Below are positions 1-64,000 of a stretch of DNA of 64,000 nucleotides, piece by piece. The notes below the pieces were generated by a model. That model saw only the letters and a list, made by a program, of their open reading frames with translations. It ran no database searches and had not been told where the DNA came from. The translations under genes were made by a program, and so were the position numbers. Where the stretch lies: NCBI GenBank assembly GCA_927441705.1, contig CAKMKH010000043.1, positions 1 to 64,000 on the forward strand. The letters are read 5' to 3'. The DNA comes from an uncultured Acholeplasmataceae bacterium. GTDB lineage: Bacteria; Bacillota_I; Bacilli_A; Acholeplasmatales; Acholeplasmataceae. The first letter of the stretch is position 1, and every line of letters begins with the position of its first letter.

Positions 1-1
1 A

Positions 2-1048
2 AACAAGCCAAATAAAATAGCTTCAATCTGGCACTTGGCAACGATTGAACCAAGTTTTCTTGATGTGAAGGAAGTTTTAAATCCTAAGAAAAAGAAAAGA
101 AAGATAGATGAAAAAACTACCATTAAATCTCACGACTTCGATACCTTAACAAGAAGATTTGAATCGTTTTTAGGACCAATTTATTCCAAAAATGGAATTG
201 AGTCTGGAATTGAACGTATTGATATTATCAAACCACCCTATGGAGAAAAAGAATTTAACACTATCAATGAACAGATGTTGATCTATTCTAAAGATCGTGA
301 AAGTGTTAAAGAAAAATGGAATGCTATAGTCACCAAAGCACATAAACATGAAATCTTGGAAGTCAGTGAAGTTCCACCAAAAGTGTGGCCATTCGAAATT
401 TTTGTTGTTGATTTACTCCGTTTCTTAGTTGGTACAATCTTCTTTGGAGTAATCGCTTATTTCTTATTTCCAATCTTGTTGGATAAAATTATTGGTCGAT
501 ATTTTGCTGGGTTTTTAGGGCTGTTGTACTTGATCTTCTTGATACGTGAGTTACCCAAAGTCTTAAGTAATCTAACTCCAAAAAAATCCATCCATTCTCT
601 TGGCAGTATTTTACTAAACACATTAAAAGATATTGAGAAAATTATTTCACCAAAAGCTATAGTTATAACTAAACGCAGTGTCATCACTAGGAAAATTGAA
701 TGTAGTATTTCAAAAGGAACCCGACGTGATAAAATGGTATTCGCTTCTGCTATTAGTGAGCTGCTGACACAAATAGATAATCCGAGATACGTAATCATTA
801 AAAAACGCAAATTCTTTAAAAAAGTTTATTATAACTATTGGGCATCATATTCTATACCCAAAGACATAGCCGCAAAAAAAGATTATGTTGAACTATTTGC
901 CAAGAAATTATCATTTCTAAAAGGACGATATACTGTCGTATATACGCGTAGTGTCGAAGGGCGTCAGGAATTGATTAAATGCAAACAAAAATCAAGACTA
1001 TCTAGACATCTCATTCGAATCAAGAGCAATCGTGTTGTCAAAACATGA
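2..1048 (+). CDS. C-terminal part of a larger membrane protein cut by the left window edge; possibly related to conjugation/T4SS-type proteins
   Basis: Frame is open upstream of the listed TTG start to base 2 (NKPNKIASIWHLATIEPSFL...); two hydrophobic helices; followed by a terminator. Confidence 0.45.
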   Translation, partial: NKPNKIASIWHLATIEPSFLDVKEVLNPKKKKRKIDEKTTIKSHDFDTLTRRFESFLGPIYSKNGIESGIERIDIIKPPYGEKEFNTINEQMLIYSKDRESVKEKWNAIVTKAHKHEILEVSEVPPKVWPFEIFVVDLLRFLVGTIFFGVIAYFLFPILLDKIIGRYFAGFLGLLYLIFLIRELPKVLSNLTPKKSIHSLGSILLNTLKDIEKIISPKAIVITKRSVITRKIECSISKGTRRDKMVFASAISELLTQIDNPRYVIIKKRKFFKKVYYNYWASYSIPKDIAAKKDYVELFAKKLSFLKGRYTVVYTRSVEGRQELIKCKQKSRLSRHLIRIKSNRVVKT

Positions 1049-1079
1049 AAAACAGCCCAACATTATGGGCTGTTTTTTC
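1047..1079 (+). terminator. Rho-independent terminator
   Basis: AAAACAGCCC-AACATTAT-GGGCTGTTTTTT hairpin with T-run directly after the + ORF. Confidence 0.8.
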
Positions 1080-1823
1080 CTATTTATTTCGTTGGAACAA
1101 AGATTTTTTATGTCTTTTTTTTTGATGTTTCTTATACTCTTTTTCAGATAAACATCTTTGTTCCCACTGAGAAATCACATCTTCAATTGAGACTCCATAA
1201 AAATCACTCATTGCTTGCAGTTCTTCATCAGTAAGTTGAGGTTTTAAAAACATCTCTTGATACATTGCATCTAATTGATCAAATTGAACCTGCTTATTGG
1301 CCTCTATTTCTTGTTTCTTGAGAGTTTGTTCAACTTGCTTACGTTTTTGTTTGGTTGTATTCGTGTGTTGATCTTTTATTTCGTTTGTTATATCTGTATT
1401 TTTTCGTCCGTAATCACTGTTTGATGTTTCATCCATCGATAAAATATCACTTTTTCTCTTATGCTTTTTATTGTCCAATGTTTGTATATTGATTTTATCT
1501 AGCTGCTCTTGTACTTGTTTCGATTTCATACCCATCAATACTGCCAACTCATTTAATTCGGTTTTTGTGAGAGGTGTATCATCATCTGTATTTAAAGACG
1601 AGTAATATTCGCTTGCTATTTTTCCGTCAATTCCCGCCTTTTTTGCTTCTTCAAGCTTTTCCTTAAACTCTACAACAAAAAGATCTAGTTCCGAAAGATA
1701 TGTATCTAATTCCACATTGTCATCTTGATGTTCTTTTATAAGCTGTTTTTTAATTTTCTCTATTTCATCAAGTACTTCTTTCATATGATCATAAATTGTT
1801 TTAGCCATGTTTATTTCCTCCAA
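1080..1823 (-). CDS. Coiled-coil, Lys/Glu-rich hypothetical protein
   Basis: 247 aa ORF, charged low-complexity sequence. Confidence 0.6.
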   Translation of the reverse strand: MEEINMAKTIYDHMKEVLDEIEKIKKQLIKEHQDDNVELDTYLSELDLFVVEFKEKLEEAKKAGIDGKIASEYYSSLNTDDDTPLTKTELNELAVLMGMKSKQVQEQLDKINIQTLDNKKHKRKSDILSMDETSNSDYGRKNTDITNEIKDQHTNTTKQKRKQVEQTLKKQEIEANKQVQFDQLDAMYQEMFLKPQLTDEELQAMSDFYGVSIEDVISQWEQRCLSEKEYKKHQKKRHKKSLFQRNK

Positions 1824-1963
1824 AATTTATAAATTCCATATGATTTTTATTAAGTTGGCATTGGATTAATTGATTATCTATTTACTTTATTATAACATGT
1901 TAATATTTTTATAAAATAAACAATGGGTATGCTATTGAGTGATTTATCTATATTTTTTCGATC

Positions 1964-4900
1964 CTATTTTAATACTTTTTCCAAAAATATATTCGCTATC
2001 TTTGGATCGAACTGGCTTCCAGAACACCTTTTTATCTCTGCAATGGCATCTTCTATAGGCATACCCTTACGATAAGGTCTATCCGCTGTCATTGCTTCAA
2101 ATGAGTCTGCAACATTAATAATTCTTGAGAATAACGGTATATCTTTACCTTTTAAGCCTTTTGGATATCCCCTTCCATCCCAACGCTCATGATGAGATAA
2201 TGCATACTCAGCTAAACCAGAATACTCATCTGCCGCTCTTAATATTTGATACCCTATTTGTGTATGTGTCTTAATAATGTCATACTCTTCATCAGTTAGT
2301 CTACTTGGTTTATTTAAGATTGCATCAGGAATTGAAATTTTACCGATATCATGATACATACCAGCAAGTTCTAGTATATCAATGTCTTCTTTATTTAGTC
2401 CAAGTTTAGTTCCAATTTGCTTACAAAGTAAACTTACTTTTTCTGAATGAATCTTTTCTTCTTTATATTTATCTGTTAATGTGTTTAAGATAGCCTTAAT
2501 TGCATGATTTCTGATACTTTCTCCAACAGTAATCTTATGACGATACAATTGTTTTTCGGCTCTACTTAATAGTTCGTCGAAATCATTATCATTGTCATTA
2601 AGGATTTCAAAGCCTATTGCAAGAGAGACTGGGATGTTTTCAATTTTGATATCTTGAGAAAGTAAAACTAATTTGTCCTTATAATCTTGAAGTTGTATAG
2701 CGTTCTTGTGTGGTGAAAGAATCGCAAATTCATCTCCATCAATTCTAGCAACAACTTCATATTGATCAAATACTTTCAAAAGTAGATTTGCAACTTGTTT
2801 AATTGCTTCATCACCTCGAAAATGCCCGTAAGCATCATTGATTATTTTTAATCCATTGATATCAATCATCATCAAACCAAGAGGGAAATCCTTATGTGAA
2901 TTAAACTTTTTGAAGGCATTAACAAAATAGCGACGATTGTGCAGATTCGTCAGATAGTCATGATTAGCAATATGGATATTTTCTTCTTCTATGATTCTTT
3001 TCTCGGTAATATCTTCTGCAATAACTACAAATTGATTTTCTATATATGGGTATGCAACAACTTTAAAATATTTCCCCAATGCTCTTGAATAGTCTGCAAT
3101 AACTACTGTTTTGTCTGATAGCACAACTTCTGCATACTTATTAATCCACATATCTTCAATATCAGGAAGAACATCAGTGGCTCTCTTACCTATAATTTCC
3201 TCTCTTTTAAGGCCTATCATGTTTTCGTAAGAATCATTTACACTTAAGAATTTATAGTCTATAGCTTTCCCATTATCATCGAAAATCAACTCTCTCAAGT
3301 TAAAACCAAGTGGCATTTCTTGAATCAGCGTACTCCATTGATTTTCGATTAATTGTTTTAACTCCTTTTGTTTTTTGAGCTCTGTAATATTTTGGGCTGC
3401 TCCTGAAAGTGATATAATCTGTCCTTGATCGTCATATTCTGCTTCTCCTCTAACCCACATCCATCCATTAGGTACATCATTTATGGCCATCTCTAATTCT
3501 AATTCGTACGGGATTCCTTTCGTACTGGTTAATTCGAGTGCATTCGATAATTGCTCCCAACTTTGTTTGGTGAATAATTTCATATGTTCTGTATATGGTG
3601 GGACTGGCTGAGTTGGATCAAATCCGTACATTTTATAAAGTTCTTCTGACCAAGTAACTTTATTAGTTTTAATATCTAATCGCCAGGTTCCAAGTTTAGC
3701 AATTTTTCGGGAATTTAATAAGTCTGTTTGGTCTTTTAAACGTTGTTTTTCAATTAAAACACGTTCTGTAATATCTTCTACAATGACAGCAAATTGTCCT
3801 TTTTTAGGTGAGTATGCTGATGTATTAAAATATTTACCAAGTTCCTTTGAATAGTTCTCAAACTGAATGGACTTTCCAGTTAATGCAACATCTCCATAAG
3901 CTTCAATCCAATATTCCTCTATTTCGGGCAGTACTTCTTTTGCTGTTTTACCAACAATATCTTCTCTTTTAAGTCCTGTCAAACGTTCAAAACTATTATT
4001 AACACTAATAAATCTATAATCAACGGGCTTTCCTTTATCATCACAAATTATTTCATGAAGTACAAGCCCTAATTGCATTTCGCTTGATAGTAGCCTATAT
4101 TGTTCTTCGCTTTGCATTAGTTTCTTATTTGTAATATTGATTTCTGTAATATCTCTAAATTCAACAACTCGAACTTCTTTTCCTTGATAAGGAAGATTTC
4201 TAGCCTCTAATTTTAAAGGATATATCTCATTGTTTTTTCGAATGCCAAAAGCTTCATATGGTTGTTCATATTTTGTAATAATTTTATTCATAACGAACTC
4301 TCTATAATCTGGAGCAATGAGTAACAAACCATTCATACCAATTAACTCTTCCATTTGGAAGCCTGTTATGTTAGATAAGCCTTGATTACAATCAAGAATA
4401 ACGCCTTGATCATGAACAGCAATTCCACCGAATGATGCATTATGTAATATTTTAAATCTTTGTTCACTTTCTCGTAAAGATTTGGCTAGATTATCTTTTT
4501 CGATGTTGAGATTATGAAGTACCTTGTTTTCATTAATTGAACTCTCTAATAATTTTAATTTTTCATTTTTATCATCATACTGTTGCTTTATTAAAGCTCT
4601 AGCGTCATTAATTTCTTGATTGTTAAGAAATTGCTGTCTGCTTGTTCTTTCAATATTATATACCCCGATTAATCCTATGGTATTGGCACACAAGAAAAAT
4701 ATGAGATTATAAAATAGAATTGATGTAAATTCTTTATATGTGATTAAATATGCAATCATATAGAAAAAAATAATTAGGCTTCCAGCAAAGGTTGCATAGA
4801 TAAATCTTAGCCTAATTAACAAATATCCTGAAAAAATGACAATGAATAATCCACCATAATAAACTATATTTTCTGGTATAAGTATTAACATATAAGCTAT

Positions 4901-5194
4901 ACCAGAACCACCAGCAAAAAAACTCAATGAAATAATGTACTGATTTAGCTTATAATAATGCTTTGTAAATGATATGATCATAGTTGTTAATAAAATAGGG
5001 ATAACAATAAAAAAACGTATGAGAATAAAGACAAATAGACTTTCGTTCAAGTAAAGTATATCTACTATAAAAAATAAAGCATAAAACAGAATGAACAATA
5101 AAAAAATACCTCTAATATATCCAAGATGTTTAAGTGTCTCAGAATCTAAATATAATTTTTCGTTTTCTTTGTTAAAATTCTTGTTTATATTCAT
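1964..5194 (-). CDS. Multi-TM, multi-PAS, GGDEF and HD-GYP cyclic-di-GMP turnover protein
   Basis: Hydrophobic N-terminus, several PAS blocks, HDYLTNLHNRRYF...RIDGDEFAI (GGDEF-type), HDIGK...HHERWDGRGYP (HD-GYP). Confidence 0.9.
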   Translation of the reverse strand: MNINKNFNKENEKLYLDSETLKHLGYIRGIFLLFILFYALFFIVDILYLNESLFVFILIRFFIVIPILLTTMIISFTKHYYKLNQYIISLSFFAGGSGIAYMLILIPENIVYYGGLFIVIFSGYLLIRLRFIYATFAGSLIIFFYMIAYLITYKEFTSILFYNLIFFLCANTIGLIGVYNIERTSRQQFLNNQEINDARALIKQQYDDKNEKLKLLESSINENKVLHNLNIEKDNLAKSLRESEQRFKILHNASFGGIAVHDQGVILDCNQGLSNITGFQMEELIGMNGLLLIAPDYREFVMNKIITKYEQPYEAFGIRKNNEIYPLKLEARNLPYQGKEVRVVEFRDITEINITNKKLMQSEEQYRLLSSEMQLGLVLHEIICDDKGKPVDYRFISVNNSFERLTGLKREDIVGKTAKEVLPEIEEYWIEAYGDVALTGKSIQFENYSKELGKYFNTSAYSPKKGQFAVIVEDITERVLIEKQRLKDQTDLLNSRKIAKLGTWRLDIKTNKVTWSEELYKMYGFDPTQPVPPYTEHMKLFTKQSWEQLSNALELTSTKGIPYELELEMAINDVPNGWMWVRGEAEYDDQGQIISLSGAAQNITELKKQKELKQLIENQWSTLIQEMPLGFNLRELIFDDNGKAIDYKFLSVNDSYENMIGLKREEIIGKRATDVLPDIEDMWINKYAEVVLSDKTVVIADYSRALGKYFKVVAYPYIENQFVVIAEDITEKRIIEEENIHIANHDYLTNLHNRRYFVNAFKKFNSHKDFPLGLMMIDINGLKIINDAYGHFRGDEAIKQVANLLLKVFDQYEVVARIDGDEFAILSPHKNAIQLQDYKDKLVLLSQDIKIENIPVSLAIGFEILNDNDNDFDELLSRAEKQLYRHKITVGESIRNHAIKAILNTLTDKYKEEKIHSEKVSLLCKQIGTKLGLNKEDIDILELAGMYHDIGKISIPDAILNKPSRLTDEEYDIIKTHTQIGYQILRAADEYSGLAEYALSHHERWDGRGYPKGLKGKDIPLFSRIINVADSFEAMTADRPYRKGMPIEDAIAEIKRCSGSQFDPKIANIFLEKVLK

Positions 5195-5765
5195 AATTTG
5201 CTCCTAAAAACTATTTTTACGTTTTGTAAAGGTTTAAATTAATGGCATTTTATGATTATTATGTTTATTCTACACCATATATATATCTAATTATACATAA
5301 TAAATTCAACTTTTCATATTTATTAAATGTTGTTGTTTAAAATTTATCTTTTTTATTAACTTTTATTTCTATAATGATCATAACCTGAGTAATTTTGAAT
5401 CTAATAGCCATGGTAGCTTTATAAAATCATGTTATTTCACGTGCTATTTTTAGCATCCCTTGGGAGTTACAGTTAGTAAATAGTATTTTTAAAGATCATA
5501 CTAATTTGATCATAAACATATACGAAAAGATTTCTAAAACCATGCATATCATGCCATGGGATGTGTTTATTACATTCTATTAGATTAACTGAAACTCTAT
5601 GTTTTGTTATCTCTTAGATTTGTGACAAATTAAACACAACAGTATCCACAATGAACTGACTATGATTAAAGTTAACAAATGTATTTCATATATGTTATAT
5701 TGTATGCCATAACAAAAAATTTGTTTGATGTTAGCTTGAGCAAAACTCTAAAAAATGATTGAATC

Positions 5766-6584
5766 TCAATCACAATTAATATGCTTAATCGTATCTCTAT
5801 CATTCTTTGTTAGTTCAAAATCAAAAATATCAATGTTTTCAAATTGATGTTGTTTGTTGTGTGATTTAGGAATCACTACTAAACCTTCATTGACTTGATA
5901 ATTTAGAATGATTTGATTCCATGTTTTCTTATATGGTTTTGCTATTTCTATTAATATATCTTTTGTCTTAGCATCAAGCTTAGCAAACGATTGATATGCC
6001 TGAGGTATAATATCATTTGCTTTGCAAAAATCTATTAATGATTGTTGGTATTTGCCAGGATATGATTGGAATTGATTGAGTACAGGTTTAATTCTAGAAT
6101 GCTTAATCAAATAAGATAATTGGTTTTCATCGAAGTTTGATACTCCAATCGACTTTATATGACCTTTATCAATAAATGTTTCTAATATACGCCAAACTCG
6201 TAAGTTCTCTAAATTTGATTCAAGTGGAAAGTGAATCAAGTACAGATCAATATAACCCAAATCAAGTGCTTTAAGTGATTGTTCTACATGATATTGAACA
6301 AGTTCATTAGTTTCAGAAAATTCTTTATCCTGAGGGATTTTCGAAGTGATAAAAAATTCACTTCTATCAATATTAGATTCTTTAACTGCTTTCCCAATAA
6401 CCGCTTCATTGCGGTAATAAATAGCAGTATCTATTAGTCTATACCCTAATTCAATTGCAGAACATAGTTCTTTTGTATCATAAGTAATTTTGCCATTAAA
6501 ATTACCATTTTCTTTTCCAAAAGTATTCGTTCCTGTTCCTAACACGGGAATACTTAATCCATTATTCATTCTAAGGTACTTCAT
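5766..6584 (-). CDS. Aldo/keto reductase
   Basis: GTGTNTFG, YRLIDTAIYYRNE, SIGVSNF, IPKS motifs. Confidence 0.9.
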   Translation of the reverse strand: MKYLRMNNGLSIPVLGTGTNTFGKENGNFNGKITYDTKELCSAIELGYRLIDTAIYYRNEAVIGKAVKESNIDRSEFFITSKIPQDKEFSETNELVQYHVEQSLKALDLGYIDLYLIHFPLESNLENLRVWRILETFIDKGHIKSIGVSNFDENQLSYLIKHSRIKPVLNQFQSYPGKYQQSLIDFCKANDIIPQAYQSFAKLDAKTKDILIEIAKPYKKTWNQIILNYQVNEGLVVIPKSHNKQHQFENIDIFDFELTKNDRDTIKHINCD

Positions 6585-6709
6585 ACGAACACATCCTTTT
6601 CTTAAGTCTATTATACCAGTAAACCAATCATTTTATAGGTTGCAATCATTTGTGATACCAGAAACTTCTAGGGTCTATTAGATAATCAATTACATATATA
6701 GGTATCAAG

Positions 6710-6739
6710 AAAAAAGCTCTTCCCATAGATGAGAAAAGC
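6710..6739 (-). terminator. Terminator of tRNA-Glu-tail repeat copy A
   Basis: Minus-strand GCTTTTCTCAT-CT-ATGGGAAGAGC-TTTTTT, fully paired with G.U wobbles. Confidence 0.8.
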
Positions 6740-6754
6740 ATTTCATATTATTAT

Positions 6755-6773
6755 TGGTGATCCTTAAAGGTTA
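6755..6773 (-). repeat. Decayed tRNA-Glu 3'-end copy A
   Basis: TGGTGATCCTTAAAGGTT versus intact TGGTGACCCGTACGGGGTT; next to homologous terminator. Confidence 0.6.
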
Positions 6774-6827
6774 AGGACGTCTAAATAAACTAATCTATTA
6801 ATAACTGTCCTATATAAAAATGAGGCC

Positions 6828-7448
6828 TTAAGCTAAAACTAATTTTTGCTTATATCTTTTAGTTTTAAATTTTCTAACTTCATATATGATTTTCATTACA
6901 AAATAAAACCCAAAAATAACAATATATAATATTAGATTGATGGTTTGTGTATAGTTTAAAATCAAATGAATGAATAACAATAAATAGATAATATATGCTG
7001 CAGATTGAATTAGATTCCAAGTTTTAACTTTCATCTTTTTTCTTATCTTTAAAAATGATGTGATAAATAAAGGAATCATTAAAGCAAAACTGATTAATCC
7101 AAACCACTCTAAAGATCTTGTTCCATCTAGACCTTGCAGTGTATAATTAAGTGCATGTGGTGAAATTACAATAAATCCTATAATAGAATATTCTCTTCTA
7201 AGCCCCATAAACTTAGCTTTAATTTTATGCTTTTTGTCGATTGCTCCTGTAATCATTACGATATAGAAAAAACTTAATCCTAAAAACCCCTGTATGAATG
7301 GCACAGTGATAGCTTTATCTTTAAAAATAAAAGCAAGTATGGATAGAATGACTGCAGCAATATAAATTTTTACATTATGCTTTCTAATAAATTTTCCAGC
7401 ATACATGGCCAAAATAGTCAATATAATCAAAAACGCAAGTACTATCAT
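6828..7448 (-). CDS. Membrane protein, ferric-reductase-like/MsrQ-like heme domain family (tentative)
   Basis: About 6 TM helices with LRREYSIIGFIVISPHALNY and FIHLIL histidines. Confidence 0.5.
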   Translation of the reverse strand: MIVLAFLIILTILAMYAGKFIRKHNVKIYIAAVILSILAFIFKDKAITVPFIQGFLGLSFFYIVMITGAIDKKHKIKAKFMGLRREYSIIGFIVISPHALNYTLQGLDGTRSLEWFGLISFALMIPLFITSFLKIRKKMKVKTWNLIQSAAYIIYLLLFIHLILNYTQTINLILYIVIFGFYFVMKIIYEVRKFKTKRYKQKLVLA

Positions 7449-7463
7449 TAAATAATTCTCCTT

Positions 7464-8030
7464 TTAGATGTTTAATATGTTTAAATAACTTGATAAATAT
7501 TTTCTTTGTTCATTTTCATCTATTAGATGATATATCGGTTGTTCTTCCATAATTGCATATCTGAGCAATAGGCCAACAATGATTTCCGCAAAAGAAATTG
7601 AATCAACATTTAATTCATGATACAAAACATACTTAGATATAGTTTGTATCACTTGGTTATATATCATTCTTGTGAATCCGAGTTCTTGAGGTAATGTGTG
7701 TGCTAATGTTTCCCTAATAAGCATTTTTATTAGTTTTGTATGCTTAGATATCATCAACATTTTTTCATGCATAATCAAACGTATAAAATCTCGAAGATTT
7801 ATATTTATGTCAATCGATTTATTATCAACGATTGACACTCCTATAGCTTGTTTAATGGATTCCAAAAACAAATTATTCTTCGTTTGAAAATTACGAAATA
7901 ATGTCATCTCCGATACACCAGCTCTTTTAGATATCTCTAAAGTGGTTGCTAAATTATACCCTTTTTCTGAAAACACTTCTAAACTTGCCTCTAAAATTAA
8001 ATCTTTTTTCTCTTTCAAATCTCTCACCAT
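7464..8030 (-). CDS. TetR/AcrR family regulator
   Basis: N-terminal HTH: KKDLILEASLEVFSEKGYNLATTLEISKRAGVSEMTLFRNF. Confidence 0.88.
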   Translation of the reverse strand: MVRDLKEKKDLILEASLEVFSEKGYNLATTLEISKRAGVSEMTLFRNFQTKNNLFLESIKQAIGVSIVDNKSIDININLRDFIRLIMHEKMLMISKHTKLIKMLIRETLAHTLPQELGFTRMIYNQVIQTISKYVLYHELNVDSISFAEIIVGLLLRYAIMEEQPIYHLIDENEQRKYLSSYLNILNI

Positions 8031-8035
8031 CTTTC

Positions 8036-9400
8036 TTATGAAGCAGTTAAAGGTTCTAAGACCTTAACTTCTTTACTAAATGTGATTGCTAAAATTGTAG
8101 GTAAAACTACAATTGTTGATAGCAATGCTAATGATAAATTGACTAATGTCATTATACCAAAATTAGATAAAATCACGAAGTCTGAAAAGATGAGTGCACT
8201 AAATCCTCCCATAGTTGTCAAAGCAGACACAAGAATTGGATTTGCCATTCTTGATAATGTGTTTTTGATTGCTTCTTGTCTATTATCAGTCTTCAGTTTT
8301 TCTTCTTCAAAACGTTCTGTAATTAGTATGGTGAACTCTGTACCTATACCCATAATTAAAGCTCCTAGTGTAGCAGTTAGTGGAGTGTAACTAATACCGA
8401 ACAATGCCATAATACCACCACTCCATCCAACAATAATAATGATTGGAATTATAGGAAGAATTGCTCTATAAAAAGATCTATAGATAACGAGTAAGCTGAT
8501 AAATATAAGCGCTAATCCAATTAATGTAATTTCATATCGTCCCGTTGTTAATGCGTCCATCATTTCACTATCGATTACAGATTGTCCGGTAATCGATATT
8601 TTTGAATCTGTATTGATGAGATTGATATCTTTTTCTAGATTATTGATAAAACTACTAAATTGTTCATCACTCATCTCTACAATTGAAACATTAATCACTG
8701 TTTTTGTATAAGATTCATTAATAAACAATTTTCTCTGATCTAAAGGCATACCTTGCAGAGTAGTTTCATTAATCATTCCAAGATCTGTTAAACCCATCAT
8801 TTCTAGTAGACTAAGCAGTGATGATGTCTCGATAATGTTTTCCTCATATGTTGTTATAAATAGACTTTCAACGTCTTTAATAACTGCGAGATTCTCTAAA
8901 GATAATATATATGTATCTTCAATGATAATGGCGATTTGTTCTGTTGAACCAATAATATTTCTTAATTCCTTAATATCGGCTAAAGCTTCACTTTCTTGAG
9001 GCATAAAGTTTTCAAGATTTGTTTCTGCTTCTGCACTTTGATCAACATAGATACCAACAATAGCTAATAAGATGGCTAAACTTAAGATCACATATTTTAA
9101 TTTTAAAACAATGCCAACTAGATTTGAAACAAATATATTGGGTTTTACCTTTTTTGACTTCTTCTGTTTCTCTTCTTTAGGAAAATGTTTATCTCTAATG
9201 TACAAAAACGGAATAAAGATAAAAACTCCTATCATAAAAGCAATTACAATACCTAAAGTTAGCATTGCACCAAAATCATTAATCATTGGTACTTTAGATC
9301 GATATAGACTTAAGAGTCCAAGTCCAGTTGAAATCATTGCAATCATAACTGCTGGGACCATTTTTTTAATAGTCATTATTAATGCTTTATTATGTTTCAT
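8036..9400 (-). CDS. MMPL/RND-family transporter, C-terminal half (separated by an in-frame TAA)
   Basis: MMPL TM topology; GIGTEFTILITERFEEE; same frame as 9404..10822. Confidence 0.85.
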   Translation of the reverse strand: MKHNKALIMTIKKMVPAVMIAMISTGLGLLSLYRSKVPMINDFGAMLTLGIVIAFMIGVFIFIPFLYIRDKHFPKEEKQKKSKKVKPNIFVSNLVGIVLKLKYVILSLAILLAIVGIYVDQSAEAETNLENFMPQESEALADIKELRNIIGSTEQIAIIIEDTYILSLENLAVIKDVESLFITTYEENIIETSSLLSLLEMMGLTDLGMINETTLQGMPLDQRKLFINESYTKTVINVSIVEMSDEQFSSFINNLEKDINLINTDSKISITGQSVIDSEMMDALTTGRYEITLIGLALIFISLLVIYRSFYRAILPIIPIIIIVGWSGGIMALFGISYTPLTATLGALIMGIGTEFTILITERFEEEKLKTDNRQEAIKNTLSRMANPILVSALTTMGGFSALIFSDFVILSNFGIMTLVNLSLALLSTIVVLPTILAITFSKEVKVLEPLTAS

Positions 9401-9403
9401 GAC

Positions 9404-10822
9404 TTAACCTCTTTCCTCTTCATATCGTGTTTGAAATTGTATGAAATAATCTATACCTAATCCAATGAGAACAGGAAATACTGCCATAGATACCATAGTT
9501 AATCCAATAGATAACCATCCCATCATACCAATGGTTGCAACAACAGCAAATAAAATCATAACAATCGGCAGAAGTCTCATGCGGACTTTATAAATAAGTA
9601 GCAAAATTAAAACCATTATAACTACAGCAGATATGATCATATATTGCATGCTCTCTGTCATAGAGGATTTGATTGAACGGTCTAGAATTGGCTTTCCCGA
9701 AACTAGTACTTGATCTTCACTACCCTCTAGTTCTAATCGATTGACTATTGTTTCATAGATAGTATCAATTTGCTGATCAGTGACGTTACCATTTAAGACT
9801 ATAATCATACGTAGTTGTTCTTCATTTACAATAAAACTACTAAACATATTTTTAACTTTATCAGCCTCGTCAAATATCATCATATAAAGTGTTTCTGATG
9901 AGCTTGGAAAACTAGGTTCAAATGCATTGAAATGAGTATGTATCTGAGCTAGATTTGTTCCCATATTCCCTAAATTAATGCTCATCATATGAAGTGCTTG
10001 AGATAATGTTTGGATAGATTCGAGTTGTGTGGTTAGTGTTCCAGATAAGTTAAACAAAGTTAACATCAATTGATTTAATGCAAGACTGGTTTGTTCAGGA
10101 ATTGATGTCATATTTTCTTGTAATAGTAACTGAGAAATATTTTGATTCATCACTTCTGTTTGCAATATTGTTGATTCAGTTAATTCTAACGCTTCAGTTA
10201 ATGTTGGGTCTGATTCAATTTGTGTTTTTAAGGTGTTTAAATCGGTTTTTAAATCAACTACAGCTAAATTCAATAATTCTAATACACTAAACATATTGAC
10301 TAAACCTGTATTTAATTGATCTTGTGCATTAATCAACTGGCCTAAGTTTGCTGATAATAATTCTAAATCTGGCAATTCTTGAGAATCTCCAGATATCATT
10401 TGTGTTGAAAGTTGATCAAGTTGTAAAGATAGCGAATTTAGTCCTATTGCCATTTGATCAAGTCCATTTTCGGTTTGATTGTAAAGTGATACACTCACTT
10501 GATTAATAATCGTGACCGGACTGTTAATTGCAAAAATGCCTTCTAAATTTTCAATATCCTGTTGGACTTCATTCATTAATAGTAATGAAGACGTCTCGTA
10601 CAATGTTTCTTGATCAAAAATCATAATTATTGGGTCTTTTCCAAATTCATTTTGATATGCCTCATTATCCTGATAAATATCTGTCTGATCAGAGATTAAT
10701 GTATCATTTCCTGTATTTAATTCAATTTGAGTCACACCAATGATTAACCCAATTATTATAACAAACGTAAATATAAGTGTTTTGACTGGGTACTTCATGA
10801 TGAAAGTTGTTAGATTTTTCAT
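9404..10822 (-). CDS. MMPL/RND-family transporter, N-terminal half
   Basis: TM1, large extracellular domain, TM2-4 ending IGLGIDYFIQFQTRYEEERG, typical middle of an MMPL half. Confidence 0.85.
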   Translation of the reverse strand: MKNLTTFIMKYPVKTLIFTFVIIIGLIIGVTQIELNTGNDTLISDQTDIYQDNEAYQNEFGKDPIIMIFDQETLYETSSLLLMNEVQQDIENLEGIFAINSPVTIINQVSVSLYNQTENGLDQMAIGLNSLSLQLDQLSTQMISGDSQELPDLELLSANLGQLINAQDQLNTGLVNMFSVLELLNLAVVDLKTDLNTLKTQIESDPTLTEALELTESTILQTEVMNQNISQLLLQENMTSIPEQTSLALNQLMLTLFNLSGTLTTQLESIQTLSQALHMMSINLGNMGTNLAQIHTHFNAFEPSFPSSSETLYMMIFDEADKVKNMFSSFIVNEEQLRMIIVLNGNVTDQQIDTIYETIVNRLELEGSEDQVLVSGKPILDRSIKSSMTESMQYMIISAVVIMVLILLLIYKVRMRLLPIVMILFAVVATIGMMGWLSIGLTMVSMAVFPVLIGLGIDYFIQFQTRYEEERG

Positions 10823-10839
10823 GATATTCTCCTTTTAGT

Positions 10840-10855
10840 GTTAGTGCTCACTAAC
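10840..10855. promoter_or_regulatory. Putative TetR operator
   Basis: GTTAGTG-CT-CACTAAC, 7-bp perfect arms, between the -10 and the start codon of the MMPL operon. Confidence 0.65.
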
Positions 10856-10857
10856 TT

Positions 10858-10886
10858 ATAATACATGAAACAAACTAAAATGTAAA
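10858..10886 (-). promoter_or_regulatory. Sigma70-type promoter of MMPL/TetR operon
   Basis: Minus strand TTTACA-17 nt-TATTAT, next to the operator. Confidence 0.65.
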
Positions 10887-11138
10887 GAAAGAAATTTCGA
10901 ATCGTATAAAATGTTTGTTTTTACCACAAAATAACAATTTCTTGAATTGTGAATTCATATAAAATATACATTTGCTTTTCATATTTATCAGCTGTTAATA
11001 AATCGCTTCATTATGCTAATATCATAAAATATAAGGCTTGCATCAAGCTAGATTCGAAGACGAAATTAATCACTAATCAAGCTTATGTTGTAGCTTTATT
11101 TAATTACATGTTATACTGAAATCAAAGGAGTGATTTAA

Positions 11139-11642
11139 ATGAATAAAAAATTAGAAAAAGCAATCAACACACAAATTAACTTTGAAATAGAGTCAGCATT
11201 TATTTATCTAGCAATGAAAAATTATATTGAAACTTTATCTTTAGACGGTTTTGTAAATTGGTTTGACATTCAATTTCAAGAAGAAATGGCACATGCACAA
11301 AAATTTATGGATTTTGTCAATAATCTTGGTGGTAGAGTAGAAATTACAAATTGGGAATCACCTAAAAATGAGTATAAATCTATTTTAGAAGTACTAGAAA
11401 CTTCATTAGGTCATGAAAAAGAAGTTACAAGAAGAATTCACAATTTAATGAATTTAGCTGAAGAAGAAAAGGATTATCCTACGATTAGTCTATTACATTG
11501 GTATGTAGATGAACAAGTTAAAGAGGAAGACAATTTCTCTAGATTGATTGAAAAAGTTAAATTAGTAAAGGATGCTGGATTATATATACTAGATAAAGAA
11601 TTAGAATCAAGAACATTTGTTCCTATAAATCCAGAAAAATGA
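11139..11642 (+). CDS. ftnA: Non-heme ferritin
   Basis: ESAFIYLAMKNY, FEEMAHAQKFMDF-type ferroxidase residues, WYVDEQVKEE. Confidence 0.93.
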   Translation: MNKKLEKAINTQINFEIESAFIYLAMKNYIETLSLDGFVNWFDIQFQEEMAHAQKFMDFVNNLGGRVEITNWESPKNEYKSILEVLETSLGHEKEVTRRIHNLMNLAEEEKDYPTISLLHWYVDEQVKEEDNFSRLIEKVKLVKDAGLYILDKELESRTFVPINPEK

Positions 11643-11685
11643 CGTTTATAAGTTTAATAATTATAACAACATAAATGATAAACTA

Positions 11686-11718
11686 ATGGTCTCGTATGCT
11701 TACGAGACTTTTTTTTAT
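11686..11718 (+). terminator. Terminator after ferritin
   Basis: GTCTCGTA-TGCT-TACGAGAC-TTTTTTT. Confidence 0.85.
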
Positions 11719-11797
11719 ACTTATTTTTCTTATTTTAAAATATATAATAATTGATAAAATTGTGTAAAATTCGATTTCAATACATATATATTTATAA

Positions 11798-11826
11798 TAA
11801 AAACTCTTCCCAGCATTGAGAAGAGT
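11798..11826 (-). terminator. Terminator of repeat copy B
   Basis: Minus strand ACTCTTCTCA-ATGC-TGGGAAGAGT-TTTT. Confidence 0.8.
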
Positions 11827-11841
11827 ATCACATGATTTAAT

Positions 11842-11860
11842 TGGTGACCCTTAGGGTCCA
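11842..11860 (-). repeat. Decayed tRNA-Glu 3'-end copy B
   Basis: TGGTGACCCTTAGGGTCC versus intact TGGTGACCCGTACGGGGTTC. Confidence 0.7.
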
Positions 11861-11975
11861 TACAATCATCTGTGTCTTATAAATAGACTGAAATTAACTT
11901 ATTTAAACTTGTAGATATGCAATGTCAATAATTAGGCTATATTCAATACAAGTTCTTGTATGTTAAATAGTTGTT

Positions 11976-12230
11976 TTATCCGTGTTCTAAGATAATAAGT
12001 GCACATAATGCATAGTAGAACCAAGTAAATGTTTCAATAGAAGAAAAGTTCATACTTTTTTTATAAAAGATTAAAGCAATCACACCAAGGATTGGTATGA
12101 TGCTGTTCATCACTTTAATCACACCATCATAATATTCTGTTGAATACAGTTTTTGAAAAATAACATAAAACTTATGTCCAAATAAATTGGTCTGATCTAC
12201 AGGTTTGAATACTTTTGTTTTAACTCTTGA
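11976..12230 (-). pseudogene. Probable 5'-truncated membrane-protein gene remnant
   Basis: Minus-strand open frame SRVKTKVFKPVDQTNLFGHKFYVIFQKLYSTEYYDGVIKVMNSIIPILGVIALIFYKKSMNFSSIETFTWFYYALCALIILEHG*; no suitable start; overlaps 3' end of next gene. Confidence 0.5.
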
Positions 12231-13381
12231 TATATTTGATCAATTTCTTGCATACGCTTTGGTATATCTATGTTTTGTGGACATTTAGGCAAACACTCAC
12301 CACACGCCACACAATTTCTAGCTAATTTTTCTTTGCCAAGTTCTTCATAGTCTTTAACAAATGCTTTTCCAAATTTAGAAATTGCATATTTATTGTATGC
12401 CTTAAATACACTTGGAATATCTACATCGTGATCACATGGCATACAATACTTGCAATTTGTACAAGGAATAGTATTGTTTTCTAAGAATACTTTAAGGGTT
12501 TTATCAATCACTTTTTGCTCATCATTAGTTAGTGGTTTGAAATCAGATAAGGTCTTAACATTATCCATGGTTTGTTCTAAGTTGCTCATACCACTTAATA
12601 CTGTCATCACTTGATCTTTAGATGCTGCATATCTTATCGCCCAAGAAGCAATAGATTCATTAGGTTTAGCTACTTTTAAGATGCTCGCTGCATCTTCACT
12701 TAATTGCGCGAGTGTTCCACCTCTAACAGGTTCCATAACAATAATTGGAACACCGTAAGATTCAACGATTTTATATTGTTTTTTTGCGTTTTGGAAATCC
12801 CAATCTAAATAATTTAGTTGGAGTTGTACAAAATCCCATGTATACGTATGAATAATTTCATCTAAGACTTCAGGTGTATCATGAAAAGAAAATCCTAAAT
12901 GCCGAATTTTCCCATTTGCTTTCATTTGCTGTAAGAATGCCATAATTTCAGGTTTTTGATAGATCTCAAAGTTTTTTTTGCCTAAAGCATGACATAAATA
13001 AAAATCAAAATACTCAACTTGACATTTTTCGAGTTGTTCATTAAAGATTCTTTTTGCATCATCAACAGTCTCAATTTCCCATCCAGGCATTTTGTTCGCA
13101 AGATAAAATGAGTCTCTTGGATATTTTTTGAGTGCTTCACCTATAAATAGTTCACTTAATCCTTGATGATAAGGATATGCTGTATCAAAGTAATTTACAC
13201 CATGTTGATATGCATAATCAATCATTTCTTCTGCTTGTTTAATGTCAATGTCTGGTTTTTCATGATCTAATCTTGGGAGTCTCATACATCCGAATCCTAA
13301 AACGGAAGGATTTTCATTGATACCTTTGAATGGTTTGATTTTTTTAGATACTTTTATGTTCATGTCCAGTTTTATACTCAT
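12197..13381 (-). CDS. Aldo/keto reductase with C-terminal 4Fe-4S ferredoxin-type domain
   Basis: AKR motifs plus CTNCKYCMPCDHDVDIP and CVACGECLPKCPQNIDIP. Confidence 0.92.
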   Translation of the reverse strand: MSIKLDMNIKVSKKIKPFKGINENPSVLGFGCMRLPRLDHEKPDIDIKQAEEMIDYAYQHGVNYFDTAYPYHQGLSELFIGEALKKYPRDSFYLANKMPGWEIETVDDAKRIFNEQLEKCQVEYFDFYLCHALGKKNFEIYQKPEIMAFLQQMKANGKIRHLGFSFHDTPEVLDEIIHTYTWDFVQLQLNYLDWDFQNAKKQYKIVESYGVPIIVMEPVRGGTLAQLSEDAASILKVAKPNESIASWAIRYAASKDQVMTVLSGMSNLEQTMDNVKTLSDFKPLTNDEQKVIDKTLKVFLENNTIPCTNCKYCMPCDHDVDIPSVFKAYNKYAISKFGKAFVKDYEELGKEKLARNCVACGECLPKCPQNIDIPKRMQEIDQIYQELKQKYSNL

Positions 13382-13562
13382 TAGTATAGAAAAACTAAGG
13401 GCATAACTCCTCTCAAATAATTTTCTTGCAGTAGATATAATAAAAACAATATAACTCTTATTTATACTCTATAATTTGATTATCCCACAATACTAATGAT
13501 TTCAATAAATTGTAAGCAATTTCTTGAGTCTGAAATTTAAATCCAAACAAGATTATTGTTAT

Positions 13563-14147
13563 TTACTTTATTCTTGTTAATCCAGCAAGAATAGAGTATC
13601 TCTTTTTATTTTCATCACAAGAGCCATACTTCTCACCTAATTTTTCAAAAAAACTACCTAACTCTTCAAATTCTTCTTCTGATAAATAAATGTCTGTGGC
13701 TGAAACAAATCCAAATTCTGTAGGATCTTGAGTTTTTGATTCCATTGTTTTGTTTGATGCGTTAAAAAAATCTTTTTTAAAATTATTAATAAGATTTGCA
13801 ACCAATGATTCAACTTCATTGAGTTGACTATATAATTTTTCAGTTTCTTTATCTTTTAATTGAATAGTAAAAGCCTTTTTAGGAAGGTAGTAATATTTCG
13901 CATTGATTCCATTGATGATTTCAATATGGTCTAGTGCTAATATATCGATAGATAATAATTTTTTAACATGATAATGTATTTTTGAGGGCACCTCGCCCAT
14001 ATAATCAGCACATTGTTTTACTGTTAGGGGAACACCATATCTTTTGTATATGTTCATTATTTTCATTCGATATGGATCATTAAATATTTTTAATTCTTCA
14101 TCTGTACTAATTATTCTTATTTTCCCATCCATACAATCACTCCTCAT
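13563..14147 (-). CDS. ArsR-like winged-helix transcriptional regulator
   Basis: IFNDPYRMKIMNIYKRYGVPLTVKQCADYMGEVPSKIHYHVKKL. Confidence 0.75.
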   Translation of the reverse strand: MRSDCMDGKIRIISTDEELKIFNDPYRMKIMNIYKRYGVPLTVKQCADYMGEVPSKIHYHVKKLLSIDILALDHIEIINGINAKYYYLPKKAFTIQLKDKETEKLYSQLNEVESLVANLINNFKKDFFNASNKTMESKTQDPTEFGFVSATDIYLSEEEFEELGSFFEKLGEKYGSCDENKKRYSILAGLTRIK

Positions 14148-14177
14148 TGAGTATTATATCACATAAATTGTAGAGCT

Positions 14178-15407
14178 TTAAACTAACTTTTTGTTTCTAT
14201 TGAACAACCAAAAAATCAATGATAGTAAGATTCCACTCATTCCCATAATAATAAATAACAAGGAAACTGAAATGCTATCTCCAATAATGGACACTGCGAA
14301 TCCTCCAAGTGGCATTGTACAAAGTACAACTACACCCATGATAGACGATAATCTTCCTCTCATTTCCGGAGCTGTGGTTTTCATGATTGCTGCATTCATT
14401 GGTGCAGTTACAATTGGAACACTGGCTCCAAATAGAAACGACATTAAAATGACAAAAATTAGAGTTGTATTTACAGAAAAGTTTGTATAAGCTGGAACAC
14501 CCAATAACATATACGTTAAGCCTACTAGAGATAATCCAATGGCTATAGCATTGATAGGATTCACTTTTTTACCTTTAAAACCCATTAGATATCCGCCTGT
14601 TATCATTCCAACCAACAATGAAACCCCAAGATAGCTTAACCCTTCAACTCCCATCTTTAATACTTCGCTTACATAAATAGGACGCAAGATATTATAAGGA
14701 ACCATAGAGAAATTTACAAATGAAGCTAATAGTAATAACGCTATCAAGACTCCTTTGGTTTTTAAATAAGCAACTCCTTCTCCAATGAGTATAAAATAGT
14801 CTTTTACTTTTGGCTTTTCAGCAACAGTTTCTCTTTTATCTTTAAACTCGATTGAGAAAATTATCATCCCTGATAATAAAAATGTAAAAGCGTCAATTAA
14901 AATTGTCACCCATATACCAAAAAGAGCAATTAGTACAGCAGCTATGCTTAACCCAATCAATGCTCCAACACTAGAAGCGGTACCAATCCAAGATGATCCT
15001 TTTACATAGTCTTCTTTTTCTATGATGTTAGGTAATATACTTCCCCTTGCAGGATCAGCTAATGATTCAAATGTTGAATTTATTGAAACAAATACAAATA
15101 AATGCCAAACCTCTAGAATATTTAAGAAATAGAATACAGCAAGTATAGCAACGCTAAGACTTCTTAATAAATCACCTAATACTGTGATTGTTTTCTTATT
15201 AAAGGCATCTGCTAGTACGCCTCCAAAAGGCAATACAATAATATTAGGAATAATACTTATAGCGAATATTGTTCCCATAAGTACTCTACTACCTGTCATG
15301 ACATAAACCATCCAACTAAACGCTATAGAATCAATATAATCTCCAAATCTTGTAATAAACGTTGCAGTAAGCAGTTTTGTATAATTCTTATTAATTATTG
15401 ATTTCAT
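14178..15407 (-). CDS. MFS transporter (drug efflux type)
   Basis: 12-TM MFS pattern, FGGVLADAFNKK, MRGRLSSIMG. Confidence 0.9.
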   Translation of the reverse strand: MKSIINKNYTKLLTATFITRFGDYIDSIAFSWMVYVMTGSRVLMGTIFAISIIPNIIVLPFGGVLADAFNKKTITVLGDLLRSLSVAILAVFYFLNILEVWHLFVFVSINSTFESLADPARGSILPNIIEKEDYVKGSSWIGTASSVGALIGLSIAAVLIALFGIWVTILIDAFTFLLSGMIIFSIEFKDKRETVAEKPKVKDYFILIGEGVAYLKTKGVLIALLLLASFVNFSMVPYNILRPIYVSEVLKMGVEGLSYLGVSLLVGMITGGYLMGFKGKKVNPINAIAIGLSLVGLTYMLLGVPAYTNFSVNTTLIFVILMSFLFGASVPIVTAPMNAAIMKTTAPEMRGRLSSIMGVVVLCTMPLGGFAVSIIGDSISVSLLFIIMGMSGILLSLIFWLFNRNKKLV

Positions 15408-15554
15408 CAGACTTTCTCCGTTAAATATATTTTTTCGTTAAATTTTTTTTATTGTTAGTTTTATAATATTACTGTTTTAATAAAAAGTCAATAGCAACGT
15501 TAAATTATTTTTCTCGTTGTTTGTATTTTTTTATAAATAGTGCTTCAAGACAAA

Positions 15555-15586
15555 TAAAAAAGTCCATCTCATGGGTGAGAAAGACT
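15555..15586 (-). terminator. Terminator of repeat copy C
   Basis: Minus strand AGTCTTTCTCA-CCCA-TGAGATGGACT-TTTTT (one mismatch). Confidence 0.75.
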
Positions 15587-15600
15587 TTATATGATTATTT

Positions 15601-15619
15601 TGGTGACCCGTAGTTGTTC
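15601..15619 (-). repeat. Decayed tRNA-Glu 3'-end copy C
   Basis: TGGTGACCCGTAGTTGTTC versus intact TGGTGACCCGTACGGGGTTC. Confidence 0.75.
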
Positions 15620-15673
15620 ACGTTATTTACAGAGCAAATCACACTAGACTGATATAGAAGTCCTTGTATTACG

Positions 15674-15985
15674 CTACAAATCTTGAAGATAATCGACTTT
15701 AGAGTATATGACTCTAACAATTTCAACTATTTTATCTTTTGAATTGTAAAAATAGAGAATAATATAATTCTCAACAATACATTTTCTTAGGTCAATTTCA
15801 TAAATGAATTTGCTCTCTACTAGCGGATAAGATAATGGGAACAACAAAAGTTCATTAAACTTACTCTCAAATTTGTCTATTAGATCTGATGCGGCTTCTT
15901 GATTCACTAGCTCAATTGCAATATAGTAAAAGATATTTTCTAAATCATCTTTTGCTTTAGGAAATAGTATATACCTATTTTCCAT
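15674..15985 (-). CDS. RelE/ParE-family toxin
   Basis: FPKAKDDLENIFYYIAIEL...LLLFPLSYPLV...LRKCIVENYIILYFYN...VRVIYSKVDYL; overlaps antitoxin gene. Confidence 0.85.
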   Translation of the reverse strand: MENRYILFPKAKDDLENIFYYIAIELVNQEAASDLIDKFESKFNELLLFPLSYPLVESKFIYEIDLRKCIVENYIILYFYNSKDKIVEIVRVIYSKVDYLQDL

Positions 15986-16265
15986 ACTTCGTTTTCATCT
16001 CATTTAGGAAAAGTGCTCCATCAACCTTTTGATCAACATTATCTATGTCTTTAAGTGATTCATTGATAAATTCAATCATTTGTTTTTTGGCAATCTCTTT
16101 TTCATAAACAGAGATGCTCATGATAACCATAGAACCATAACCATTTTTGGTTACAAAAACGGGTTCATTGGTTTCTTCTACATATTTAGAAATCGAGGCA
16201 GTATTCTTAAGTTCTCTGATTGGTATAATTTTTGGCATAATTATTATCTCCTTTTTATACCACAA
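15975..16265 (-). CDS. Phd/YefM-family antitoxin
   Basis: IIPIRELKNTASISKYVEETNEPVFVTKNGYGSMVIMSISVYE. Confidence 0.85.
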   Translation of the reverse strand: MWYKKEIIIMPKIIPIRELKNTASISKYVEETNEPVFVTKNGYGSMVIMSISVYEKEIAKKQMIEFINESLKDIDNVDQKVDGALFLNEMKTKYGK

Positions 16266-16301
16266 TTATACCACGTTAATTCAGTGATTGCAATTTTAAA
16301 T

Positions 16302-17174
16302 TCAATTTGCAATAAATAATCTATAATATAATTTTACTTTTTCTATATCAAAGGATATAACTTGATTAAAGTCTACATATTCACAGATGAATTGGACAAA
16401 TTTGGCACTCAAATAATAACCAGCATCCGAATAACCATTATAAAAAACCCAATCTCCAAAATATCTTTGATTTTGATGATTCATTGCCTCTATATCTTCA
16501 GTAAAATCTATTTTCAAGTCAAGTAGATGATTATCAAGATATTGTTTCCATTCACCGTCACCTTGATGATAGAAAGAAAAATCGCCAAGAAGTGCTTGTT
16601 CGAAATACATTGCAATCCCTTCTGTGAATAATTGCCATAAGAATTTATCTTTAGAGTCATCAAACCTTCTATCTAAAATACCATACTGCTTTTGATAGAC
16701 GTGTCCTAGTTCGTGGTATATTAATCCAACCATATGTTTTTTATCGCACCAATTTAGTTCAATAATTTTCTCAATTCCAAGAAGTACCTTTGTTTGTCCA
16801 TTTATACTAGTTACCCATCCTGCTCCATTACATAACCCCAGATATAAAACAATTTCTACATCCATAGATTTATGAAAATACTCAATAACATTTGATTCAA
16901 TATCTTTAGTAATTAGATTAAACATATCCTTAATGTCCTTAACTTTGTTCTTTTCTTTTAAGACCCCATTAAGAATAGGAATACATTGTATATTAAAATT
17001 ATAATCTTTTATATCTTCAAGGAATATTGATGACGACTTAGGAAATATGCGCTCAATATAAATCTTCCATTTTGCTAAAGAGAAAGTTCCGTTATAATAA
17101 ACATTTTCAATTTGATTAATTCCATTTGTTATTCTCATTAAATCATTCCTTTTAATTGTGCGATTAATTTCCAA
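16302..17174 (-). CDS. Putative zinc metallopeptidase-like protein
   Basis: HExxH motif in GLIYHELGHVYQKQYG; downstream FTEGIAMYFEQ. Confidence 0.6.
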   Translation of the reverse strand: MEINRTIKRNDLMRITNGINQIENVYYNGTFSLAKWKIYIERIFPKSSSIFLEDIKDYNFNIQCIPILNGVLKEKNKVKDIKDMFNLITKDIESNVIEYFHKSMDVEIVLYLGLCNGAGWVTSINGQTKVLLGIEKIIELNWCDKKHMVGLIYHELGHVYQKQYGILDRRFDDSKDKFLWQLFTEGIAMYFEQALLGDFSFYHQGDGEWKQYLDNHLLDLKIDFTEDIEAMNHQNQRYFGDWVFYNGYSDAGYYLSAKFVQFICEYVDFNQVISFDIEKVKLYYRLFIAN

Positions 17175-17367
17175 TTAATAAATAGGAATCTACCCTTCTA
17201 ATAACTACTCAATCTCACAATTTGTTTTAGTTTTCCCAAAAACGTATTCTTTATTACCTTTATTATATATCACTCATACTCAAATCCAAATTTTATTTAT
17301 AAATGGATAATCTCAAATTTATCCTCGTCAACCACAAATATCCTGTGAATTTAAAAAAATAGTAAAA

Positions 17368-17383
17368 CTTATGTAGAGATAAG
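17368..17383. repeat. Palindromic motif CTTAT-GTAGAG-ATAAG
   Basis: Imperfect copies at 17468 and 20935, and ACTTATGTAAATATAAGT at 20856. Confidence 0.4.
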
Positions 17384-17489
17384 CAGGCATTTGTAGTTGA
17401 AACAAAACGAGAGTTTGTAAAACCTCATGTAATTCCTTACGTCGGGTTCTAAATTTTACTTTCTTTGCTTATGTGTAGATAAAAACAGG

Positions 17490-17567
17490 TGCTCACTCCT
17501 TAAGCGAATTACATCAAATGCAACACTCCTTAAAGTTCTTGGACATCAATTAAGATCAAACCATTAA
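17490..17567 (+). pseudogene. Possible tyrosine recombinase C-terminal remnant
   Basis: CSLLKRITSNATLLKVLGHQLRSNH*; LKVLGHQ resembles the conserved LGH motif of phage-type integrases. Confidence 0.35.
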
Positions 17568-17610
17568 ATCCACCTGAATCAAATCTCATTTTATGTCTTG
17601 ATGTAGATAA

Positions 17611-17640
17611 TAAAGACCCCATCTCAACTAAGAAATGGGG
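17611..17640 (-). terminator. Terminator of repeat copy D
   Basis: Minus strand CCCCATTTC-TTAGTT-GAGATGGGG then GTCTTT. Confidence 0.7.
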
Positions 17641-17654
17641 GTTCATAATAACTT

Positions 17655-17674
17655 TGGTGACCCGTAGGGGTTCA
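17655..17674 (-). repeat. tRNA-Glu 3'-end copy D (best preserved)
   Basis: TGGTGACCCGTAGGGGTTC versus intact TGGTGACCCGTACGGGGTTC (one gap). Confidence 0.85.
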
Positions 17675-17768
17675 CACAATCATCCGTGTATTACTGACTA
17701 GACTGCTATAGAAATTTAAATTTCACGTATAGTTTTAGTGATACTATATCAACTTTATATACTAATTT

Positions 17769-18752
17769 TTACTTTTTTATATATCTTTGATTTCTACTCA
17801 TAGGTTTTTCAGGAATTGTCATTTCAATCATACCTGATTGTAAAAGTGGATCTAAATAATTTTTTTTAAAAGATGCTCTAGATTTTATACCTACCCTATC
17901 CATAAGCTCTAGAGTCGTATATGGAATACCTTCATCAAAAACAGTAAGTAATTTCTTCGCTTGAATAGACAGACTTCCTTTTTCTATATTTGACTGCTTT
18001 AGGGTTTCATTCATCGTTTCTATAATAGCATCCAACATAAATTCAATAAATATTGTAGATGCGCCTTCTTGATTCGATCTGGATATAGCATCATAGTATG
18101 CTTGTTGTTTCTTCTTGATGATTGATTCTACTGGCAAATAGTAAAAGAGTTCTTCTTCAATAGCAAGTAAGCACGTTTGAAAAAGTCTACCCATTCTACC
18201 ATTGCCATCACTAAAAGGATGGATGAACTCAAATTCATAATGAAATACACATGACTTGATAAGTATATTTTCATCATAATGATTCAAGTAATCATAAAGC
18301 TCATTCACTAAAGATGGTACTCTGTCTGCAGGAGGTGCCATAAAGATTGCTTTTTCATCATCGAATACACCAACTTGACCTTTTCTATAGGAGCCTGCAT
18401 CAGTGACAAGGGATGTCATAAGTATTTTATGATATTTAAGTAGGTCTTTTTGTGAATAAGGATTAATGTCTTGTATGTGTTCGTAAACTTTGATTGCATT
18501 TTGAACTTCTAATATATCTTTTTGTGGTCCGATGACAAGTTTGCCGTTGATTAAATCTTTGACTTGAGATTCTGATAATTGATTATTTTCAATGGCTAAT
18601 GATGAGTGAATAGATTTTATTTGGTTTTTTCTTCTTAGCAAAGGTTGGCTACTTAAGTTATTCATCGAAGAAAACTTACCAATCATTTTCATGATAGCAG
18701 CAACTTTATTAAGTATAGATGTATTTATGTCATAGGGTGGTTTGTAGCACAT
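17769..18752 (-). CDS. Fic-domain protein (probable AMP transferase) with N-terminal inhibitory motif and C-terminal winged helix
   Basis: HPFSDGNGRMGR Fic motif; SLAIEN matches (S/T)xxxE(G/N). Confidence 0.93.
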   Translation of the reverse strand: MCYKPPYDINTSILNKVAAIMKMIGKFSSMNNLSSQPLLRRKNQIKSIHSSLAIENNQLSESQVKDLINGKLVIGPQKDILEVQNAIKVYEHIQDINPYSQKDLLKYHKILMTSLVTDAGSYRKGQVGVFDDEKAIFMAPPADRVPSLVNELYDYLNHYDENILIKSCVFHYEFEFIHPFSDGNGRMGRLFQTCLLAIEEELFYYLPVESIIKKKQQAYYDAISRSNQEGASTIFIEFMLDAIIETMNETLKQSNIEKGSLSIQAKKLLTVFDEGIPYTTLELMDRVGIKSRASFKKNYLDPLLQSGMIEMTIPEKPMSRNQRYIKK

Positions 18753-18862
18753 ACGTCATCAACTCCTCTTACCTATATTATACCATTAATGAGTTTATCT
18801 TGTATGTTTTCTTATATGTTTTCTTGTATGCTATATGTATATACAAAAACTCTTTTCATTCA

Positions 18863-19561
18863 TTACTTATAACTATTCATTAATACAGATTTCTTGTAAG
18901 AAAATACAGTAGATACTATACTGATGATCAAAATACCAATGACAATAAATTGATAGTTTGGTAAATTTATTAGTTCTGCTGTAACTGGATTTAATATTGA
19001 CAAACTTCCAGTTGCAGCAAAATAGATGACATAATGGATCAATGAAATCATCAGCGCAAAAACGAATCCCAATATATATTTTTTCTTATTTGATTCTAGA
19101 TAGGATAGTGGCATCATTAATGCAACTATAAAAAGATGATGAGCAATATTATATGAATCTGTCCAGAAATTTGTTGTTACTTCCTCGCCATCTGTAATAC
19201 TTACATCACCAAGTAATTCGAAAATTCCAAGAAATACTAGACCTAATAATACAAGGGCTATACTAAGACCGATAAAAACAACAAAAACACTTATGTAATC
19301 ATATTTCGTTTTTTCTCTTGAGGTGAGCGGAAATTGATACATAGGATTTGTAGATTCAAATCTCATTTGATGTGCATAGAAAGACATAGTAAACAGTGAA
19401 AAGATAAAAAATGTAGATGGCCCCATAGTCCAACTGCCATTTTCGCTTAGAAATGCACTTGTTAAAAAGATATAGACTACAACAAAAATTGCTGAAAAGC
19501 CTAAGCCTTTCCTATTCAAATTCATCAAAGTTGTGAGTCTATAATATTTAAAGTATTTCAT
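18863..19561 (-). CDS. ABC-2-like membrane permease component
   Basis: Multi-TM; translationally coupled to downstream-listed ATPase gene. Confidence 0.7.
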   Translation of the reverse strand: MKYFKYYRLTTLMNLNRKGLGFSAIFVVVYIFLTSAFLSENGSWTMGPSTFFIFSLFTMSFYAHQMRFESTNPMYQFPLTSREKTKYDYISVFVVFIGLSIALVLLGLVFLGIFELLGDVSITDGEEVTTNFWTDSYNIAHHLFIVALMMPLSYLESNKKKYILGFVFALMISLIHYVIYFAATGSLSILNPVTAELINLPNYQFIVIGILIISIVSTVFSYKKSVLMNSYK

Positions 19562-20409
19562 TTTTGCTCCCCCTCTCCTTTGCTTATATGAATAAATACT
19601 TCTTCCAAAGTAGGCCGTTGATACATAATCTTCATTTTTAAAGCAAATTCTTTTTTCATTAATCCTTCAACACCAAAAGAAGTATACTGTGGATATAAGA
19701 TATGTTCATTTGGTAGTTGATCTTCAGTTAATTTAACAAATACGTATGCATCTAACATCGAATCCTTATCTTGGAATAGTTTAATCTCACCTTTATCTAT
19801 TATCGCGATATAGTCAGATATTTTTTCAATATCTTCTACATAATGACTTGATATCAAAACGGTATGATTTTCATCTTCCATAAATGTTTGAACATGTTTC
19901 ATCATTTTTTGTTTATCAACAGGATCAATACCTATAAAAGGTTCATCTAATAATAAAATGGTTGGTTTTAGTGCTAAAGCTATCGATAAACTCAATTTTT
20001 TTTGCATGCCTAGTGACATTTTATTCATTTTTTTATCTAATGGGATGCTAAATTCATCACATAAGCTAAGAAAGTATTGATCATCGAAATTCGAATACAT
20101 CATTTTGTTATATTTATATAACCTCTTTCCTTTTGTAAATGGATTAACATTCATCATGTCGTGTACGATTGCTATAGATTCTCTAATTTCTTTCTCGTTT
20201 GATTCATATGTATGACCATTGAGGTACATTTGTCCATTATGTTTCAAATGTGTTCCAAGCAAAGTTTTCAATAATGTTGTCTTACCGGCTCCATTTTTAC
20301 CAAGCAAACCTAAAATACTACCCTTTGGCATTAATAAATTAATGTTTTTTAATTCAAATGTTTCAATTCTTGCATATACATCCTTCATCTCAATACTATA
20401 CATATCCAA
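19558..20409 (-). CDS. ABC transporter ATP-binding protein
   Basis: GKNGAGKTTLLK Walker A, MSLGMQKKLSL signature, LLLDEPFIGID Walker B. Confidence 0.95.
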   Translation of the reverse strand: MDMYSIEMKDVYARIETFELKNINLLMPKGSILGLLGKNGAGKTTLLKTLLGTHLKHNGQMYLNGHTYESNEKEIRESIAIVHDMMNVNPFTKGKRLYKYNKMMYSNFDDQYFLSLCDEFSIPLDKKMNKMSLGMQKKLSLSIALALKPTILLLDEPFIGIDPVDKQKMMKHVQTFMEDENHTVLISSHYVEDIEKISDYIAIIDKGEIKLFQDKDSMLDAYVFVKLTEDQLPNEHILYPQYTSFGVEGLMKKEFALKMKIMYQRPTLEEVFIHISKGEGEQK

Positions 20410-20418
20410 TTCCTCCCC

Positions 20419-20778
20419 TTATTCTTTCACAAAGTTTTCAATATCTTGATCAGTTATATTGGCTTCTTCTTTTAATGATTCAATTATCTTTAGATGTTCT
20501 TTAATACGATTTAAATATTCTTTTTTTATAGTGTCCTCATTATATGTTAAGACATAATAACCTTTAGCTGATTTACTATATAAATACCCTTCAGATACTA
20601 AATCATCATAAGCCCTTTTGACAGTTACAATACCTACTTGAAGTTCTTTGGCTAGCATTCTAATGCTAGGCAGCTGTTCATCTATATTAAGTTTTTTGTG
20701 TATAATCAGTTTTTTAATTTGTTCTTTTATTTGTTCATAGATTGGTATATCTGAATGCATTGAAATGAGTAAGTTCAT
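20419..20778 (-). CDS. GntR-family regulator (YtrA-like)
   Basis: PIYEQIKEQIKKLIIHKKLNIDEQLPSIRMLAKELQVGIVTVKRAYDDL, short effector region, next to ABC genes. Confidence 0.9.
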   Translation of the reverse strand: MNLLISMHSDIPIYEQIKEQIKKLIIHKKLNIDEQLPSIRMLAKELQVGIVTVKRAYDDLVSEGYLYSKSAKGYYVLTYNEDTIKKEYLNRIKEHLKIIESLKEEANITDQDIENFVKE

Positions 20779-20855
20779 TCAATCACCTCGTTCTTATTGT
20801 AATTATACTATAGATACAGTTATGTAGTCAATATTGTTTTTTAAAACTGTAGAAA

Positions 20856-20873
20856 ACTTATGTAAATATAAGT
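20856..20873. repeat. Palindromic motif ACTTATGTAAATATAAGT
   Basis: Shares the CTTAT-N6-ATAAG plan with 17368..17383; related copy at 20935..20950. Confidence 0.4.
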
Positions 20874-21052
20874 TGGTTTTTTTACTGTATTTTTAGAATC
20901 GTTATAGGACCTCTCTCTCGTGATTTAAAAACTGCTTATGTCATTATAAATTTCGGTCATTGTTGCAGTATTGATGAAAATTGGTCAAATTGCTAATAGT
21001 TCTATTTTTATCACTTCTTAAAAACAAAAATATACCTAATAATTTCTATAAA

Positions 21053-21080
21053 AAAAGCCCTTCCCACGGGTGAGAAGAGC
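21053..21080 (-). terminator. Terminator of tRNA-Glu
   Basis: Minus strand GCTCTTCTCAC-CCG-TGGGAAGGGC-TTTTTTT, wobble pairs set the strand. Confidence 0.85.
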
Positions 21081-21095
21081 GTTTCATGTTTTTAT

Positions 21096-21171
21096 TGGTG
21101 ACCCGTACGGGGTTCGAACCCGTGAGTGCATGCGTGAAAGGCATGTGAGTTAACCGTTTCTCCAACGGGCC
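21096..21171 (-). tRNA. tRNA-Glu (anticodon UUC)
   Basis: 76 nt GGCCCGT...CTTTCAC anticodon loop...ACGGGTTCGAACCCCGT-ACGGGTC-A-CCA; cloverleaf folds by hand. Confidence 0.95.
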
Positions 21172-21179
21172 AATAACGA

Positions 21180-21270
21180 TGGCGGAGCAGGAGGGATTTG
21201 AACCCTCGCACCAGTCTCCTGGTCTACACCCTTAGCAGGGGCGCCTCTTCAGCCACTTGAGTACTACTCC
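21180..21270 (-). tRNA. tRNA-Ser (anticodon GCU)
   Basis: 91 nt GGAGTAG...CTGCTAA anticodon loop, long variable arm, encoded CCA. Confidence 0.95.
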
Positions 21271-21414
21271 AACCGTTATGTTTACGCGATTTCGCGCCTT
21301 TATAGAATAACGTATTTTTGCGTTTTTGTCAACTATTTTCAAATAAAACACGCCAATTCTATTGAATTTTATTATTAAAAATCTTAACAAAAAATTAAGT
21401 CCTATTTTTTATGA

Positions 21415-23589
21415 TTATTGTATTGTATCTTTTAGCATGGTAAGACCTACCTTACCCCGATTCCTATCAATATTTAAAACATATACTTTAACGATATCAC
21501 CGACATTAACTACATCTTTTGGATGTTTAATATACCCTTTTGATATCTTAGATATATGAAGCAAACCATCTTCTTTTAGTCCAACATCAATAAACGCGCC
21601 AAAATCGACAACATTTCTAACTGTTCCTTCTAATTCCATTCCAATTTCTAAATCTTCTAGTTTTAGAATGTCGTTTCTTAAAATAGGTTGAGCAAATTGA
21701 TCTCTAGGATCTCTAATTGGAGCAATAAATGCATCTAGTATGTCACTTAATGTATACGTATCAACATTTAAGTCTTGTTGCAGTTTGGTTCGATCCATGT
21801 GTTCAACGATAAGTTTAACTTCATCTTTCCCAAACATCTCGCCAGTAATATTAAAACGCTTCATGATTTCTTTTGCTACTGGATAACTCTCAGGATGGAC
21901 CGCAGTCACATCAAGTGCTTCATCACTTTCTGGAATACGTAAAAATCCAATTGCTTGTTCATATGATTTATCACCAAGTCTTGGAACTTTGATAATATCT
22001 TCTCTATTACTGAATTTACCTAATTTATCTCTAAATTTAACTATATTTTCAGCACTAGTCTTATTTAAACCTGATACATACATTAAAAGTGCTTTACTAG
22101 CTGTATTAACATTAACACCAACATTATTAACAGCTTGTGTAACAACAAAGTTTAAACTATCATTTAACTTCTTAGGCGTTACGTCATGTTGATATTGACC
22201 AACTCCGATACTCTTAGGATCAATTTTTACAAGTTCTGATAAAGGATCTTGCAATCTTCTAGCAATAGATGCTGCTGATCTTTCTTCAACGCTAAAGTCC
22301 GGGAATTCTTCTCTAGCAAGTTCACTTGCTGAATAAACAGAAGCGCCAGCTTCATTAACAATTACGTATTGAACTTTCATTTGGAATTCTTTAATTAGTT
22401 CTGCGATAAAACTTTCAGTTTCTCTACTTGCAGTACCGTTACCAATCGCAATCACTTGAACTTTAAATTTATGAATCAAACGAATAAGTTCACGTTTTGA
22501 GTCAGTAACTTGTTTGTCACTTATAGACCCACCTTTAGTTTTCTCATGTGGATAAATAAGCCCTTTTTCCATGACTTGTCCCTGCTCATTACATACTGTA
22601 AGTTTACAACCTGTTCTAAAAGCTGGGTCAACACCTAAAACGACTTTCCCTTTTAAAGGTGGTTGCAATAATAACTTTTGTAAGTTATCTGCAAAAACTG
22701 CAATAGCTTGTTCTTCAGCTTTTTCATTAAGTTCGCTACGAACTTCTCTTTCTAGTGAAGGATAAATCAGACGTTTTAAAGCATCTTCTATAGCTTCTTT
22801 GATATAAGGTGTGGCTGGTGAATCTTCTTTTTTTATAATTTTCTTTTCTAGGTAAGATGTCATTCTTTCTTTATCTAAATCGATTTTAACAGTAATGACT
22901 TTTTCTTTTTCTGCACGATTGATCGCAAGTACACGATGAGGTTTCATTTTACTCACTGGTTCTTGATAATCATAATACATTTCATAAACTTTTCGCTCAT
23001 CTTCAGCATTCTTTTTAACAGATGTTTGAACAACGCCAACTTTGACCATCTCTGCTCTAAGTGATTTACGATAATTTGCATCATCAGAAATCATTTCAGC
23101 GATGATATATTTTGCGCCTTCAATAGCTTCTTCAATTGATGCAACTTTTTCATTTAAATATTCTTTAGCTTTTTCTTCGATTGAACTATCAGGAAAACCA
23201 ACGATAAATGTAGCCAAAGGCTCTAAGCCTTTTGCAACAGCTTCAGTTGCTTTTGTCTTTTTCTTCTCTTTAAATGGACGATATAAATCTTCAACTTCTA
23301 CAAGTTTATCTGCTTTTAATATTTCTTTTTTTAGTTCATCAGTTAACATCCCTTTTTCATCAATTAACCGAATCACAGCTTCTTTTCTATCTAATAAATT
23401 ATTTTGATACTCCCAAGTCTTATGGATTTCATTGATTTGTTCTTCATCTAGTCCACCAGTTGCTTCTTTACGGTATCTAGCAATAAAGGGTATGGTATTA
23501 CCTTCATTTAATAAATCAAGCACGCTTCTTACTTGCTTATCACCAATACCTAACTGCTTTTTAATCTCATTAATAATTTGTTCATTCAT
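21415..23589 (-). CDS. tex: Tex-family RNA-binding protein with C-terminal S1 domain
   Basis: Full-length Tex: VLGVDPAFRTGCK, VQYVIVNEAGASVYSASELAREEFPD, S1 domain GTVRNVVDFGAFIDVG. Confidence 0.97.
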   Translation of the reverse strand: MNEQIINEIKKQLGIGDKQVRSVLDLLNEGNTIPFIARYRKEATGGLDEEQINEIHKTWEYQNNLLDRKEAVIRLIDEKGMLTDELKKEILKADKLVEVEDLYRPFKEKKKTKATEAVAKGLEPLATFIVGFPDSSIEEKAKEYLNEKVASIEEAIEGAKYIIAEMISDDANYRKSLRAEMVKVGVVQTSVKKNAEDERKVYEMYYDYQEPVSKMKPHRVLAINRAEKEKVITVKIDLDKERMTSYLEKKIIKKEDSPATPYIKEAIEDALKRLIYPSLEREVRSELNEKAEEQAIAVFADNLQKLLLQPPLKGKVVLGVDPAFRTGCKLTVCNEQGQVMEKGLIYPHEKTKGGSISDKQVTDSKRELIRLIHKFKVQVIAIGNGTASRETESFIAELIKEFQMKVQYVIVNEAGASVYSASELAREEFPDFSVEERSAASIARRLQDPLSELVKIDPKSIGVGQYQHDVTPKKLNDSLNFVVTQAVNNVGVNVNTASKALLMYVSGLNKTSAENIVKFRDKLGKFSNREDIIKVPRLGDKSYEQAIGFLRIPESDEALDVTAVHPESYPVAKEIMKRFNITGEMFGKDEVKLIVEHMDRTKLQQDLNVDTYTLSDILDAFIAPIRDPRDQFAQPILRNDILKLEDLEIGMELEGTVRNVVDFGAFIDVGLKEDGLLHISKISKGYIKHPKDVVNVGDIVKVYVLNIDRNRGKVGLTMLKDTIQ

Positions 23590-23615
23590 GTCTTTTTACT
23601 CCTTTATATAGCACA

Positions 23616-23638
23616 AAAGGGCTATGCCCTTTTATAAA
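23616..23638 (-). terminator. Terminator hairpin
   Basis: Inverted repeat AAAAGGGC-TAT-GCCCTTTT. Confidence 0.55.
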
Positions 23639-24267
23639 TTTCCTAATTCAGCGATGATGTCATCTACATCTGTTTCTAATTTAAAGAACTCGTCTGATGT
23701 TTCAGGTTGCATATCATATATTAATAACATATTATCTGCATTAGAATCTAGATTTAAATGATTAAGATCTGCATTTTCAAATAATTCAATATTCCATGGA
23801 CTATTTAAATCAATAAATATTAATGGAAGTTGTTCGATTTGTTCAAGAGTTTCAATTTCAGTTCGAATATCTTCGTTTATATTAGAACCATCATAGAAAT
23901 AAAAATAGAACAACTCATTATCATTTAAAATTACTCTAAAATCTTCAAATTCTGATTTGCCTAAAAAATATTCATGAGTTCCATATGTTGTATTGTCAAT
24001 CTTTTTAGTCATTGCAACTAATTCTTCTGTATCAAAATGTTGGTAATCTTCATATGGACTTACTTCGACATCATTCATATAATAATTAACAATCATAACA
24101 ATTGCTGCAACCACTAATCCTAATGCTATGACTGATACACCAATCCTGAAGAATACAATTTCATTTTTGGTTAATTCTCGCTTTTGATTCTTTTGATTTA
24201 CGACATTATTTTTTTCTTGTTTTGGTTTCTGACTTTTATTTGCGTTTTTTGTTTGTTTTTTCGCCAT
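23632..24267 (-). CDS. Membrane-anchored protein, single TM, possible thioredoxin-like extracellular domain
   Basis: Lys/Asn-rich N-terminus, one TM, acidic C-terminal domain. Confidence 0.5.
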   Translation of the reverse strand: MAKKQTKNANKSQKPKQEKNNVVNQKNQKRELTKNEIVFFRIGVSVIALGLVVAAIVMIVNYYMNDVEVSPYEDYQHFDTEELVAMTKKIDNTTYGTHEYFLGKSEFEDFRVILNDNELFYFYFYDGSNINEDIRTEIETLEQIEQLPLIFIDLNSPWNIELFENADLNHLNLDSNADNMLLIYDMQPETSDEFFKLETDVDDIIAELGNL

Positions 24268-24364
24268 GTCATTTCACATCCTATCATAGAAAATTATACC
24301 TAAAAAATACTAAAAATACAACTATATGTTTAAATATGTAATTATAACAAAATTATCTTTAAAC

Positions 24365-24733
24365 TTATTTATTTAAATCGTTTCTTTCAATCAAACAATA
24401 ACACATCGCATAATCATTGGTATGCGTTATTGTGAGATGAATAATCTCTTCATCTGTAAAATGATTAGATATAACATAAGGCTTGCCATTCTCATCGTTT
24501 AAAACAGAGAAATCCTTATAATAAGCATTACCTCCACCCTTAGATACCGCTTTAAATATTGCTTCTTTAGCAGCAAATCTTCCACCTATGAACGATAACT
24601 TTGTTTTATCGTCAGCTATATTATCATATAACTTCTTTTCATCAGAACTCAAAATGCGATCAACAAACCGATCATCTATAAGTTCTTTAATTCTATTTAG
24701 ATCAACTAAATCAATACCCATTCCTTTGATCAT
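24365..24733 (-). CDS. acpS: Holo-[acyl-carrier-protein] synthase
   Basis: GMGIDLVDLNRIKEL...FIGGRFAAKEAIFKA. Confidence 0.95.
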   Translation of the reverse strand: MIKGMGIDLVDLNRIKELIDDRFVDRILSSDEKKLYDNIADDKTKLSFIGGRFAAKEAIFKAVSKGGGNAYYKDFSVLNDENGKPYVISNHFTDEEIIHLTITHTNDYAMCYCLIERNDLNK

Positions 24734-25671
24734 TTTAGGTTCCTACTTTCTCTAATATGACCCGCTAGTTGTTTAATCTTCGTTAATCGATGATTTAATC
24801 CCGATTTACTTAATGGTTCATCATATTTTTCTTCGTATAAATCACTAAGTTCTCTTAATGAGATATCAGGATATTCTTTTCTAAGTTTCATAATATTTAA
24901 TATTTTTTCATCAATGTCTTTTTGAAGTGTATATTTTTCAATGATTTTAATGTCTTTGATTTGTTGATTAGATGCAACTATTGTTTTCTTTTCATTCGCA
25001 ATTTCACAATTCATCACACGATTAATCGAGTTGTTAAAATCTCTTTTAATTCTAATATCTTCAAACTTAAATACACTATTTTGTGCGCCAACTATTTGTA
25101 AGAAATCACTAATACCTTCAGCATCCTTTAAGTAAGTAATGTATCCACTTCGTCTTTTTGTTACTCTAGCATTCAGTTCATAATGATTCATCAGTTGTTG
25201 TATGAAGATGATTTGATCTGAATTAGTTGTGAAAATTTCTAAATGATATTCGGCTGTCTTTGGATGGTTAACTGAACCATTAGCAAGAAACGCTGCTCTT
25301 AAATATGCTTTTTTTGCATTAGATGATTGTGTAAGAAGTTCTTGTGCCTCAATTGCATTTTCTAACAAATTGTGTTCATTAACTATATCTTCAACTTTCG
25401 ACTGAATTCTAATAATAACTGTTTTTTTCTGATTAAGTTTATTTTGTTGTTGAGTCATTAAGCTAGTTTCTGCTTGATAAAGAGTTCTTACTAACTGCAA
25501 AAACCGTTTTGCAACGGTTGGATTATTTGTTTTGAAATCTAACATTTTATGTTTGTTTTCAATATGAAATTCTGTGTGAAGATTCAAGAAAGCTGAAAAT
25601 TCAGCTAATTGTTCTTCTAATCCAATTGGTATAGTTACCAATTCTTCTTTTACAGTTTTTGCAAAACTCAT
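24730..25671 (-). CDS. whiA: WhiA sporulation/division regulator homologue
   Basis: SFAKTVKEEL N-terminus, LAGLIDADG-like and HTH C-terminal domains. Confidence 0.95.
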   Translation of the reverse strand: MSFAKTVKEELVTIPIGLEEQLAEFSAFLNLHTEFHIENKHKMLDFKTNNPTVAKRFLQLVRTLYQAETSLMTQQQNKLNQKKTVIIRIQSKVEDIVNEHNLLENAIEAQELLTQSSNAKKAYLRAAFLANGSVNHPKTAEYHLEIFTTNSDQIIFIQQLMNHYELNARVTKRRSGYITYLKDAEGISDFLQIVGAQNSVFKFEDIRIKRDFNNSINRVMNCEIANEKKTIVASNQQIKDIKIIEKYTLQKDIDEKILNIMKLRKEYPDISLRELSDLYEEKYDEPLSKSGLNHRLTKIKQLAGHIRESRNLK

Positions 25672-25672
25672 A

Positions 25673-26587
25673 TTACTTCCAAGTTTCTAAATATCTTAAG
25701 ACGTTTTGTGCAGCGATTGCACCATCTGCTGTTGCGGTAACTACTTGTCTAATTTGCTTAACAATAACATCGCCTGCAGCGTATACGCCCTCAACTTTAG
25801 TTTGCATTTTCTCATTTGCTTCAATATATCCATACTTATTCGTGATACCTAAATCTTTGACCATATCCGTTACAGGAATAAGTCCTACGTATTCAAATAC
25901 ACCATCAGCTTCAATTGATTCTTCATTTCCATCTTCTGATTTAATAACAACACCTGATAAACCTTTATCATCTTTTAAGAATTTAGAAACTACAGATGAA
26001 TATCTAAAATCTACATTCTTCATTGATCTTAAAATATCTTGAGATTTCATATCAGCAGTTAGGTCACTTAAGTTTTGAACAACTGTAACATGTGTTGCTA
26101 GAGTAGCTAGATAGCTTGCTTCTTCAACTGCACTGTTTCCACCACCGATAACGACTACTTTTCTATCTTTATATAATGGACCATCACAAATTGCACACCA
26201 GCTAATGCCGTTCATTGCAAGTTCATCTTCGTTTTCTACACCTAATCTTCTTGGTACATTTCCAGTAGCAATTATAACCGCTTTTGCTTCATATGTTTTA
26301 TCTGGTGTAATTAATCTTTTTACATTTCCATCTAGTTCTACTTTTGTAACTTCATCATATAGCACTTCGATATCTAAATCATAAGCATGATCAATCATCA
26401 TCGTTGCTAATTCATAACCCGCAACTTTTTTAGCACCTGTATAATTTTCAATTTCATTGTATTTTGATAATTGACCACCTGGTGTATCTTTTTCAAACAT
26501 AGCTACTTTTAAATTTGCTCTTTTTGCATAAATTGCTGCTGTAATTCCAGCAGGACCTGCTCCTATAATTAAAACATCATATAACAT
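25673..26587 (-). CDS. trxB: Thioredoxin reductase
   Basis: GAGPAGITAAIYAKRA, CAICDG redox motif, YAAGDV. Confidence 0.97.
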   Translation of the reverse strand: MLYDVLIIGAGPAGITAAIYAKRANLKVAMFEKDTPGGQLSKYNEIENYTGAKKVAGYELATMMIDHAYDLDIEVLYDEVTKVELDGNVKRLITPDKTYEAKAVIIATGNVPRRLGVENEDELAMNGISWCAICDGPLYKDRKVVVIGGGNSAVEEASYLATLATHVTVVQNLSDLTADMKSQDILRSMKNVDFRYSSVVSKFLKDDKGLSGVVIKSEDGNEESIEADGVFEYVGLIPVTDMVKDLGITNKYGYIEANEKMQTKVEGVYAAGDVIVKQIRQVVTATADGAIAAQNVLRYLETWK

Positions 26588-26613
26588 ACTAAAATTCTCC
26601 TTTATAATTCTTT

Positions 26614-27246
26614 TTATACTATATCTTCTAAATTGCTTAAATCATCAATTACGTATTCTGGTTGTTCATATAACATTTCTTTTAATCTCAAAGAATAAGT
26701 CACAGCACAACTTTCAATGCCTGCATTTTTTGCAGCCTTGATGTCATTTTCATGATCACCGATATAAATTGTATCTTCTTTTTTCGCACCTAACATCTCT
26801 ATAGCATTTAATATAGGCTCTGGATGTGGTTTGTGTTCTTCTGCGTCTTCATATCCTATAATGCCATCAATATCTTCAAACAAATTAGTAAGTTTCAAAT
26901 GATAAGTCGCAACTTCTCTCATCTTAGATGTTACAACTCCTATTTTACATCCTTGATTTTTTAAATATCTAATTGTTTCTTTAGCATTAGGATAAGTAGT
27001 TAATCCCATCTCTATCATTTCATTGGAAATTTTTCGATAATCCTCAACCATTAAATCAATGAGTTCTTGATCATCAGTATAAAATCCAAATGTTTTCCAT
27101 AAGGTTTGTCCTAAAAAATTTGATAACTCAGAGTCATTTAATTTTACATGAGTTAAATATTTTTCAAATATAATCTTGAAGGCATCTAATATGATTTTTG
27201 GAGTTTGAATTAAAGTGCCATCTAAATCAAATAGTATTGTCTTCAT
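26614..27246 (-). CDS. HAD-family phosphatase (PpaX/Gph-like)
   Basis: LFDLDGTLIQT, VTSK, YIGDHENDIKAAKNAG. Confidence 0.88.
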   Translation of the reverse strand: MKTILFDLDGTLIQTPKIILDAFKIIFEKYLTHVKLNDSELSNFLGQTLWKTFGFYTDDQELIDLMVEDYRKISNEMIEMGLTTYPNAKETIRYLKNQGCKIGVVTSKMREVATYHLKLTNLFEDIDGIIGYEDAEEHKPHPEPILNAIEMLGAKKEDTIYIGDHENDIKAAKNAGIESCAVTYSLRLKEMLYEQPEYVIDDLSNLEDIV

Positions 27247-28189
27247 TACTCACCAACATTTCTACATAATATTTTTGATCTTTTATAAATACTCTTTTTA
27301 AAATTAATAACAATATACCGCCACCAACAAATAGTGTTAGTGATAAAACGATATTTGCTTTTAACCCAAATATATAAAGTGGATCTTGTCTTAATGGCTC
27401 AATGATTAAGCCTCGACCTAGGCCATACCATATCAAGTATATGGCAATCATATCGCCTACTTTAAAGAGTTTAAATCTTCTAGTGATAAGAAGTCCCACT
27501 AAACCCAAAAAGTTCCATAAACCCTCATAAAAGAAGGTAGGATGATATGTGATGCTAGTTACTGGATTGGTCATATTAGTCTCAATAAAATTTGGTAGCA
27601 TAGACAATATAAATTGACTTTGAATTGCTGGTCCATGAGCTTCACCATTCATGAAGTTACCCCAACGACCAATGATTTGACCTACTAAAAATCCGACTGC
27701 TAAAATATCCGCAAATGCCCAAACATCAATTTTCTTTTTCTTTGAAAAGAATATGATGAAAATTAAAGTAACAATTACAGCACCATGAATCGCAAGACCA
27801 CCTTCTGTAATGTTGATTACATCAATTATATTATTATAGTTCGGTGTTGGATCGAATATAACATAATATAATCTAGCACCAATAATAGCTAGCGGAACTC
27901 CATATAATAGACCGTCAAATAGAATTTCTGTATCCCATCCAACTCTTTTAAACTCAAAATATGTTAAGGTTCCTGCTATAATAATACCTGTTAAAATAAA
28001 TGTCGCATACCAAGTCACTTGAGCAAATCCTAAATCTAGCGCAGTTTTATTATCAAATTGATTAATAGAACTATCCATTGGAGATCCATTAAGTGTACTA
28101 ACTGCGATAATGACCATCACCATAAACGCTAGAAATGCACCTCCATAAAGATAGAGTGCTTGTTTGTTTTTCTTCAAAAAATCAATCAT
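27227..28189 (-). CDS. lgt: Prolipoprotein diacylglyceryl transferase
   Basis: GGLAIHGAV and GRWGNFMNGEAHG motifs. Confidence 0.97.
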   Translation of the reverse strand: MIDFLKKNKQALYLYGGAFLAFMVMVIIAVSTLNGSPMDSSINQFDNKTALDLGFAQVTWYATFILTGIIIAGTLTYFEFKRVGWDTEILFDGLLYGVPLAIIGARLYYVIFDPTPNYNNIIDVINITEGGLAIHGAVIVTLIFIIFFSKKKKIDVWAFADILAVGFLVGQIIGRWGNFMNGEAHGPAIQSQFILSMLPNFIETNMTNPVTSITYHPTFFYEGLWNFLGLVGLLITRRFKLFKVGDMIAIYLIWYGLGRGLIIEPLRQDPLYIFGLKANIVLSLTLFVGGGILLLILKRVFIKDQKYYVEMLVSNEDNTI

Positions 28190-29120
28190 TGTTTTCGTCC
28201 TTTCCTAGTCCTCGTGCTTTTTTTGAAACTGCTTCTGTTAATTCTTTAGCAGCATTATACCCTAAAAATTTAAGTTTTTGATTCATTGCTGCACTTTCTA
28301 CGAGTGTAGCAACATTTCTACCTGGTAATACAGGAATTGTTACTTTAGCAATTTCAGTATCAAAATATTTAACCATTTGTGTTTCTATACCCAAACGATC
28401 ATATTGTTTACCTTTTTTCCAATGTTCTAGTTCTACAACTAATCTAATTTTTTTATTTTCTCGATAAGCTCCAGCCCCAAACATTGAAACAACATCTACA
28501 ATTCCAATACCTCTAACTTCAATATATTTTTCTAATATCTTTGGTGCACTTCCAATTAAGACACCATGTGCAGCTTCAAAGATATCAACACGGTCATCAC
28601 TAACTAAAATATGACCTCTTTTAATGAGCTCCAATGCTGTCTCACTCTTCCCAATACCTGATTTACCCATGATAAGTGTTCCCATACCGTGAATATCAAG
28701 TAAAACGCCATGAACACTAATCCTTGGGGCTAATTTTGAGTGTAGATAAGCATATAATAGAGAACTTAATGCAGTTGTTCTGTTATCTGATTTTAGAATA
28801 GCTACATTGTATTTATCACCTAATTCAATAAACATGTCTTCAATCTCAACATTGACAGAAAATATAATTGCTGGAGGATTTTTCATCATGATATCTTCTA
28901 TACGTTTACGCTTGATTTCAGAAGGTAATTGATTCATAAAATGATCTTCTTTAGACCCTATTAGAATTAATCTTTCTTTATTGAAAAAATCCAAAAATCC
29001 CGCTAATTCAACTCCAGGTCTTGAAAGCATTTCAACAGTTATCTCATTTTCTAATCCTTTTTTACCTGAAACAAGTTTTAACTCTAAATCCTTAATCAAA
29101 TGTTTGACTTTTAATTTCAT
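28182..29120 (-). CDS. hprK: HPr kinase/phosphorylase
   Basis: GKSGIGKSETALELIKRGH, RGIGIVDV signature. Confidence 0.97.
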   Translation of the reverse strand: MKLKVKHLIKDLELKLVSGKKGLENEITVEMLSRPGVELAGFLDFFNKERLILIGSKEDHFMNQLPSEIKRKRIEDIMMKNPPAIIFSVNVEIEDMFIELGDKYNVAILKSDNRTTALSSLLYAYLHSKLAPRISVHGVLLDIHGMGTLIMGKSGIGKSETALELIKRGHILVSDDRVDIFEAAHGVLIGSAPKILEKYIEVRGIGIVDVVSMFGAGAYRENKKIRLVVELEHWKKGKQYDRLGIETQMVKYFDTEIAKVTIPVLPGRNVATLVESAAMNQKLKFLGYNAAKELTEAVSKKARGLGKDENND

Positions 29121-29124
29121 GATT

Positions 29125-29664
29125 TTAATTTCCTTCCAAAAATCTTATTTTTTTAGTAAATAACCATCTTCTAATATAGATTGATAATAGAAATCTTAGG
29201 ATTGAAAATCCAAAAGCGAAAATGATTAAATGCTCAACACCTAAAAACTGAAAACCTTGAATTAGAATTAAATCGATAATAGCTAATACGAATATTTGTA
29301 TGAGCACTGATAATAATCCCATCGATAGTATCATAATTCTCATAAAATATTTAAACATAAGTATTTTTACAAAGTTTTCTAAAAGTGTTAATAATATAAT
29401 TGCTAAGATATATCCAAGTATCTCCATATCAATTAGTGGTTGCTTAATACCTATGGCTAAGCCAATCACAACAGCACTTATTAAAAAGTTAATTACAAGA
29501 GAAAAGACCATGTGAACCACATAGTTCTTATGTAGCAAAAATCCAAAGCTTATTGCGGTGTTTTTGCCAAATTTATTTCTCTTTAATTGCTCAATGAGTT
29601 TCTTTATGTCTTCATCGCTTGGCTTTTTGGGATCTTTATCGTTCATTAGAAAACTCCTTACCAT
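29125..29664 (-). CDS. Hypothetical membrane protein
   Basis: About 4 TM helices; between uvrA and hprK. Confidence 0.6.
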   Translation of the reverse strand: MVRSFLMNDKDPKKPSDEDIKKLIEQLKRNKFGKNTAISFGFLLHKNYVVHMVFSLVINFLISAVVIGLAIGIKQPLIDMEILGYILAIILLTLLENFVKILMFKYFMRIMILSMGLLSVLIQIFVLAIIDLILIQGFQFLGVEHLIIFAFGFSILRFLLSIYIRRWLFTKKIRFLEGN

Positions 29665-29695
29665 GAATTATTATAACAAATTAGTTTAGTTTTTG

Positions 29696-34514
<4,819 letters not shown>

Positions 34515-34613
34515 TCAGTGATTTAAAATGAGTTTTGGCATGTAAACCACTTGTAAATAGAAGATATAATCTTCTAGGAATTTTTTTAGATTTAGATATA
34601 TTTAAAATTTTAA

Positions 34614-35870
34614 TCATTTGTAAAGTTTGCTTTTTATACCTGATTCTTTAATAAATAGACTTGGTTTTTGTCTTTGAAAGTAATCATTGTATTTTATATG
34701 TGTGAAAATCAAATGTTCTTTAGCTCTTGTGATTGCAACAAACATTAATCTTCTTTCTTCTTCGAGTAAAAGCTTTTGATGTGTATGCATTGAAGGAAAA
34801 GTATTGGATTCTAAACCTAGTATAATAACTGCATCAAATTCAAGCCCTTTAGCTTGATGAATAGATAACACATTTATATGATGTGAGTTGAGATTAGAAT
34901 TTATTTCATGATAATAGTTAAACTCCTCGATTTTTAATAAATTAATTAAATGATAACACCTATGGTGTTGTCTATAAAGTATGGCTACTTCTTCAGGCCT
35001 AATGCCATCTTCAATCCATACTTTTATTTTATTTAAGACAAACTTTGACTCCTCATCTTGAGACATAAAAATATAGCTAGAAATGTTATTTGTATGTTTT
35101 TTATTTGGAATTAAATCTTTTTTATATGCTCTATAATTTCTTCTTATTAAGCGATTTGCATGATTAATTATTGTTGAGTTTGATCTGTAATTAACAATCA
35201 ATTTCTCTACATATGCATGATAGTCTTTTACATATTGATTGATGATAGATGGATTAGCACCTCTAAATCGATAAATACTTTGATCAGGATCTCCAACACA
35301 AAGGCAATTTGCATTTTCATTGATAAGTTCTTTTAGTATTCGATATTGTAGTTCATTTGTATCTTGAAACTCATCTACAAATATGTAAGTAAATTTGTGT
35401 TCATTTGATAATTTGATATGTGCTAAATAATCTAACAATAAATCATCAAAATCTTTTAGTTGCTTATTGGATAAATACGTTTGATATGCATCATAGATCT
35501 TTGGTTTTCTCTTTTTAAAAAAACTATTTTTATAGATAGCAATCTCAAGTAATTCTTTTTTTGAAAAATCGTGATCCTCTTCGTTAAATATTTTGTAATT
35601 ATACTTTGTTTGTCTTTTTAATTCTTGAAAACAAAACTGATGAAAAGTATGAATCCAAAGATCTGCTCTCCCAACTCTGTGTTTCATTTCATTAGTTGCT
35701 TTATTAGTGAATGTTAAAGCAAGAATTTCATCTATTTGTATACCTTGATCTAGTAGATATTTAATTCTCTCTATCACTACTCGAGTTTTTCCACTACCTG
35801 CACCAGCCAATAAAAAAAGAAAGCGTTCATTTGAATAAACAACTTTCTTTTGCATATCATTTAATTTCAT
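34614..35870 (-). CDS. Compact UvrD/PcrA-like SF1A helicase
   Basis: AGAGSGKT, VDEFQDTN, GDPDQSIYRFRGA, VLSIHQAKGLEFD, VAITRAKE; 418 aa. Confidence 0.9.
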   Translation of the reverse strand: MKLNDMQKKVVYSNERFLFLLAGAGSGKTRVVIERIKYLLDQGIQIDEILALTFTNKATNEMKHRVGRADLWIHTFHQFCFQELKRQTKYNYKIFNEEDHDFSKKELLEIAIYKNSFFKKRKPKIYDAYQTYLSNKQLKDFDDLLLDYLAHIKLSNEHKFTYIFVDEFQDTNELQYRILKELINENANCLCVGDPDQSIYRFRGANPSIINQYVKDYHAYVEKLIVNYRSNSTIINHANRLIRRNYRAYKKDLIPNKKHTNNISSYIFMSQDEESKFVLNKIKVWIEDGIRPEEVAILYRQHHRCYHLINLLKIEEFNYYHEINSNLNSHHINVLSIHQAKGLEFDAVIILGLESNTFPSMHTHQKLLLEEERRLMFVAITRAKEHLIFTHIKYNDYFQRQKPSLFIKESGIKSKLYK

Positions 35871-35878
35871 ATCATCAC

Positions 35879-35905
35879 CTCATATGATAGTATGAGGTTT
35901 TTTGA
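35879..35905 (-). terminator. Terminator after pcrA
   Basis: CCTCATA-TGATAG-TATGAGG hairpin. Confidence 0.6.
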
Positions 35906-35906
35906 T

Positions 35907-37988
35907 TTATTGCTTTTTTATTTTTTTAATGGATGGATGACTTTCTAGGATTTGTTTAATGCCATGTGGCATCGCAAATGCAATTGTTGCAACCTCTCCC
36001 TCGATTGAAACAACAACACCTTTACCAAACACTTGATGATCAACATGATCACCTGTTTTTAATAGGTGGCTCTCATAATCGTAAGTTGGTTTATATTTTG
36101 GTTCTGGCATATCAAGTCTTGATTCTTTTATAAATCTTGAAGGATACCCGATTTTTATTTGGCCATAGACCATACGTCTTTCTGCATGTGTCATATAAAG
36201 TCTTTCTTTTGCTCGCGTAATACCAACATATGCGACTCTACGCTCTTCTTCTAACTCATACGTGCTCATCAGTGCGCGATCCCCTGGAAAAATGCCTTCT
36301 TCTAAAACAACCATAAAGACAGCTTTAAATTCTAGTCCTTTCACTTGATGATAAGTCGCAAGTTTGACATGATTATCTTCTGTCACATCTTGGTCAAGAT
36401 CGGAATATAATGCAATTTGATCTAGTTGCTGATTAAGCTTTTCGTAAAAAAAACCTTCATAATAAACATCACCTCGTGTAAATACGGATTGAAGTTCTTT
36501 TAAGTTGTCGATTCTATATTCAGCTTGTTCAGTGTTTTCATCTTTCAACATTTGTGTATAGCCTGTCTTACTCATCAAAACTGGCATGATTTGATACAAA
36601 TCTTCCATTTCATCAAAATCTTCTTTTAAGCTAATAATCATCTTTTTAAAATCAAGTAATGCCGATTTAGCTTGTGGTCTTAAATCAACATAGTCAATCG
36701 CTTCAAACATTGAAACACCTAATTGACCCGCTTTTTCTTCTAAGACTTGAATACTTTTTAGTCCAATAGATCTTTTAGGGACGTTAACGACTCTTTTAAA
36801 ATAAAAGTCTTGATTACAATCATTGATTACTCTAATATATGCAAGTGCATCTTTGACTTCTTTTCGCTCATAAAAGGAGATGCCACCATATATGATATAT
36901 GGTATACCTTCTTTAATCATTGCATCCTCAAAAAGTCTTGATAAAGCGTTATTCCTATAGAGAATTGCGACATCATTATATGTATAGCCTTGCATGATCA
37001 GTCTATTAATCTCATTAATTACATAGAATGTTTCTTGGTAATCTGATTGTGCTGTGTGATATACAATCGGAGTGCCTATACCTAAATCACTTTCTAGATT
37101 TTTTTGACTTGGTCTATTAAAATTTTTAGCGATAAGTTTATTTGCTGCTTTTAAAATAAAATTTGTTGACCGATAATTTTTATCTAAAATGATTTCTTCA
37201 GCATTAAAATCTTTTAAAAAATATTTACTGTTATTATAGTTTGCTCCTCTAAACCCATAAATAGATTGATCGGGATCTCCAACAACAAATAAATTTTTAT
37301 GGACTTCCCCTAATACTTTTAAAATTTTATATTGTATGACATCTGTATCTTGGAATTCATCAACTAGTACATGATCAAATCCAGTTTGATATTTTAGTTT
37401 AATTCGTGGATATTCTTCTAGTAATTCTAAAGTGTATATCAATAAATCATCAAAATCTAATAACTGATTTTCTCTTAAATATGTTTGATATCCTTTATAT
37501 ATTTTTTCTTCTTCAGATCTCTCGAACTCTTCCATTCGATTACTCTTAAATAAGGATATTAAGTTCTTTAATGATTTTACTGAAAACATTTTTGTGTCTA
37601 ATCCTAAACTTTTAATCACATCACTGACTATTTTTTTGCCATCATCTTCATCAATCACTGTAAATGAAGGTTTATATCCATAAGGTAGTTCTTGAATGTG
37701 TCTTCTCAAAATTTGAAGACCAAAAGCATGAAATGTGTATAACCAAACATCCATTGCGTGTGGTCCTGTCATATCAATAACTCTTTGCTTCATTTCTCTG
37801 GCAGCTTTATTTGTAAAGGTAACAGCTAATATCCTTTTAGGTTCAACACCTTGCATAATAAGGTATGCAATTTTTGCTGTCAAAGTTCTTGTTTTACCTG
37901 TTCCAGCTCCTGCCACAACAAAAAGCGGTCCATTGGGATGAATAACCGCTTCTAATTGTGATTCATTTAATGTTGCTAGCCAATTCAT
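35907..37988 (-). CDS. pcrA: ATP-dependent DNA helicase PcrA
   Basis: Full-length UvrD/PcrA motifs with 2B region and C-terminal tail. Confidence 0.95.
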   Translation of the reverse strand: MNWLATLNESQLEAVIHPNGPLFVVAGAGTGKTRTLTAKIAYLIMQGVEPKRILAVTFTNKAAREMKQRVIDMTGPHAMDVWLYTFHAFGLQILRRHIQELPYGYKPSFTVIDEDDGKKIVSDVIKSLGLDTKMFSVKSLKNLISLFKSNRMEEFERSEEEKIYKGYQTYLRENQLLDFDDLLIYTLELLEEYPRIKLKYQTGFDHVLVDEFQDTDVIQYKILKVLGEVHKNLFVVGDPDQSIYGFRGANYNNSKYFLKDFNAEEIILDKNYRSTNFILKAANKLIAKNFNRPSQKNLESDLGIGTPIVYHTAQSDYQETFYVINEINRLIMQGYTYNDVAILYRNNALSRLFEDAMIKEGIPYIIYGGISFYERKEVKDALAYIRVINDCNQDFYFKRVVNVPKRSIGLKSIQVLEEKAGQLGVSMFEAIDYVDLRPQAKSALLDFKKMIISLKEDFDEMEDLYQIMPVLMSKTGYTQMLKDENTEQAEYRIDNLKELQSVFTRGDVYYEGFFYEKLNQQLDQIALYSDLDQDVTEDNHVKLATYHQVKGLEFKAVFMVVLEEGIFPGDRALMSTYELEEERRVAYVGITRAKERLYMTHAERRMVYGQIKIGYPSRFIKESRLDMPEPKYKPTYDYESHLLKTGDHVDHQVFGKGVVVSIEGEVATIAFAMPHGIKQILESHPSIKKIKKQ

Positions 37989-38002
37989 GGCTCACCAACT
38001 TT

Positions 38003-39634
38003 CTATTTATAACTGCTCTTAAGTGGCACAATCTCATTAAATACCAAATTGTCTTGTTTAGAATCATCGTCTACATTAAAATATCCATTTCTTACAAATT
38101 GATATTTATCTTGTGGTTTAGTATTTTTCAAAGCATGTTCAACGTAACCCTTTTTCACATGCCATGAATCGTCATTAAATCTTTCTAATAATGGTAAGTT
38201 TTTATCATCATTAATGAGTGGTTCAAAAAAATTAAACGTTGCAGGGATTGCATGAGAAGTTTCTACGAAGTGGATTGTTCCATTTGGTTTTCTTTCATCA
38301 AAACCACTTCCAGATTTAGTTTCTTTGTCATAAGTAGCTAGTACTTCAACGATTTTCCCATTTTCATCATACTTAACTTCATTAGCTTTAATAAAGTATG
38401 CGTGAAATAATCTTACTTCAATACCTAATGCTAATCTCTTATATTTTTTATTTGGTTTTTCTAATATAAAATCTTCTTCTTCAATAAAAATATGTCTTGA
38501 AAATGGAATATTTCTACTTCCATACTCGGGATGATCTTGATGATACTCTGATTCTATATATTCAATTTCATTTTCGGGATAATTAGTAATCGTTACTTTT
38601 AATGGATTAATAACTCCCATTGCTCTATAAGCTTTATCTTGAAGATCGTCTCTAACAGCTGCTTCAAGCATATCCGTTGAAACTGTAGAATTCACTTTTG
38701 ATAATCCTGTTGATAAAATAAAATTTCTAATCGCTAGTGCAGTATAACCTCTTCTGCGCATGCCAGCTAGTGTTGGCATTCTAGGGTCGTCCCAGCCAAT
38801 CACTTTCCCATCCTCAACGATTGCTCTCAAAAATCTTTTACTTAAAACTGCATTTTCAATATTTAATCTACCAAACTCGATTTGTCTTGGAATTTTAGGC
38901 ATTTCAGTTTCACGAACTACCCAATCATATAAAGGTCTATGATCTTCAAATTCTAAAGAACATAAAGAGTGTGTGATGCCTTCGATTGCATCTTCTAGTG
39001 GATGGGCATAGTCATACATAGGATAAATGCACCATTTATCCTTCGTGTTATGGTGATATGCAAAACTAATGCGGTAGATGACTGGATCCCTCATATTCAT
39101 ATTAGGACTTTCCATATCAATTTTGGCACGTAGAACGCACTCGCCTTCTTTGAACTTTCCATCTTTCATATCTTGAAATAATTTTAAATTTTCATCAATG
39201 CTTCTATCTCTATATGGAGATTTATCACCTGGAGTATTTACATCTCCTCTAGTTTGAGCAATTTGATCAGCTGACTGTTGATCTACATATGCTAAACCTT
39301 TTTTAATTAAAACAATTGCTCGCTCATACATTTCATCAAAATAATCTGATGCATATAAGATTTGCTTAGGTTCATAGCCTAACCATCTAATATCTTTAAT
39401 AATTGCATGAACATAACTTTCATCTTCTTTAACAGGATTTGTATCATCAAATCTTAGATTTGTATACCCACCATAAGCTTTTGCACTTTCAAAGTCTGTA
39501 ACGATTGCTCGTGCATGCCCTATATGTAGATGCCCGTTTGGTTCTGGTGGAAATCTAGTGATGATTTCATCATGTTTTTTATTTTGTAAATCTGCTTCTA
39601 TAATGGTTTTTATAAAGTTTGAATGATTTTCCAT
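38003..39634 (-). CDS. glnS: Glutaminyl-tRNA synthetase
   Basis: [22 protein letters not shown] (KMSKS-like VLSKR), C-terminal anticodon-binding domain. Confidence 0.95.
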
Positions 39635-39709
39635 TTTTAACTCACCTCAAGTCCTCTTTATTATATGATAAAAACATGTAAACCTCAAGTTATTCAAACA
39701 AATTAAAAA

Positions 39710-40468
39710 TCATTTTTTCTTAGCTTTTGTCGCAAAAAAGCAAGGTATATTTAATTCGTGTAATCTACCTTCTCCATTTGTATCATCATAGATATCTAAA
39801 ATCTCAAGTCCAGCCTTTAATTGTGCTCCAATTTGTTCTTCTAGAGTGTGAGAAAACTGCATACCACTACCTGTTTTCATTGAATATTCGTATTGGTCTT
39901 GATTTTCAAGTGGATCGAATGGTAATCTGCCTATAATTTTAGTTTCAGTTTCTTCATCAACGATAAAATTAATGCCATTATCTAATCCTGATAAGAGAAG
40001 ACCACCTTTTTTTAATACACGAGCACATTCTTTGAAAACGTGGTGAACATCTTTAACATAAACATTTGATACAGGGTGGAAAATTAAATCAAATGATTCA
40101 TTTTCGAAAGGAAAACGATTTGTCATATCAGCTTTGATTATATTAATAGTATATCCTTCTCTTTGACTAACAATACTTTCACTTTTTAACTGTTCATCTG
40201 AAATATCCATTACCGTACAATTTGCTCCCAAGGCAGCAAATATAGGCATTTGTTGACCACCACCACTAGCAAGTCCTAATACCTTTAAATTTTTAAATGG
40301 CAAAAACCAATCTTTAGGAACATTTACTGTGGGTGTTAAAACAACTTCCCAATTATCTTTTTGTGCATTCTTATATGTATCATGATCAATTGGAATTCCC
40401 CATTTCCATCCCTCTTTTACCCATTTATCAATAGTCTTTGCGTTAACATTTACGTAATCCTTCTTCAT
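39710..40468 (-). CDS. Class I SAM-dependent methyltransferase
   Basis: VLGLASGGGQQMPIFAALGANCTVMDIS. Confidence 0.9.
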   Translation of the reverse strand: MKKDYVNVNAKTIDKWVKEGWKWGIPIDHDTYKNAQKDNWEVVLTPTVNVPKDWFLPFKNLKVLGLASGGGQQMPIFAALGANCTVMDISDEQLKSESIVSQREGYTINIIKADMTNRFPFENESFDLIFHPVSNVYVKDVHHVFKECARVLKKGGLLLSGLDNGINFIVDEETETKIIGRLPFDPLENQDQYEYSMKTGSGMQFSHTLEEQIGAQLKAGLEILDIYDDTNGEGRLHELNIPCFFATKAKKK

Positions 40469-40512
40469 AAAATCACCTCAGTTTATTATATTATAGTCTC
40501 AAATAAAGAAAA

Positions 40513-40537
40513 AAGCTTAATTGAATAATCAATTAAG
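40513..40537 (-). terminator. Terminator
   Basis: GCTTAATTGA-ATAA-TCAATTAAGC then T-run on minus strand. Confidence 0.8.
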
Positions 40538-40557
40538 CCTAGAAATTTATCTAATTT

Positions 40558-42225
40558 TTAAGGAAGCAATCCTAATATGTCGTCTAGAGAATACTCACTA
40601 TTTTCAAATTCTGCCACCAATGCATCATAAACAGCTTGTTGTTCTTCATCATCTAATTCTTCAAATGTAGTTAAGAAGTCTTCTACAGCTTGTTCTGGGT
40701 CAGCTTCAGGATTTGTTATGCTCTCAAGAACATCATCGATAGCATCAGAAACTTCTACTGGAATATCGGGATTATCACTTACTGTGTCTAATACATCTTG
40801 AATAGTATCTTGAATGTCTTGTAATGGGATTGTTTGACTAAGCACAACATACATGCGGAGTCTGCTATTGACCATTTCTACACTTTCAATAGACATACCT
40901 GCTTGATTCATTTGTTGATCAAAATCTTTAATAACGATTTGACCATCAGAAATAATTCCTGAGTCGCCAAGCATTGTTAGAATATTGCCAATATGTTCAT
41001 TTGTTAATGTGACTTCGCCAGCACTTAATTCATTCAAAGTAATCACTAAATCACTACCCACAATCGCAGGTGATGCATCAATTTTAATAATTGTAGCAAA
41101 TTCATGCGTTGGATCAGCAATCTCAAATATACTTAATGGAATGTTTACTTTAAATTCAGTTCCATCCATAGTTACATAAGGAACATATGCATTCATTTGA
41201 TAATCTTCAAATATAACAACTTCCTGTATGATACCAGGCGATACTTGTTGATCTCTTAACATATATTCTAAAACTCGGTTCAATGTGATTTGATCAAACT
41301 CAATATATGGGTTTGAAGTTGTTGTTAAGGTTGACAAAATTAACGCTGTTGCTTTAGATTCTAGCATCGATTGCATATCTGCATCATCTACGATTTTAGA
41401 AGCTTCATTTAAAACAAAGCGTGGTGTATCATCCTTTGTTTTACCTAATGCTAGACTTGTATCAAAACTACCTTCAGTAAAACCAATGTCTAATAATTCA
41501 TTTTCATCAATAAAAGCCATTAATGAATTAATAAGCGCAGCTTGTTGTGGATTATCTTTAAGCTGTGCATCGACTACTGATTGAATATTAACCCTAATTT
41601 CTCTTTTATCTGGATCAAATGTTGCCATTCCATCTAATTGATTATTAATTGTTTCTTCTATATCGTTTCCTGTAATTTGAGTGATTCCCCAATTAGCGAC
41701 ACCAAATGCCCATTCAAGCGGGAAATTACCAATTGTTAATTTATCTAATGTTAAAACGATTTCTTCAGTTGATGCTTGAAGTTCAAACGTAATAAGTAAT
41801 CTTGTTTTATACGTAAAATTAGAAACAAACGCATGGAGACCAGATTCTATTTCTATCTTATCATCTATAAATCTTACCCAACTGCCTTGATAACCGAATG
41901 AATCTTCCTTAATAACATAATTCTTAAGATCATCAGTCGCATTTTCATCTAAATATGATTCATTAATTGAAACAAATTGTTCTTTCAATAACAAATTTGC
42001 TTCTTTTTGTGCGATACCAAGTGTAATCATTGACTCGCTTGTACTACTTTCTAAAAATGTATCTACTTCTTCGGTAACCATATCAATTAATAATACTGTA
42101 CTTCCCTCAGATGTAAACTCATCTACTGGAATATCAACACTTTTATACATAATACCTAGCGTCACTGCAGGAATTGCTATCATTGATAAAACCGGGAGAA
42201 CTAAAATCTTAAATAAGAACTTCAT
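40558..42225 (-). CDS. Large N-terminally anchored/secreted hypothetical protein
   Basis: N-terminal signal/TM segment, acidic C-terminus; family not recognised. Confidence 0.7.
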   Translation of the reverse strand: MKFLFKILVLPVLSMIAIPAVTLGIMYKSVDIPVDEFTSEGSTVLLIDMVTEEVDTFLESSTSESMITLGIAQKEANLLLKEQFVSINESYLDENATDDLKNYVIKEDSFGYQGSWVRFIDDKIEIESGLHAFVSNFTYKTRLLITFELQASTEEIVLTLDKLTIGNFPLEWAFGVANWGITQITGNDIEETINNQLDGMATFDPDKREIRVNIQSVVDAQLKDNPQQAALINSLMAFIDENELLDIGFTEGSFDTSLALGKTKDDTPRFVLNEASKIVDDADMQSMLESKATALILSTLTTTSNPYIEFDQITLNRVLEYMLRDQQVSPGIIQEVVIFEDYQMNAYVPYVTMDGTEFKVNIPLSIFEIADPTHEFATIIKIDASPAIVGSDLVITLNELSAGEVTLTNEHIGNILTMLGDSGIISDGQIVIKDFDQQMNQAGMSIESVEMVNSRLRMYVVLSQTIPLQDIQDTIQDVLDTVSDNPDIPVEVSDAIDDVLESITNPEADPEQAVEDFLTTFEELDDEEQQAVYDALVAEFENSEYSLDDILGLLP

Positions 42226-42426
42226 TTTATCACCTCTTTATTGAGTATATAATATTACATTTAATACAAAATTACAATATGAACGCTTTGATATTCCAAG
42301 TTTAATTGAATTATATACCAATTATTCATTTTTTGATTATTTTCTTCCGATACTATTATAACATCTTTCTTTTTTATAAAAAACATGATAAAGTAAATTT
42401 AGAATTTATCGATAGGGGATTTAAAA

Positions 42427-42861
42427 ATGAAAAAATGTATTATTTTCTACTCAAAAACTGGAAATACAAAAGAAGTAGCTCAAAAACTTAAAGGTTTTGA
42501 CTTACTAGAAATTAAAGCTGAATCAGATGATCCTAATGTCCAATATCCTGTACTAACAGATATTCCTGATTTTAGTAATTATGATTATATTGTTTTTGCA
42601 ACACCTGTTCACGGTTTTCAAATATCCAAAATTATGAAGTCATATCTTGACCAAGTTTCTAACTTTAGCGGTAAAACCATTGATTTATTTATTACTCACT
42701 TTTTCCCATTTGCTTGGATGGGTGGCAATGGTTCGCTTCGACAAATGAAAAAAATAATTGAGTCAAAACAAGGTGTTGTAAGATATATGACATCTGTAAA
42801 TTGGAAGAGTAAAAAACGAGAGCATATTATAAATATGATGGTAGATGCTTATCATGAATAA
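42427..42861 (+). CDS. Flavodoxin-family protein
   Basis: IIFYSKTGNTKEVAQKL FMN-phosphate loop. Confidence 0.88.
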   Translation: MKKCIIFYSKTGNTKEVAQKLKGFDLLEIKAESDDPNVQYPVLTDIPDFSNYDYIVFATPVHGFQISKIMKSYLDQVSNFSGKTIDLFITHFFPFAWMGGNGSLRQMKKIIESKQGVVRYMTSVNWKSKKREHIINMMVDAYHE

Positions 42862-43243
42862 AAGGTATAAAATCCTTATTGGTATCTCGATTGTCCTAAT
42901 TGCGTTAGTTATAACTATAGTACTAGTCATCAATGAGATGAATGATGGCCTTGATGTTTTAACTGCTGAAGAAATTCCAACTGTAAATCTTTTGACTGTT
43001 GATGATGGAACATATTTGGGATCTTATAGTATTCCTCTAATTTCAGTGGAAGTTGAAGTAACAGTTGTTAATCATGAAATTACAGAAATTATAATTATTG
43101 AGCATAAAAATGGCCAAGGTGAAGATGGTGAAATGATTATCAATGACGTCATAGTTGAACAATCTATAGATATAGATTTCATTTCAGGTGCAACTTATAG
43201 TTCTAAAGCAATATTGCTTGCAATTGGTGATGCTTTGTCTTAA
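42854..43243 (+). CDS. Membrane-anchored FMN-binding domain protein
   Basis: N-terminal TM plus DFISGATYSSK FMN_bind motif; start probably the ATG at 42854. Confidence 0.8.
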   Translation: MNKRYKILIGISIVLIALVITIVLVINEMNDGLDVLTAEEIPTVNLLTVDDGTYLGSYSIPLISVEVEVTVVNHEITEIIIIEHKNGQGEDGEMIINDVIVEQSIDIDFISGATYSSKAILLAIGDALS

Positions 43244-43250
43244 TTTATGA

Positions 43251-43304
43251 AAAATAATAATACCCTATAGAAAGTCTCAAATATAGAGATTCTATAGGGT
43301 ATTT
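43251..43304. terminator. Bidirectional terminator
   Basis: AATACCCTATAGAA...TTCTATAGGGTATT between convergent genes. Confidence 0.85.
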
Positions 43305-43309
43305 TTTAA

Positions 43310-45190
43310 TTATTCGTATGATAATCCATATCCATATGGAAATAAAATTAGTGATTCATCATATGCTTCACGATAACTTTGAATTCCAACTTGCTCAATT
43401 GATTTTGGCCATGTATATGAAAGTCTACCTGTAAAATTATAATCCCCAAAAACAACATCAGCTATACCATTACCACCCTCACTACCTGGTAGCCAAGCAG
43501 CAATGAAGCTATCGAAATATTCTAAGTATCCTTCTAATAACAACGGTCTACCACTGATTAAAATACCAATGACATTCTTTCCTTCAGCTTGTGCTTGTTG
43601 TGCTACTTTGAGTGAGTCTAGATTCGTAGGACTTGCTGTATGTGAGTTTAAAGTCAATTGAAAATTATCTCCCATACCTTCCGAATATGGTTTTTCTGAT
43701 AAAACAACAATGACTGTTGATGCATCTTGAAAATTAGTTATACTTCCACCATTTAAAGTTGTCACTTTTTCAAAAGCATCTAAAATTGATGTTCCTACAC
43801 CAATATTAGAAGCGGTATTTCCTTGCCAATGAGTTGTCCATCCGCCTGACATAAGTCCAACACTATCACTTGCTTCACCTGTAAGATAGATTGTTTGATT
43901 TTTATCAAGTGGTAATACTTGATTTTCATTTTTTAATAAAACTAGACTCTTTCTTACTGCTTCTCTGGCTAATGCTTCATGTTCATCATTATACAAATAA
44001 GATGGATCTAATCTTTTGAAAGGTTCGTCAAATAATCCTCGTTCTATTTTTACTTTTAAAATTCTAGAAACTGCATCATCTACTCTTTCCATAGATATCA
44101 TATTCATGTTAACAGCTGCAACTATTGAATCTACTGCATCTTTCCATGAATATGGTTCCATGAGCATGTCAATACCTGCATTTATACTTTTAGTGACTTG
44201 ATCAAGATAACTACCCTCTAATTGATGAATCGCATTCCAGTCACTAACTACAAACCCTTCAAAATCTAATTCCTCTTTCAATACAGTTGTAATCCAATAT
44301 GTATTTTCATGCATTTTTTTACCTTGAATACTACTATATGAAATCATTACTGTATCAACACCAGCTTTTACAGCTTCTATATAAGGTGTAAGATGAATTT
44401 CTCTTAATTCTTGTTCGCTTAAATCTACATCACCTTGATCAACACCATTGGTTGTAGCTCCATCAGCGATATAATGTTTAGCAGTTGCACTCACACCATT
44501 TTCTTCAAACCCTTTAATCGCACTTTGAGTAAGTATTTCAAATATTTCAGGATGTTCACTATAGCCTTCATAAGTACGTCCCCAGCTAATATTTTGAACA
44601 ATGCTTAAAGCAGGAGCAAAATTCCAATATATACCTGTTGTTAACATTTCTTTTGCAGTAGCCTTCGAAATATTATACACAAGTTCTGGATCATTAGCTG
44701 CTCCTAAACCAATATTGTGTGGAAAGATAGTTGCTCCATAAAGGTTGTTATGTCCGTGAATAGCATCTACTCCATATAAAATAGGAATTGATGCTCCACT
44801 GTTTAAGGCCGCTTCTTGATAAGCATAGACCATTTCATACCAAATATCTGCGTTATCATCAAATTGATTTGGATGAGATCCTCCACCACTTAAAATTGAC
44901 CCTAATGGATAATTAGTTAGGTCTTCAGCTTTAATGCTTGAACGTTCAGCTTGAACCATTTGACTTGCTTTTTCGATTAATGACATGTTTTCTATGATCT
45001 CATTGATTCTTGTTTCTACATCTTCTTTTTCATCAATGACACATGAATCTTCCAAATTTTCATCATCACAATCGTTATCAATAGGTGGTTCTATTTGCGC
45101 TTTGCACCCTACTAAAGAGAGCACTAACAATAATATCAGTATTTTTTTCACTATCTCACGTACTTTCGTATTTTTTTTATAGTATAGCAT
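43310..45190 (-). CDS. Glycoside hydrolase family 3 lipoprotein (beta-glucosidase-like)
   Basis: Lipobox LVLSLVGC; KHYIADGAT, VVSDWNAIHQ catalytic region. Confidence 0.93.
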   Translation of the reverse strand: MLYYKKNTKVREIVKKILILLLVLSLVGCKAQIEPPIDNDCDDENLEDSCVIDEKEDVETRINEIIENMSLIEKASQMVQAERSSIKAEDLTNYPLGSILSGGGSHPNQFDDNADIWYEMVYAYQEAALNSGASIPILYGVDAIHGHNNLYGATIFPHNIGLGAANDPELVYNISKATAKEMLTTGIYWNFAPALSIVQNISWGRTYEGYSEHPEIFEILTQSAIKGFEENGVSATAKHYIADGATTNGVDQGDVDLSEQELREIHLTPYIEAVKAGVDTVMISYSSIQGKKMHENTYWITTVLKEELDFEGFVVSDWNAIHQLEGSYLDQVTKSINAGIDMLMEPYSWKDAVDSIVAAVNMNMISMERVDDAVSRILKVKIERGLFDEPFKRLDPSYLYNDEHEALAREAVRKSLVLLKNENQVLPLDKNQTIYLTGEASDSVGLMSGGWTTHWQGNTASNIGVGTSILDAFEKVTTLNGGSITNFQDASTVIVVLSEKPYSEGMGDNFQLTLNSHTASPTNLDSLKVAQQAQAEGKNVIGILISGRPLLLEGYLEYFDSFIAAWLPGSEGGNGIADVVFGDYNFTGRLSYTWPKSIEQVGIQSYREAYDESLILFPYGYGLSYE

Positions 45191-45237
45191 TATAAAAGCT
45201 CAATTCCCATTGATAAGAATTGAGCATATCTATATTT

Positions 45238-46248
45238 TTATTCATTTTCCATCATATCAAATGGAATGGTTGATAATCCACTTAACAAGTAATTCGAATG
45301 AGCACCTTCTTTTTTGAACTGAAAATATGCTGCAACACCGATCATTGCTGCATTATCAGTACAATACTCCATCGAAGGTATTAATATCTCTTTATCTATT
45401 ATTTCCGATTTAATTCTAGCTCTTAATCCTCTATTCGCTGCAACACCACCAGCTAGAATGACTTGTTTCACATCAAAGATGCTTGCTGCATGTTTTGTTT
45501 TATGAACTAAAACATCTAATACGCTTTCTTGGAATGATTTACACATATCATTAACTCTAATTGTTTCACCTTTTTGATTGGCATTATGAACTAAATTAAT
45601 GACAGCACTTTTCAATCCTGAAAAACTAAAATTAAATGCTTCTTTATCTAAATAAGATCTTGGCAATGCATAGGTTTCACTTCCTTCAAGTGAAAGCTTA
45701 TCTATAATAGGCCCGCCAGGATATGAAAGCCCTAATGTTCTTGCTACCTTATCATAAGCTTCTCCAACTGCATCATCTAAAGTAGTGCCCAACATCTTGA
45801 TATCCATATGATCTTTAATATATAAAAGTTCAGTATGTCCACCACTTACTAAAAGCGCTAGTGCTGGAAACTTCATTTCATGTTCAATATTAGCTGCATA
45901 GATGTGACCTATTAAATGATTCACACCAATAATCTTTTTTTGATGTGCAAATGCAAATGCAGTTGCTGCATTAATGCCTACTAACAAGCTCCCAATTAAA
46001 CCTGGACCTTGTGTAACTGCAACTAAATCTATGTCATCAATACTTAAATTTGATTTTTTGATTGCTTCATCAAAAACTCTTGTCATGTGAACAACATGGT
46101 TTCGTGATGCTATTTCAGGAACAACTCCACCAAACACTTTATGAATATCTATTTGTGATAACACAACATGACTCAAAACTTCTTTGCCATCTTTTACGAT
46201 TGCCACACTTGTCTCATCACAACTGCTTTCTACTGCTAAAATGTTCAC
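45238..46248 (-). CDS. tsaD: tRNA t6A biosynthesis protein TsaD
   Basis: [26 protein letters not shown]. Confidence 0.98.
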
Positions 46249-46679
46249 ACTTTCACCTCTTTCACTAAGACGTAACCGTCTTCATTTTCATAATATTTCT
46301 TTCTAACATGAGAAAGTTTAAACCCAAATTTCTCATATACATATTGTGCTTTTTTATTGCTTTTTCTTACTTCTAAAGTAATTAAGTTTACCTTTTTATT
46401 TTCAAGTTCAGCTAGACAAAATGTTAATAGTTTTGTTCCTAAACCTTCGTTTTGAAAATCTGGATCAATTAGAAAATTCATCATTTCAGCTTGTTCATCA
46501 TAAACTCTAAAACCAATATATCCAATAATGGATTTATTTTGTTCCAAAACAAAATAAAAACTATATGGATTATCAGTAAGTTCTTGGAGTAAAAATGATT
46601 CACCTAAAGAGTTTTTGAACACCTTTTTTTCTAACTTCGCGATATAAAAAATATCTTTAACTTCAGCTCTTCTGATCAT
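46245..46679 (-). CDS. rimI: Ribosomal-protein-alanine N-acetyltransferase-like GNAT
   Basis: GNAT fold motifs, between tsaB and tsaD. Confidence 0.9.
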
Positions 46680-47259
46680 GGTTTGTTTCTGCTTCAGTCC
46701 TTCTTAAATAATTTGGAACTAGATCATGGACATTTTCTACTAACACACTTTTTTCTATAATGTATTTAGGAGATACTAAAAAGCTTCGATCATCAATAAA
46801 AACCGTTGTCGCATTTTTATACACTTCTAATTGATATAAATCTTTTAAGTCTCTATATCCATCTTCTAAAATTACTTGATTTTGTTCATGAATTTCAGAA
46901 AAAACAAATCCTCTTCTCGCATCAATTAAAGCAGCAACTTTACCTTCATAACCGCTAGTCATGAAATATAAACTACTTATTGTTTTCAAAGGAATGTTTT
47001 TTGTATATGCTAACATCTTACCAACCATCACTGCAATTCTAAGCCCAGTATAGCTACCTGGTCCAATACCGATGATGATTTCGTCAATTTGATCAATGGT
47101 TAATCTATTTCTTGATAAAACTTGATCAATGCGATCTACTAGATATTTTGCATGATCTCTTTTAGCGATACGTATGCTAAAATCTGATAACATGTCATCT
47201 TTAGCAAATCCAACAAACATAACATTTGTTGATACATCAAATAATAATCGTCTTTTCAT
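46663..47259 (-). CDS. tsaB: tRNA t6A biosynthesis protein TsaB
   Basis: IIIGIGPGSYTGLRIAV. Confidence 0.95.
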   Translation of the reverse strand: MKRRLLFDVSTNVMFVGFAKDDMLSDFSIRIAKRDHAKYLVDRIDQVLSRNRLTIDQIDEIIIGIGPGSYTGLRIAVMVGKMLAYTKNIPLKTISSLYFMTSGYEGKVAALIDARRGFVFSEIHEQNQVILEDGYRDLKDLYQLEVYKNATTVFIDDRSFLVSPKYIIEKSVLVENVHDLVPNYLRRTEAETNHDQKS

Positions 47260-47714
47260 ATGTATTCCACCGCTCTTTTACATGGATATCCAACACAATC
47301 AAAAAGAAACTCTCTTTTAGAGTCTGTAATTTTTTTAATTTTAATGATCAAATAATCGTTAGGTAAAAACTCTTCGACTTTAAATGGCCACTCAACAACT
47401 ACAAGACCTTGACCGTCAATGTATTCTTCTAAATCAAAATCTGATCCTACTTCAGACAAACGATATAAGTCTAGATGATATAATGTTCTTCTTTTATCTT
47501 TACTATCATATTTTTTTAAAATAGTGTATGTTGGACTATTAACAATTTGCTCAATACCTAAGCCTCTGGCAATGCCTTGTGTTAAAGTTGTTTTTCCTGA
47601 TCCCATTTCTCCATCTAGTAAAATAACAACGTGATGTTCTTCTTTTAATAGTAAACCAATCTCATATCCTAAGTTTTTTGTTTCTTCTGCTGAGTTTGTA
47701 ATCTTTTTTTTCAT
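47256..47714 (-). CDS. tsaE: tRNA t6A biosynthesis ATPase TsaE
   Basis: LDGEMGSGKTTLTQGIARGLG, SPTYT. Confidence 0.95.
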   Translation of the reverse strand: MKKKITNSAEETKNLGYEIGLLLKEEHHVVILLDGEMGSGKTTLTQGIARGLGIEQIVNSPTYTILKKYDSKDKRRTLYHLDLYRLSEVGSDFDLEEYIDGQGLVVVEWPFKVEEFLPNDYLIIKIKKITDSKREFLFDCVGYPCKRAVEYI

Positions 47715-47721
47715 AATACTC

Positions 47722-49029
47722 CTACTTTAATATATCTTCGTATCCTTTTTTGCCAAGAAGTGCAAACATGTTTTTCTTGTACGCCTCAACACCTGGTTGA
47801 TTAAAAGGATTTACTTCAATCAAATATGCACTCATTGCACAAGCTTTTTCAAAGAAGTAAACCAAATATCCAAATGTATAACTATCAAATGATGGTATGT
47901 TTAATAACATATTTGGAACTAGTCCATCGTTATGTGCCATCATCGTACCCTTAAGTGCTTGTTTGTTTACATATGATAATGTTTTCCCAGCAAGATAGTT
48001 TAATTCGTCTAAATCATCCTTTGTTTCAGGAATAACTGTATCTACATCTATGTTTTCGACTTGAATTACTGTTTCAAATAAATGGCGTTCGCCTTCTTGA
48101 ATATATTGTCCTAATGAATGAAGATCAGTTGAAAAACCGGCACTTGCTACAAATAAGCCTTTATGATCTTTTCCTTCAGATTCACCGTAGAGTTGTTTCC
48201 ACCATTCATTTAAATATAATAAATTAGGTTCATACCCTACTAGCATTTCGATTTTATATCCTTGTTTATATAATAAATATCTAGTCGCTGCATATAAATA
48301 TGCTTCATTTTTTGATAAGTCTGGATTAGAAAATCTTATTTGTGCATCTTTAGCACCTTCTAGCATTTTCTTAACATCAAGTCCATCAGCTGCAAGTGGC
48401 AATAATCCCACTGGAGTTAATACACTAAATCTTCCACCGATATCATCAGGAATCACAAACATCTCATATCCGTTAGATTTACTTAATGAGTATAATGCTC
48501 CTTTTTGCTTATCAGTTGTTGCGTAAATTCTTGATTTTGCTTCTAAAACGCCAACTTGTTCTTCAAGTAAGCTTTTTAAAACTCTAAATGCAATTGCTGG
48601 TTCTGTTGTTGTACCTGATTTTGATATCACATTTATACTAAATCTTTTTTCTTTTAAATAAGTTACTAAATGGTTTAAATAGCTTCCTGACATTTGATGA
48701 CCGGCAAATACAATTTCTAATTGTTTATCTTTAAAAGGCACTTTTAAAAACTCGAGACCGGCTTTAGCTCCTAAATAAGAACCACCTATTCCAATAACAA
48801 CTAGTACATCACTGTCATTTTTAATTTTATCAGCTGATAACAATACTCTTTTAAATTCATCTTTGTCATAATTAGAAGGTAGGTCTAGCCACCCTAAAAA
48901 ATCATTGCCTAATCCAGTTTTATTATGGATCATCTCATGAATTTCATTAACTCTTTCTTGTAATTTTTCTGGTTGCTCGCTCAAAAATGAGCGTGCGTCA
49001 TTAAGCACTATATCTATATGTGCCATCAT
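47722..49029 (-). CDS. pgi: Glucose-6-phosphate isomerase
   Basis: [33 protein letters not shown]. Confidence 0.97.
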
Positions 49030-49038
49030 AAAACACCT

Positions 49039-49362
49039 CTATTTCTTTGTTTTTTCTATCCAAAACGGTAACGCTTTGTAAAGTGATTGGAATCCAATTG
49101 TAATTTTTACCATCTTTTGTATTCTTGGATGGATGGGATTAGCCTGTTTATAACTTAGTTTTAAACGTTTTTGTTCATCATCGACTTCTAAAACTGTCGC
49201 TTCAATTTCATCTCCAACACACAAAATATCTTCTATAGAAGAGACATATTGATCAGATACTTCAGAGATATGAATTAAACCCACATAATCATCATATGAT
49301 ACAAAAACACCATAAGGCTGTATACCTGTAATCTTACATACGATATTATCATTAATTTTCAT
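49039..49362 (-). CDS. S1 RNA-binding domain protein
   Basis: S1 domain: CKITGIQPYGVFVSYDDYVGLIHISEVSD. Confidence 0.9.
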   Translation of the reverse strand: MKINDNIVCKITGIQPYGVFVSYDDYVGLIHISEVSDQYVSSIEDILCVGDEIEATVLEVDDEQKRLKLSYKQANPIHPRIQKMVKITIGFQSLYKALPFWIEKTKK

Positions 49363-49485
49363 ATCAAAAACCTCGTTGTTATTATATCATATTTAATAAA
49401 AACAATTGTATTTTAGCGATTTTGAAAATTGTGAAAATGTTTTTATTTATGAATATAAATGGTTTAAACGCGATTTTTACAAAAT

Positions 49486-49506
49486 AAAAGGCTCAAAGAG
49501 CCTTAA
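49486..49506 (-). terminator. Terminator after degV-family gene
   Basis: AAGGCTC-AAA-GAGCCTT. Confidence 0.7.
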
Positions 49507-49509
49507 ATA

Positions 49510-50379
49510 TTATTCGTATGCTAAATATATGCCTAGTCCACCTAATCCAACATGAGCGGATATAACTGGTGAGATAATACCAGTAATTTTTACATGAACT
49601 TTATCCCCCAATTGATAAATCTCATGTTCTAGTTGTTTTGCTTCAGTTGATCGATCAACATAAGCAATTCTAACCACAACGTCTTTGCCATATTCTAACA
49701 ATGATTCAACTTGTTTAATCAAATACAACATAACATTATTAAAATTTCTTGCTTTATGTTCGACGTCTAAGACGCCTCGTCTAAATCTTAATATAGGTTT
49801 AATCTTTAACATGTTGCCAATCATTGCAGACATTTTGCTTAATCTACCATTTAAATAAAGTGTTTGTAAGTTATCAACAGTAAACACTAGTGAGCCTTGA
49901 TCTTTGAGTTGATCTAAATAACTAACTGCTTCACTTGCGGTGTGTCCCTCATTTAAATACTCAAGAATCTTTTCAGCTAAATATCCAGAACCATTAATTG
50001 TCGATTCAGTATCAATTACAATAACTTTATCACTATCAAGTATAGTTTTTGCTAGTGTTGCACTATTAAGTGTCCCGCTTAAAGATTTCGATAATGTTAA
50101 GCAAAGTACTTCATCATAATTTTCTAATTGTTCTTCGAATGCTTTTTTAAAAGTATCTGGTGACGGTTGAGATGTTTTTACTTGTTTCTTGTCTTGTAAA
50201 GCTTTTACAACTAAGTTTGGATCAATTTTTCCATCTACATACTCCTCTGAACCAATGATCACTTTTAATGGCGCAACTGAAATATGTTCCGATTTAACCA
50301 ATTTTTCGTCTAGTCCGAATGTTGAATCAACCACTAAACCAACTTTTCTTGTCATATATATTCCTCCATTTTTTATCAA
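49510..50379 (-). CDS. DegV family fatty-acid-binding protein
   Basis: VVDSTFGL, KTSQPSPDTF, LSGTLNSA; true start probably MTRKVGLV. Confidence 0.93.
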   Translation of the reverse strand: MIKNGGIYMTRKVGLVVDSTFGLDEKLVKSEHISVAPLKVIIGSEEYVDGKIDPNLVVKALQDKKQVKTSQPSPDTFKKAFEEQLENYDEVLCLTLSKSLSGTLNSATLAKTILDSDKVIVIDTESTINGSGYLAEKILEYLNEGHTASEAVSYLDQLKDQGSLVFTVDNLQTLYLNGRLSKMSAMIGNMLKIKPILRFRRGVLDVEHKARNFNNVMLYLIKQVESLLEYGKDVVVRIAYVDRSTEAKQLEHEIYQLGDKVHVKITGIISPVISAHVGLGGLGIYLAYE

Positions 50380-50383
50380 AAAG

Positions 50384-50409
50384 ACGGTCTCAAAGACCGC
50401 CTGTTTTTT
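50384..50409 (-). terminator. Terminator between nfu and degV
   Basis: GACGGTCTC-AAA-GACCGCC hairpin. Confidence 0.6.
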
Positions 50410-50639
50410 TAATCAACTGTAACAACAGCAATAATGCCAGGCACGTTTTCTAATAACATGGTTTCGATACCTTGCTTTAATGTAACATCAAGTGCCACGC
50501 AACCATCGCATGCCCCCATCATTTTTACATAAACGATACCATCTTCAACATTAATGATTTCTATGTCTCCACCATCACGTTGCAAATACGGTCTTACTTT
50601 ATGAATTAAGTCATGAACTTGTTTTGTAGTTTCATCCAT
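50409..50639 (-). CDS. NifU C-terminal domain (Nfu-type) Fe-S protein
   Basis: RPYLQRDGGDIEII, MGACDGCVAL. Confidence 0.95.
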   Translation of the reverse strand: MDETTKQVHDLIHKVRPYLQRDGGDIEIINVEDGIVYVKMMGACDGCVALDVTLKQGIETMLLENVPGIIAVVTVD

Positions 50640-50698
50640 ATTTATTCACCTCTTTAACATATTAAGTATATAACAATATGCGAGAAGTTGCAATGAAT

Positions 50699-50974
50699 TT
50701 AATCATTATTTTTTATACGCTTTAAAATGTAATAGCCACAATTAAAATTACAAGACTCACTTAAGTAATCCGGTATTCTTTTATACCCGTTTGGACTTTT
50801 AGGATCTGAATTAAAACCTTTTAGTCTAAGCTTTTCTGAAGACATGTCTCCTACTAAATATGTATATCTGTCAAATGCGACATCAACATATCTTTCAATA
50901 AATAGTTGTAGGTCAAATGCTTCTTTATAATCTTTTATTAGTTCAAAATTTCCAATTTCTGTTTCTATCAACAT
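50699..50974 (-). CDS. YutD-like protein
   Basis: FDRYTYLVGDMSSEKLRLKGF. Confidence 0.75.
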   Translation of the reverse strand: MLIETEIGNFELIKDYKEAFDLQLFIERYVDVAFDRYTYLVGDMSSEKLRLKGFNSDPKSPNGYKRIPDYLSESCNFNCGYYILKRIKNND

Positions 50975-50976
50975 AA

Positions 50977-52098
50977 TTACTCCTTCTTTAATAAGACAAC
51001 TGCTTCAGCTGCCATTGCTTTTTCATTGCCTATAGCATCCATGTGCTCATAAGTTGTAGCTTTTATACTTAAATCTTCTAATTTAATAGATAGTTTAGAA
51101 GCTATATTTTCTCTCATTTTATTAATATATGAACTTAGTTTAGGCGTTTGTGCATAAATGGTTGCATCTATATTATTAATGATATATCCTGCATGCTTAA
51201 TCTTTTGATATACATTTTGTAATAAGATCATTGATGAAATATTCTTATATCTATCATCGGTATCTGGAAAATGTGTGCCTAAATCTCCTAGTGCTAATGC
51301 ACCTAGCATTGCCTCTGAAATTGCATGTAACAAAACATCTGCATCACTATGTCCAACTAGTCCTTTTTCATGTTCTATTTCAATGCCACCTAATATTAAT
51401 TTTCTATCTTCTTTTAATTGATGAAGATCAAAACTGTGACCAATACGCATACTTTTTACACCTTCTAATTGTGTTTTTAGATTAATGAAATCATTAAAAT
51501 ATGTCATTTTAGGATTAGGCTCTTCATTAATAATAACATGGATATGTTGTTCTGGATAAAATGACTGATATAAACTGATATCATCATCAAATGAAGCATT
51601 GTTTCTAATATAAGCATATCTTATCTTTTCAGTTAAAAAAGCTTGCGGTGTTTGTGCTAATATATGCTGATTGCGATCTAATGACTTTAATAGGTTTTTA
51701 TCATAATATTTTAAAGCAGAAACAACTGGTTCAGCTAATATTACCGCATCATGCATTTCTAATGCTTTTTCGATATTATTAATAGCTTTAACTGAGATAA
51801 GCGGTCTAGCTGCATCATGAATATATACATAAGGAGTAGTTACTTCTTTTAGTCCTTTTTGTACACTCTCACTTCTGGTTTTTCCACCAATAACTATTTT
51901 AACTCTATGATCCACATAATCCATGATTTCATTCATATCAGATTTAGATACAACTAAGCAAATATTAAATCCTGCTGCTTGAAATGCTTCAACACTATAC
52001 ATGAATAATGGTTTGTTATTAACTTTAAATAGCACTTTAGATTCCTTTAATTCTGATCTGCTTCCTGTGCCTGCAGCAACAATTAAAGCTGTGTTCAT
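50977..52098 (-). CDS. ispDF: Bifunctional IspD/IspF
   Basis: N-term IspD (AAGTGSR, HDAARPL) fused to IspF (RIGHSFDLHQL, HSDADVLLHAI). Confidence 0.95.
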   Translation of the reverse strand: MNTALIVAAGTGSRSELKESKVLFKVNNKPLFMYSVEAFQAAGFNICLVVSKSDMNEIMDYVDHRVKIVIGGKTRSESVQKGLKEVTTPYVYIHDAARPLISVKAINNIEKALEMHDAVILAEPVVSALKYYDKNLLKSLDRNQHILAQTPQAFLTEKIRYAYIRNNASFDDDISLYQSFYPEQHIHVIINEEPNPKMTYFNDFINLKTQLEGVKSMRIGHSFDLHQLKEDRKLILGGIEIEHEKGLVGHSDADVLLHAISEAMLGALALGDLGTHFPDTDDRYKNISSMILLQNVYQKIKHAGYIINNIDATIYAQTPKLSSYINKMRENIASKLSIKLEDLSIKATTYEHMDAIGNEKAMAAEAVVLLKKE

Positions 52099-52646
52099 AA
52101 TGACCCCTTTATGTATTCATCTAGTTTTTGGTCAAGAGGTGTTGTTTCTATTTCATCTACTTCTTGAAAATCATATATGACGCCTAGTTTGTATTTAATT
52201 TTATGGTCTTTGATATATCGATCATAATATCCTTTGCCATAACCAACTCTTGAGTTATTTTTTGATATAGCCAATGCTGGTACAATCATTAAGTCGATTG
52301 TATCTTGATACAATGTTTCTTCTGTAGATGGCTCTGATATACCAAAACTACTTTTTATCCATTTCATATTTTTATGATAAACATAAAATTCCATATTAGA
52401 TTGATGAACTCTAGGAAATAAAAATGTCTTATCTATCTCTAGAAGTTCAGTTAAGTCTATTTCGTCAGATATTGGATGAAAAATTGAAACAGTTTTTGCG
52501 TTTATAAAATGAGGGTGGTTTCTTATTTGAGTCAAAATTGATTGATCTCTATTTTGTTTTTCTACAAGGCTTTGATTTCTACGCATTAAAATCATCTTGT
52601 TTCTAATCTCTCTTTTTTTCATGAAACGATATCCTTGTAATAGCAT
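52095..52646 (-). CDS. 5-formyltetrahydrofolate cyclo-ligase family
   Basis: VPALAISKNNSRVGYGKGYYDRYI. Confidence 0.93.
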   Translation of the reverse strand: MLLQGYRFMKKREIRNKMILMRRNQSLVEKQNRDQSILTQIRNHPHFINAKTVSIFHPISDEIDLTELLEIDKTFLFPRVHQSNMEFYVYHKNMKWIKSSFGISEPSTEETLYQDTIDLMIVPALAISKNNSRVGYGKGYYDRYIKDHKIKYKLGVIYDFQEVDEIETTPLDQKLDEYIKGSL

Positions 52647-54223
52647 CCATGAGATGAAAATTGTGGGTTTAATGAAATTCTTAATGCTTGATATGCAGCT
52701 TGATATAACTGATGTTCATCATGTGCATCGCTTCCACCTATTGCAATGCCTGCAAAGACTTCTAGAGTTTCAGTAATAGAACCATATTGCATATTTAAGT
52801 TTAAGAAAGTTGGATTTGATTTTATCCCATTAGATAATATTTCCATTTTTCTTGGATCTGTAATTGTAATTGCGAATTCAATACCAGTAACCCTAAACAA
52901 ATCGCCAGATTCAGATACAAATGAAGACTTCATTTTTTTAATGTATTCTGCCATAAGCATATTACCTACTTCACGACCATGATCCTCATTAATTTTAGGT
53001 ATATTTTGAAGTCTAAAGACAACAAGCTGAAAATATCGGTTGTCATTGAATAACTTGTGCATGTGTGCAATAAATTCGTTTCTATCTTGTAATAAATCCA
53101 GAATGTCAATATGACTTGCTTGAAAATGCTTAGTTTGCATCGGATTAAGTGTTCCCATTATAATAGCGCTATGTGTATCTTCAAAAAGTCTTTTCCCTTT
53201 TTCTTTAAACCACACATATCTACCATTTACTTTTATTCTATACGACGTTTGGTATTGAGTTTTATTAATTGTTAAATCGCCCAATATAGCCAAATATTTC
53301 TTTAAATCTTCTGATTCTATGAGTCTTCTAAAATCGGTTAAATCTAATAAATTGCTAGGTAAATTTAGAGCAGATACTAAACTATCTGAAGCCCAAATTG
53401 TTCTTTCATCTAGGTCTATATAAAACAATCCTTCTTCACTTAATTCAAGAGTTGCAATAAATTTATGTCTTATGCTTTCTAGTTCTGTATTTCTTTCGTT
53501 TAATTCTTTTTCAACTGCTAGCAAGTCAAAGTCTGTTTTCTTTTCACCAACACAAATTCTTCCTTTATACTTTCCAAATGAGAATACTGGTTGCATAACT
53601 AAATGCAATAATATAGGGTTGCCGGATTCATTTAGAAACTGTAGCTCTTGTACTTCAGAATCGTTTGGTTTTGCATTTTCCCGATAATTCAAATATAAAT
53701 TTTCTAATTGTCTATTGTTTATGTCAACACCATTTAGTTTTGTAAATCTAATTGTCTTATTAAATATAGTAAATAGTTTCTTTCCAATTAAATCTTCTTT
53801 ATCCATACCAAGTTCTTGTAATAAACTTTGTGAAATATCTTTAATTTTTTCTTTTTTATCAACTACATAATATGCATTCCATCTACTGTTTTTTATAGAT
53901 TTCACAAATAGTTGATAGTGATTTGCTTTAAGTGCTGCTGTTTTAAATGCTTGATATAGAACAAGCAAGAATATTAAATAAACAAAGAAATTAAATCCGA
54001 TATATATAATTGTGTATAATTCATTTTGTAAGATGATGCTATGATACATAACAAAAACCATCACAGCGATGGCTATGTTTAAAAAAGATACAATTAATCT
54101 GTTTTTTAGTACTTTCTCACTTTGTATCGATTGCATAACAATAAGTACCAAAGTAAATATAGAAATAATCAGAGGGTAAATCGGGTGTTGCAAAAGATCT
54201 TGTAACATATGATTAATTACCAA
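52619..54223 (-). CDS. Multi-TM PAS protein with degenerate GGDEF domain
   Basis: About 4 TM, PAS-like repeats, GGDEF-like fold with FRVTGIEFAI in place of GG(D/E)EF. Confidence 0.75.
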   Translation of the reverse strand: MVINHMLQDLLQHPIYPLIISIFTLVLIVMQSIQSEKVLKNRLIVSFLNIAIAVMVFVMYHSIILQNELYTIIYIGFNFFVYLIFLLVLYQAFKTAALKANHYQLFVKSIKNSRWNAYYVVDKKEKIKDISQSLLQELGMDKEDLIGKKLFTIFNKTIRFTKLNGVDINNRQLENLYLNYRENAKPNDSEVQELQFLNESGNPILLHLVMQPVFSFGKYKGRICVGEKKTDFDLLAVEKELNERNTELESIRHKFIATLELSEEGLFYIDLDERTIWASDSLVSALNLPSNLLDLTDFRRLIESEDLKKYLAILGDLTINKTQYQTSYRIKVNGRYVWFKEKGKRLFEDTHSAIIMGTLNPMQTKHFQASHIDILDLLQDRNEFIAHMHKLFNDNRYFQLVVFRLQNIPKINEDHGREVGNMLMAEYIKKMKSSFVSESGDLFRVTGIEFAITITDPRKMEILSNGIKSNPTFLNLNMQYGSITETLEVFAGIAIGGSDAHDEHQLYQAAYQALRISLNPQFSSHGCYYKDIVS

Positions 54224-54393
54224 CCGTAGTATGGCTTAGCATACATAAAGAATACAATAATCAATGTGATAATGAATGTTACTAAAACGCACAAAAATGG
54301 ACGTTTGCTAAAAAAGTTTGTTATTTTCTCTGATACATTTCTATTCGATATAATTTTAAATGGTTCAATAAAAAACAATAAAAATTTCTTCAT
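54217..54393 (-). CDS. 58-aa single-TM protein, absent from ORF track
   Basis: MKKFLLFFIEPFKIISNRNVSEKITNFFSKRPFLCVLVTFIITLIIVFFMYAKPYYGW*; AAGGAGG ribosome-binding site. Confidence 0.75.
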   Translation of the reverse strand: MKKFLLFFIEPFKIISNRNVSEKITNFFSKRPFLCVLVTFIITLIIVFFMYAKPYYGW

Positions 54394-54403
54394 GTGAACC
54401 TCC

Positions 54404-55150
54404 TTATTTCATAAACATATTTAGGTATTCTAAAAGTTTATCACGATCATTCATTTTTAATAAAATACCTTCAATAGCAACAGATATGTTACCTGTTTCT
54501 TCTGACACTAAAATTGTTAAACTATCTGTAATCTCACTAATACCTAACCCAGCACGATGACGAGAACCCATTGTTTTATCATAATTTTGGTTATCTGATA
54601 AAACAAAGTATGCCCCAGCACATAAAATTTGATCTCCTCTTATGATAACTGCTCCATCATGAAGCGGTGTGTTTGGAATAAATATGTTAATTAATAATTC
54701 TTTTGAAACTTCACTATTCATCATAATAGCTCTTTCAGCATATTGATCTAGTGTATTATGTTTTTCAACAGTGATGAGTGCACCAATTTGTTGTGAGGCT
54801 AATACCATCACAGCATCTACGATGTGTTGCTTTGTTCTTTCAGAGCCCATTTCAAAATCATCTCTGACTTTTTCTTGTTTCCAAATGATCTCAAGTGATC
54901 TTCTTAAATCAGGCGCCATGATAATGATGATAATAATTGGAAGCCAACCAACAATATAGCCTAATATGGATGAACTGGCAAGAATGTCTGCTATACCAAT
55001 TAAATAATAGGCAATGTAGATGACTAATACTGATAAAACAACACTAAATATTCTTTTATTATTGATTAGAAATTTAAATAGAAAAAATACTAACACCCAT
55101 ATGATGTAAAAGTCTACGATAAATTTCCAGATTGGTTGTCCTAAAATCAT
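54404..55150 (-). CDS. cdaA: Diadenylate cyclase (c-di-AMP synthase)
   Basis: DGAVII and RHRAG motifs, 3 TM; start moved from 55231 to the ATG at 55150 with AAAGGAGA SD. Confidence 0.95.
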   Translation of the reverse strand: MILGQPIWKFIVDFYIIWVLVFFLFKFLINNKRIFSVVLSVLVIYIAYYLIGIADILASSSILGYIVGWLPIIIIIIMAPDLRRSLEIIWKQEKVRDDFEMGSERTKQHIVDAVMVLASQQIGALITVEKHNTLDQYAERAIMMNSEVSKELLINIFIPNTPLHDGAVIIRGDQILCAGAYFVLSDNQNYDKTMGSRHRAGLGISEITDSLTILVSEETGNISVAIEGILLKMNDRDKLLEYLNMFMK

Positions 55151-55219
55151 AATATCAGCTCTCCTTTTAACTATTTTAATTATAACACAATCTATCGATG
55201 GTTTAAATGGATAAAAAAT

Positions 55220-55254
55220 ACCAAAGAGCATGGATTTAGCCCTTTGGTATTTTA
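55220..55254 (-). terminator. Terminator
   Basis: AATACCAAAG...CTTTGGTATT between aminotransferase and cdaA. Confidence 0.75.
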
Positions 55255-55255
55255 T

Positions 55256-56431
55256 TTATAAATATGCTTGAATTTTTTTAGATAATCCGTCAATTTCTTT
55301 GAGAGATATGCTGCATAATGCTATTCTAATTCCATTTTCCATTGGAACTACAAATATACCGTCCTCTGATAGTTTTTCATAAACTTCCATAGGTTTATCT
55401 GTCAATACAATTACGTAGAATCCCGATTTAAATGGATATGTTTTTAATCCTAATTGGTTAGCTTGTGATATGAATAATTCGCTTCTCTTTGCGACAATAT
55501 CTTTAATATGATTTAAATCTTTAGAAAATAATTTGTAATTATCTGTTTTAGAAAAGTGATTTAAAAGTTCAATAGAAATAGTTGGTGTAGCTGACCATGA
55601 CCCTCTAGCTTCGTTTACAAATCTAGGTCTAAATTGATCAATATGTTTTTTTGATTTCGTTAAACCGATTGCTGCACCTAATCTTAGCCCATAGACACCA
55701 AATGTTTTTGAACCACTGAATGCTAATATGGTCATGACATGCTCTTTGAGTTTTAGAAGTTCTAACATTTTTATTCTATTATCTTCTTCACTTGTATATT
55801 CTAGATATGCGACATCATATAAAAATATAATATCATTTTGTTCATATTTATTTAATATGTCAATAATTCTTGTGAACTCATAATGTGATAATGTATATCC
55901 TGTTGGATTATGACACGGATCGTTAACAATAACAATGATTTGTTTTTGTATGTCACATAATTTATTTAATGATGCATCAAAACTATCTAAATCAAAACCA
56001 TTATCTTTAAACATATTATGTTCATAAATTTTTAAATGTGCACGATCTGCAAATCTATCATATTGCCATCTTATGTTTGATACAAAGATATAATCATTTG
56101 GTTTTGAATACACGGAGAATGTCGATGCTATTGCACCACTTCCTCCTGGTGTCGCACATGCATCAACGAACATTTCTTCTCTGATTTGTTTTTCATACTT
56201 ACCAAAAGTCCACCTAATAACATTGTCTTTAAACTCTTTCCCCCCATCTACTGCTGGATATGGCATTACGCTCATATCTGGTAGTTCCCTTAACGCTTTA
56301 GATACTGAAGGCATCCCTCCAATTTTTCTCTCTTCATCAAAAAACATACCAATAGATGCGTTAATTACATTTGGATTTGTCTTTTGGGCTTCTAAAGCAT
56401 TTTTTGATATTTGTAGAATATCAATTGCCAT
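55256..56431 (-). CDS. PLP-dependent aminotransferase class I/II
   Basis: NDPCHNPTGY, SGSKTFGVYGLRLGA (Lys). Confidence 0.9.
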   Translation of the reverse strand: MAIDILQISKNALEAQKTNPNVINASIGMFFDEERKIGGMPSVSKALRELPDMSVMPYPAVDGGKEFKDNVIRWTFGKYEKQIREEMFVDACATPGGSGAIASTFSVYSKPNDYIFVSNIRWQYDRFADRAHLKIYEHNMFKDNGFDLDSFDASLNKLCDIQKQIIVIVNDPCHNPTGYTLSHYEFTRIIDILNKYEQNDIIFLYDVAYLEYTSEEDNRIKMLELLKLKEHVMTILAFSGSKTFGVYGLRLGAAIGLTKSKKHIDQFRPRFVNEARGSWSATPTISIELLNHFSKTDNYKLFSKDLNHIKDIVAKRSELFISQANQLGLKTYPFKSGFYVIVLTDKPMEVYEKLSEDGIFVVPMENGIRIALCSISLKEIDGLSKKIQAYL

Positions 56432-56453
56432 CTCAATTCACCTCTTCTTTATT

Positions 56454-59400
56454 TTAATTATATATGAAATCGTCTAAAAATTGGTCAAAAACATAAAGCC
56501 AGTGTTGTTTTATGTTTTTTGTAACTAGTTGAATATGTACATGTCCCTTAAAATAACTAAGTCTTACTGGTGCAGTTTTAAAGTTTTCTGCTTTATCAAA
56601 TAATTTTTTGCCATCAATTGTTGATGAGGCTTCCATAGATAGAACAAGTGTTGTTTGATATAATTCTACCATTGTTTTATGTGCTCCCATTTTTGATGAC
56701 AATTTCTTGTATAATTTCTCATACATATATAAAAGTAAATCCGCATCTAGTTCCCCAAAACGATCAACTAATTCTAACTTTAAATCATTGACATCCTCTA
56801 GTCGATTTAACTCACTTATACGTTTGTGTATTTCGATTCTTGCACTATCATGATTTACATAATTAGGATCCACATGTCTAGCTGCATATATTTCATCAAT
56901 TTGAGTAGATTTTGGTTTATCAAGAGATTCTCCAGTAATAGCTTCTTCTAATAGTTTCATATATAGTTCTATACCAACACTATCAATAAATCCAGATTGC
57001 TCAGCACCCAAAATATCCCCCGCACCTCTAATTGATAAATCTCTCATCGCAATCTTATATCCACTACCGAGTGCTGTGAAATCTTGAATTGCTGATAGTC
57101 GCTTTTTCGCTTCATCGTTTATATCTTTAAATTGATCGTATAGTAAATATGCATAAGCGATGCGATCAGATCTTCCTACTCTACCTCTAATTTGGTAGAG
57201 TTGTGATAATCCGAGTTTATCAGCATCATGAATGATTAATGTATTTGTATTAGGTATGTCAACACCTGTTTCAATAATTGTTGTTGAAACCAATATATCA
57301 TATTGATGATCAATAAAATCTGAAATAACCGATTCTAATCCTTCTCGGTTCATTTTTCCGTGAGCATAAGTGATTCTAGCTTCTGGAACTAAATTTTGTA
57401 ATCTTTTTACCATACCCTCTATCCCTTTAACTTGATTAAATAGGTAAAAGACTTGTCCACCTCTTGCAAGTTCTCTTGTGATTGCTTCTTTGACTAAAGC
57501 ATCTTGTCTTTCAACTACATAAGTTTGTACTGGATAACGATTCATTGGTGGTGTTTCAATCATAGATAAATCTTTTAAACCCATTAAAGACATTTGTAAA
57601 GTTCTTGGAATCGGAGTTGCAGATAAGGTTAGTGTATCAACATTATGTTTTATTTCTCTAATTTTTTCTTTATGTTCAACACCAAAGCGTTGTTCTTCAT
57701 CAATAATAAGTAATCCTAAGTCTTTGTATTTAATATCACCGGATAGTAAACGGTGTGTTCCAATCACTACATCTATATAACCTTTACTTAATTTTTCAAT
57801 GACCTGTTTTTGTTGCTTTGCAGTAACAAATCTACTTAGGAGTGCGACATTAGCACCGTATTTATCAAAGCGCTCTTTAAACGTATAAAAATGTTGACGA
57901 GCAAGGATTGTTGTAGGTACCAAGTATAATACTTGTTTTTGATTTAAAACAGCTTTAAAAGCTGCACGTAATGCGACTTCAGTTTTTCCAAATCCAACAT
58001 CTCCACAAATTAAACGATCCATTGGTTTATTTTCTTGCATGTCATGTTTAGTTTCAATGATTGCTCTTTGTTGATCTCTAGTCGTTTCAAATTTAAAGTC
58101 TCTTTCGAAAGCTTCCATCATATCGTTATCTTTAGAGTACGCAAACCCTACAGCTTGATCTCTAATCGCATATAACTTAATTAAACGATCGCTTAAGTCT
58201 TTGATACGCATTCTTACGCTTGCTTTTGTCTTACTCCAGGTTTTGCCACCCATTTTTGATAGTTTAGGTCTTTGTCCTTCATAACTACTATATTTAAGTA
58301 CCATATCAATTTGGTCCATAGGAACATATAGTGACTCGTCATTTGCATAAATGATTTGAAGGTAATCTCTTTTTTCTGAACTAAGCTCCATTGTTTTTAG
58401 ACCAACATATTGTCCAATACCATAATCATAATGAACAACATAATCTCCAACGGATAAATCATCAATCTGTCTGATTTTTGTTGATTGGTTAAGAACACTA
58501 CGATATCTAATCGCAGGTCTCATTTTATAGGAAAATATTTCTGACTCATCTAAAATAATGACTTTATCTTTATGAGAGATAAATGAACCATAGCTGGAAA
58601 TATCAAGTAAGAAAATTCCAGTTATATCTTTTATTTGTCTTTCATAAGATAAGTTTTTACTATGTAGAAATGATTTCATTTCATCAAAATAATGTTTAGT
58701 TTTAAGGCACAAAAATATTTTGTATTTGCCTATATAATCAAATATATCGGTATAAAACAATTGCATATTTGATTGATAAGTATTAGTTGCTTGTATATTT
58801 AGATTGTATCCCTCATTATTCGATATACCAAAGTTGTCAATTTCTATGTGTTTTATTGTTAGCATTTCTGATAAAGTCAATCGATAGGCTATCGATAAAA
58901 AAGCTCGACCACTCATCGTTACAGCATATGTTTCTAAATCATTTTTTATATGTTCATCATTGACTTTCATTTTATGAGTATCTATCATAAATATTTCATG
59001 TTCAGTTGAAAAGTCAATAAGTGTGGTTTTTTCTTGATTAAAAAACGGGATATATATATTTAATCCATCTAGTTTTTGTCTTAACTCTAAATTCTCAATA
59101 TCTTGATTAAATTTATCTGACTCCCTTTCAGATAAATCAAATGCATCAAAGTGTTTTCTAATATTTGATATTGCTTTAGTTTTCATTTGATCAGTATAGA
59201 ATAATTCGTGTATTGGAGCGATTTCCACTTGATCTACTTCAGCAAAACTCCTTTGATCTTCAACTTTAAATACTTTGATTTGTTCCAATATATCATCAAA
59301 AAAATCTAGTCTAAATGGATGCTCATTATTCAAAGGAAAAATATCTAAGATATGTCCTCTTAAAGAAAACTCGCCAGGATTTTCAACAGTAAATGCTCTT

Positions 59401-59870
59401 TCGTATCCACTATAAACTAAAAATGTAACTAAATCCTCTATATGATAATTTTTATCTTTATTAAGCCTTTTCGCAGCATTTCTATAATCTTTAGGGGTAA
59501 GTTGTCTTTGACTCATGCCTTGGGTTGTAGTTACTACAATAAAAGGTTTATCAGTCATAAGTTGATTTAATGTATATAATCTTTCACTTTTAAACTCAGG
59601 AGATCCAAGAGCCATCATTGATGTTAGTGTTTCATCCGCTGGATAAAACAAAACTTGCTCAGGATCATTTATGTTTGCTAGCGTATCATAATATTTTTGT
59701 GCTTCATATAAGTTGGGTGTAACAACAAAAACAGTTTTATTTATCGTCAAAAACCTTTTAGAAATTAAATAACAATTGTAGCTATCTGTTGATGATTTTA
59801 AATATACTGTTTTTTGATTTTGATTTAATAATTGTAATAACTGTTCATCAAGTTTAATTACATCAAGCAT
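56454..59870 (-). CDS. mfd: Transcription-repair coupling factor
   Basis: RNAP-interaction domain GDYVVHYDYGIGQYVGL plus SF2 helicase GDVGFGKTEVA, DEEQRFG. Confidence 0.98.
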   Translation of the reverse strand: MLDVIKLDEQLLQLLNQNQKTVYLKSSTDSYNCYLISKRFLTINKTVFVVTPNLYEAQKYYDTLANINDPEQVLFYPADETLTSMMALGSPEFKSERLYTLNQLMTDKPFIVVTTTQGMSQRQLTPKDYRNAAKRLNKDKNYHIEDLVTFLVYSGYERAFTVENPGEFSLRGHILDIFPLNNEHPFRLDFFDDILEQIKVFKVEDQRSFAEVDQVEIAPIHELFYTDQMKTKAISNIRKHFDAFDLSERESDKFNQDIENLELRQKLDGLNIYIPFFNQEKTTLIDFSTEHEIFMIDTHKMKVNDEHIKNDLETYAVTMSGRAFLSIAYRLTLSEMLTIKHIEIDNFGISNNEGYNLNIQATNTYQSNMQLFYTDIFDYIGKYKIFLCLKTKHYFDEMKSFLHSKNLSYERQIKDITGIFLLDISSYGSFISHKDKVIILDESEIFSYKMRPAIRYRSVLNQSTKIRQIDDLSVGDYVVHYDYGIGQYVGLKTMELSSEKRDYLQIIYANDESLYVPMDQIDMVLKYSSYEGQRPKLSKMGGKTWSKTKASVRMRIKDLSDRLIKLYAIRDQAVGFAYSKDNDMMEAFERDFKFETTRDQQRAIIETKHDMQENKPMDRLICGDVGFGKTEVALRAAFKAVLNQKQVLYLVPTTILARQHFYTFKERFDKYGANVALLSRFVTAKQQKQVIEKLSKGYIDVVIGTHRLLSGDIKYKDLGLLIIDEEQRFGVEHKEKIREIKHNVDTLTLSATPIPRTLQMSLMGLKDLSMIETPPMNRYPVQTYVVERQDALVKEAITRELARGGQVFYLFNQVKGIEGMVKRLQNLVPEARITYAHGKMNREGLESVISDFIDHQYDILVSTTIIETGVDIPNTNTLIIHDADKLGLSQLYQIRGRVGRSDRIAYAYLLYDQFKDINDEAKKRLSAIQDFTALGSGYKIAMRDLSIRGAGDILGAEQSGFIDSVGIELYMKLLEEAITGESLDKPKSTQIDEIYAARHVDPNYVNHDSARIEIHKRISELNRLEDVNDLKLELVDRFGELDADLLLYMYEKLYKKLSSKMGAHKTMVELYQTTLVLSMEASSTIDGKKLFDKAENFKTAPVRLSYFKGHVHIQLVTKNIKQHWLYVFDQFLDDFIYN

Positions 59871-59888
59871 GAGTATCCTCCAGAAGTA

Positions 59889-59914
59889 AAAACCCCAAAC
59901 TTATGTTTGGGTGT
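59889..59914 (-). terminator. Terminator of pth
   Basis: CACCCAAACATAAGTTTGGGGTTTTT on minus strand. Confidence 0.7.
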
Positions 59915-60470
59915 TAAATGCTGTCATAATATCAGTAAATGGAACACCTTTAATAAATTGATTGATAATGTCTTTTGATTTTTCAATCGCAATTGCTATA
60001 TCTATCATCTCTTGCTTGCCAAATTGACTTAAGACATAATGATCAAGTGCCATATTGGAATTATTGCTTACACCTATACGCACGCGTTTAAATTCATTAG
60101 TGTGACATAATCCGATGATATTCTTAAGCCCATTATGTCCACCATGGCCACCAAATGCTCTTAATCTTAATCTTCCTGTATCTAAGTTGATGTCATCAAC
60201 AAATACGATAATATCTTCTATCTCTATATCATAATATTTCATTATTTTTATAATAGCTTCACCAGAAAGATTCATATAAGTGGATGGCTTTAGAAACATC
60301 ACTTTTTCTTGATAAATGTTTCCCATAAAAACTTCAGCATTAAATTTACTGTCATATTTAAATGTTTGTTTTAAATCATTTGCATATTGATCTAAAACCA
60401 TGAAACCCACATTATGTCTTGTTTGTTGGTATTTAATCCCTGGGTTTCCTAATCCGATAATTAATTTCAC
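59901..60470 (-). CDS. pth: Peptidyl-tRNA hydrolase
   Basis: IIGLGNPGIKYQQTRHNVGF, GGHGGHNGLKNI. Confidence 0.97.
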   Translation of the reverse strand: MKLIIGLGNPGIKYQQTRHNVGFMVLDQYANDLKQTFKYDSKFNAEVFMGNIYQEKVMFLKPSTYMNLSGEAIIKIMKYYDIEIEDIIVFVDDINLDTGRLRLRAFGGHGGHNGLKNIIGLCHTNEFKRVRIGVSNNSNMALDHYVLSQFGKQEMIDIAIAIEKSKDIINQFIKGVPFTDIMTAFNTQT

Positions 60471-61447
60471 TCTTTATCATCCTTGTGTGTGATTCGATCA
60501 AATATTTGACTGATAGGTTCATCATTAACGATATGGAGAATTGATTGTCCTAATAATGGTCCTATTGAAAGTTGAGTTACCTTATGTGACTTACACTCAC
60601 TATTTAACTCTATTGTATCTGTTACTACGACTTCTTTTATAACTGATTCTTCAAGTCTACATACTGCGTTATTAGAAAATACTGCATGTGTTGCTGCTGC
60701 ATATACTTCTAAAGCTCCAGCATCTAATAGTGCTTGTGCTCCTGCAACTAGTGTACCTGCAGTGTCGATAATATCATCAACCATGATTGCGATTTTACCC
60801 TCAACATCACCAATGATATTTTGTACTTCTGCTTGATTAGGAGCTGGTCTTCTTTTATCTATGATAGCTAATGGAGAATTAAATATTTTTGCAAACATTC
60901 TAGCTCTAGTTACACCTCCATGATCTGGAGATACAACAACTACATTATCTAATTTCTTGTTGTAAAGAAAATAATCTGCTAGAAGTGGCGCTGCTGGAAA
61001 ATTATCAATTGGTTTATCAAAGAAACCTTGAATTTGAGCTGCATGTAAGTCAATTGATATAACACGATCAACACCAGCAACTTGTAGCATATCTGCAACC
61101 AGTTTAGCTGTAATTGGTTGGCGAGATTTTGATTTTCTGTCTTGTCTTGAATAACCATAATATGGCATGATAACTGTTACCGACTTAGCAGATGCTCTTT
61201 TGAGTGCATCTGAGAAAATAAGTAATTCCATTAAATGTTCATTAGCTGGTGATGAAGTCGATTGAATCACGAAAACATGATGCCCTCTAACGCTCTCTTC
61301 AATATTAATAGATATTTCACCATCTGCAAATTTTACAACATCAACTTTAGATATTTCAATACCTGATGATGCTGAAATTTCTTCTGCAAGTGCTTTGTTT
61401 GAACTCAAAGCAAATAATTTGATTTTCTTACCGTAAACAATGGACAT
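60467..61447 (-). CDS. prs: Ribose-phosphate pyrophosphokinase
   Basis: YGYSRQDRKSKSRQPI, VMVDDIIDTAGTL. Confidence 0.98.
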   Translation of the reverse strand: MSIVYGKKIKLFALSSNKALAEEISASSGIEISKVDVVKFADGEISINIEESVRGHHVFVIQSTSSPANEHLMELLIFSDALKRASAKSVTVIMPYYGYSRQDRKSKSRQPITAKLVADMLQVAGVDRVISIDLHAAQIQGFFDKPIDNFPAAPLLADYFLYNKKLDNVVVVSPDHGGVTRARMFAKIFNSPLAIIDKRRPAPNQAEVQNIIGDVEGKIAIMVDDIIDTAGTLVAGAQALLDAGALEVYAAATHAVFSNNAVCRLEESVIKEVVVTDTIELNSECKSHKVTQLSIGPLLGQSILHIVNDEPISQIFDRITHKDDKE

Positions 61448-61591
61448 GGATTACACCTCTTTATTGATTTCAATTCTATTATACATGATTTAGGCCTATA
61501 TTTTTAGTCATTTTATTATAAAATACTGAAATAATGTATGAATGTTTTTTTGTTTCACAGTACTGAAAGATAAATAAGTGAGATAAAAAGA

Positions 61592-61614
61592 AAAGTCACT
61601 AAAAAGTGACTGTC
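61592..61614 (-). terminator. Terminator after MATE gene
   Basis: AGTCACTTTTT-AGTGACT hairpin. Confidence 0.65.
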
Positions 61615-61627
61615 CTAAGGCTTTTGA

Positions 61628-62965
61628 TTAAGATGTCTCAATTAATTCCATTCTCATCCATTTTTTTCTAGACCATCTAATTGTCATTGATAATCCTCTA
61701 AAGATTTCATCCATAGATAAAGCTAAAAATACACCTATAATACCTAGTTCTAATCTGATAGCGAATATGTATGTAAATAACACAGCTATACCAAACATAG
61801 AGATAACCGCCATGACAACAGGAAAGATGGTATCTCCAGCTGAACGAAGAGCTGCAATAAAAATCATGTTCATTGATCTTCCAATTTCAATAATAATCGC
61901 AAGATACAAAACATTTCTGATCATAGTTACTATTTCAGGATCATCTGTAAAAAGATTTATCAGAGGATACGCAAATATATTTAATAAACCCGTTATAATA
62001 ACAATCATTATTAAGGCTATCTTAAATGTTTTAAATGTATGTTTAAGTGCTGGTTCAGGATTTCTTTCTCCTATATAGTATCCGACAATGATCGAATTTC
62101 CGCTTGCGACTGCAAAAGTGAATATAAATACATAAGATAGAATTAGCATGATATAGGATTGTGCAATAACTGCCTCAGGGCTAATCTGATTTACAAAAAA
62201 TAAAATTAAAACTTGAGCTATATTATACATCACGTTTTCTGTGGCAGCTGGAATACCTACATAAAGTATTTTTTTAAGTTGTGTGATATATAATCTGATT
62301 TTATGCAACTTAATTTTTAATATTTTATATGCAAATATAATTAACAAAACAACCATCACAATTCTTGCAACAAGTGTTCCAATTGCTGCGCCGTGTACGC
62401 CTAGAGAAGGTGCTCCAAATAATCCATAAATCAATACAGCATTAATGATTATATTCACTAAGTTTCCTACCCCCATAATAATCATCACAACTTTTGGGTG
62501 TGAAAAACTTCTAAAAGCAGTTGATAATCCAACTCGAATAGATACAAAAACTAAAGAAAATCCGACAATGCGTATATAGGTAGTTGAATCCTCTATAAAT
62601 ACTGCATCAGTTCCAATTAGAGTGATAAATTCACGTCCAAACAACATGACAAATCCTGATAATAAAACACCTAATATTAAATTTCCAAATACACCTGTAA
62701 CAACTGTATCTTTAGCTTTTTGTTCTTGGTTCGCCCCTAGATATTGAGCAGATACAACGCCGATACCAAGTGCTAAAACATTAACAACTATAGCAAATAA
62801 AAATAAAATACGATTAGACACTCCAACACTACCTACAGCAGTATCTGAGTAGTTCGATAACATTATTGTATCTACTGTTCCTAAAAGTGTAAAAAACAAT
62901 AGTTCTATGAATATTGGCCATGATAGTTTATATATATTTTTTTCTAATTTTTTCATAAAAATCAC
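61628..62965 (-). CDS. MATE family efflux transporter
   Basis: 12-TM MATE pattern, LGTVDTIMLSNYSD. Confidence 0.92.
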   Translation of the reverse strand: MIFMKKLEKNIYKLSWPIFIELLFFTLLGTVDTIMLSNYSDTAVGSVGVSNRILFLFAIVVNVLALGIGVVSAQYLGANQEQKAKDTVVTGVFGNLILGVLLSGFVMLFGREFITLIGTDAVFIEDSTTYIRIVGFSLVFVSIRVGLSTAFRSFSHPKVVMIIMGVGNLVNIIINAVLIYGLFGAPSLGVHGAAIGTLVARIVMVVLLIIFAYKILKIKLHKIRLYITQLKKILYVGIPAATENVMYNIAQVLILFFVNQISPEAVIAQSYIMLILSYVFIFTFAVASGNSIIVGYYIGERNPEPALKHTFKTFKIALIMIVIITGLLNIFAYPLINLFTDDPEIVTMIRNVLYLAIIIEIGRSMNMIFIAALRSAGDTIFPVVMAVISMFGIAVLFTYIFAIRLELGIIGVFLALSMDEIFRGLSMTIRWSRKKWMRMELIETS

Positions 62966-63039
62966 CTATTTTCCAAAGTATTATATCACTTATTCTTTAG
63001 AAAATGACATTATCGAATATAAAAACGATTTCATAATAA

Positions 63040-63072
63040 AAATACCGCTACAAAGGTGTAGTGGTATTTGAA
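63040..63072. terminator. Strong hairpin, probable terminator
   Basis: AATACCGCTACA-AAGG-TGTAGTGGTATT. Confidence 0.6.
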
Positions 63073-63117
63073 TTTTAAAAATAACATATTAAATAAAATG
63101 ATTTATTTAGGCATACA

Positions 63118-63152
63118 AAAAAATACACCTCAGTTATCTAAAGTGTATTTGT
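63118..63152 (-). terminator. Terminator after spoVG
   Basis: AAATACAC...GTGTATTT hairpin. Confidence 0.6.
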
Positions 63153-63162
63153 CATTTACATA

Positions 63163-63447
63163 TTATTCTTCAGGTTCACTTTCTGACAACTCGTTATAAG
63201 CTTCAACGATTGCATCTTCGATAAGTTTTCTCATCTCACCATGAATTGGATGCGCGATGTCTCTGAAAGTTCCATTTGGAGTCTTTTTGCTTGGCATAGC
63301 TACAAACAATCCGTTTTCTCCCTCAATAATACGAATGTCGTGTACAACAAAACTATCATCGAAAGTTATTGTTGCTACTCCTCTTAATCTGCTTTCGCTT
63401 TGAACTGCTTTAACTCTAACATCTGTTATCTTCATTATGCCCTCCAA
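63163..63447 (-). CDS. spoVG: Septation protein SpoVG
   Basis: MKITDVRVKAV, FVVHDIRIIEGENGLFVAMPSKK. Confidence 0.97.
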   Translation of the reverse strand: MEGIMKITDVRVKAVQSESRLRGVATITFDDSFVVHDIRIIEGENGLFVAMPSKKTPNGTFRDIAHPIHGEMRKLIEDAIVEAYNELSESEPEE

Positions 63448-63504
63448 GACGCTATAATTTTATACCTAAATTATAGCACAATCATTAAGCTATATAAAGT
63501 TTTT

Positions 63505-64000
63505 TTATGTTTTTATGCAGGTTTTGACGATTTTAACCCCAGTTTTCGAGGTGTTTTTTAAGATTTTTGACAGATTTAACTTGGAATTTATTAAAAAGAA
63601 TGTAGAACCGCTTCCACTCATTAGCAAGTGTTCATCAATATTCTTCAATGCTTTATATACATTTTCAAGTTCAGGATAACACAAAAATGTAGTTTCCATT
63701 AAGTCATTATAAGTATTCTCAAAGAATAAGTCCCATTTGTTTTCTTTATAATAAGTCAATAACTGAAAAAAATCTCGATTTAAACCTATCTTGTGATTTT
63801 TAAAAACATGTGCTGTAGATACTGTTATATTTGGATAAAACAAATAAATATCATCGATATTTGGAGCATTCAAAAACTCAAGTTTTTCTCCTCTGCCATA
63901 AACATAAGCTGGTTTTTCGTATAAACAAAACAAAGTGTCCGATCCTAAAGATAACGCAATATCTTCTAGCTCTTCCTTGCTTAATTGCAAATTCCATAGT
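63505..64000 (-). CDS. ispE: 4-diphosphocytidyl-2-C-methyl-D-erythritol kinase, C-terminal part cut by window edge
   Basis: LGSDTLFCLYEKPAYVYGRGE, MSGSGSTFFLI (GHMP); frame open to edge. Confidence 0.88.
   Translation of the reverse strand, partial: LWNLQLSKEELEDIALSLGSDTLFCLYEKPAYVYGRGEKLEFLNAPNIDDIYLFYPNITVSTAHVFKNHKIGLNRDFFQLLTYYKENKWDLFFENTYNDLMETTFLCYPELENVYKALKNIDEHLLMSGSGSTFFLINSKLNLSKILKNTSKTGVKIVKTCIKT

Follow-up and report, generated by a model that had tools for sequence, protein, structure and literature searches.

What has placed four copies of a tRNA-Glu 3' end, one behind the other, beside the intact gene in a wall-less bacterium of the Acholeplasmataceae, and where would the enzyme responsible come from? 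The question is raised by the window, by which we mean the whole 64,000-nucleotide stretch of DNA analyzed here. It runs from base 1 onward of contig C43 in a 1.76-Mb draft genome (G000), whose Tex protein has Tenericutes bacterium MO-XQ (91%) and Acholeplasmataceae MAGs as its nearest named relatives. Arrays in which single genes accumulate are known chiefly from integrons, which rely on a tyrosine recombinase and folded sites. Since larger members of the arrays in relatives of this genome carry the likely insertion enzymes, the present site looks like a gene-collecting array with machinery unlike that of the known integrons. We consider it probable that this cassette system, which targets tRNA-Glu, resembles the staphylococcal cassette chromosome (SCC); most of its cassettes have no recombinase and would be moved in trans, with a pair of serine recombinases as the enzyme.

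The docking gene and its serial sites

The elements that define the array in the window are as follows, with the source of each assignment in brackets where there is one.

21180 to 21270, minus strand: tRNA-Ser(GCT) adjoining tRNA-Glu (ARAGORN)
21096 to 21171, minus strand: tRNA-Glu(TTC), the docking gene (ARAGORN and sequence)
21102 to 21111, minus strand: palindrome CCCGTACGGG, enclosing part of the core region at the tRNA-Glu end (sequence)
21096 to 21107, minus strand: shared core TACGGGTCACCA, the tRNA-Glu end (sequence)
21030 to 21095, minus strand: terminator and start of the right arm of the tRNA-proximal cassette
17655 to 17744, minus strand: site D, core at 17655-17666 plus L-arm (R1 E=1e-24, training member)
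15601 to 15690, minus strand: site C, core at 15601-15612 plus L-arm (R1 E=1.6e-17, training member)
11842 to 11931, minus strand: site B, core at 11842-11853 plus decayed L-arm (R1 E=2.6e-5)
6755 to 6809, minus strand: site A, most decayed core (10/12), L-arm barely recognizable (nhmmer E=1e-18, seed member)
5766 to 6584, minus strand: aldo/keto reductase, the chromosomal boundary gene

An earlier note on this locus had placed four repeats of the tRNA-Glu 3' end here, in the orientation of the tRNA and on its 3' side, and all of this is confirmed. Each unit consists of a tRNA 3' end, an AT-rich linker and a hairpin terminator, and the outermost, A, adjoins the chromosomal boundary. Over the last 12 bases the matches to TACGGGTCACCA number 12 in D, 12 in C, 11 in B and 10 in A; over the last 20 bases, aligned to the tRNA without gaps, they number 16, 14, 13 and 13. 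The higher figures given before (19, 17, 16 and 14) came from a gapped hand alignment; the order D ≥ C ≥ B ≥ A is nevertheless upheld. The repeat unit is real but longer than had been seen, since the arm that precedes the core was missed. Many sites have about 90 bp of non-tRNA sequence upstream of the core, with the consensus GGTCACCAAAACTATCCGTGAAATATAGATATCTATATCAGTCTAGTCTGATAGACACTGAAAAAAATGTGAACCCCTACGGGTCACCA, and this conserved L-arm closes most cassettes. Sites D, C and B match the L-arm model at the E-values listed; it was trained on 16 sequences, which include D and C and exclude B. In most class I sites, a second GTCACCA opens the L-arm, some 80 bp before the core copy.

The terminator hairpin in each unit might suggest a dispersed terminator repeat, or tRNA pseudogenes that resemble insertion scars. 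We find this scarcely credible. The 12-mer underlying the core, searched as TGGTGACCCNTA, has just six matches in the 1.76-Mb genome (the two tRNA-Glu genes, B, C, D and one on contig C83), and its reversed control has none in the whole genome. The sites retain no more of the tRNA than its last ~12-20 nt, with the conserved non-tRNA arm in front of these, and segments are present or absent among relatives; the empty site and the exchange of cassettes described below contradict such a repeat. The C83 match (L131, G000:C83, 16114, minus strand) is an off-array site without a tRNA gene and with a T2-type right arm, which a contig break or a displaced piece of the array could explain.

Cassettes in the window and their cargo

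The sites divide the array into four stretches, given here from the tRNA outward.

17655 to 21095, minus strand: cassette 1
20419 to 20778, minus strand: GntR, cassette 1
19558 to 20409, minus strand: ABC ATPase, cassette 1
18863 to 19561, minus strand: ABC-2 membrane protein, cassette 1
17769 to 18752, minus strand: Fic, cassette 1
15601 to 17654, minus strand: cassette 2
16302 to 17174, minus strand: DUF5700-like peptidase, cassette 2
15975 to 16265, minus strand: Phd/YefM antitoxin, cassette 2
15674 to 15985, minus strand: ParE toxin, cassette 2
11842 to 15600, minus strand: cassette 3
14178 to 15407, minus strand: MFS-like transporter, cassette 3
13563 to 14147, minus strand: ArsR-like protein, as read in the earlier note (no Pfam match), cassette 3
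12197 to 13381, minus strand: Fe-S aldo/keto reductase, cassette 3
6755 to 11841, minus strand: cassette 4
11139 to 11642, plus strand: ferritin-like protein, cassette 4
9404 to 10822 and 8036 to 9400, minus strand: two MMPL halves, cassette 4
7464 to 8030, minus strand: TetR-like regulator, cassette 4
6828 to 7448, minus strand: weak ferric-reductase-like membrane protein, cassette 4

The stretch next to the tRNA had been taken for a single segment with Fic, ABC and GntR genes. The genes are there, but two cassettes, GntR-ABC and Fic, have probably fused into cassette 1, with the junction near 18849, because the site expected between the ABC operon and the Fic cassette is gone. At 18840-18860, the homology with the Fic cassette of G006 begins about 40 bp inside the right arm of the G006 cassette, directly after the ABC operon.

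Among 146 cassette proteins compared with Pfam there are 12 HTH regulators, eight ParE toxins, seven Fic proteins and seven Phd/YefM antitoxins, besides HepT/nucleotidyltransferase pairs and others; SoFic is among the PADLOC matches. Further cassettes hold a photolyase, Mrr and NERD nucleases and HD-GYP-type proteins, and the large element of G004 carries a type I restriction subunit. Most ORFs (212/225) run along the tRNA strand, which we set aside as proof, since the genes flanking the array in the window run the same way.

Arrays in relatives and their decay gradient

When the tRNA-Ser/Glu end was searched for in 40 relatives, many of these genomes proved to have several copies of the 3' end beyond tRNA-Glu, on its 3' side. 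The tRNA-Ser gene is the fixed upstream neighbor of the array in most relatives, and the aldo/keto reductase of 5766-6584 stands at the far end of the array or past it in G001, G002, G003, G006 and G055 as well (six genomes with the window). In the fetched regions, nhmmer detected 99 sites in 26 regions, 22 of which have at least two sites and represent arrays or array fragments; these give 73 site-to-site intervals with a median of 2.2 kb. Most units measure 0.4-5 kb, and up to eight stand in a row. The genomes are mostly drafts in which arrays tend to break contigs, and the ORFs are mechanical calls.

The sequence-only L-arm model reached further, finding sites in 24/88 genomes of the family (E<=0.01), in 28/160 of the order (E<=0.001) and in 13/395 of a sample of the class (E<=1e-4), where one family with sites lies outside the order; some of the model's training sites came from the window and its relatives. 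All tRNA-anchored arrays sit at tRNA-Glu. Further copies, which the earlier note had envisaged, are indeed found mostly at the tRNA-Glu locus in other genera and not genome-wide, apart from a few off the array. Viral contigs (searched with one exact pattern), phage records and plasmid records gave no site copy, and a limited paper collection had nothing relevant on integron-like tRNA arrays or serine recombinases of Acholeplasma.

Several single loci are worth recording. In the family that lies outside the order, an array of this kind occurs at a tRNA-Glu(CTC) with an identical 3' end (L233, G282:C9, 2523-2598 and 8463). Groups of two and three sites lie away from any tRNA gene at L166 (G004:C1 1700001-1719000) and L167 (G055:C47 362001-380000), one in a near-complete genome and one on a large contig; it is possible that these are relocated array pieces. 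Four further matches (88%) to the tRNA-Glu region are seen in G007:C1 near 2802, 1858293, 1867936 and 1877590, three of them about 9.6 kb apart.

Across 11 tRNA-anchored arrays, the core matches drop with distance from the tRNA (within-array shuffles, p=0.0002-0.0006), and they do so without the window's array too (p=0.0004). The decay away from the intact gene, first proposed from the four sites of the window, is significant over this larger set, and such a gradient fits insertion beside the tRNA followed by outward ageing.

Exact joins, cassette exchange and the empty site

In many genome pairs the flank homology ends +1 to +8 bp past the CCA (G000/G004 +1, G002/G004 +1, G000/G006 +8); in other pairs it runs past the CCA because the adjoining right arms are related. 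The cassettes themselves are exchanged between genera. The one at 6255-8479 of G006 is that at 8719-10939 of G021, 92% identical over its full length (2.2 kb), at another rank and in another genus. The Fic protein of the window recurs in cassettes of G006, G055, G019 and G066 at 83-93%, and cassette 2 shares its toxin-antitoxin genes with G006 and one of them also with G021.

The earlier note had predicted that relatives would have or lack segments, with clean joins at a tRNA-Glu 3' end, and this is what was found, at the CCA end. In G042 and G044, about 98-99% identical around the locus, the difference at tRNA-Glu is one cassette of 2,307 bp, which in G044 stands between tRNA-Glu and a flank starting TTAATTAATGAAATACTCTTCTCACGTATGG. 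In G042 the CCA of the tRNA is joined straight to the TTAATTAATGAAATACTCTTCTCACGTATGG flank, one base different, and the site is empty. This single pair is compatible with an unfilled site as well as with a cured one. The differing base is that of the tRNA-side junction of G044, and since it fits that junction better, excision by homologous recombination is possible. A second 2.3-kb segment of G044, beyond the array (L174, 6645-8932), is absent in G042 and ends without att sites or repeats; it is an ordinary indel.

One could extend the argument from the G042 base to the whole locus, and picture an old array reshuffled mainly by homologous recombination between its ~100-bp repeats, with no current site-specific recombination. 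The absence of the recombinase from many array genomes, and a toxin-antitoxin cassette that is shared at the gene level without its arms, would agree with this. However, reshuffling explains neither the arrival of new cassettes with arms of their own nor the near-perfect tRNA-proximal sites and the decay outward from them, and we hold it to be very unlikely. Repeated integration at the tRNA-Glu 3' end, with older junctions displaced outward, was the reading first offered for this locus, and the joins, the empty site and the gradient indicate that it is largely right.

The recombinase-bearing elements

The earlier note saw no intact integrase and suggested that the segments move in trans or are fossils. 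The fetched arrays of 12 genomes have no tyrosine integrase (PF00589) either; the likely enzyme is rather a pair of serine recombinases in larger array members of relatives. In G001 and G004, array elements of 27 kb contain tandem pairs of large serine recombinases. When one of these recombinases was searched for across the family, related pairs came to light in elements of G098 and G062, with the same sites on both sides, and in an element of G063 with one site found. These recombinase-bearing members measure 27-32 kb in four arrays, the fifth having one detected end. The core TACGGGTCACCA is present at both ends of the cassettes and of the G001, G004, G098 and G062 elements. No site was found at any of 13 loci that hold other large serine recombinases. 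In the tree, the first members of the five pairs group in one clade (100/99) and the second members in another (99/97, or 100/99 without G063).

The five elements share a DUF927 Cch-like helicase, DUF960, an HU-like protein, DUF3846 and small ORFs, and RadC is common to 4/5. The helicase matches NF047345 at E=4e-45, under the equivalog cut-off, and PDB 5dgk at E=3e-33, so the autonomous elements appear to have a Cch-type helicase by homology and not as an equivalog. The array recombinases score 100-146 bits against the CcrB model, whose cut-off is 900. Unrelated recombinases from these genomes reach equal or higher scores, and we do not claim that the array enzymes are CcrAB; they are homologs of Ccr, and their scores do not place them among CcrA/CcrB proper.

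Transfer RNA 3' ends are the classical target of tyrosine integrases (Islander, PMC4383910), and in one class of sites a longer piece of tRNA-like sequence, GGGGTTCGAAACCGTTACGGGTCACCA, survives, which would be expected of an integrase core. Both points would agree with a series of tRNA islands that one or several tyrosine integrases produced before they were lost, in the manner of most tRNA-targeted elements, and with the serine-recombinase elements as mere passengers of a hotspot. We think this rather unlikely, since PF00589 is missing from the 12 genomes' arrays, serine recombinases are the sole recombinases found inside site-bounded elements, and 13 loci with other large serine recombinases have no site.

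To come back to the serine pair as the probable enzyme, the assembly of the present genome has no close relative of it (best 35%) and no site in the 20 kb around that best match, and for lack of such a relative the array here is probably dormant. The array genomes G002, G006 and G099 have no match at all to PF00239.

How a cassette may be added

On our reading, repeated site-specific insertion at the tRNA-Glu 3' end would build the array. An incoming cassette would join the tRNA through a crossover located at the central TA of CCCG.TA.CGGG or close by, a placement suggested by the sites, which differ to the left of TA (CCCCG in the tRNA; CCCC, CCAG or CCGT in cassettes) and agree from TA onward. 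It would bring a new tRNA tail and its own terminator, and push outward the older junction, which would be left as an L-arm, TACGGGTCACCA and the older terminator. The small cassettes, with no recombinase and a common attachment site, would most likely be mobilized in trans by autonomous members, which in relatives are taken to be the 27-32-kb SCC-like elements with tandem large serine recombinases, Cch-like helicase and DUF960.

More than one enzyme may act, because the L-arm classes vary between arrays and between autonomous elements. Two further L-arm classes with the same core (ends CTCGGCAAAATTCGTGAACCAGTACGGG and GGGTTTGAAACCGCTACGGG) are seen at L180, L176 and L167 and may reflect more than one recombinase specificity. 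At L165 (G019:C4), near 9635, the L-arm is kept and the core is replaced by GAATGTCTGGAGGACATCT, possibly through insertion at a secondary target.

Conserved CTTAT..ATAAG palindromes lie in the right arms, some 150-290 bp past the core, and the best-kept arms have two of them; in the window they are found 223 and 271 bp beyond the cores of the tRNA and of site D. They were rejected as dif-like elements, the half-sites being in the opposite order. A folded, attC-like site model was rejected for lack of covariation: RNAalifold on 16 L-arm sites gave six pairs, none compensatory.

Comparison with known systems

In SCC and its relatives among the Bacillota, recombinase, helicase and DUF960 co-occur, and the elements are reported at rlmH and ssrA (PMC10061031) and, for CI ccrDE, at rimL (PMC10581047). 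The arrays described here resemble them in the tandem pair of large serine recombinases, the Cch-type helicase and DUF960, in insertion at the 3' end of a gene with that end repeated at the far side, and in composite tandem elements with recombinase-less members. They differ in the target, which is tRNA-Glu rather than rlmH, ssrA or rimL; in the hosts, Acholeplasmataceae and related families; and in the units, which mostly measure 0.4-5 kb, stand in rows of up to eight and have a conserved arm of ~90 bp. The recombinases and the helicase also score far under the curated cut-offs for CcrA/B and Cch1.

The likeness to integrons is one of functional analogy: a fixed dock, gene-sized cassettes without recombinase, tandem stacking with the newest beside the dock, mostly one orientation, and cassette exchange. 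In contrast to integrons, the arrays of the 12 genomes have no IntI or other tyrosine recombinase, the site has no covarying fold, the dock is a tRNA gene and the arms are longer. With tyrosine-integrase tRNA islands and CIME/IME accretion they have in common that the gene is restored when an element enters the tRNA 3' end, and that the tandem elements contain internal att sites; here, however, no tyrosine integrase was found, and the units are much smaller and more numerous. We tentatively suggest a serine-recombinase counterpart of the integron in these wall-less bacteria. Gene-sized, recombinase-less cassettes with a standard ~90-bp arm would be captured at a fixed site, tRNA-Glu, stacked there and exchanged between genera, and the enzyme would be provided in trans by SCC-like elements of the same arrays.

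The cargo of toxin-antitoxin pairs, Fic proteins, nucleases, restriction genes and regulators suggests that the arrays are a reservoir of defense and stress functions. In the Acholeplasmataceae and families related to them, arrays of integron-like logic use a tRNA gene for a dock, and serine recombinases of the SCC type are the enzymes likely to act on them. Should mobilization in trans prove correct, the system would be a second route to the capture of gene cassettes; it would extend SCC-like elements to a new host group and a new target, and would offer a model for the origin of small recombinase-less SCC units.
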